From Gemmatimonadota bacterium (GTDB lineage: Bacteria; Gemmatimonadota; Gemmatimonadetes; Gemmatimonadales; Gemmatimonadaceae): a stretch of 34,464 nt of DNA. The notes under the pieces are model-generated. The model saw only the letters and a program-made list of their open reading frames with translations, had not been told where the DNA came from and did no database searches. The position numbers and the translations under genes are program-made. The DNA lies in the NCBI GenBank assembly GCA_016794835.1, contig JAEUJL010000635.1, positions 1 to 34,464 on the forward strand, in the 5' to 3' direction. Positions 1 through 34,464 of this stretch are shown here, piece after piece; positions within the stretch are counted from its first letter, which is position 1; each line of letters begins with the position of its first letter.

Positions 1-300
1 GCCGACCCGCACTTTGCGCGCGCCCTGCATGCGCTGCTGCACCACTACCGGTTTGCCCCGCGGGAGGACCGCGAACTCGCTGCCGTGCAGGCCCCGACCA
101 TGGTCCTGCTGGGCGACCGCGACCTCCTCGTGCGGTCGCGCGCCAGCGCTCAGCGGGCCCAGGTCGCCGGATGGCCGGCCGTGACGTTCTCCGGGGCGGG
201 CCATGTGCTTGCGGAAGAAGTGCCCGACCAGGTGCTCCAGCACCTGCTGCCGCACCTGGCGCGCCGCGGAGGGCCCGGGTCGGTACATTCCCCCGCATGA
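1..300 (+). CDS. alpha/beta hydrolase, C-terminal part (5' end outside window)
   Basis: The frame is open from base 1 to a TGA at 298-300, so only about 99 C-terminal residues are visible. They show the end of an alpha/beta-hydrolase fold: a hydrophobic strand leading into GDRD (the usual site of the catalytic acid) and, about 40 residues later, GAGHVL followed by an E-x-P (the usual site of the catalytic histidine). The nucleophile elbow would lie upstream and cannot be seen, so substrate and exact family are unknown. The next gene starts 17 bases downstream on the same strand, so they may be co-transcribed. Confidence 0.75.
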   Translation, partial: ADPHFARALHALLHHYRFAPREDRELAAVQAPTMVLLGDRDLLVRSRASAQRAQVAGWPAVTFSGAGHVLAEEVPDQVLQHLLPHLARRGGPGSVHSPA

Positions 301-317
301 GACGAGCTGAGTAGCGG

Positions 318-1595
318 ATGATCAAGCGCAGCGCCCCACGGGGAAAGGGCCGGGCCCCGTCGAGAAAGACCCAGGACGAAGCGAAGGTGCACGAGGCGGC
401 GGCCGAGCTTCCCATGGCGGTGCCGGCGGAATCGGAGGGGCTCCCCGCGCCGGTGGGGGATGCCTCCGCCTTCGCCGCGTTGGGGCTCCTGCCGGAGCTC
501 GTGTCGGCGGTGTCGGCGGCCGGATACACGGCCCCCACCCCGATCCAGACCGAGGCCATCCCGCTGTGTCTCCGCGGCCGCGATGTGATGGGGCTCGCGC
601 AGACGGGCACCGGAAAGACGGCGGCCTTCACCCTGCCGATCATCCACCGCCTCCATGCGGGGCCGCGGCGCACGCGGGCGCTCATCCTCACCCCCACGCG
701 CGAGCTCTGCCAGCAGGTCGAAGGCTCGTTCCGGAAGTACGGCCAATTCTCCGGCCTGGACGTCATTCCGGTGTTTGGGGGCGTGTCGTATGAACCGCAG
801 GAGCAGGCCCTGCGGAATGGCGTCGACGTGATCGTGGCCACGCCCGGGCGCCTCATCGACCACATGGAGAAGCGCAATGTGGCCCTCGATGAACTCGAGA
901 TCCTGGTCCTCGACGAAGCGGACCGCATGCTGGACATGGGTTTCGCCCCGCAAATCAACCGCATCGTGAGCGGGATCTCGCCCTACCGGCAGACCCTCCT
1001 CTTCAGCGCGACGATGCCACCGGAAGTCGAGGCGCTCGCGCGAAAGTACCTCCGTCGCCCGATCGTCGTGCAGGTGGGGCGTCGGTCGCAGGCCGCGCAC
1101 ACGGTGCGCCACGCGGTGTATCCGGTGCCGGGGTCGCGGAAGACCGCGCTGCTCGTGTCACTGTTGAGCAGCCACGCCATGGAATCGACCCTGGTCTTCA
1201 CGCGCACCAAGCATGGGGCCGACCGCGTGGTGCGCGCGCTGCACGAGGCCGGTGTCGAGGCCACGGCCATGCATGCCGACAAGACGCAGGCGCAGCGGAA
1301 CGCCGCGCTGGAGGCGTTTCGCCGTGGCGACATCAAGGTGCTGGTGGCGACGGACATCGCCCAGCGCGGGCTCGACATCTCGGGGATCAGTCACGTGATC
1401 AACTACGACGTGCCGGGCCAGGCCGAGGATTACATCCACCGGATCGGGCGCACCGGGCGGGCGGCGCAATCCGGCGACGCGTTCACCTTCATGGCGCCGG
1501 ACGAGATCGCCATGGTGCGCACGATCGAACGGGTGCTCGGACAACCGATCGAGCGGATCTCGATCCCCGGATTCGACTTCGGCACGTCGGGGTAG
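318..1595 (+). CDS. DEAD-box ATP-dependent RNA helicase (RhlE-like)
   Basis: This 425-residue cytoplasmic protein has the full DEAD-box set: Q motif PTPIQ around residues 73-77, Walker A AQTGTGKT 94-101, PTREL about 126-130, TPGR about 175-178, DEAD 199-202, SAT 230-232, ATDIAQRGLDI about 344-354 and HRIGRTGR 374-381. Such proteins unwind short RNA duplexes and act in ribosome assembly, RNA decay or cold adaptation. The helicase core starts near residue 50; the first 45 residues are a basic, low-complexity extension, so a start at the internal ATG near 414 is possible. There is no long C-terminal basic tail as in some RhlE and DeaD proteins. The family is certain; the RhlE-like subgroup is a judgement from the compact architecture. 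Confidence 0.95.
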   Translation: MIKRSAPRGKGRAPSRKTQDEAKVHEAAAELPMAVPAESEGLPAPVGDASAFAALGLLPELVSAVSAAGYTAPTPIQTEAIPLCLRGRDVMGLAQTGTGKTAAFTLPIIHRLHAGPRRTRALILTPTRELCQQVEGSFRKYGQFSGLDVIPVFGGVSYEPQEQALRNGVDVIVATPGRLIDHMEKRNVALDELEILVLDEADRMLDMGFAPQINRIVSGISPYRQTLLFSATMPPEVEALARKYLRRPIVVQVGRRSQAAHTVRHAVYPVPGSRKTALLVSLLSSHAMESTLVFTRTKHGADRVVRALHEAGVEATAMHADKTQAQRNAALEAFRRGDIKVLVATDIAQRGLDISGISHVINYDVPGQAEDYIHRIGRTGRAAQSGDAFTFMAPDEIAMVRTIERVLGQPIERISIPGFDFGTSG

Positions 1596-1665
1596 CCGCG
1601 GCGGAGCAGCGCCCACAAGCGCCGCAGGTCGCGCGCCCGCTCCTCGAGGTCATCCGTGACGTCGC

Positions 1666-2112
1666 TCATCGCCGGACGCGCCCCAAACGGCTGACGGTCA
1701 CCGTTTCGGTGGCCAGTCCGCGTGCCACGATCAGCCGCGCGTTGGCTGCGCCGTACCCCAGGCCCACCGGACTCCAGGCGATGGAGTCGCGCGTGGTGGA
1801 CAGCCTCACGCCGAACACCGCGCCAAGGTCGTGGACTGCCACCGTCTCGGTACCGGCGACGATGGACAACCGCGCGCCAGCCGTGTCCATGAGGAGCGCC
1901 GTGCGATGGCTGCGGCGGACGGCATGGTCGCGCGCATCCAGCATGGCCCGCACCGACTGGGCGGCGGCCCCTTCGGCGGCCAGCCGGTCTTGTGCCGCGC
2001 GAAACGGTGGGAGGGCCACGACGGCGGCCAGGCCGAGCAGGACGAGGGCGAGCAGCAGCTCGGGAAGCGAAACCCCGGGCCGACCACCTAACGATGAGTG
2101 CCGAGCGGGCAT
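1666..2112 (-). CDS. type IV pseudopilin, GspH/FimT-like
   Basis: The ATG at 2112 gives a 148-residue protein with a classic short class III prepilin leader: basic residues, then G-VSLPE with glutamate at mature position 5, then an unbroken hydrophobic helix (about 20 residues of L, A and V). Prepilin peptidase would cut after that glycine. The remainder, with short beta-rich segments, fits a minor pseudopilin that primes a type II secretion or type IV pilus pseudopilus. The frame can be extended upstream to a GTG at 2241, but that would give a 57-residue leader, so I prefer 2112. No other pilus or secretion gene lies nearby, so it is an orphan here. It is convergent with the helicase and divergent from the lipoprotein gene. 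Confidence 0.72.
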   Translation of the reverse strand: MPARHSSLGGRPGVSLPELLLALVLLGLAAVVALPPFRAAQDRLAAEGAAAQSVRAMLDARDHAVRRSHRTALLMDTAGARLSIVAGTETVAVHDLGAVFGVRLSTTRDSIAWSPVGLGYGAANARLIVARGLATETVTVSRLGRVRR

Positions 2113-2228
2113 GAACCCAAGCTGGCGCGCACGGCGCGGCCTGTCGTGCCCGATTCGCGGCGATGGGTGCCGGATCGAGGCAACGGAGGGCACTTCCCGC
2201 ACTCCCGGGTCGCCAGTAGCGTTGAGGC

Positions 2229-2477
2229 ATGCGCCCCTCACACCGTGCCGCGTTCGGCGTGCTGCTCTCGTTGGCCATGGCCTGTGGCCTGCCCCGCCAG
2301 GACGATCTCAACCTGGCCCAGCAGGTGGCGGAGACGACCGAAGTGCTGCAGGCCATGCAGGAGGCGCAGCTGGACCTCAACGACCGGATCGACTCGCTCG
2401 CCCGCGTCGTCCAGGTGCAGGACTCGCTCATCCGCATGATCGCCAACCTGAGCGGAAACCCTCTCCCTCCCCGCTGA
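2229..2477 (+). CDS. small coiled-coil lipoprotein, unknown function
   Basis: The product has 82 residues. A short basic start is followed by a hydrophobic segment ending in L-A-M-A-C at residue 19, which reads as a (slightly atypical) lipobox, so the mature protein would be lipid-anchored and about 64 residues long. The mature part is charged and heptad-like (many L, V, Q, D, E), consistent with one short coiled coil. I recognise no family. Its stop TGA at 2475-2477 shares its final A with the ATG of the selenoprotein gene (TGATG), so the two are probably translationally coupled. Confidence 0.65.
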   Translation: MRPSHRAAFGVLLSLAMACGLPRQDDLNLAQQVAETTEVLQAMQEAQLDLNDRIDSLARVVQVQDSLIRMIANLSGNPLPPR

Positions 2478-2713
2478 TGCGCGTGACCATCGAGTACTGC
2501 GTGATGTGAAACTACGAGCCTCGGGCCGCCGGTCTGGCGGTCGAGATTCGCACGACATACCCGCAGGCAACGGTCGAGCTGTTACCCTCCTCGGGCGGCC
2601 GCTTCGAGGTGACCTGCGACGGGGTCCCGATCTTCCAGAAGTCGGTCGTCCGTCGCCATGCGCACCCGGGGGAGGTCGTGAAGCTCCTCGCCTCGGTCGA
2701 TACTCCTTCCTAG
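2477..2713 (+). CDS. SelW-like (Rdx family) selenoprotein with in-frame UGA = selenocysteine
   Basis: Reading from ATG 2477 to TAG 2711-2713 with the UGA at 2507-2509 as selenocysteine gives 78 residues. The N-terminus is MRVTIEYC-V-M-U, the C-x-x-U (usually C-x-x-C) redox motif after a first beta strand, followed by NYEPRA. Further on come a second strand ending in LLPSSGGRFEV, then DG-x-x-IFQK and a C-terminal helix. This is the order and length of the thioredoxin-fold SelW/Rdx family, thought to act in thiol redox reactions. Downstream of the UGA the conserved residues continue in the same frame to the natural family end, which excludes a real stop. A hairpin with a GGUCU loop follows the UGA (separate entry). 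If the UGA were a stop, only a 10-residue peptide would remain. The start overlaps the lipoprotein stop (TGATG); pfkA follows 42 bases later. Confidence 0.9.
2520..2545 (+). promoter_or_regulatory. SECIS element for selenocysteine insertion (within the selenoprotein CDS)
   Basis: The hairpin begins 10 bases after the UGA codon. The lower stem CTCGG (2520-2524) pairs with TCGAG (2541-2545), the innermost of these pairs being G-U. G2525 is bulged. The upper stem CCGCC (2526-2530) pairs with GGCGG (2536-2540). The apical loop is GGTCT (2531-2535). A GGUCU loop on a short GC stem above a one-base bulge is what SelB recognises in the E. coli fdhF SECIS. The match in loop, bulge and distance from UGA strongly supports selenocysteine decoding. 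SelA, SelB and tRNA-Sec would be encoded outside the window. Confidence 0.87.
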
Positions 2714-2755
2714 TCCCTGCCCGAGTTCGCGCTTCCTGCCACACGACCTTCCATC

Positions 2756-3835
2756 ATGCGCATAGCAATCTCCACCGGTGGCGGTGACGCGCCCGGGCTC
2801 AACGCCGTGATCCGCGCCGCCGTCCTCAGCGCCACCAGCCGTGGCTGGGATGTGCTGGGCATCTGCCGCGGCTACTTCGGGCTGCTGGGCGAGGACGAGA
2901 TCATCCCGCTGACACGTGACCGGGTGCGCGGCATCGCCCATCTCGGGGGGACCATCCTGCGCACCACCAATCGCGGGAATCCATTCGCCTTTCCGGTGCG
3001 GCAACCCGACGGTAGTTGGGTGGAGATCGACCGGTCGGGGGAGCTGCTCTCGACCATCGAGCGGCTCGGCATCGACGCGATCATCACGATTGGCGGCGAT
3101 GGTTCGCTGCGCATCGGCCAGCAGCTCCACGAGCGCGGCGTCCGGATCGTCGGGGTGCCGAAAACGATCGACAATGACGTGGCCGGGACGATCACGACCT
3201 TCGGGTTCGACACGGCGGTCAACACGGCGATCGAGGCGATCGACAAGCTGCACACCACGGCGGAGTCGCACGAACGCGTCATCGTGATGGAGGTGATGGG
3301 ACGGCATGCGGGCTTCATTGCGCTCCACGCCGGGGTGGCCGCCACCGCGGACGTGATCCTGATTCCGGAGGTCCCGTTCGACATCGAGAAGGTCTGCGCG
3401 AAGGTGCGTTCGCGCGATCGCAGTGGGCAGCGCTTCTCGATCGTCGTCGTGGCCGAGGGGGCGTTTCCGGTCGGCGGGCAGGAGGCGATCATGGGATCGT
3501 CGCTCCCTGGCCAGGACAAGCGCGTGGGCGGCATCGCAAGCCGGATTGCCTGGGAGATCCAGGAGCGCACGGGCAAGGAAGCGCGCTCCCTCGTCCTCGG
3601 ACACCTCCAGCGTGGCGGCTCGCCGACGGGATACGACCGCCTGCTCGCCACCCGGTTTGGCGGTGCGGCGGTCGAGGCCGTGGAGCAGAAGAAGTGGGGG
3701 CACATGGTCGCCCTGCAGTCGCCCCACATTGTGGCGATCCCGATTGCCGACGCGATCGGTGCCCCCCGGCGCGTCGAGCTGACCCACGACATCGTGCGCA
3801 CGGCACGTGCGGCGGGCATTTCCTTCGGCGACTAG
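2756..3835 (+). CDS. pfkA: 6-phosphofructokinase (group III type, probably ATP-dependent)
   Basis: The 359-residue protein phosphorylates fructose 6-phosphate in glycolysis. Family motifs are all present: the N-terminal TGGGDAPGLNAVIR, GGDGS at 113-117, PKTIDND at 135-141 with the catalytic aspartate, EVMGRHAG at 179-186 and LGHLQRGGSPTGYDR in the C-terminal half. The residue matching E. coli Gly104 is glycine (G116), as in ATP enzymes, while the residue matching Gly124 is lysine (K136), as in pyrophosphate enzymes. This mix occurs in group III PFKs and leaves the phosphoryl donor slightly open, with ATP preferred. There is no strong Shine-Dalgarno before ATG 2756. It follows the selenoprotein gene closely and may be co-transcribed. 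Confidence 0.95.
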   Translation: MRIAISTGGGDAPGLNAVIRAAVLSATSRGWDVLGICRGYFGLLGEDEIIPLTRDRVRGIAHLGGTILRTTNRGNPFAFPVRQPDGSWVEIDRSGELLSTIERLGIDAIITIGGDGSLRIGQQLHERGVRIVGVPKTIDNDVAGTITTFGFDTAVNTAIEAIDKLHTTAESHERVIVMEVMGRHAGFIALHAGVAATADVILIPEVPFDIEKVCAKVRSRDRSGQRFSIVVVAEGAFPVGGQEAIMGSSLPGQDKRVGGIASRIAWEIQERTGKEARSLVLGHLQRGGSPTGYDRLLATRFGGAAVEAVEQKKWGHMVALQSPHIVAIPIADAIGAPRRVELTHDIVRTARAAGISFGD

Positions 3836-3949
3836 GGAACCACGGCACATCGCGGGCTGGCCCGGGTACCGGAGGTCACTGGGTGTCCAGCTGTCCGTTT
3901 GGGAGCGTCCCCGATGGGTGACGCCGACGGCGTCGGCACACGAGGGGAG

Positions 3950-3976
3950 TTGACAAGCGGTTCTGGCCCATATGTT
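3950..3976 (+). promoter_or_regulatory. candidate promoter for the small secreted protein gene
   Basis: A perfect TTGACA (3950-3955) is followed after 15 bases by TATGTT (3971-3976, four of six matches to TATAAT). This short AT-rich patch stands out in the 220-base gap between pfkA and the gene at 4058. The spacer is shorter than ideal, so the assignment is tentative. A 6-bp hairpin (3923-3937) lies just upstream. I see nothing else of note in this gap. Confidence 0.35.
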
Positions 3977-4044
3977 TAGCCCGCCCCAGCCGGGGCGACG
4001 CGTTCGGCACGAGCGGTGCATCAGGCAGGGGAAGCCGTGGCCCT

Positions 4045-4050
4045 GGAGGG
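4045..4050 (+). promoter_or_regulatory. Shine-Dalgarno GGAGGG deciding the start at 4058
   Basis: GGAGGG lies 7 bases before ATG 4058. The frame also opens at a GTG at 4016, but that start lacks such a site and would put 14 extra residues before the signal peptide. Confidence 0.7.
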
Positions 4051-4057
4051 CAACACG

Positions 4058-4375
4058 ATGGTGCGTTGGACGGTCGGTGCATTGACGGTTGGCGGACTCC
4101 TGCTTGCGGCATCGCCGCGGGCGGCGGGCGCGCAGCAATTGCGCTCCCTGGTTCCGGCGCGCCGTGAGCAGGCACCCGAAATCCCGCGCGAGTACCGTCC
4201 GCCGCGCGGGATGTGCCGCATCTGGATCGATGGCGTGCCCCCCGACAAGCAGCCCGCCCCCGTCGACTGTGCCACGGCGGTGAAGAACAAGCCGCGCAAC
4301 GGCCGGGTGATCTTCGGGGAGGACGCGAGGGAGGAGTCGGACTCGGGGAAGAAGGACAAGCCGAAGAAGCCGTAG
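4058..4375 (+). CDS. small secreted protein of unknown function with two cysteines
   Basis: The 105-residue product starts with a Sec signal peptide (MVRW, a hydrophobic stretch, then A-x-A with cleavage near AGA-QQ at residues 24-27), so it is exported. The mature part has a conserved-looking core, REYRPPRGMCRIWIDG followed by VPPDKQPAPVDC, with two cysteines about 20 residues apart that could form a disulfide. It ends in a very charged, lysine-rich tail. From memory, similar P-P-x-G-M-C-R-x-W segments occur in other small secreted proteins of Gram-negative bacteria, without known function. The start is chosen from GGAGGG 7 bases upstream. The helicase gene begins 27 bases downstream. Confidence 0.68.
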   Translation: MVRWTVGALTVGGLLLAASPRAAGAQQLRSLVPARREQAPEIPREYRPPRGMCRIWIDGVPPDKQPAPVDCATAVKNKPRNGRVIFGEDAREESDSGKKDKPKKP

Positions 4376-4402
4376 CGTCACCGCGCTGGGTTAGGTTGAC
4401 CC

Positions 4403-7081
4403 ATGCGCAGCAACGTTCGCGATCGCTCGCTCCCCCCGGACCACGAGGCATTCCTCGCGGCCAAGCCGCCAACCGGGCGCGTCATCATCATCGCCCCCAC
4501 GCGCGCCGCGTGCGAGACCATCGAGCTCGCGCTGGGGCTCCACATCGACACGGTGCTGGAGCGAGAACACGGCGAGGAGGTCCGGGCCCTCGCGCGCGGG
4601 GGGCGCGGGTTCGGGATCGTCGCCGGGACCGGCACGGGAAAGACGCTCGCCGTGCGTCCCATCGCCGAGGTGATCCTCGGCACGACCGAGCTGCGGGTGG
4701 GGGTGGTGAATCGCGAACGCGAGGCCACCCCGGAGACGCCGACGTGGAATGTCATCATCGTCACCACCGGGATCGCGCGCCGGTGGTTCATGGACGGCGA
4801 CATCCTGCCCGGCGACACGCTCGTCATCGACGAGATCCACCAGACCTCGGCCGAGCTGGAGCTGTGCCTCGCGTTAGGCAAGCGCGTGGGCTGCCGCTTC
4901 ATCTGGCTGTCCGCGACCGTCGACCCGTCGTTCTACGCCCGGTACCTGGAGGCCGCGGACATCGTCCACAGCACGGCCTTTGACCCGTCGCGGGCCGCCG
5001 ACGTGCGGGTGGTGCGCCGGGACCCGGCGGAGTTCCTCGACGACAAGTTCCTGCAGCAGGTGATGCGCGAGCGTCGCGGGGTGGGGATGTTCCTGCCGAC
5101 GCGCGCGGCGGTGGAGCAGGTCGCCGCGGTCGTGGGGGACCGGTTCCGCCGGATCACCAGCGCCTTCTACCATGGCGGCGAGCCGATCCGCGTGATCCGC
5201 CCGTTCCTCGAGGAGGGCGCGCCCAAGCCGTTCTTCCTCGCCATGACCGCCGCCGGACAAAGCGCCTTGAACATCAAGGGGCTCGATACCGTCATCATCG
5301 ACGACACCCGGTTTGCCAATGTCGTGGAGCGCGGAAAGAACGTGCTCACGCGCCTCCACCTCGGCACCAACGAGATCCTCCAGATGGCGGGCCGGGTGCA
5401 CGGCCGGGTGGAGGGCGGCCGGGTCTACCTGCTCACCGACCGCGACATCGTGTTCGCCGCCCTCCGGCCAACCCCGCCCGAGTTCCAGCTGGGTGGTGAC
5501 TCGGAGCGCGTGGCACTCACCTGTGCCGGGCTGGGCGTGCGGGCCGATACCCTGGACCTCCCCGTCCAGCTGGATCGCATCGCCTATCGCAAGGCGCTGG
5601 CGCGCCTCGAGGAACGCGGCCTGGTCGAGAACGGTCGTCTCTCGCGGTACGGGAAGATCGTGGAGTCGCTGCCGGTGGAACGGCCGTGGGCCGAGCTGAT
5701 CGCCCATGGCGAGGATCGCCTGATGCCGTACCTCGCCGTGATGGCGAGCATCGAGAGCCTGCACCGGATGACGCGGGAGCAGCGCGACCTCGAGGGGTTG
5801 GTCGTGGCCGGGAGCGATCACCTCACGGCCTACAACGTGTATGCCGAAGCCTTCCGCAAGGCGGGCTACCTCGGCGAGGTCTACGGCCTGCCCCGGCACC
5901 TCTTCGACGAGGCGATGATGGCCTCGTGGGCCGACCGCCGCGGTGTCCTCGTCAAGGCGGTGGAGGATGCCGCCCTGGCGATGGCGAGTGTCTGTCGCGC
6001 CGTCGGGGTCCCGCTGCCGGAGGCCATGCCGCCGGCTGATGAGGCGGTGCGCCGCGCATTCTGCGACCTCGTCGCTCGCATCATGCCGTTCGACCTCGTG
6101 ATCGACGAGGCGACGGTGGACGGGCAGGAAGCCCGCGTCTCGAAGACGAGTGTGTGTGGGTCCTGGGGGGCGGTCGCGGGGTCGCTGCGGTACTTCGCCG
6201 ACCGGTTCGGCAACCCGCGCGCGTCGATCGAGGGCACGCAGCTGCCGAGGGACCTCGTGCACAAGTACGCCGTCCGCGGGGCGGCCGAGGTCACCTACGC
6301 CGGCGACGAACGGCGTGACGCCGTCATCCGGCGCGAACGCGTGACGTACTTTGGCTTTGAGCTGGAGCGCGAGGAGACCTTCCTCGACGAGTTCCACGAC
6401 GAGGAGGGCGAGGCCGCGCGGCGCGCACTCGCCGAGGCGCTGGCCCGGGAAGAGGCACGCCACCCCGCCGTGCGCGCCAACCGGCGTGACATCGATGAGG
6501 TGCGTGAGTGCTATCGGCGGAGTGGCGGCGTCACCCCGCGACTCGGACTGGCGGAGCTGCGCGCGCGATATCTCGAAGCGCTGGCCGGTGTGCGGTCCGT
6601 GCGCGAGTACCGGGCGGCGGCGCTCCGGCTCGACCTCCGCGGGCTCGTGGACGCCGAGACGCGCGCACGCCTTGCCGAGCTCCCCGGCGAGACGCTGGTC
6701 CGCGAGCAGGCGGTCGGCATCGAGTATGACGTGGAGGAGCCCACGGACGGCCCGGTTGTGGGTGTCGCGCGCCTCGTCCTTCCGGAGAAGCTCGCGCGTT
6801 CGCTCGTGATGGAGGAGGTCCCGCGCCTCGATCGACCGGTGCGTTTCGTCGTGCATCGCGGCCAGCGCGGCAGCGTGCGCGCGGCGACCCTCGACGAATT
6901 GCAGGAGTTGCTCGACCGGCCGTGGTCGCCTGAGGAGACCAGCCGGCGTCGCCAGCGCGAGGAGGAGGGGCGCCGGAAGCAACGCGACCGGGATAACGCC
7001 CGCTCTCGCGGGGAACTGGACCGGTTCCGGCGGTCCCGGGACCGGTCGCGGGTGTCGCCGAAGCGACGCGGGAAGCGTTAG
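4403..7081 (+). CDS. divergent DExH-box (HrpA/HrpB-like) ATP-dependent helicase
   Basis: This 892-residue protein has Walker A AGTGTGKT (74-81), a DEIH box (143-146) after VTTGIARRWFM, SAT (170-172), a motif V-like segment (MTAAGQSALNIKGLDTVIID) and a motif VI-like QMAGRVHGR. The order matches DEAH/DExH RNA helicases. The middle (about 390-520) resembles their winged-helix and helical-bundle region (DLPVQLDRIAYRKALARLEERGLV). The C-terminus has an HrpA-like GIEYDVEEP-DGP segment and a final 50-residue tail rich in R, K and E that probably binds nucleic acid. Motif VI departs from the usual QRxGRxGR: its first arginine is methionine and one residue is inserted. A PTRAACETIELAL segment sits before Walker A rather than after it. 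Substrate unknown. Its TAG stop overlaps the stop of the convergent GNAT gene. Confidence 0.85.
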   Translation: MRSNVRDRSLPPDHEAFLAAKPPTGRVIIIAPTRAACETIELALGLHIDTVLEREHGEEVRALARGGRGFGIVAGTGTGKTLAVRPIAEVILGTTELRVGVVNREREATPETPTWNVIIVTTGIARRWFMDGDILPGDTLVIDEIHQTSAELELCLALGKRVGCRFIWLSATVDPSFYARYLEAADIVHSTAFDPSRAADVRVVRRDPAEFLDDKFLQQVMRERRGVGMFLPTRAAVEQVAAVVGDRFRRITSAFYHGGEPIRVIRPFLEEGAPKPFFLAMTAAGQSALNIKGLDTVIIDDTRFANVVERGKNVLTRLHLGTNEILQMAGRVHGRVEGGRVYLLTDRDIVFAALRPTPPEFQLGGDSERVALTCAGLGVRADTLDLPVQLDRIAYRKALARLEERGLVENGRLSRYGKIVESLPVERPWAELIAHGEDRLMPYLAVMASIESLHRMTREQRDLEGLVVAGSDHLTAYNVYAEAFRKAGYLGEVYGLPRHLFDEAMMASWADRRGVLVKAVEDAALAMASVCRAVGVPLPEAMPPADEAVRRAFCDLVARIMPFDLVIDEATVDGQEARVSKTSVCGSWGAVAGSLRYFADRFGNPRASIEGTQLPRDLVHKYAVRGAAEVTYAGDERRDAVIRRERVTYFGFELEREETFLDEFHDEEGEAARRALAEALAREEARHPAVRANRRDIDEVRECYRRSGGVTPRLGLAELRARYLEALAGVRSVREYRAAALRLDLRGLVDAETRARLAELPGETLVREQAVGIEYDVEEPTDGPVVGVARLVLPEKLARSLVMEEVPRLDRPVRFVVHRGQRGSVRAATLDELQELLDRPWSPEETSRRRQREEEGRRKQRDRDNARSRGELDRFRRSRDRSRVSPKRRGKR

Positions 7082-7590
7082 GCGGCGGGGAGGTCCACGG
7101 TGTACGTCTCCGTGCGCACCTCCTGGAAGCCGCGCGCGAGGTAGTTGGGGAGCGCCGCCGGGGCGTCCAGCGTGCAGGTGTGGAGCCAGACGCGCTCGGC
7201 ACCCATGGATTGCGCCTCGGCGATCGCGCGCTCGAGCATCCATCGGCCCAGGCCGCGACCCTGCGCGAAGTCCTTCAGGCCGAAGTACGCAATCTCGACG
7301 GCCGTACCGACCTGGGAGAGCTCCACGTAGCCACCCGCCTGGCCGTCCACGTCCAGCACAAAGACGCGGGTCGACGGTGACGCGACCAGCTGGGCCCACT
7401 GCGCCTCCGGCCAGGGCAATCGATCGTGCCACGCGTAGTCGGCACCGACCTCGAGGTAGAGCTGGCGCGTCTCGCGCCAGGCCGTGGCATCGAGCGGGCG
7501 CCATGCCGTGCCGGGTTTCGGGGGCGCCAGGGGCGGGGCGATCCCCTTTGCGAGCTCGAGGTAGGTCCGGGTGACCGTGGTGACAGGCAT
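7078..7590 (-). CDS. GNAT-family N-acetyltransferase
   Basis: From ATG 7590 the protein has 170 residues. The C-terminal half shows a GNAT core: a strand with RVFVLDVDGQAGGYVEL, a beta bulge, then the acetyl-CoA loop in FAQGRGLGRWMLERAIAEA (Q/R-G-x-G-x pattern) and a final strand pair with RVWLHTCTLD and ALPNYLARGFQEV. It should transfer an acetyl group from acetyl-CoA to an unknown amine. A TTG at 7641 would add 17 residues upstream of the fold, so I prefer 7590. The stop codon (TAA on the minus strand, 7078-7080) overlaps the helicase stop TAG (7079-7081). Confidence 0.85.
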   Translation of the reverse strand: MPVTTVTRTYLELAKGIAPPLAPPKPGTAWRPLDATAWRETRQLYLEVGADYAWHDRLPWPEAQWAQLVASPSTRVFVLDVDGQAGGYVELSQVGTAVEIAYFGLKDFAQGRGLGRWMLERAIAEAQSMGAERVWLHTCTLDAPAALPNYLARGFQEVRTETYTVDLPAA

Positions 7591-7662
7591 GAAGGACTCT
7601 GATGGATTCTGGAAGAAAACGGCGCTCACAGTTGGCAGCAATTGTACCCTCAGGTCCTAAAA

Positions 7663-7692
7663 TTTGTATGAGAGTAAATGCCTATTTGACAA
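7663..7692 (-). promoter_or_regulatory. candidate promoter for the GNAT gene
   Basis: On the minus strand TTGTCA (7692-7687) is followed after 18 bases by TACAAA (7668-7663). It is the most AT-rich part of the divergent GNAT/TetR gap and would give a leader of roughly 65 bases. This is motif matching only. Confidence 0.33.
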
Positions 7693-7744
7693 CAGGTTAG
7701 AGGCATGGTCGGCGTTTCTGTCGGGAGCCTGGGCTTGCGTTTTT

Positions 7745-7758
7745 GGACTGACTAGTCC
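7745..7758. promoter_or_regulatory. candidate TetR operator (inverted repeat)
   Basis: GGACT (7745-7749) and AGTCC (7754-7758) form an inverted repeat with a 4-base spacer, ending 12 bases before the TetR start codon. TetR repressors commonly bind such palindromes next to their own gene, so autoregulation is plausible. The arms are short and the assignment rests on position. Confidence 0.4.
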
Positions 7759-7770
7759 TAATTAGGGTCC

Positions 7771-8367
7771 ATGAAGGACACCCGAGGGCGGATTGTCAGC
7801 GCGGCGGCAGGGTTGATCGCCGAGAAGGGGTTCAAGCGAACCTCTGTCGATGATGTCATCGAGCGCGCGGACCTGAGCGGAAAGAGCCACTTCTACCACT
7901 ACTTCAAGTCCAAGGAGGAACTCGGACTCGAGGTGCTGGGACGACAGTTCGAGTCGTTTGCCGAACGGGGGCTCGTGATCCTTCGGGAGCCACTGATCCA
8001 CCCGATGGAACGGCTCCACCTGTTCATCGACTCGCTGGTGGCGTTGCAGACGGAGCGCGGCTTCCGCGTGGGCAGTCCCTTCGGCACCCTCGCGACCGAG
8101 ATGGCCGACCTGCACGAGGGGTTCCGGGAGCGCCTGGTCCAGGTGTTCGATCGTTGGGCGGCGCAGATCGAGGCCCTCCTGTGGGAGGCGCGCCCGATGC
8201 TCAACCCGGACGCGGACACGCGCCGGTTGGCGCGGTTCCTCATCGCCACGCTCGAAGGGGCGTTGATGATGTCGAAGGTGAATCGGGACGCCGAGATGCT
8301 CCGCGCCATTGCTGCTGACCTGAAGCGATTTGTCTCCTCCCACCTGCGCGAGGGTGTGCCCGCATGA
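7771..8367 (+). CDS. TetR/AcrR-family transcriptional regulator
   Basis: The 198-residue protein has an N-terminal TetR helix-turn-helix: RGRIVSAAAGLIAEKGFKRTSVDDVIERADLSGKSHFYHYFKSKEEL, about residues 5-50, with the family's F-Y-x-Y-F-x-S-K-E signature. The rest is a helical ligand-binding and dimerisation domain with no diagnostic ligand residues. It is probably a repressor relieved by a small molecule. Its stop overlaps the start of the ECF sigma factor gene (ATGA at 8364-8367), so both are made from one transcript. An inverted repeat just upstream may be its own operator. Confidence 0.92.
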   Translation: MKDTRGRIVSAAAGLIAEKGFKRTSVDDVIERADLSGKSHFYHYFKSKEELGLEVLGRQFESFAERGLVILREPLIHPMERLHLFIDSLVALQTERGFRVGSPFGTLATEMADLHEGFRERLVQVFDRWAAQIEALLWEARPMLNPDADTRRLARFLIATLEGALMMSKVNRDAEMLRAIAADLKRFVSSHLREGVPA

Positions 8368-8996
8368 CCGCTGTCCTGGAGTTCGATGTCACCGAGGCGC
8401 CGGGGGGCGGTGCGCCGCGCGTGGACGATTTCGCGCGCGAGGGGTTCGAGGCCGCGGCCCAGCGCCAACTCGCGCCCTTGTACTCCTTTGCCCTCAAGCT
8501 GTCGCGGAACCCGGACGACGCGGAGGACCTTGTCTCCGACACGTACCTGCGAGCACTCGAGCGATGGCACCAGTTCCGGCCGGGGACCAACATGCGGGCG
8601 TGGCTCTTCACGATCCTCTACCACGTGTTTGTCAGTCGCAAGCGACGGATCAGCGCGCGGGAGGTGCTATCCACGGACGATCCCGATAGCCCGGTCGGGC
8701 CGGAGACGCTCGTGGGGGACGCGGACCCGGAGGGGGCGTTCTACGACTCGTTCATCGACGAGGAGATCGTCGCGTCGATCGAGGCCCTCCCGTCGGAGTA
8801 CCGCACTGCGGTCCTCATGAGCGATGTGCACGGCATGCGCTACGCGGACATCGCCGAGGTGCTGGGGGTTCCCGAGGGCACGGTGAAGTCGCGCCTCTTT
8901 CGCGGACGTCGCATCCTGCAGCGTCGCCTGCGGGACTACGCGGTCGCCGGCGGCTACGTCCGCGGCGCGGTGCTTCAGCCCTCTGGCGCGTCCTGA
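8364..8996 (+). CDS. RNA polymerase ECF sigma factor (sigma-70 family, region 2 + region 4)
   Basis: The 210-residue protein has region 2 at about 37-95 (LYSFALKLSRNPDDAEDLVSDTYLRALERW, then NMRAWLFTILYHVFVSRKRR) and region 4 at about 138-190 (IEALPSEYRTAVLMSDVHGMRYADIAEVLGVPEGTVKSRLFRGRRIL), with an acidic linker between. It directs RNA polymerase to an alternative promoter set. No anti-sigma factor gene lies next to it, which is unusual for the class; the partner is a TetR gene overlapping by four bases, so control may be transcriptional. Its last 22 bases overlap the 3' end of the convergent CGNR gene. Confidence 0.93.
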   Translation: MTAVLEFDVTEAPGGGAPRVDDFAREGFEAAAQRQLAPLYSFALKLSRNPDDAEDLVSDTYLRALERWHQFRPGTNMRAWLFTILYHVFVSRKRRISAREVLSTDDPDSPVGPETLVGDADPEGAFYDSFIDEEIVASIEALPSEYRTAVLMSDVHGMRYADIAEVLGVPEGTVKSRLFRGRRILQRRLRDYAVAGGYVRGAVLQPSGAS

Positions 8997-9634
8997 CGTT
9001 CGCGCCAGCGGGCCGCCTTGGCCCGGTTGCCGCACGTGGACATCTCACACCATCGGCGGCGCCCGTTGCGGGTGTCATCGAGGAAGACGCGGGTGCACCG
9101 AGGGTCACCACACCGACGTACCCGCGCCAGCTCGCCGTCGATCAGCGCGTCGGCCGCTGACTCGATGACCGGGATGAGGAGGGCGGCGAAGGCGTCGCCG
9201 ACCGGCACAAAGGTGCGGACGAAGCGGCCGTCCTCCTGCAGGTCGACGCGGCGGGTGACGGCGGACCGGCCCAGCACCCGGTTGATCTCGGCGAGGGCAT
9301 CGAGGCGGGCGCGCTCCGACTGCGCCCCGCGCTCCGCGAGTTGGCGCAGCGCGGCCCGCGTGCGTCGCGCGTCGACGAGGGTGGCGGTTGCTCCCGCCGG
9401 TTGCTGATGCGCGCGGCGGCGCATGCCGCTCGCGCGCTCGTCGTCGAGGACGGCGGTGTCCACCAGGAACGCGACCAGTGCATCGAAGTCACGCAGCAGG
9501 TCCACCCGCTGGCCGCGTCGGGCCTCGTCGGTGTTCACGAAGTCGAGCCACAGTCGCTCCCCAACACGCGAGAACCCTGTGGCACGCGGGGCCTCGTGCG
9601 TCTCGCGACCGGCCGGCGAAAGGAGCACCTCCAT
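8975..9634 (-). CDS. CGNR zinc-finger / ABATE-domain protein, putative transcription regulator
   Basis: The 219-residue protein starts with an ABATE-type domain (LWLDFVNTDEARRGQRVDLLRDFDALVAFL), has a helical middle, and ends with a CGNR zinc finger: R-C-GDPRC-x(10-15)-RRWC-x-x-x-x-CGNR-AKAARWRER, with four cysteines. The finger resembles DNA-binding modules found in actinobacterial and other regulators; the ABATE part is thought to bind a ligand. Direct target unknown. ATG 9634 is the natural start. The gene is convergent with the ECF sigma gene, overlapping by 22 bases, and divergent from the YjjX-like gene. Confidence 0.85.
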   Translation of the reverse strand: MEVLLSPAGRETHEAPRATGFSRVGERLWLDFVNTDEARRGQRVDLLRDFDALVAFLVDTAVLDDERASGMRRRAHQQPAGATATLVDARRTRAALRQLAERGAQSERARLDALAEINRVLGRSAVTRRVDLQEDGRFVRTFVPVGDAFAALLIPVIESAADALIDGELARVRRCGDPRCTRVFLDDTRNGRRRWCEMSTCGNRAKAARWRERQDAPEG

Positions 9635-9735
9635 GCCCTACGTTACCGCCGAGCAGACGGGGCGCAAGGATGGTGGGCCGCGCTGGGGTGCGGCGAGTAC
9701 ATTATGCGCGTGCCACCTGTGCCCTTTTCGTCCAC

Positions 9736-10272
9736 ATGCCGATGATCGCCGTCGGGTCCCTGAACCCCGTCAAGGTGCGCGCGGTCGCCAGCGTCGTTAG
9801 GCGGTGGGGGGCCGGGTATGACGTGGAGGGCGTCGGGGTGGCGTCCGGCGTGCCGGACCAGCCGTGGGGTGACGCGCAGACGATCGCCGGCGCGCGTGCC
9901 CGGGCCGAACGCGCGCGGGAGGCGCTGGGCGCCGAGGTGGGGCTGGGGTTGGAGGGCGGGGTCGTAGACGCACCGGAGGGGCTGCGGACCTGCGCCTGGG
10001 CGGTGGCCGCCTTCGCCAACGGCACCACCTCCGTCGGCGGATCCCTGTCGATGCCGCTCCCCCCGGGGGTCGCCACCCTGGTCCGCGAGGGCATGGAGCT
10101 CGGGCACGCGATGGATGCCTATTGTGCGACCACCGGCACAAAGCATGGGGCGGGCGCCGTGGGGATCCTCACCGCCGGTCTCGTTGATCGCGCGCAGGCG
10201 TACGAGGTGCTCGTGGCCTACGCGCTGGCGCCACTGCTGAGCGCACCCCTCTGGGCACCGGAGCCGCGATGA
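9736..10272 (+). CDS. YjjX-like (DUF84) inosine/xanthosine triphosphatase
   Basis: The 178-residue protein begins with IAVGSLNPVKVRAV, has VPDQPWGDAQTIAGARARAERA in the middle and LGLEGGVV after it, the signature order of the YjjX/DUF84 house-cleaning nucleotidases that hydrolyse ITP and XTP so that damaged purines are not built into RNA or DNA. Length matches the family. ATG 9736 is chosen because the first strand follows at once; ATG 9742 would also work. It is the first gene of an overlapping run; its stop overlaps the thioesterase start (ATGA 10269-10272). Confidence 0.88.
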   Translation: MPMIAVGSLNPVKVRAVASVVRRWGAGYDVEGVGVASGVPDQPWGDAQTIAGARARAERAREALGAEVGLGLEGGVVDAPEGLRTCAWAVAAFANGTTSVGGSLSMPLPPGVATLVREGMELGHAMDAYCATTGTKHGAGAVGILTAGLVDRAQAYEVLVAYALAPLLSAPLWAPEPR

Positions 10273-10724
10273 CCGCGCCGTTCGTGATTCGTGAATACGT
10301 CCGCTGGGCCGACGTGGACATGGCCGGGATCATCCGGTACGACGCCTACACCCGCTTCATGGAGCTGGGCGAGGCCGAGATGTTCCGTTCGGTCGGCATC
10401 TCGCACCTCGACTTCCTCACGCGGTTCGACTTCACGATCCCGCGCCGCGCGATGCACCTCGACTACGAGTCGCCGCCAACCCTGGACGAGCAGCTCACCG
10501 TCGTGGTCTACATTCCGAAAGTGGGGACGACCTCGCTGACCATCGCCTTCGACTTCCTCGGGGCCGGTGGCCGGCGGCGCGCGTCCGGGTCGCTGGTCCT
10601 CGTGTGCGCGACGGCGGGGCACACCAGGTCCCAGCCGTGGCCGCCCGCGTTCCTGGAGCTGCTCGCGCCCTACCGCATGTCTGCCGACGACGCGCGGGTC
10701 GCCGTCACCCGGGGGGGCCCGTGA
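10269..10724 (+). CDS. hotdog-fold acyl-CoA thioesterase (4HBT/YbgC-like)
   Basis: The 151-residue protein shows the 4-hydroxybenzoyl-CoA thioesterase pattern: VRWADVDMAGIIRYDAYTRFMELGEAEMF, where the aspartate of D-x-D-x-x-G is the usual catalytic residue, followed by the central strands (YESPPTLDEQLTVVV). It should hydrolyse an acyl-CoA thioester in the cytoplasm; chain specificity cannot be read from sequence. It overlaps both neighbours by four bases (ATGA upstream, GTGA downstream), so it is part of the IspH operon. Confidence 0.88.
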   Translation: MTAPFVIREYVRWADVDMAGIIRYDAYTRFMELGEAEMFRSVGISHLDFLTRFDFTIPRRAMHLDYESPPTLDEQLTVVVYIPKVGTTSLTIAFDFLGAGGRRRASGSLVLVCATAGHTRSQPWPPAFLELLAPYRMSADDARVAVTRGGP

Positions 10725-11962
10725 CGGGGCCGCAGGAGACCTACTTCCGCAAGGGCCTCGGCGCGGCCGCCATGGTCCAGGGTGAACTCGAGGCGGCCTA
10801 CGCCGATGCCCTCGTGGATCGCCTCCGTGCCAATGACTATCGCCTCGTGGTGGGCGACCTCACCATCCTGCTCGCCCGCGAGTTCGGCTTCTGCTACGGC
10901 GTGGAGCGCGCGGTGGACTATGCCTACCAGGCCCGCCGCCGGTTCCCTGACCGGCGCCTCTGGTTGCTCGGCGAGATCATCCACAATCCGCATGTCAACG
11001 AACGGCTCCGCGACCTGGGCATCCAGGTCATGGAACCCCGGCCGGGTGCCACGGACGGCACGCCGCGTTTTGACTACAGTGTCGTGGATCCCGGGGACGT
11101 GGTCATCCTCCCGGCGTTTGGCGTGACCCATGCCGACTTCCAGGCCCTGCGCGCGCACGGGTGCGTGGTGGTCGACACGACCTGTGGCTCGGTCCTGAAT
11201 GTGTGGAAGCGCGTGGAGCAGTATGCCCGCGATGCACGCACCGCCCTCATTCACGGCAAGTGGTACCACGAGGAAACGCGGGCGACGGCCTCGCAGGTGC
11301 TGAAGTACCCCGGCGGCCACTACCTCGTCGTGCGCGACATGCCGGAGGCCGAGGTGGTGATGGCGTACATCGAGGCCGTGGCGCGACACGGCCATGGTGA
11401 TCGGGACGCCTTCATGGCGCGCTTCGCGCGCGCCGTATCGCCCGGCTTCGATCCCGACCTGCACCTGCGACGCCTCGGTGTCGCCAACCAGACGACGATG
11501 CTGGCGAAGGAGTCGCTGGCCATCGGCGAGCGGGTGGGGCAGGCGCTGGAAGCCGCCTATGGCGCCGACCATCGCGCCGAGGCGTTCCGGACCTTCGACA
11601 CGATCTGCTCCGCCACGCAGGATCGACAGGATGCGGTGCTCGACGTCCTCGCGGCGAGCCCTGATGTGATGCTCGTGGTGGGTGGCTTCAACTCCTCGAA
11701 CACCATTTCCCTCGCGGCGTTGTGCGCCGAGCGCGTGCGCACCTACCACGTGGAGGATGCCGAGGGGATCGATCCCGCGTCGGGGCGCCTCCACTACCGG
11801 GTGGCCGGGGTGGCGCACGTCGAGGCGGACGCGGAGGGATGGCTGCCGGCGGGCAAGGTGACCGTCGGGATCACGGCCGGCGCGAGCACCCCGAACAACA
11901 AGATCGGGGCCGCCGTGGCCCGCGTGCTCGCGACCCGCGGGGAGCGCGTGCCAGGGTCGTGA
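10721..11962 (+). CDS. ispH: 4-hydroxy-3-methylbut-2-enyl diphosphate reductase, long form
   Basis: The 413-residue enzyme makes IPP and DMAPP in the last step of the MEP isoprenoid pathway. The three cysteines that hold the iron-sulfur cluster are visible: C58 (FGFCYGVERAVDYA), C155 (VVDTTCGSV) and C296 (FDTICSATQDRQ). Substrate-binding residues fit as well: the HNPHVNERL histidine near 88, HGKWYHEET near 178-186 and the NSSNT motif near 325. It is about 100 residues longer than E. coli IspH, as in the plant and cyanobacterial type, with an insert around 215-250. The GTG start at 10721 overlaps the thioesterase stop (GTGA); the gene ends in another GTGA overlap with the next. Confidence 0.95.
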   Translation: MTGPQETYFRKGLGAAAMVQGELEAAYADALVDRLRANDYRLVVGDLTILLAREFGFCYGVERAVDYAYQARRRFPDRRLWLLGEIIHNPHVNERLRDLGIQVMEPRPGATDGTPRFDYSVVDPGDVVILPAFGVTHADFQALRAHGCVVVDTTCGSVLNVWKRVEQYARDARTALIHGKWYHEETRATASQVLKYPGGHYLVVRDMPEAEVVMAYIEAVARHGHGDRDAFMARFARAVSPGFDPDLHLRRLGVANQTTMLAKESLAIGERVGQALEAAYGADHRAEAFRTFDTICSATQDRQDAVLDVLAASPDVMLVVGGFNSSNTISLAALCAERVRTYHVEDAEGIDPASGRLHYRVAGVAHVEADAEGWLPAGKVTVGITAGASTPNNKIGAAVARVLATRGERVPGS

Positions 11963-12957
11963 GGCTCCCGTTCCTTCGCAAGCGCCCCCCGGTCCTGCCC
12001 GCCCCGCGGGAGTTCCCGTTCATTGAGCTGCGCACCGGGGAGTCGTCGGTGCTGGTGGTGCCCTCGTTAGGTGGCAAGCTGGCCGAGCTCTGGGTGGCCG
12101 GGCGCCAGTGGCTCTGGCAGAGCGACGTGACCCCGATGGCCCCCGGCGTGGACGGCGCGTCGTACGTGGAGACGGCGGACACCGGCGGGTGGGACGAGTG
12201 TTTTCCCACGGTCGGCGCCTGCCGGGTGCCCAGTTGGGTGAAGGGGGTGGGGGGCACCTCGCTGCCGGACCATGGGGAACTCTGGTCCCAGGCGCCTGAG
12301 GTGGAGGTGGTCACCGGGCCCGAGGGACAAACGGCGACGTGCCGCTGGTCCGGCGTGCGGTGGCCCTACGCCTTCGAGCGCTCGGTCCGCATCGACCGCC
12401 ATGGCATGGTCCACCTGGGATATGCCGTCGCGAACCAGGGGACCGATCGCCTGCCGTTCCTCTGGAGTGCCCACCCGCTGTTCCCGCTCAGCGAGCGCAC
12501 GCGCCTGGTGCTCCCCGAGGGGACGCGGTTGCGCGCGTGGGCGCGCCACGGGATCGACCTCGGGGAACTGCGGTCGGAGCACCAGTGGCCCTGGGTGCGC
12601 GCCGGCTCGCGCGCGTGCGACTTCCGGTCGCCCTTTGACGTGGCCAAGAAGTATGCGTGCAAGCTGTTCCTGGACATGCGCGAAGGGACCGCCGTCCTCC
12701 AGGAGGGCGAGGTGGAACTGGCCATGCACTGGGACGTCCGGGAGATCCCGCACCTCGGGCTGTGGCTGAACAAGCGGGGCTGGACCCCCTTTCGCAGCGA
12801 GCTGCCGTACCTCAACCTGGCGGTGGAGCCGGCCATTGGGGCGCCGGACACGGTGGACGACGCGTTAGGTGACTGGAAGTCGGCCGCCTGGCTGGACCCC
12901 GGCGAGCGCCGCACGTGGACCCTGCGGCTGGAGGGCCGCGCCGTCACGCCCGTGTAG
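11959..12957 (+). CDS. galactose-mutarotase-like fold protein (aldose 1-epimerase family)
   Basis: From GTG 11959 (overlapping the IspH stop) the protein has 332 residues. It shows a beta-sandwich pattern of the mutarotase superfamily: VLVVPSLGGKLAELWVAGRQWLW near the start, LPDHGELWS (typical histidine region), FLWSAHPLFPL (second histidine) and LNLAVEPAIG (the glutamate before P is the usual base). It probably acts on a sugar or sugar phosphate in the cytoplasm; the substrate cannot be assigned. Alternative internal starts exist, but the first conserved strand requires an N-terminus before residue 35. Confidence 0.75.
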   Translation: MRLPFLRKRPPVLPAPREFPFIELRTGESSVLVVPSLGGKLAELWVAGRQWLWQSDVTPMAPGVDGASYVETADTGGWDECFPTVGACRVPSWVKGVGGTSLPDHGELWSQAPEVEVVTGPEGQTATCRWSGVRWPYAFERSVRIDRHGMVHLGYAVANQGTDRLPFLWSAHPLFPLSERTRLVLPEGTRLRAWARHGIDLGELRSEHQWPWVRAGSRACDFRSPFDVAKKYACKLFLDMREGTAVLQEGEVELAMHWDVREIPHLGLWLNKRGWTPFRSELPYLNLAVEPAIGAPDTVDDALGDWKSAAWLDPGERRTWTLRLEGRAVTPV

Positions 12958-13019
12958 CGGCGGGCTGGCACGACCGGGGGCACGACGCATATTGGGCGTG
13001 CACCTACCCGGAGCATGTC

Positions 13020-14624
13020 ATGCGCGTTGCCCTGCTGCTGTCCGTCCTCTGCGCGACGGTCGCGTCGGCCCAGTCCGCCTATGACATCATCATCCGGGGC
13101 GGCACGATCGTCGACGGCACGGGCCAGCCACGCTTCCTCGGCGATATCGCGATTCGTGGGGATCGCATCGTGAGGGTCTCACGCCTGCGCCTGCGCGGCG
13201 GCCCGCAGACCCGGGTCATCGAGGCGACGGGGAAGGTGGTCGCCCCCGGCTTCATTGACCTGCACGCGCACCTGGAACCGCTGCTCGCACTGCGAGGGGC
13301 CGAGAGTCATGTGCGACAGGGGGTGACGCTGGCGGTGGGCGGCCCGGACGGTGGTAGTCCGCTTCCCCTCGCGTCCTACCTCGACAGCGTGACGCGAGGC
13401 GGCGTCGGGATGAACGTGGCCTACCTGATCGGCCACAACAGCATCCGGGAACGGGTGATGGGCGAGGCCGCGCGCGATCCGTCGGCCGCGGAACTTGCCC
13501 GCATGAAGGAGTTGGTCGCGGAGGGGATGCGCGACGGGGCGTTCGGCCTCAGCACCGGGCTGCGGTACATCCCGGGGTACTACTCGAAGACGGCGGAGGT
13601 GATTGAGCTGTCCAAGGTCGCCGCCGCATCCGGCGGGATCTACACGTCACACCTGCGCGAGGAAGGCCTCGGCCTGATGGACGGCGTGCGGGAGGCCATC
13701 GAGATCGGGCGACAGGCCCGCATTCCGATCGTGCTCACGCACCACAAGGCCGTCGGTCGGCAGATGTGGGGCAAGAGCGTGGAGACCCTGGCGATGGTGG
13801 ACGCGGCGCGCCGGCGCGGCATCGACGTCATGATCGACCAGTACCCGTACACGGCGAGCCAGACGGGAGTGGACGTCCTCGTGCCACCCTGGGCGTTGGC
13901 CGATGGCGACACGGCCTTTGCGCGACGGGTGCGTGATCCCATGCTGCGCGACTCGATCGAGCGCGGGATCCTGGAGTACCTCTTGAACGATCGCGGCGGT
14001 GGCGACCTCAAGCGTGTGCAGTTCGGCCAGGTCGCGTGGATGAAGGAGCTGGAGGGCAAGACGCTCCACGACTTTGCGGTGATGCGCGGGGTCGAGCCGG
14101 TGCCCGAGAAGGCGCCACCCCTGGTGATCGAGGCGGTCCTCAATGGCGGCGCGCGGATGATCTACCACATCATCGACGAAGGTGACGTGCGCCGGATCAT
14201 GCAGCACCCGCAGACGATGATCGCCTCGGATGGACGCCTGACGCGTCCCGGTGATGGCAAGCCGCATCCGCGCGCGTACGGCACCTTCCCGCGCGTCCTG
14301 GGGCGTTACACCCGCGAGCTGCAGCTCCTGTCGCTGGAGCAGGCGGTGCACAAGATGACCGGGATGCCGGCACGGCGACTTGGGCTGGCGACACGCGGTG
14401 TGCTGCGGGAGGGCGCGTTTGCCGACATCACCGTGTTCGACCCGGTCCAGGTGGCGGATCGCAGCACGTTCGAGGATCCGCACCAATACCCGGTCGGGAT
14501 CGACTGGGTGTTCGTGAACGGCGTGGCCATGGTGGACGCGGGCCAGTACTCTGACCGCCGGCCCGGGCGGGCCCTGCGTCACACCCCGCCGGTGGCCGCT
14601 CGCCCGACACCGCGACGACGGTAG
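13020..14624 (+). CDS. secreted N-acyl-D-amino-acid deacylase-like amidohydrolase
   Basis: The 534-residue protein has a signal peptide (MRVALLLSVLCATVASAQS, cleavage near residue 18), so it acts outside the cytoplasm. The rest is a D-aminoacylase-type amidohydrolase: YDIIIRGGTIVDGTG at the beta-sandwich start, APGFIDLHAHLEP with metal-site histidines 82 and 84, SHLREEG (H211), LTHHK (H241) and IASDGRLT (D404), then a C-terminal GVLREGAFADITVFDP. Such enzymes remove acyl groups from N-acyl-D-amino acids; relatives act on dipeptides or ureides. GGAG lies 6 bases before ATG 13020. It stands alone, with short gaps to the mutarotase-fold gene and to coxS. Confidence 0.87.
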   Translation: MRVALLLSVLCATVASAQSAYDIIIRGGTIVDGTGQPRFLGDIAIRGDRIVRVSRLRLRGGPQTRVIEATGKVVAPGFIDLHAHLEPLLALRGAESHVRQGVTLAVGGPDGGSPLPLASYLDSVTRGGVGMNVAYLIGHNSIRERVMGEAARDPSAAELARMKELVAEGMRDGAFGLSTGLRYIPGYYSKTAEVIELSKVAAASGGIYTSHLREEGLGLMDGVREAIEIGRQARIPIVLTHHKAVGRQMWGKSVETLAMVDAARRRGIDVMIDQYPYTASQTGVDVLVPPWALADGDTAFARRVRDPMLRDSIERGILEYLLNDRGGGDLKRVQFGQVAWMKELEGKTLHDFAVMRGVEPVPEKAPPLVIEAVLNGGARMIYHIIDEGDVRRIMQHPQTMIASDGRLTRPGDGKPHPRAYGTFPRVLGRYTRELQLLSLEQAVHKMTGMPARRLGLATRGVLREGAFADITVFDPVQVADRSTFEDPHQYPVGIDWVFVNGVAMVDAGQYSDRRPGRALRHTPPVAARPTPRRR

Positions 14625-14635
14625 CGACACTCTGC

Positions 14636-14664
14636 TTGACGGCGCGTGGAACGGGCTGCAAGCT
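14636..14664 (+). promoter_or_regulatory. weak candidate promoter of the cox operon
   Basis: TTGACG (14636-14641) is followed after 17 bases by CAAGCT (14659-14664), a poor -10 match. It lies in the 74-base gap before coxS. Only the -35 element is convincing. Confidence 0.25.
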
Positions 14665-14698
14665 AGCTTCGTGAGTGTTCTTTCATGGAGCGGTTGAG

Positions 14699-15169
14699 AT
14701 GACGCAGATCACGATCACCGTCAACGGCAAGGCAGAGACGCGCGACGTGGAGCCGCGCACGCTGCTGGTGCACTTCCTGCGCGAGGAGCTCCGCCTGACC
14801 GGTACCCACGTCGGCTGTGACACCAGCCAGTGCGGCGCGTGCACCGTGCACCTGGACGGACGGGCGGTGAAGTCCTGCACGGTGCTGGCGGTGCAGGCCG
14901 ACGGGGGCGCGGTCACCACCATCGAGGGGATGGCGCGCGGCGAGGTGATGCACCCGCTGCAGGCCGCGTTCAAGGAGGAACATGGGCTGCAGTGCGGCTT
15001 TTGTACGCCGGGCATGATCATGAGCGCGGCGGACCTGCTGGCGCGCACGCCGCAGCCGACCGAGGCAGAGATCCGCGGGGCCCTCGAGGGCAACCTGTGC
15101 CGGTGCACGGGCTACCAGAACATCGTGCGCGCCGTGCAGACGGCAGCTCGCACGATGGCCAAGGCGTGA
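14699..15169 (+). CDS. coxS: molybdenum hydroxylase small subunit, 2x[2Fe-2S] (CoxS-like)
   Basis: The 156-residue subunit carries two [2Fe-2S] clusters that pass electrons from the molybdenum site to FAD. The N-terminal plant-ferredoxin domain has C40, C45, C48 and C60 (CDTSQCGAC pattern). The C-terminal helical domain has C99, C102, C134 and C136 (CGFC-TPG and CRCTGY). Length and order are those of the xanthine dehydrogenase/CO dehydrogenase small subunit. GGAG lies 8 bases before ATG 14699. First gene of the S-L-M structural operon; the large subunit follows 13 bases downstream. The symbol reflects family membership; the substrate is not proven to be CO. Confidence 0.92.
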
Positions 15170-15182
15170 GGAGGGTCAAGCG

Positions 15183-17528
15183 ATGATTGGCGCGAGCGTC
15201 AAGCGAAAGGAAGACGGACGGTTCCTCACGGGGCGGGGCAAGTACACGGACGACATCACGCTGCCGGGGCAGCTGCACGCGGCCTTTGTCCGCAGTCCCT
15301 ATGCGCATGCGAAGATCCGCGCGGTGGATGCGTCGGCCGCCCGGGCGATGCCAGGGGTGCGTGCCGTCTTCACGGGAGCCGACCTCAAGGCCGGCGGCGT
15401 GAACCCGATCCCGGTCGGCTGGTTGCATGCCGGGATCAACGTGGCGGAGCACCATGCCATGGCTGTCGATGCCGCGCGGTATGTGGGCGAGGCGGTGGCG
15501 GTGGTCCTCGCCGACTCCGCGGCGACCGCGCGCGATGCGGCCGAGGCGGTGGCGGTCGACTATGAGGAACTGGCCGCGGTGGTCTCCGCGGTGGATGCCC
15601 TGCGTGCCGGGGCGCCGCAGGTGCACGGCAATGCCGCGGGGAACGTGGCATTCACCTGGCAGCTGGGCGATGCGGCCGGGACCGATGCGGCGATCAAGGG
15701 GGCGAAGACGGTGGTCCGCCAGCACCTGGGGAACCAGCGACTCATCCCCAACGCGATCGAGCCGCGTGCCTGCCTGGCGAGCTTCGATGCGGCCAATGAC
15801 GAGTTGACGCTGTACGTGACGTCGCAGAACCCGCACGTGCATCGCCTGATCATGGGGGCCTTCGTCCTGGGGATCCCGGAGCAGCGCTTCCGTGTGGTGG
15901 CGCCCGACGTCGGGGGCGGCTTTGGCTCGAAGATCTTCATCTATCCCGAGGAAGTCGTGGCGTGCTGGGCCTCGAAGCAGGTGGGCGCCCCGGTGAAGTG
16001 GACGGCCACGCGCAGTGAGGCGTTCCTGTCGGACTCGCACGGTCGCGATCACGAGACCGAGGTCGAGATGGCGTTCGACGCCGCCGGCAAGATCGTCGGG
16101 TTGCGGGTCCACACGGTCGCCAACATGGGGGCGCACTTCACCCTCTTCGCGCCCGCGGTCCCGACCTACCTGTACGGGACGCTCCTGTCGGGCCAGTACG
16201 ACATTCCGGTGATCCATGTGTCGGTGACCGCCGCGTACACGAACACCGTGCCGGTGGACGCGTACCGCGGGGCCGGGCGCCCCGAGGCGACGTACGTGCT
16301 CGAGCGCACGCTCGACATCGCGGCTGGCACGCTGGGGGTGGACCCGGCCGAGCTGCGACGCCGCAACTTCATCGCGCCGACAAAGTTCCCGTACCAGACG
16401 GCCGTGGCCCTGCAGTATGACTCGGGGAACTACGCCCCGGCCCTGGACAAGGCGTTAGGCATGGTCGGGTATGCGCAGTTGCGGGCGGAGCAGGCGGCGG
16501 CCCGCGCCAAGGGACGGTACATCGGCATCGGGCTTTCCAGCTACATCGAGGCGTGCGGCCTGGCCCCGTCCCATGTGGTGGGGTCGCTGGGCGCGCAGGC
16601 CGGCCTCTACGAATCCGGCGCCGTGCGCGTGCACCCGACCGGCAAGGTCACGGTGCTCACCGGCTCTCACTCGCACGGGCAGGGCCACGAGACGACCTTC
16701 GCCCAGATCGTGGCGCACGAGCTCGGCTGCGCCCTCGACGACGTGGAGGTCGTGCACGGCGACACCGCGAAGATCCCGTTCGGGATGGGCTCCTACGGAT
16801 CCCGCTCGGGTGCGGTGGGCGGCTCCGCCCTGTTCATGTCGATCCAGAAGGTGAAGGAGAAGGGACGGCGCATCGCGGCGCACCAGCTGGAAGCGGCCGT
16901 CGAGGACGTCGACTTCAAGGATGGGACGTACTTCGTGAAGGGCGCGCCGGGCAAGCAGAAGGGCTTTGGGGAGATCGCCCTCGCCGCCTATCTCGCCCAC
17001 AACATCCCAGGGGACATGGAGCCCGGGCTCGATAGCACGTCGTTCTTCAATCCGTCCAACTTCGTGTACCCGTTCGGGACGCACATCGCCGTCGTCGAGG
17101 TCGACCCGGCCACGGGCCACGTGGCGCTCACGAAGTACGTCGCGGTGGACGACTTCGGCAACGTGATCAACCCGATGATCGTGGATGGGCAGCTGCACGG
17201 GGGCATTGCGCAGGGGGTGGCCCAGGCACTGTGGGAGGGCGGGGTCTACGATGGGAACGGCCAGTTGCTCACCGGGTCGATGATGACCTACGCGCTCCCG
17301 AAGGCGCACTTCCTGCCGATGGTCGAGTCCGATCGCACCGTCACGCCGTCGCCGATCAACCCGCTGGGGGTCAAGGGCGCCGGTGAGGCCGGGACGATTG
17401 CGAGCACCGCAGCCACAGCGAACGCCGTGCTCGATGCCCTCGCACCCTTCGGCATCACGCACCTCGACATGCCGCTCACCCCGGCAAAGATCTGGGCCGC
17501 CATCCAGACCGCCCGGGGAGGACACTAA
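15183..17528 (+). CDS. coxL: molybdenum hydroxylase large subunit, form II CO dehydrogenase-like (CoxL-like)
   Basis: The 781-residue catalytic subunit binds molybdopterin cytosine dinucleotide. Family motifs: [20 protein letters not shown] at the start, [11 protein letters not shown], the active-site loop AYRGAGR at 360-366, [18 protein letters not shown] and KGAGEAG near the end with the conserved catalytic glutamate E735. The AYRGAGR loop marks form II; true form I CO dehydrogenases have AYxCSFR with the copper-binding cysteine. So oxidation of CO is unproven, and another aldehyde or heterocycle substrate is possible. GGAGGG 7 bases before ATG 15183 supports the start. The FAD subunit gene follows after 2 bases. 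Confidence 0.92.
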
Positions 17529-17530
17529 CC

Positions 17531-18355
17531 ATGTATCCCGCATCGTTTGCGTATCATCGCGCCACCTCGGTGTCGCATGCCCTCGAGTTGCTGGCCACCT
17601 ACGGCGACGACGCCAAGGTGCTCGCGGGAGGGCATTCGCTGCTTCCCGTGATGAAGTTGCGCTTCGCCGCACCCGCGCATCTCATCGACCTGGGGCGGGT
17701 GCCCGGGATGTCAGGGATCACCGAGAGCGGCGGGGTGGTCACCATCGGGGCGATGGCCCGCCATGCCGACGTGGCGTCATCGGCCGTGGTGCGCGCCAAG
17801 GCCCCCCTCCTGGCCGAGGTGGCGGGCCACATCGGGGACCCGATGATCCGGAACATGGGGACGATCGGCGGCTCGCTCGCCCATGCCGATCCGGCGGCAG
17901 ACCTGCCCGCCGCGATGCTCGCGTTAGGCGCGTCGGTGGTCCTGCAAGGGAAGGGCGGGAGCCGCACGGTGGGGGCCGACCAGTTCTTTGTCGACACATT
18001 CCAGACCGCCCTCGGCGCTGGGGAGCTCCTGGTCGCGGTCCAGGTGCCGGTGTCCAGCGCGGCCTGCGCCTACGCCAAGCATCCCGATCCGGCGTCCGGG
18101 TATGCGATCGCCGGCGTGGCCATTCAGCTGGGCGCGTCCGGCGGGCGGGTGGCACTCACGGGGCTCGCCCCGCGACCGATGCGTCTCGCCGCGGTGGAGG
18201 CCGCCCTGGCTGCGGGGGCCGGTGCCGCGGCCGCGGATCGTGCCGCCGACGGGGTGGAGTTCATCGAGGATGCGCGCGGGAGCGCGGCCTACAAGGCCAA
18301 CCTCGCGCGGGTCTTCACGCAGCGCGCCCTGACGGCGGCGCTCGCACGGAAATAG
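17531..18355 (+). CDS. coxM: molybdenum hydroxylase FAD-binding medium subunit (CoxM-like)
   Basis: The 274-residue subunit takes electrons from the iron-sulfur subunit to FAD. Both FAD signatures are present: AGGHS at 32-36 and TIGGSLAHADPAAD at 111-124. A C-terminal domain of CO dehydrogenase flavoprotein type follows (YAIAGVAIQLG, then LTGLAPRPMRL). Length fits the family. It ends the coxS-coxL-coxM run and is followed by a strong hairpin and the convergent coxG gene. Confidence 0.92.
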   Translation: MYPASFAYHRATSVSHALELLATYGDDAKVLAGGHSLLPVMKLRFAAPAHLIDLGRVPGMSGITESGGVVTIGAMARHADVASSAVVRAKAPLLAEVAGHIGDPMIRNMGTIGGSLAHADPAADLPAAMLALGASVVLQGKGGSRTVGADQFFVDTFQTALGAGELLVAVQVPVSSAACAYAKHPDPASGYAIAGVAIQLGASGGRVALTGLAPRPMRLAAVEAALAAGAGAAAADRAADGVEFIEDARGSAAYKANLARVFTQRALTAALARK

Positions 18356-18378
18356 CCCCCAGGCACGCGCCATTTGGC

Positions 18379-18408
18379 CGAGGGGTCGGACCTGCGTCCG
18401 ACCCCTCG
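18379..18408. terminator. bidirectional hairpin between coxM and coxG
   Basis: A perfect 13-bp stem (18379-18391 with 18396-18408) closes a CTGC loop. It lies between two convergent genes, 24 bases after coxM and 7 before the coxG stop. There is no T-run on either side, as is common in very GC-rich genomes, so it may end or insulate both transcripts. Confidence 0.68.
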
Positions 18409-18414
18409 CGGCGT

Positions 18415-19017
18415 TCAGGAGCGGCCGAGCAGCCGCTTGAGCCAGTCCATCAGGCTTCGCCAGAGGAGGGGGAGCAGGCGCAACTCCCGCGATGCCTCCA
18501 CGGCTGGTGGGGCGGGGGTGCTGGTGGCCGTGCTCGGCGTCGCGCTCACGGCAGGCTCCGGTGCCCGTTCCAGCTTCTCCCGTGCGGCCACGACAAACTG
18601 CTGGAACAGCTGCTTCGAGACCGACTCGATGAGGCCGCGGCCGAACTGCATGATGCGCCCGGCGATGTCGATGGTCGCGTCGACGGTCACGTGGGTGGAT
18701 CCGTCCGCGCCGGGCGTCGCGATGGCCACCATGTGCATGCGGGCGGACCCGCTGCCGCCGCTCTCCTTGCCTTCGCCCGTGATCGTGACGCGCCGAAGCG
18801 CGGGGTCGACCTCGGTGAGGATCGCCCGGCCAGCGTACGCCGTGCTGACCGGGCCGACCTTGACCCGCACACGCCCCACGTGGGTGCGAGCGTCGATGCT
18901 CTCCGTCAGTTCGGCACCGGGGAGGCAGGTCACGACGTCCGCCGGGTTATTCAGGAAGGCAAAGACCCGGTCCGGGTCCGCCTGCACCGTGAACGATTCG
19001 TGGATGACCAGGGACAT
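18415..19017 (-). CDS. coxG: CoxG-like SRPBCC protein with C-terminal amphipathic helix
   Basis: The 200-residue protein is a SRPBCC/START-fold protein (residues 1-150: ESFTVQADPDRVFAFLNNPADVVTCLPGAE, then DATIDIAGRIMQFGRGLIESVSKQLFQQF). CoxG is reported to bring CO dehydrogenase to the cytoplasmic membrane. A Pro/Ala/Thr-rich linker (about 153-175) leads to a terminal amphipathic helix with L, W, R and K (180-200) that could insert into the membrane. AGGAGG with a 5-base spacer precedes ATG 19017, so the longer frame to 19074 is not used. It is convergent with coxM and downstream of the porin on the same strand. Confidence 0.88.
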   Translation of the reverse strand: MSLVIHESFTVQADPDRVFAFLNNPADVVTCLPGAELTESIDARTHVGRVRVKVGPVSTAYAGRAILTEVDPALRRVTITGEGKESGGSGSARMHMVAIATPGADGSTHVTVDATIDIAGRIMQFGRGLIESVSKQLFQQFVVAAREKLERAPEPAVSATPSTATSTPAPPAVEASRELRLLPLLWRSLMDWLKRLLGRS

Positions 19018-19057
19018 GGGCGCCTCCTGCGTAGTCCCAACGATATCCCCATCCCTG

Positions 19058-19088
19058 CGCGACCGGCAGGGCACCCAGGCCGGTCGCG
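19058..19088 (-). terminator. hairpin between the porin gene and coxG
   Basis: A perfect 10-bp stem (CGCGACCGGC 19058-19067 with its complement 19079-19088) encloses an 11-base loop. It lies 29 bases beyond the porin stop and 40 bases before coxG. It may terminate the porin transcript or protect its end. There is no T-run. Confidence 0.4.
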
Positions 19089-19116
19089 TCCCGGTCGGTG
19101 CCCTTAGCGTGACCGG

Positions 19117-20358
19117 CTAGTAGTTGAACTGCGCCTGCAGCCGGAGGAATCCACCCTTCTGCCGGTAGTTAGCCGGAAGGCCGGCGTCCACCATGAGTCG
19201 GTCCGACCGCGTGTACTGGGCGGTGAGCTCGAAGCTCGAGGTCGGCAGCCACTCGATGCCGCCCTCGTATTCGTGGACCTCGTAGTGCCGGGCGTCCTGC
19301 TCGACCTTCTTGCCACCGGTAAAGAACTGCGCCCGCACGAAGGGCTGGATCACCTGGCCGTCGACCTGCCAGCGGTACATGGACTGCACGAAGCCGCCGC
19401 GCAGGCGACCGGTCTCGATGGAGCGGGTGCTCGCCTCGTATTCCGGTCCTTCACCCCAATTCCACTCACCCACCAGCCCGAAGGGCTGGGCATACCACAC
19501 CAGGGAGACGGCCACCCGGTCGTCGGCGTACTCCGGGAGCGCCCGGACATTCGCCGTGCGCGACGGAACGACAAAGCGGCCCTTGTACCCCTGGATGCTG
19601 GCCTCGATGAACTGGCCATTCGCGAGGCGAAACGGGTAGGTCGCGCGCGCGACGGCGTGGAGCGAGTTGTTGGCCTCCGGCCGATTGGCGGTCTGCCCGT
19701 TCATGACGCCAAAGCCAAACACCCCGTAGTCGCCCGTTCCCTTGAGCCCGCTGTCGGTCAGGATCCGGAAGCGGCGGCGGGCCGTGCTCGATGCCCAGTA
19801 GTAGAACAACCCGAAGTCACGCTCGTTGGGCACGGCGCTGTTGAGGGCGTCGTTACGGTCGAGCGGGAGGCGGTTGGAGCTCGACTGCAGGTTCTCGAAC
19901 CCATACGGCACCTTGCTCTGCCCGAAGCGCAGCCGGTGTTCCTTTGCCCCGTCGAGCCAGAGGTCGAAGTACGCGTCCCGCAGCTGCAGGTAGTGCTGGG
20001 TCCCCGCGGCGTCCGACGCGTAGTCTGGCTGGACGTAGATCGAGACGCGGTTGTTGATGTCCCCGGAGAGGATCAGCCGACCACGCCGGAGAAAGAGCCC
20101 CCCGTTGTTGCCGATCGAGCGGTCGCACTGGGGGCAGGTCAGCTGCTTGTTGCTCTCGAGCAGGCGATTGTACCGGATCTGGGCGTACCCCCGCAGGCTG
20201 ATTCGGTCGTACCAGGCGCGGGGTGGGGCAGCCTGCGCGGGCGCCGGGGTCCTGGGCCGGCCGGAATCGGGCGGAGTCTGCGCCCCCCCACTCAGGGCGG
20301 TGCCGGAGAGCAGGATGATCGCGAGGATGCTGCGCGGGACGATCGCGGTACGAGGCAC
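19117..20358 (-). CDS. outer-membrane porin, OprO/OprP (phosphate-selective porin) family
   Basis: From GTG 20358 the protein has 413 residues. A signal peptide (basic start, SILAIILLSGTALSGGAQ) precedes a Pro/Ala-rich stretch and then alternating beta-strand sequence with aromatic girdles, ending in LRLQAQFNY with the terminal aromatic typical of outer-membrane barrels. RGYAQIRYNRL, FLRRGRLILSGDI, YLQLRDAYFDLWL and RFGQSKVPYGFENLQSS match the OprP family order. These barrels pass anions such as phosphate; here the substrate is unknown. A TTG at 20406 would add 16 residues. Its position between coxG and the maturation genes suggests a link with the molybdenum hydroxylase, perhaps oxyanion supply, but only by neighbourhood. 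Confidence 0.85.
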   Translation of the reverse strand: MPRTAIVPRSILAIILLSGTALSGGAQTPPDSGRPRTPAPAQAAPPRAWYDRISLRGYAQIRYNRLLESNKQLTCPQCDRSIGNNGGLFLRRGRLILSGDINNRVSIYVQPDYASDAAGTQHYLQLRDAYFDLWLDGAKEHRLRFGQSKVPYGFENLQSSSNRLPLDRNDALNSAVPNERDFGLFYYWASSTARRRFRILTDSGLKGTGDYGVFGFGVMNGQTANRPEANNSLHAVARATYPFRLANGQFIEASIQGYKGRFVVPSRTANVRALPEYADDRVAVSLVWYAQPFGLVGEWNWGEGPEYEASTRSIETGRLRGGFVQSMYRWQVDGQVIQPFVRAQFFTGGKKVEQDARHYEVHEYEGGIEWLPTSSFELTAQYTRSDRLMVDAGLPANYRQKGGFLRLQAQFNY

Positions 20359-20388
20359 GGGAGTGGCGGCGAGGCGCGGAAAGTGGCC

Positions 20389-20465
20389 GTTACAATTGCG
20401 CCTCAAGCTTGTTACAAATCTTATTGTTACAAAGCGTTCCCCTTCGCCGTGACGACATCGTTACA
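20389..20465. repeat. four GTTACA repeats in the porin/moxR divergent region
   Basis: GTTACAA occurs at 20389-20395, 20411-20417 and 20426-20432, and GTTACA again at 20460-20465, all in the same orientation. The patch is strongly AT-rich against its surroundings and covers the porin promoter region, with the CoxD-like gene starting at 20541 on the other side. Copies one and two are 22 bases apart (two helical turns), two and three 15. It may be a regulator-binding array. Confidence 0.5.
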
Positions 20466-20540
20466 GACCCCCGGGGCCTCTGCCCGCGATCCCGGACGAC
20501 GGCTATCCTGCAGCCGCACCCCCCTCACCGGGCCCTGGAT

Positions 20541-21431
20541 GTGAACGAGCGCATTCGCGAGCTGCAACGCGCCATGGAAGCGTCCGCGTATGTCACCGAT
20601 CGCGAGGTGGCGACCGCGGTCTTTCTGGCGACCACCCTGCAGAAGCCACTGCTGGTCGAGGGGCATCCTGGCGTCGGCAAGACCGAGATCGCCAAGGTCC
20701 TGGCCCGGATCCTCGAGACGGACCTCATCCGACTGCAGTGCTACGAGGGGCTCGACGCCGCCAGCGCGCTGTACGAGTGGAACTACCCTCGGCAGCTCCT
20801 GCACCTGAAGCTGGAGGAAGGCACGACGACCTCCACGGCGGAGCGGGAGCGCACCATCTTCTCGGAGGCGTTCCTCCTCAAGCGGCCGCTGCTCATGGCG
20901 ATCACCCACCCGGATCGCGCCCCCGTGCTGCTCATCGACGAGGTCGATCGCGCGGACGAGGAATTCGAGGCCTTCTTGCTGGAGGTCCTCTCCGACTTCC
21001 AGGTGAGCATTCCCGAACTCGGCACCATTCGCGCCACGCACCGCCCGGTGGTGATCCTCACCTCGAACCGGTCGCGGGATCTCTCGGAGGCGTTGCGCCG
21101 TCGCTGCCTGTACGCCTGGATCGGGTATCCGTCGTTTGACAAGGAGCTGCGGGTGGTGCGGGCGCGGGTGCCGGGGATCACCGAGCGGCTGGCGCGTGAG
21201 CTCACCGCCTTCCTCCAGTCGTTGCGCACGCGCCGCCTGGAGAAGATCCCCGGGGTCGCCGAGTCGGTCGACTGGGGGCTGGCCCTCGTGGCGCTCCATG
21301 CGGATCACCTGGATGTGGAGGTGGTCCAGGCGACCCTGGGCTGCGTGCTGAAGGACGAGCGGGACCTGCAGCTCGTTGGTGCCGCCCTGGCGGACGGCCA
21401 GCTGCCGGCCATGCTGGCTGTCGGTCACTAG
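20541..21431 (+). CDS. coxD: MoxR-family AAA+ ATPase (CoxD-like)
   Basis: From GTG 20541 the protein has 296 residues. Walker A GHPGVGKT (41-48), Walker B LLIDEVDRAD (130-139) and the LTSNRSRDLSEALRRRC sensor region are intact. MoxR ATPases act as chaperones with VWA partners; CoxD is needed to complete the molybdenum-copper-sulfur centre of CO dehydrogenase. The open frame reaches back to 20409, but the conserved part begins at VNERIRELQ. Its stop overlaps by one base the start of the VWA gene (TAGTG), the classic CoxD-CoxE pairing. Confidence 0.9.
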   Translation: MNERIRELQRAMEASAYVTDREVATAVFLATTLQKPLLVEGHPGVGKTEIAKVLARILETDLIRLQCYEGLDAASALYEWNYPRQLLHLKLEEGTTTSTAERERTIFSEAFLLKRPLLMAITHPDRAPVLLIDEVDRADEEFEAFLLEVLSDFQVSIPELGTIRATHRPVVILTSNRSRDLSEALRRRCLYAWIGYPSFDKELRVVRARVPGITERLARELTAFLQSLRTRRLEKIPGVAESVDWGLALVALHADHLDVEVVQATLGCVLKDERDLQLVGAALADGQLPAMLAVGH

Positions 21432-22570
21432 TGCGCACCGCGTCCACGGGGCTGGACGCGGCCGTGGTGCGCCTGGTGCGGCGCCTGCGTGCGCGCGGGA
21501 TGCGCGTGGGCGCGGACGCCGCGACGGCAGCCCTGGATGCGATGGTGGCGGTGACCCTGGCCGATCGCGAGGACGTGCGCCTGGGATTGCACGCCGCGCT
21601 CCTGACCCGACCCGAGGACGCGGCCCTGCTCGATGAGGAGTTCGCGCGGGCGTGGGGGGAGGTCGTGGAGGCGGGCGCCGCTGCACCACCCGGGGCTCCG
21701 TTCGTCGACCCGGCGCTCGCTCCGCGGGCGGCGGCCCCCGCGGTGGCACCCGTCACCGTCGCCAACTGGATGAAGGGCGAGGCGGCCGATCCCTCGGGAT
21801 CCGCTGAGCTGCGATCGCCCAGTGGCACGGAACGCCTCAGCCAGCGCGACTTCGCGCGGTGGCCCTCCGTGGATGAGCAGGCCCTGACGCGCGTGGCGGC
21901 GCGGCTGGTGCGTCGCCTGACCCTTCGCCGGAGCCGACGGTGGCAGCGCGCCAACCGCGGACGTGTGGACCTGCGCGCGACCGTGCGGGCGGGGACGCGC
22001 GACCTGGGGGAAATGGTCCGCCTGGTGCGCCGGCAGCGTCGCGTCCGGCGCACGCGCATCGTCGCGGTGTGTGATGTGTCCGGCTCCATGGAACTCTACA
22101 CGGCCTTCCTGTTGCCCTTCCTCCACGCGCTCCAGAATACCGGGGCGACAGTGGAGACCTTCCTGTTTGCCACGCGACTCACGCGCGCCACACACGCGAT
22201 GCGTGGTGCCCGGTTCCGTCCGGCGTTGCGAGAATTGGGTCAGCTGGTGCGCGACTGGTCGGGTGGCACGCGCATTGGCGAGGCGCTGGCCGCCCTGGTG
22301 CGACTTCATCCGGCCTTGCTCGATCGGCGGACGGTGGTCCTCATCCTGTCCGACGGATGGGAGGTGGGAGACCCGGACCACCTCGGCGAAGCCGTGCGTG
22401 AACTGCGTCGGCGTGTGGGTCGCGTGATCTGGCTCAATCCCCTGATGGGGGCGCCGGGGTTTGCGCCTGAAACCCGCGGCATGCAAGCTGCGCTGCCGCA
22501 CCTGGACCTGCTCGCCCCCTGTCACAACCTGGCCGCCGTGGAAGCGCTGATTCCGCGGCTGGCGATTTGA
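21431..22570 (+). CDS. coxE: VWA-domain protein (CoxE-like)
   Basis: The 379-residue protein starts at GTG 21431, sharing one base with the CoxD-like stop. The C-terminal half is a von Willebrand A domain with a MIDAS site D215-V-S-G-S219 (VCDVSGSME), a threonine in GGTRIGEAL and an aspartate in LSDGWEVGD. The N-terminal part is helical and arginine-rich. CoxE proteins work with the MoxR ATPase CoxD in maturing the molybdenum hydroxylase active site. The next gene starts 63 bases downstream with its own ribosome-binding site. Confidence 0.9.
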   Translation: MRTASTGLDAAVVRLVRRLRARGMRVGADAATAALDAMVAVTLADREDVRLGLHAALLTRPEDAALLDEEFARAWGEVVEAGAAAPPGAPFVDPALAPRAAAPAVAPVTVANWMKGEAADPSGSAELRSPSGTERLSQRDFARWPSVDEQALTRVAARLVRRLTLRRSRRWQRANRGRVDLRATVRAGTRDLGEMVRLVRRQRRVRRTRIVAVCDVSGSMELYTAFLLPFLHALQNTGATVETFLFATRLTRATHAMRGARFRPALRELGQLVRDWSGGTRIGEALAALVRLHPALLDRRTVVLILSDGWEVGDPDHLGEAVRELRRRVGRVIWLNPLMGAPGFAPETRGMQAALPHLDLLAPCHNLAAVEALIPRLAI

Positions 22571-22633
22571 CCTGATGGACCTCGAGGCCACCGGTCGCGA
22601 GACTTCACGAACGCCTGGAGTGGGAGGAGTGAG

Positions 22634-23719
22634 ATGACCGCACCGACACCTGGACCGTTGCCGACGCGACGCGCAGTGGTCGCGACCCTGATCGGGACCA
22701 CGGGCTCCTCGCCGCGCACTCCCGGGGCCAGGATGTGGGTCGACGAGGAGGGCGGCATCCTCGGCGCGGTGACGATCGGTGGGTGTGTGGACGCGCGGGT
22801 GGTGGAAGCGGCGCACGAAGTGCTGGCGTCCGGCGACGTGCAGGTCGTGGAGATGTCGCTCGGCGAGGCCGACGCGGCAGCGCTCGGCATGACGTGCGCC
22901 GGGTCGGTGGAACTGCTCATCGAACCGGTCGCGCCGGTGCCGAACGATCCGGTGGCCCGCGGGCTCGCGGCGGTGCGCGCCGAGGTGGACGCGGGGCGCG
23001 CGGCGGCCCTGGTCGTCGACCTCGCGGGATCCCGGGAGCGGCTGGTGGTGCGCGAGGACGGCACCTTCGAAGGGTCGCTGGGCGCGGGGGTGGACGTCGC
23101 CCAGGTCGGTGCCCTGGCCCTCGCGCGGCTGCGTGATCGCGTGAGCGGGATCGAGGTCATGGCCGGTTCCCCCTCGCGACGCCTGTACGTTGAGGTGCAC
23201 GCCCCGGCCCCGCGCCTGGTGATCTTCGGGGCGACGCACGTCGCGCAGCCCCTGGCCGATCTGGCGCACGTGCTGGGGTGGCGGGTGGTCGTGGTCGACG
23301 GTCGTGAGCTGTATGCCACCGCGGCGCGCTTCCCGTCCGCCGACGAAGTCCTGGTGGGGATGCCCAGTGACATCGCGGGGCGGCTCACCCTGCATCGCGA
23401 GACGATGGTCGTGCTGCTGTCGCACGACTACAAGTACGACCTGCCGGTCCTGCGTCGGGTGCTGGAGAGCGACGCCGGATACATTGGCTGTTTGGGGAGT
23501 GCGCGACGCGGCGCGGCCATGCGCGAGTTCCTCGTGGACCAGGGGGTGAGCGCGGAGGCCCTGGCACGGGTCCACATGCCGGTGGGGCTGGACATCGGGG
23601 CACGCACGCCAGCGGAGATCGCGCTCAGCGTGGTGGCCGAGGCGCTGGCGGCGTTGCGCGGCCGGCCGGGCGGCGCGATGCGCGATCGACCGCCGCGCGC
23701 GCCGGGGGGCGACCGGTGA
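22634..23719 (+). CDS. XdhC/CoxI-family molybdenum hydroxylase maturation protein
   Basis: The 361-residue protein has the XdhC N-terminal domain (ATLIGTTGSSPRTPGARMWVDEEGGILGAVTIGGCVDARV) and, from about residue 190, a Rossmann domain (RLVIFGATHVAQPLADLAHVLGWRVVVVDGR) followed by LLSHDYKYDLPVLRRVL and YIGCLGSARR. XdhC binds molybdenum cofactor, helps its sulfuration and inserts it into the apoenzyme. GGAGGAG before ATG 22634 fixes the start. Its stop overlaps the next gene (GTGA 23716-23719). Confidence 0.92.
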   Translation: MTAPTPGPLPTRRAVVATLIGTTGSSPRTPGARMWVDEEGGILGAVTIGGCVDARVVEAAHEVLASGDVQVVEMSLGEADAAALGMTCAGSVELLIEPVAPVPNDPVARGLAAVRAEVDAGRAAALVVDLAGSRERLVVREDGTFEGSLGAGVDVAQVGALALARLRDRVSGIEVMAGSPSRRLYVEVHAPAPRLVIFGATHVAQPLADLAHVLGWRVVVVDGRELYATAARFPSADEVLVGMPSDIAGRLTLHRETMVVLLSHDYKYDLPVLRRVLESDAGYIGCLGSARRGAAMREFLVDQGVSAEALARVHMPVGLDIGARTPAEIALSVVAEALAALRGRPGGAMRDRPPRAPGGDR

Positions 23720-24753
23720 CGCCCTGGGTGCTTTTGCGGTCCGCGTTAGGCACCGCCCGGTTGGAGGGATCCCTGTGCACGGCGCCGGTCCGTGACCCCG
23801 AGGGGCACGTTGTGGTGGACAAGGGAACCCTGCTGGGCGAGGACGACCGCGCACGCCTCGCGCAGGGGGCGTGGGACACCCTGCACTTGGTGCGGTGCGA
23901 CGCGGGCGACCTGGTCGAAGCGGTGGCCGGGGGGCGGCTCGCCGAGGCCGTGGCCGGCCCGGGGGTCCAGGTGGGGGCGGTCACGCGAGGCCAGTGGCCG
24001 CTCCGTGCGGCCTGGCGTGGGCTCCTGGAGGTGGACCCGCTGACCCTGGCGGAGCTGAATGGCAACGAAGACCTCTCCGTGTACACGCTGTTCGATGGGC
24101 AGGTGGTGGACCGGGATGAAGTGGTCGGCTGCGCCAAGGTGATTCCCTTCGTCGTTGGCGAGGCCGCGGTCGCAGCCGCCGAGACACTGACGAGGCAGCG
24201 CGGGCCCGCCCTGCGTGTGAGGAAGTTCTCACCGCATCATGTCGCCGCGGTCGTCGTCGAGCGCCTGGGGGAGCGGGCGCGCGAGCGGTTTGCCGAGTCG
24301 TTTGGCGAGAAGGTCCGGTGGTTCGGCGGGACGTTGGATCGGGTGGACCATGTGGCGCCTGACGTGGCCGCCGTACGCGAGGCGATCGAGCGGGCCGCGC
24401 GTGACAGCCACCTGACCGTCGTGGCGGGAACGCGTGCGATGGATCCGCTCGACCCGGCATTCCAGGCGCTCGAAGCGCTCGGCGCCCATCGGGTGCGACG
24501 CGGGATGGCCGCTCATCCTGGCAGCCTCTGCTGGATCGCGCAGTTGGGTGACGGGTGGGTGATCGGGCTGCCGAGTTGCGGGGTCCTCTCGCAGGCGACC
24601 ATCTTCGACCTCATCTTCACGTGGCTCTTTGCCGACATGGCCATCACGCCAGGGCGGTTGGCGTCGGTTGGGCATGGCGGCCTGCTGACGCGGGACATGG
24701 CGTATCGATTTCCGCCGTATCGCGCCCAACGCGAACGTGGCGAAGTGGAGTGA
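23716..24753 (+). CDS. MoeA/Mog-like molybdopterin-binding protein
   Basis: From GTG 23716 the protein has 345 residues. The C-terminal half resembles the molybdopterin-binding (MoCF) domain: a strand with LTVVAGTRAMDPLDPAFQALEALGAHRVRRGMAAHPGS, then IGLPSCGVLSQATIFDLI. The MoeA-type G-G-V-S-x-G-D-x-D motif is replaced by AGTRAMDPLDP, so it need not be a molybdate-insertion enzyme. Similar proteins occur beside molybdenum hydroxylases, where they may hold or deliver the cofactor. The N-terminal half (about 1-150) looks like a separate cofactor-related domain that I cannot name. It sits between XdhC and an IscU-like gene, both overlapping. Confidence 0.78.
   Translation: MTPWVLLRSALGTARLEGSLCTAPVRDPEGHVVVDKGTLLGEDDRARLAQGAWDTLHLVRCDAGDLVEAVAGGRLAEAVAGPGVQVGAVTRGQWPLRAAWRGLLEVDPLTLAELNGNEDLSVYTLFDGQVVDRDEVVGCAKVIPFVVGEAAVAAAETLTRQRGPALRVRKFSPHHVAAVVVERLGERARERFAESFGEKVRWFGGTLDRVDHVAPDVAAVREAIERAARDSHLTVVAGTRAMDPLDPAFQALEALGAHRVRRGMAAHPGSLCWIAQLGDGWVIGLPSCGVLSQATIFDLIFTWLFADMAITPGRLASVGHGGLLTRDMAYRFPPYRAQRERGEVE
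24747..24750 (+). promoter_or_regulatory. Shine-Dalgarno GGAG supporting the IscU-like start at 24758
   Basis: GGAG ends 7 bases before GTG 24758, inside the end of the upstream gene. An alternative GTG at 24737 in the same frame has no comparable site. Confidence 0.5.
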
Positions 24754-24757
24754 CCTG

Positions 24758-25150
24758 GTGACGCTGCCCTATGGGGACACGATCTTCGAGCACTTCCGGC
24801 GCCCCCGGAACCAGGGGGCGCTGGCAGCGGCGACCGTGTCGCAGGAAGGGAGCAATCCCCTCTGTGGTGACCGGGTGCGTGTTGAGCTGCGGCTGGAGGG
24901 GGAGACCGTGGTGGAGGCCGGGTTCACGGCCAACGCCTGCGCGGTGTGCGTCGCCGCCGCCTCGGTCCTGACGGACCTGGTGCGCGGGGCACATATTGAG
25001 GACGTGGCCACCTTCACCAGTGACGAACTGCTGCGCGCGTTAGGCGCCGAGTTGCCCCGCAGCCGGGTCTCGTGCGCCACCTTGCCCCTGACCGTGCTGC
25101 ACACCGGGGTGACACTGCACCGGCAGCGGGCTCGGGAGGAGGCGCGATGA
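24758..25150 (+). CDS. IscU/NifU-N-like iron-sulfur scaffold protein
   Basis: From GTG 24758 the protein has 130 residues. It starts with YGDTIFEHFRRPRNQG, the usual IscU opening, and has the three cluster-binding regions: NPLCGDRV (C36, D38), ANACAVCVAAASVL (C61, C64) and RVSCATLPL (C106). Scaffolds of this family assemble [2Fe-2S] clusters. The zinc-binding insert of SufU is not obvious. It lies in the molybdenum hydroxylase maturation run and overlaps MocA (ATGA 25147-25150), so it may supply clusters to the small subunit; this is inference. A start at 24737 would add seven residues. Confidence 0.83.
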   Translation: MTLPYGDTIFEHFRRPRNQGALAAATVSQEGSNPLCGDRVRVELRLEGETVVEAGFTANACAVCVAAASVLTDLVRGAHIEDVATFTSDELLRALGAELPRSRVSCATLPLTVLHTGVTLHRQRAREEAR

Positions 25151-25722
25151 TTGGGGCGATCGTGCTGGCGGCCGGTCGCGGCACGCGGTTCGGGGGGGCG
25201 AAGGTCCTCGCGTCGCACGCGGGGGTGCCGCTGGTCCGTCACGTGGTCGAGCGACTGCGCGCGAGCGGGCTGGAGCAGGTGATCGTGACGGCGGGTGACC
25301 ATCTCGAGGCGATCACGGCGGCGGTCGCGGGGTCCGGCGTGACGGTGGTGTCCGTGGATCCCGAGGGCGGGATGAGTGCCTCGATCCAGGCCGGGGTCGC
25401 CGCCCTCCCAGCGACGTGCGACGCGTTTCTCATTGCCCTCGGCGACCAGCCGGGGATCGATCCGGAGATCGTGCGGCGGGTGATCGAGACGTGGGAGCGG
25501 TCGACGTCGGCGGCGGTGGTTCCCGTCTATCGGGATGGCGTGCAGGGACACCCGGTGTTGTTGGACGCGACGTTGCGGCGCCGCCTGGGGGCGCTCTCGG
25601 GGGATCGTGGGGCGCGCGACCTGCTCCAGGCGCTCGGCGATCGGGTGGTGTGGATGGAGGTGGACGCCCCGGTGCCGGTGGATGTCGACGTGCCGGCGGA
25701 CCTCGACCGGCTCGGCGGCTAG
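25147..25722 (+). CDS. mocA: molybdenum cofactor cytidylyltransferase (MocA-like)
   Basis: The 191-residue nucleotidyltransferase has LAAGRGTRFGGAK at the N-terminus, GGMSASIQAGVAAL, the metal-binding GDQP, VYRDGVQGHPVLL and GDRGARDLL near the C-terminus. MocA joins CTP to molybdopterin-Mo to make the cytosine dinucleotide cofactor used by CO and aldehyde dehydrogenases. The loop reads GTRFGGAKVL where many relatives have R-M-G-x-x-K-L-L. Last gene of the maturation run; its start overlaps the IscU-like stop by ATGA. Confidence 0.9.
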   Translation: MIGAIVLAAGRGTRFGGAKVLASHAGVPLVRHVVERLRASGLEQVIVTAGDHLEAITAAVAGSGVTVVSVDPEGGMSASIQAGVAALPATCDAFLIALGDQPGIDPEIVRRVIETWERSTSAAVVPVYRDGVQGHPVLLDATLRRRLGALSGDRGARDLLQALGDRVVWMEVDAPVPVDVDVPADLDRLGG

Positions 25723-25778
25723 GCGCTCGCGCGGCGCGGGGCGGCGCGGTACGTTCCCGCCTCCCCTACGTCCCCGGC

Positions 25779-27092
25779 ATGGCACTCAAGCGCACGTTAG
25801 GCACGACGGACCTGACCCTCCTCGTCATCGGCAACGTGATCGGGTCCGGCATCTTCCTGGTTCCCAGTGAGGTGCTGCGTGCGACGGGAGGATCCGTCAC
25901 CACGGCGAGCCTGGTCTGGTTGCTCGGCGGGGTGCTCTCGCTCCTCGGCGCCCTGTCCTACGGGGAGTTGAGCGCGATGGACGGAGGCTCCGGGGGCCTT
26001 TACGGGTTCATCCGCGATGGCTTCGGTCGCTTGCCTGCCTTTCTCTACGGATGGACGCTGTTCTTCGTCATCGGGTCGGGGACGATCGCGACCCTGGCGG
26101 TCGCCGCCGCGAACTACCTGGGGCAATTCACGGAGCTGTCGCCCACGGCGCGAAAGGTGGTGGCCGACCTGTTCCTGCTGGGCATCATGGTCATGACCGT
26201 GCGGGGGACGCGCGGGAGTGCCTCGGTGCAGAACGTGGCGACCGGGGTGAAGGTGCTGGCGATCCTCCTCATGAGTGCGCTCCTGTTTGCCCTGGGCGAT
26301 GGTGGGGCGGCCACGGCCGGTGCGGCGCCGGCGGCCGGGGCGCCTGCGCTGACCCTGAGCGCGGCGGGGCTGGCGCTCATTCCCGTCCTGTGGGCCTACG
26401 AGGGATGGCAGTACGTCACCTTCAGCGACGGGGACGCCCTGGACCCCCAGCGGTCCCTGCCGCGGGCGATCGCGTTAGGCACGATTGCGTTGGTGGCGAT
26501 CTACCTCATTGCCAACTTCGCGTACCTCGCGGCGCTGGGACCGGCGCGGGTGATGGCCTCCGACCGGGTGGCCGGTGAAGCCGTGGCGGCAGTGCTTGGG
26601 GACCGGGCGGCGCAACTGCTGGCGCTGGCCATCATCGTCTCCATGTTGAGTGCCGCGCTCGCGACGGTGATCACCGCACCGCGCGTGTTCTACAACATGG
26701 CCAACGATGGCGTGTTCTTCCGTGCGCTGGGTGCGGTGAACCCGCGCTTCGGGACGCCAGCGCTCGCGATCATCGCGTGCTGCCTGTGGGCCATGCTGTT
26801 CCCCTGGGTCGGGACGTTCAGTCAGCTATTGAATTATGTCGTGTTTGTCGGTTGGATCTTTTATGGACTTGGGGCCGCTGCGGTCATTGCCTTGCGTCTC
26901 AAGCGACCGGAGGCGCGGCGTCCCTTCCGCGTGCCCGGGTATCCCGTGACCCCCGCGCTGTTCGTGCTCGCGGCATCGGCGATTGTCGTGAACACGGTGG
27001 TGTCGCAGCCGCGTCAGGCGGCGATCGGGATCGGGATGGTGCTCCTCGGCATTCCCGCGTACTACGCCTGGCGTGGTCGAGCGCGCGCCTGA
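25779..27092 (+). CDS. APC-superfamily amino-acid permease
   Basis: The 437-residue membrane protein has about 12 hydrophobic segments. The first transmembrane helix holds the substrate and sodium-site loop GNVIGSGIF (18-26) typical of APC transporters. SYGELSAMDGGSGGLYGFIRDGFGRLPAFLYGW matches the family helix 2-3 region and LIPVLWAYEGWQYVTF the helix 6 region. It should import, or exchange, an amino acid. A 56-base gap separates it from MocA. It precedes the SusC gene by 75 bases, so it could be the inner-membrane partner of that importer, but this rests on position only. Confidence 0.88.
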   Translation: MALKRTLGTTDLTLLVIGNVIGSGIFLVPSEVLRATGGSVTTASLVWLLGGVLSLLGALSYGELSAMDGGSGGLYGFIRDGFGRLPAFLYGWTLFFVIGSGTIATLAVAAANYLGQFTELSPTARKVVADLFLLGIMVMTVRGTRGSASVQNVATGVKVLAILLMSALLFALGDGGAATAGAAPAAGAPALTLSAAGLALIPVLWAYEGWQYVTFSDGDALDPQRSLPRAIALGTIALVAIYLIANFAYLAALGPARVMASDRVAGEAVAAVLGDRAAQLLALAIIVSMLSAALATVITAPRVFYNMANDGVFFRALGAVNPRFGTPALAIIACCLWAMLFPWVGTFSQLLNYVVFVGWIFYGLGAAAVIALRLKRPEARRPFRVPGYPVTPALFVLAASAIVVNTVVSQPRQAAIGIGMVLLGIPAYYAWRGRARA

Positions 27093-27103
27093 CGCGCCAT
27101 CTG

Positions 27104-27119
27104 GTGCGCACGTGCGCAC
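27104..27119. promoter_or_regulatory. 16-bp perfect palindrome, candidate operator upstream of susC
   Basis: GTGCGCAC occurs twice in tandem, and the whole 16 bases are self-complementary. It lies 12 bases after the permease stop and 5 bases before TATCAT (27125-27130), a five-of-six match to a -10 box. It could be an operator over the susC promoter. It could also fold as a 6-bp hairpin with an ACGT loop at the permease 3' end. Confidence 0.45.
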
Positions 27120-27124
27120 GGGCG

Positions 27125-27130
27125 TATCAT
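27125..27130 (+). promoter_or_regulatory. candidate -10 element of the susCD operon
   Basis: TATCAT matches TATAAT in five of six bases and lies 38 bases before ATG 27168. No good -35 box is seen; the place it would occupy is covered by the palindrome, as in activator-dependent promoters. Confidence 0.35.
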
Positions 27131-27167
27131 CTGTATGCAAATTGGAGTCCTCAACTCAGGAGGGGTG

Positions 27168-30100
27168 ATGCGTGACCGGATGACTGCGTTCGTGGGCCGG
27201 GGTTCTGGCTGGCGGCGCTTGACCGCTGCCTTCATGGCGTTAGGGCTCGCCACGAGCCCTGCGGCAGCACAAACAGGAGTTGTCGGCGGGACCGTCGTCG
27301 ACGCCAGGACCCTCCGTGGGCTCGATGGCGCCCAGGTGCAGGTCGAGGGCACCACGATCGGTGCACAGACCGACGGGTCCGGCGCCTTCCGCATCACGGG
27401 GGTCAGCGGGACGCAGGTGACGCTCCAGGTCCGGCGGCTGGGCTTCAAGCCCGCCACGGTCACCGCGCGCGTCGGCCAGACCGATGTGCGCGTGACGCTC
27501 AGCGAGCAGGTCGCCTCGTTGAGCGAGGTGGTGATCACGGGAACCGCGGAGCCGGTCGAGAAGCGAGCCATCGGCAACTCCGTGACGAAGGTGGATGCCG
27601 CGACGATCCAGGCGATCGCACCGGCCTCGGACATGACCACGCTGCTGAATGGCAAGGCCGCGGGCGTCGTCATGACGGGTGGTTCCGGCGCCGTGGGGTC
27701 GGGCCCGCGCATCCGCATTCGTGGCGCGGCGTCGCTCTCCCTGAACGACCAGCCGCTCATCTATGTGGACGGCGTGCGCATTGCCAATGACGTCTCCACC
27801 GGACCGCGCTCGCAGTTCTTCTCGTCCGGGGTCATCTCACGCCTGAACGACATTGACCCGGAGAACATCGAGAGCATCGAGGTCATCAAGGGGCCGGCAG
27901 CCGCCACGCTCTACGGCACTGAGGCGAACAACGGCGTCATCCAGATCATCACCAAGCGCGGCAAGGCCGGGCGCTCGGTGTTCACGATGAATGTGCGCGA
28001 GGGCGGCAGCTGGTTCCAGAATGCCGAGGAGCGCATCGGGCAGACCTATCGGCGGCTCGCGGATGGGACGATCTCTGCCTGGAATCCCGTTGCCATCAAC
28101 CGTGAGGCGGGCCTCGACCTCTTCAAGACCGGGTTGTCGCAGTCCTACAACATGGCGCTCAACGGCGGCACCGATGTCGTGAAGTACAACTTCAACGGCT
28201 CGTACGACAACGATAAGGGGATCGAGCCCACCAACTCGCTGTGGCGCTGGTCGGGCGGCGGCAACGTTTCGCTCTCACCGTACAAGAACCTGGACATCCA
28301 GGCCGTGTTCAACACGAACCAGTCGGTGGTGAACGTGCCGCTGGAGGCCGGCGGTGGAGCCTGGTTCTCCCTGTACTTCGGGCAGACCCCGGTGACCGAC
28401 GCCGAGAAGCTGCGTCGGGGGTACTTCTCCGCGCCGCCAGAGGCGTTCTGGGGCGCCTTCAAGCAGTGGCAGGCGGTGAAGCGGACCACCGGGTCGATCC
28501 AGATGAACCACCGGCTCGGGACCTGGCTGAACCAACGCCTCGTGGTCGGCAACGACCTCACGGGCGAGGACAACGTCAACCAGACGGAGCGGATGGGGCC
28601 GTTCTACCGGCAGTTCTTCACGAACCCGGTGGACCAGAACGGGAACAAGGAAACCCGTCGTCGTGAGCTCAGTGTCACGTCGATCGACTATGCCGCCTCG
28701 CTGAAGAAGGCGCTGTTCGGGATGCAGACGAGCACGAGCTTCGGCGCGCAGTACTTCCGTCGCCAGACGTATGCCGTGCGCGCGCGCGGTGAGAGCTTCC
28801 CGTCGGCAGGTCTCTCCCTGGTCGACGCCGCGGCCACCACGTTCGGCGGCGAGGACTTCTTCGAGAATGCGACGGTCGGCTTCTATGGACAGGAGCAGGT
28901 GAACCTGAACGACCGCATGTACCTCACCGCCGCCCTGCGCGTGGACAACAACTCGGCGTTTGGTGAGGACTTCAGCTGGGTGACGTACCCCAAGGTGTCG
29001 GGCACGTGGGTGATCAATGAAGAGCCGTGGTTCAAGCTCGGGTGGATCAACTCGCTCAAGCTGCGCGCGGCGTATGGACAGACCGGGCAGCAGCCGGACG
29101 TGAACACGGCGCTCCGCACCTATTCGGCGACCACCGGTGGTGACGGGAACCCGGCGGTGTCTCCCCTGTCCCTCGGCAACCCCGACCTCAAGCCGGAACG
29201 TGCCGGCGAGATCGAGCTCGGGTTTGACGGGACCTTCCTCAGCGAGCGGGTGAGCGCCGAGGTGACCTGGTATCGTCGCGACACCAAGGACGGCATCCTG
29301 TTCCAGGACGTGCCGCCGTCGAGCGGGTTCGCCGGGCAGCGGGTGGTCAATATCGGCGGGATCCGCAGCACGGGCATTGAGCTGCAAACGCGGTACAACG
29401 CCCTGAACATGCGCAACCTGAATCTGGACTTCGGGTTCAACATCTCGAACAACGACAACCAGATCACGAGCCTCGGCAACACCGCCAACCTGGCGAAGGA
29501 TCCGCTCGGCAACCCGTTCATCCAGATCGGCGGCAACCGCAATACGATCGGCAAGGCGGTCATGACCTGGTATGACTTCAAGGTGCGGAGCGCCACCTAC
29601 AATCCGGCCACCCGCCGGGCCGAGAACATGAAGTGCGATGACGGCCTCGGGAAAGGCGGCGTCGTGGATTGCCTCACGGCGGCCGGGCAGCCGAACGCCC
29701 CGCGCGTCTTCGTTGGTCGCGCCGATCCGTCGGTCGAGGGATCGTTCAACACGACGGTGACGGCCTTCCAGAAGTGGCGCTTCTACGGCCTCGTGGATTT
29801 CAAGGGTGGCCATCGCGTGCTCAACAACAATGACCGCGCTCGCTGCCAGGTGTTCAACCAGTGCCTCGCCAACATTGAGCCGGAGAAGTATGACCCGGTC
29901 TTCGTGGCGCAGGCGCAGTCGAACGGCATCCTGCGTGAGTTCACCTACCAGAAGGCGAAGTTCGCGCGCCTGCGTGAGGTCTCGGCCAGCTACACCATGG
30001 GCCAGGACATGGCGCGCTGGGTCGGCGCACGCAGCGGCGCCCTGACGCTCTCCGGGCGCAACCTGGCCCTCTGGACCCCCTACGGGGGGACGGACCCGGA

Positions 30101-30194
30101 GAACTTCTTCACGCTGCAGCAGTTCGTCCGACTCGAGCAGGCCCAGGTGCCACCGCTCGCGCAGGTCCTCTTCTCTGTCTCCCTCTCCTACTAA
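27168..30194 (+). CDS. SusC/RagA-family TonB-linked outer-membrane receptor
   Basis: From ATG 27168 the protein has 1008 residues. A signal peptide (hydrophobic FMALGLATSPAAAQ) is followed by a carboxypeptidase-like domain (GGTVVDARTLRGLDGAQVQVEGT, about 38-115). Next comes a TonB plug with NPRI-type sequence (LNDIDPENIESIEVIKGPAAATLYGTEANNGVIQIITKRG, about 225-265) and a long beta-barrel ending in LAQVLFSVSLSY. It forms the barrel of a SusCD importer, opened by TonB. Substrate not visible in sequence; relatives import glycans or peptides. AGGAGG (27158-27163) is close to ATG 27168; in-frame ATGs at 27135 and 27180 are alternatives. The SusD partner follows 27 bases downstream. Confidence 0.92.
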   Translation: MRDRMTAFVGRGSGWRRLTAAFMALGLATSPAAAQTGVVGGTVVDARTLRGLDGAQVQVEGTTIGAQTDGSGAFRITGVSGTQVTLQVRRLGFKPATVTARVGQTDVRVTLSEQVASLSEVVITGTAEPVEKRAIGNSVTKVDAATIQAIAPASDMTTLLNGKAAGVVMTGGSGAVGSGPRIRIRGAASLSLNDQPLIYVDGVRIANDVSTGPRSQFFSSGVISRLNDIDPENIESIEVIKGPAAATLYGTEANNGVIQIITKRGKAGRSVFTMNVREGGSWFQNAEERIGQTYRRLADGTISAWNPVAINREAGLDLFKTGLSQSYNMALNGGTDVVKYNFNGSYDNDKGIEPTNSLWRWSGGGNVSLSPYKNLDIQAVFNTNQSVVNVPLEAGGGAWFSLYFGQTPVTDAEKLRRGYFSAPPEAFWGAFKQWQAVKRTTGSIQMNHRLGTWLNQRLVVGNDLTGEDNVNQTERMGPFYRQFFTNPVDQNGNKETRRRELSVTSIDYAASLKKALFGMQTSTSFGAQYFRRQTYAVRARGESFPSAGLSLVDAAATTFGGEDFFENATVGFYGQEQVNLNDRMYLTAALRVDNNSAFGEDFSWVTYPKVSGTWVINEEPWFKLGWINSLKLRAAYGQTGQQPDVNTALRTYSATTGGDGNPAVSPLSLGNPDLKPERAGEIELGFDGTFLSERVSAEVTWYRRDTKDGILFQDVPPSSGFAGQRVVNIGGIRSTGIELQTRYNALNMRNLNLDFGFNISNNDNQITSLGNTANLAKDPLGNPFIQIGGNRNTIGKAVMTWYDFKVRSATYNPATRRAENMKCDDGLGKGGVVDCLTAAGQPNAPRVFVGRADPSVEGSFNTTVTAFQKWRFYGLVDFKGGHRVLNNNDRARCQVFNQCLANIEPEKYDPVFVAQAQSNGILREFTYQKAKFARLREVSASYTMGQDMARWVGARSGALTLSGRNLALWTPYGGTDPENFFTLQQFVRLEQAQVPPLAQVLFSVSLSY

Positions 30195-30221
30195 CCGGCC
30201 ACAGCCAAGGAGCGATCGATC

Positions 30222-31493
30222 ATGATGTACCGCTCACGTGCCAGCGCGCGCCGGATCATCCGCCGGACCGCCGTCGTGTTGTTGGGCAGCGGGACGCTGA
30301 CCGCATGCGACACCCTGCTCAGCGCGGATGCGCCGAGCCGTATCCTTGCCGAAACGCTGCTCCAGCCGAACAACGCCCCGGTGATGGTGGCCGGCGCAGT
30401 GGCGGACTTCGAGTGCGCGCTCGGCAACTATGTGCTCTCTGCAGGCACCATCGCCGACGAGTTCATGGATTCCCAGGCCAATGCCGCGACCTGGGACATC
30501 GACCGCCGGTCCAGCAACCCCTCCTCGGCGCTGTATGCGACCGGCGGGTGCGGGGGCTTTGGGCTCTACACGCCGATCTCGGTGGCCCGCTTTCAGGCGG
30601 ACCAGGCCCTCAAGTTGTTGAACGAATGGACGGACGCGCAGGTCCCGGGGCGCGCCGGGCTCATTGCCCGCACCGCGGCGTACGCCGGCTATTCCCACAT
30701 CCTGCTGGGTGAAGGGTTCTGCTCGGCGGCGGTGGACCTCGGGCCGGAGCTGACGCCAGCGCAGGTCTTTGCACTGGCCGAGGCGCGCTTCACGACGGCG
30801 ATCGGCACACCGGGCGTTCCGGACAGCATCCGGTACATGGCGCTCGTCGGCCGCGCGCGTGCTCGCATCAATCAGGGCAAGCGTACGGAAGCCGCCGCCG
30901 ACGCCGCGCTGGTGCCGAACAACTTCGTGCTGAATGCGCGGACCACGGCCGCGGCGGGTCGCGCGGAGAACCGGGTCTTCCGCATCAACAACACGAGCGG
31001 CACCGTGACGGTGGACACCCAGTTCCGCAACCTCACGATCAACGGGGTGGCGGACCCGCGCGTCCCGGTCGTGGATGCGGGACGTGGCGGCTCGCTCCCG
31101 GCCGTGCGCTTGTGGTCCCAGAACAAGTACACCTCGTTGACCGCACCGATTCCGATCGCGACCTGGCGCGAGGCGCTCCTGATCCGCGCCGAGGTGGCCG
31201 GGGGCCAGACCGCCGTCGGGATCATCAACCAGCTGCGATCGCGCTTTGCCGGGTTGCCAACGTTTGCCTCGACGGATGAGGCGGCGATCCAGGCCCAGGT
31301 GCGGGAGGAGCGTCGGCGCGAGCTGTTCCTGGAAGGGCATCGCCTGTACGACACGATTCGCTTCAACGTGCCGTTCAAGCCGGCGGCGGGCGCGCCGTTC
31401 CCCAACGGGGGTGGCACGTACGGCACCAACAAGTGCCTCCCGCTCCCGGATATCGAGCGGTTGAACAACCCGAACATCGCGCGCAGCAGCTAG
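30222..31493 (+). CDS. SusD/RagB-family outer-membrane nutrient-binding lipoprotein
   Basis: The 423-residue protein has a lipoprotein signal with lipobox LTAC at 26-29. Its N-terminal helical part and its C-terminal INQLRSRFAGLP, VREERRRELFLEGHRLYDTIRF are the typical RagB/SusD ending. It caps the SusC barrel from outside and captures the nutrient. AAGGAG lies 9 bases before ATG 30222. It is somewhat shorter than many SusD proteins. A 15-bp hairpin separates it from the hydrolase gene. Confidence 0.9.
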   Translation: MMYRSRASARRIIRRTAVVLLGSGTLTACDTLLSADAPSRILAETLLQPNNAPVMVAGAVADFECALGNYVLSAGTIADEFMDSQANAATWDIDRRSSNPSSALYATGGCGGFGLYTPISVARFQADQALKLLNEWTDAQVPGRAGLIARTAAYAGYSHILLGEGFCSAAVDLGPELTPAQVFALAEARFTTAIGTPGVPDSIRYMALVGRARARINQGKRTEAAADAALVPNNFVLNARTTAAAGRAENRVFRINNTSGTVTVDTQFRNLTINGVADPRVPVVDAGRGGSLPAVRLWSQNKYTSLTAPIPIATWREALLIRAEVAGGQTAVGIINQLRSRFAGLPTFASTDEAAIQAQVREERRRELFLEGHRLYDTIRFNVPFKPAAGAPFPNGGGTYGTNKCLPLPDIERLNNPNIARSS

Positions 31494-31510
31494 CGCCGGT
31501 GTGGTGAGTC

Positions 31511-31544
31511 CGGGCCCGTCCGCGCGGTGGCGCGGGCGGGCTCG
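31511..31544 (+). terminator. hairpin after susD
   Basis: A 15-bp stem (31511-31525 with 31530-31544, including two G-U pairs) closes a GGTG loop. It starts 18 bases after the susD stop. No T-run follows, so it may be a terminator, an attenuator or an mRNA-stabilising hairpin before the hydrolase gene. Confidence 0.55.
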
Positions 31545-31599
31545 TTGGCATCTGTGACGGTACGACCCACGCAGGATCCGCATCTGGAGGACAGACGCA

Positions 31600-33936
31600 A
31601 TGCGACGCTTGGTTCCCGGGCTCATGCTGGCCGTGGTTGGACCCCTGGTGGAGGCGCAGTCGACGGTGGGGCCGGACGCGAAGTACGCGCCCCTGGCCAC
31701 ACGCCTCTCCCCCTTCATCGAGCACGAGATGAAGGACAAGGGACTGCCCGCCCTCTCGGTGGCCCTGGTGGAAGGTGACCGGGTGGTGTGGGCGCGCGGA
31801 TACGGGTACGCCGATAGCGCGGGCACGATCCCGGCGACGGCGCAGACGGTGTACCGCGTGGGATCCGTCTCGAAGTTGTTCACGGACATCGGGGTGATGC
31901 AGCTCGTGGAGCGCGGGGTCCTCGACCTCGATGCCCCGGTGACCCGGTACCTCCCCGAGTTTCGACCGCGGAATCGCTTTGGTGGGGCGATCACACTGCG
32001 GCACCTCATGTCGCACCGCGCCGGGCTGGTGCGCGAGCCCCCAGTGGGGAACTACTTCGAGACCTCCGAGCCGACGCTGGCGGCCACGGTCGCGAGCCTC
32101 AACCGAACGGCGCTCGTCTACAAGCCTGGCACGCGCACCAAATACTCGAATGCCGGCATCGCCGTGGTTGGCCGTGTCCTGGAGAACGTGCAGGGGCAAC
32201 CGTTCGGTGCGTACCTGCAACGCGCGATCCTTGACCCGCTGGGGATGACGGGTGCGTCGTTTGCACCGACCCCCCGGACCGCGGCCGCGGTATCCCACGC
32301 GCTCATGTGGACCCGACACGGGACATCGTTTGCGGCGCCGCGTTTCCAGCTGGGGATGGCACCAGCGGGGAGCATGTATGCGACGATGCCGGAGCTGGGG
32401 CGCTTTGTGTCGGCCTTGTTTGATGGCGGGGCTCCCGTGTTGCGACGGGAGACCCTCGAGGCGATGTGGGTGCCGCAGTTCAGCGCCCCCGGTGCGACCG
32501 ATGGGTTCGGCCTCGGGTTCATGGTGGGGTCGCTGGACGGTGAGCGCATGGTGCGTCACGGCGGCGCCATCTACGGGTTTGCCACGGAGCTGATCGCCCT
32601 TCCGGGAGCGCGCCTCGGCGTGGCCGTCTCGGCGGCCCGCGACTTCACCAATGGCACGGTCGAGCGGATTGCGATGGCCGTGCTCCGCGACGCCATGGCC
32701 ATGCAGCGCGGAGCCGTCGCCGCCACGCCGCGTCTCACCACCTCAACCACCCGGGAGCGCGCGTTGGCCCTGGCCGGCACGTACGGGAGCGGTGAGCGTC
32801 AGGTGCGGCTGGTGGCGCGTGATACCCTGCTGTACCTCGATCCCGCGCGCGGCGACATGCGCTTGCGATTGCGCGTGTTGTCCGGCGATACCCTCGTCGT
32901 CGACGATCCGGCGACCTACGGCACGGTGGTCGTCCCGGTCGCCAACGGCATCGTAGTCGATCGCGACACGCTGCGTCGCGTGGACCCAGCGCCGGCGCGT
33001 CGCGTGCTGCCCGCGCACTGGAACGGGTTGATCGGCGAGTATGGCTGGGACCACAACGTGCTGTACATCCATGAGCGGGACGGTCGGTTGACGGCCCTCA
33101 TCGAGTGGTTTGCCGAGTACCCCCTGCGCGAGGTTGGCCCGAACGAGTATGCCTTCCCGGACTACGGGTTGTATGCCGGGGAGCGACTGCGGTTCACGCG
33201 CGACGCGCGTGGGCGTGCGACGCGGGTGGTGGCCGCGGAGGTCACCTTTGCACGGCGGAAGATCCCCGGGGAGGACGCGGCGGTCTTTCGCATCACCCCG
33301 GTGAAGCCGGTGGACGAGCTCCGGCGCATCGCCCTCGCGGCGACGCCACCGGTGGAGCGGGGGACCTTCCGGGAGAGCGACCTGGTGGAGTTGGCGCCGT
33401 TGGACCCCACGATCAAGCTCGACGTGCGGTATGCGACCCGCGACAACTTCCTCTCGGTGCCGGTCTACACGCAGGCGCGCGCGTTCCTCCAGCGACCGGC
33501 CGCCGAGGCGCTGGTGCGGGCGCATCGCGCCCTGCGGGCGCAGGGGTTCGGCTTGTTGATCCACGATGGGTATCGCCCGTGGTACGTGACGAAGATGTTC
33601 TGGGATGGCACGCCGGAGGCGAACCATGTCTTCGTCGCCGATCCCTCGCGGGGCTCACGGCACAACCGGGGGTGTGCCGTTGACCTGACGCTCTACGACC
33701 TCGCGACCGGTCGTCCGGTGCGCATGACCGGGGGGTACGATGAGATGTCGGACCGTTCGTACCCGGACTATCCCGGGGGGACGGCCCGGCAGCGCGAGCT
33801 GCGCGAGATCCTGCGCACCGCCATGGAGGCCGAGGGATTCCTCGTCTACGAGGCGGAATGGTGGCACTTCGACTACAAGGACTGGCGCGAGTACCGGATC
33901 GGCAACCAGCGCTTTGAGGAGCTGGGTCGGCGCTAG
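31600..33936 (+). CDS. secreted fusion: serine beta-lactamase-like hydrolase + VanX-type D-Ala-D-Ala dipeptidase
   Basis: The 778-residue protein starts with a signal peptide (about 1-20). Residues 30-370 are a class C beta-lactamase/DD-peptidase fold with SxxK (S89-K92), YSN (182-184) and HGG (320-322). About 385-560 is beta-rich, resembling the C-terminal lipocalin-like modules of such hydrolases. Residues about 590-778 are an M15D dipeptidase like VanX: RDNFLSVPVY, DGYRPWYVT with the key arginine, S-R-G-S-R-H688-x6-D695 and E753-W-W-H756. The zinc ligands H, D and H and the catalytic glutamate are all present. The first domain should cleave an amide or ester of D-amino-acid peptides, the second D-Ala-D-Ala-like dipeptides. 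GGAGG with a 9-base spacer fixes the start. Its TAG overlaps the convergent gene's stop. Confidence 0.88.
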   Translation: MRRLVPGLMLAVVGPLVEAQSTVGPDAKYAPLATRLSPFIEHEMKDKGLPALSVALVEGDRVVWARGYGYADSAGTIPATAQTVYRVGSVSKLFTDIGVMQLVERGVLDLDAPVTRYLPEFRPRNRFGGAITLRHLMSHRAGLVREPPVGNYFETSEPTLAATVASLNRTALVYKPGTRTKYSNAGIAVVGRVLENVQGQPFGAYLQRAILDPLGMTGASFAPTPRTAAAVSHALMWTRHGTSFAAPRFQLGMAPAGSMYATMPELGRFVSALFDGGAPVLRRETLEAMWVPQFSAPGATDGFGLGFMVGSLDGERMVRHGGAIYGFATELIALPGARLGVAVSAARDFTNGTVERIAMAVLRDAMAMQRGAVAATPRLTTSTTRERALALAGTYGSGERQVRLVARDTLLYLDPARGDMRLRLRVLSGDTLVVDDPATYGTVVVPVANGIVVDRDTLRRVDPAPARRVLPAHWNGLIGEYGWDHNVLYIHERDGRLTALIEWFAEYPLREVGPNEYAFPDYGLYAGERLRFTRDARGRATRVVAAEVTFARRKIPGEDAAVFRITPVKPVDELRRIALAATPPVERGTFRESDLVELAPLDPTIKLDVRYATRDNFLSVPVYTQARAFLQRPAAEALVRAHRALRAQGFGLLIHDGYRPWYVTKMFWDGTPEANHVFVADPSRGSRHNRGCAVDLTLYDLATGRPVRMTGGYDEMSDRSYPDYPGGTARQRELREILRTAMEAEGFLVYEAEWWHFDYKDWREYRIGNQRFEELGRR

Positions 33937-34464
33937 AACGCCATCATCTGCGTGAACTTGAGCACGAGCGACCGGCCGGCGATCGGGGCATCCGGCGTAA
34001 GGAAGCGCTGGTCGTTGTAGACGATGAACAGGTCGCTCAGCGGATGGTGGATCAGGTTGAAGCGCACGTTGGCGTTGAGCTGCTTGGACGAGGGGTCGTA
34101 CTGCGACAGCGCGTCGATGAACATGTTCGGCGAGAACGAGTAGTTGGCGCGTGTCGTCCAGAAGCTGTTGACGAACGTGCCCTTCGCCAGGTCGAGGTCC
34201 CCTGCCGTGCGCTGCACGCCCGAGGTGATTCGCACCCGGTAGTTGGGGCGCAGGGTGATGGAGGCGTTGATCGTCTGCTGGGTGCCGTTGTACAGCTCGC
34301 CCCACGCGAGGCGTGAGCTCAGTGAGACGCGACGGCTCTGGTCCGTGTTGGCGAGGATGCCCCATTCCTGCCAGCTGTACGGGCCGGCGGGGAGGGGATC
34401 GGCCTTGGGGCTCAGGCGCAGGGGGCGGTCCAGGAGGTTGAACGCGGGGTTGTAGGACAGCTCA
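33933..34464 (-). CDS. C-terminus of a beta-barrel-like protein, probably DUF5916 family (5' end outside window)
   Basis: The minus-strand frame is open from the window edge to TAG 33933-33935, showing about 177 C-terminal residues. They are alternating beta-strand sequence with many aromatic and N/T/S residues (for example RPNYRVRITSGVQRT, TTRANYSFSPNMFIDALSQYDPSSKQLNANVRFNLIHHPLSDLFIVYND), ending in LVLKFTQMMAF. The Y-x-F-S-P-x-M, D-S-x-Q and N-R-F-N-x-I-H-P-x-S-D-x-F pattern is that of the barrel end of DUF5916 proteins, which are exported and often begin with a carbohydrate-binding-like domain. No internal stop is seen. The stop codon overlaps that of the convergent fusion gene (CTAG). 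Confidence 0.75.
   Translation of the reverse strand, partial: ELSYNPAFNLLDRPLRLSPKADPLPAGPYSWQEWGILANTDQSRRVSLSSRLAWGELYNGTQQTINASITLRPNYRVRITSGVQRTAGDLDLAKGTFVNSFWTTRANYSFSPNMFIDALSQYDPSSKQLNANVRFNLIHHPLSDLFIVYNDQRFLTPDAPIAGRSLVLKFTQMMAF

What the first reader, a model, noticed from the sequence alone, without database searches (positions are those of the whole stretch)
2477..2713. Hidden selenoprotein: SelW-like protein with C-V-M-U and a fdhF-like SECIS
Seen: an in-frame UGA at 2507 lies in the position of the second cysteine of the Rdx C-x-x-C motif. The same frame continues 67 more codons with SelW-like residues (NYEPRA, SSGGRFEV, IFQK) to a TAG. Ten bases after the UGA is a bulged hairpin (2520-2545) with a GGUCU loop on a CCGCC/GGCGG stem. 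Known: SelW-like proteins exist as C-x-x-U forms, and E. coli SelB reads a GGUCU apical loop. Inference: the organism decodes UGA as selenocysteine, and standard gene calling will drop this gene or replace it with a wrong-frame ORF at 2506-2787.
Basis: partly seen in the sequence, partly recalled or inferred. Interest (0 to 1): 0.88.

Follow-up and report, generated by a model that had tools for sequence, protein, structure and literature searches.

The report
Selenoprotein W gene in Gemmatimonadota
The stop-like codon in this small gene is read as the rare amino acid selenocysteine, making a SelW-type redox protein that about half of the sampled Gemmatimonadota carry; the reading is right, but the protein kind is already known from other bacteria.

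Summary
An in-frame TGA (2507-2509) sits at the second position of the Rdx/SelW C-x-x-[C/U] motif, and the frame runs on to TAG (2711-2713). Read through, the 78-residue product matches Pfam Rdx (70 bits) and NCBIfam SelT/W/H models above their curated cut-offs. The codon is TGA in all 37 orthologues from 60 relatives and in all 80 orthologues from named Gemmatimonadota records; none has Cys or a truncation. A 7-bp hairpin 14 nt downstream of the TGA is kept by compensatory changes and by rare synonymous codons. It meets the published bacterial SECIS model. The genome has tRNA-Sec and, next to it, selD, itself with one in-frame TGA. selA and selB were not found in this 82%-complete draft, but both occur in congeners. 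Across the 60 genomes every SelW carrier has at least two of selA/B/C/D, and the 15 genomes with none have no SelW. SelW-like CxxU selenoproteins have been known in bacteria since 2005. This is a phylum-wide set of new members of a known kind, with a conserved link to pfkA.

The parts
2477..2713 (+). selW-like gene (Rdx family), 78 residues, ATG start overlapping the previous stop (TGATG), TAG stop
   Evidence: PF10262 70.1 bits, NF041051 94.8 bits (cut-off 88), TIGR02174 59.9 bits
2498..2509 (+). redox motif C-V-M-U (TGC GTG ATG TGA); Cys8 and Sec11
   Evidence: direct reading; TGA in 37/37 and 80/80 orthologues
2507..2509 (+). TGA read as selenocysteine
2524..2542 (+). bacterial SECIS element: 7-bp stem 2524-2530/2536-2542, apical loop GGUCU 2531-2535, loop 21 nt after the UGA
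   Evidence: fold; covariation; codon bias; bSECIS constraints in PMC13188914
2229..2477 (+). upstream small lipoprotein-like ORF overlapping the selW start; conserved in close relatives
   Evidence: tblastn 35-52% identity beside selW in the best-matching related loci, 16 loci hit; no family hit
2756..3835 (+). pfkA (6-phosphofructokinase), directly downstream on the same strand
   Evidence: PF00365 344 bits; downstream of selW, same strand, in 59 of 77 named loci

Best explanation
The locus is a genuine selenoprotein gene of a Gemmatimonadota bacterium. UGA 2507-2509 is decoded as selenocysteine by tRNA-Sec and SelB, directed by the hairpin just downstream. The product is a 78-residue SelW-like Rdx protein with the thioredoxin-like redox motif Cys8-x-x-Sec11. 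It most likely acts as a small thiol/selenol oxidoreductase cycling through a selenenylsulfide. Shown here by sequence evidence: the frame, the family, conservation of TGA, conservation of the RNA stem, and co-occurrence with the Sec machinery. Inferred: actual Sec insertion and the redox activity. The substrate, and any link to phosphofructokinase, are unknown.
For: The product with Sec read through matches Rdx over its whole length and the NCBIfam SelT/W/H (seleno)protein models above cut-off. All 37 orthologues among 60 relatives, and all 80 from the named GTDB contig scan, have TGA at this codon; none has Cys or a truncation there. Terminal stops are TGA in 23 of the 37 genes, so UGA has not been reassigned. 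The stem pairs in 95.4% of cells; 17 cells change on both sides, which 0 of 500 shuffles reached. Pair 18-36, formed by two third-codon positions, switches G-C, A-U and C-G. Loop codons are rare ones: 16/16 Ser are AGT (background 7.7%), 16/17 Gly are GGT (12.8%), 37/37 Leu are CTG or TTG. tRNA-Sec (66.6 bits) and a selD with one TGA lie side by side in this genome. Across 60 genomes 37/37 SelW carriers have at least two sel genes, against 8/23 non-carriers, Fisher p 9e-9 (the genomes are related, so this p overstates independence).
Against: selA and selB were not found in the window's own assembly, with family models or with a congener's proteins. That assembly is 82% complete in 894 contigs. 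No protein-level evidence exists. One stem pair (22-32) is A-C in 7 of 37 sequences.
Confidence: 0.97

Rival explanations
1. The gene is a decayed Rdx pseudogene truncated by a nonsense TGA, or a sequencing error.
For: The frame has a stop, and selA/selB are missing from this draft.
Against: TGA at the same codon in all 117 sequences examined (37 + 80, with some overlap between the sets), with the protein conserved on both sides.
Confidence: 0.01
2. UGA is reassigned (for example to Trp or Cys) throughout the genome, rather than recoded as Sec.
For: The frame reads through one TGA.
Against: TGA is the terminal stop of 23 of 37 orthologues and of the neighbouring ORF 2229-2477. tRNA-Sec with a UCA anticodon is present. 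A conserved hairpin follows this TGA.
Confidence: 0.005
3. The gene is a Sec gene by ancestry, but this species has lost selA and selB, so the UGA is now a dead stop or poorly decoded.
For: Neither selA nor selB found in G000.
Against: The draft is 82% complete. selC and a TGA-containing selD are intact, and the SECIS and protein are conserved. Congener G004 likewise lacks selA in a 74%-complete draft. Relatives lacking the whole Sec set have no SelW at all.
Confidence: 0.02

Closest known systems
Bacterial SelW-like selenoproteins (SELENOW-like, PF10262 Rdx, CxxU)
   Same: Family, CxxU motif with Sec at the second position, bacterial SECIS directly downstream; among the commonest bacterial selenoproteins in marine metagenomes (PMC1088965, PMC2398784; listed in PMC13188914).
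   Different: Here found as a phylum-wide Gemmatimonadota set next to pfkA, which none of the papers read here describes.
NCBIfam NF041051 SelTWH_Campy
   Same: P0001 scores 94.8 bits against a cut-off of 88; 12 of 12 orthologues tested match at E <= 0.001.
   Different: The model name points to Campylobacter; these members are from another phylum.
E. coli fdhF SECIS
   Same: Apical loop GGUC(U) in this copy, on a short GC stem about 20 nt after the UGA (fdhF from own knowledge).
   Different: No conserved bulged U as in fdhF; the loop varies as R-G-[U/G]-Y-U among orthologues.
Cys-type Rdx/SelW-related proteins (2fa8, 2obk, 2oka, 2p0g)
   Same: Homologous over residues 2-57.
   Different: The two whose alignments were shown (2fa8, 2obk) carry CxxC; a separate Cys paralogue (C-T-G-C) exists in G013.

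Membership tests
SelW-like selenoprotein (Rdx, PF10262) | Profile match over the whole domain | tested here: met
   70.1 bits vs cut-off 22.6, residues 2-71, profile 1-72/74
SelW-like selenoprotein (Rdx, PF10262) | CxxU motif with in-frame UGA at the second Cys position | tested here: met
   C8-V-M-U11; TGA in all sequences examined, 37/37 and 80/80
SelW-like selenoprotein (Rdx, PF10262) | Sec actually present in the protein | not testable with these tools
   needs 75Se labelling or mass spectrometry
Bacterial SECIS (bSECIS model, PMC13188914) | Apical loop 3-9 nt, upper stem 4-16 bp | tested here: met
   5-nt loop, 7-bp stem
Bacterial SECIS (bSECIS model, PMC13188914) | G in the first two loop positions | tested here: met
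   GGUCU here; G at loop position 2 in 37/37 and 80/80
Bacterial SECIS (bSECIS model, PMC13188914) | 16-37 nt between UGA and loop; MFE <= -7.5 kcal/mol | tested here: met
   21 nt; -16.8 to -20.6 kcal/mol
Sec-decoding trait in the same genome | tRNA-Sec (selC) | tested here: met
   C406:23306-23398, 66.6 bits, anticodon tca
Sec-decoding trait in the same genome | selD | tested here: met
   C406:22247-23170, 383.5 bits, with one TGA
Sec-decoding trait in the same genome | selA and selB | tested here: inconclusive
   not found in the 82%-complete draft; both present in congeners G002 and G003, selB in G004

The most novel reading that the evidence does not exclude
In Gemmatimonadota SelW is obligately Sec-dependent: the gene is lost with the Sec machinery and never converted to Cys, whereas SelD in the same lineages switches between Sec and non-Sec forms. 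Its conserved place beside pfkA suggests a redox role tied to glycolytic control.
Probability: 0.3. Interest if true: 0.45.

Novelty: new member of a known kind. Interest (0 to 1): 0.3.

Why it matters
It shows the Sec-decoding trait and a SelW selenoprotein spread widely through a phylum found here mostly in soil and water metagenomes. None of the selenoprotein papers searched for the phylum's name here mentions it. Because the gene holds an in-frame TGA, gene callers are likely to miss it. It also gives a clean set of about a hundred orthologues for studying SECIS evolution and the absence of Sec-to-Cys conversion.

Tried and rejected
Pseudogene or sequencing error: rejected, because TGA is conserved across the phylum. 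Genome-wide UGA reassignment: rejected, because TGA is also the terminal stop of many of the same genes. Rfam scan of the window: nothing reached a gathering score, so the SECIS was tested by fold, covariation and codon bias instead. Papers naming Gemmatimonadota with SelW-like proteins: none found. In a first pass minus-strand loci were read in the wrong orientation; this was corrected and one search is not used.

Full report
Observation. The window (G000:C805, a draft genome of 4.33 Mb in 894 contigs, 82% complete) holds ATG 2477, TGA 2507-2509 and TAG 2711-2713 in one frame. Read through, the product is MRVTIEYCVMUNYEPRAAGLAVEIRTTYPQATVELLPSSGGRFEVTCDGVPIFQKSVVRRHAHPGEVVKLLASVDTPS. It matches Pfam Rdx at 70.1 bits, and NCBIfam NF041051 (94.8 bits, cut-off 88) and TIGR02174 (59.9 bits, cut-off 34.2). 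Solved CxxC homologues align over residues 2-57. The wrong-frame ORF 2506-2787 exists and matches no NCBIfam family.

Organism. A scan of the GTDB contig collection with the orthologue alignment found 181 relatives. Of the 80 best kept, 79 have titles naming Gemmatimonadota, Gemmatimonadetes or taxa within them (Gemmatimonadaceae, Gemmatimonadales, Gemmatimonas), and one is an unidentified bacterium. The window's own record is not shown by name, so its placement rests on these relatives.

Conservation of the codon. Among 60 genomes (this one and 59 relatives), 37 have an Rdx orthologue and every one has TGA at this codon. The one TGA-free hit is a separate C-T-G-C paralogue in G013. In a phylum sample 193 of 395 genomes have an Rdx hit; of the roughly 150 matches listed, all but five have exactly one TGA, and the weaker matches were not listed. 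All 80 named loci have TGA; some of them are the same records as in the set of 37. In 23 of the 37 genes the true terminal stop is also TGA, so UGA is both Sec and stop in the same gene and the code has not been reassigned.

The SECIS element. A 7-bp stem (2524-2530 with 2536-2542) and the loop GGUCU (2531-2535) begin 14 and 21 nt after the UGA. On the ungapped alignment of 37 orthologues the stem is paired in 95.4% of cells, with 17 double-sided changes. None of 500 shuffles reached either value, and sliding the partner by 1-3 columns drops pairing to 17-61%. The outermost pair joins two third-codon positions and switches among G-C, A-U and C-G. Loop codons are strongly non-random: Ser AGT 16/16 against 7.7% background, Gly GGT 16/17 against 12.8%, Leu CTG or TTG 37/37 against 47%. 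The loop family is R-G-[U/G]-Y-U, not a fixed GGUCU. [quoted passage not shown] PMC13188914) are all met.

Machinery. tRNA-Sec lies at C406:23306-23398 (66.6 bits, anticodon tca) beside selD at C406:22247-23170, which itself carries one TGA. selA and selB were not found in this draft; the best selB-like matches score far below that family's cut-off. Congeners G002 and G003 have both, and G004 has selB. Over 60 genomes all 37 SelW carriers have at least two of the four sel genes, and the 15 genomes with none of the four have no SelW. SelD in the same set is mixed: of 43 full-length matches 32 have a TGA and 11 have none (counted by eye). SelW was never found in a Cys form of this subfamily among the matches examined.

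Context. The order DEAD-box helicase, minus-strand pilin-like ORF, small lipoprotein-like ORF, selW, pfkA is kept in close relatives. In 59 of 77 named loci with room, pfkA follows selW on the same strand within about 110 nt. The start ATG overlaps the stop of the small upstream ORF (TGATG), which suggests translational coupling (inference).

How it works. Best reading: SelB with Sec-tRNA-Sec recodes the UGA at the hairpin, giving a thioredoxin-fold Rdx protein whose Cys8/Sec11 pair cycles as a selenenylsulfide. Sec insertion and redox activity are inferred; substrate and partners are unknown.

What is known. SelW-like CxxU selenoproteins were the most abundant family in the Sargasso Sea set (PMC1088965) and the most numerous prokaryotic family in the GOS table (PMC2398784). 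They have few Cys homologues in Sec-containing organisms (PMC1794560). SelW genes were also reported as completely missed in the annotation of some epsilonproteobacteria (PMC4607533). No paper found links them to Gemmatimonadota, but only open-licence papers were searched. Novelty is therefore modest.

Noticed in passing
L098 (G000:C406) 7215-8258 and 8307-8399: selD with an in-frame TGA (CAGUAAKLG) sits directly upstream of tRNA-Sec; the same neighbourhood recurs in several relatives.
   Followed up: partly
relatives: SelD switches between TGA and non-TGA forms within one family, unlike SelW in the same genomes.
   Followed up: partly
L104 (G017) and L105 (G042): Two relatives have SelW copies with an altered C-terminal half (apparent frameshift, internal deletion) but intact CxxU and SECIS.
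   Followed up: no
L002 (G013), also G369, G080, G213, G098: A second Rdx form without any in-frame stop, with a higher Pfam score; the G013 copy carries C-T-G-C, and the form co-exists with the Sec form in G013, G369 and G098.
   Followed up: partly
window 4403-7081: 892-aa conserved protein downstream of pfkA (up to 79% identity in relatives) with only a marginal DEAD-helicase match.
   Followed up: no
window 1666-2241 (-): Conserved minus-strand ORF with a pilin-like N-terminal segment (PGVSLPELLLALVLLGLAAV) between the helicase and the small lipoprotein-like ORF; no Pfam hit.
   Followed up: no
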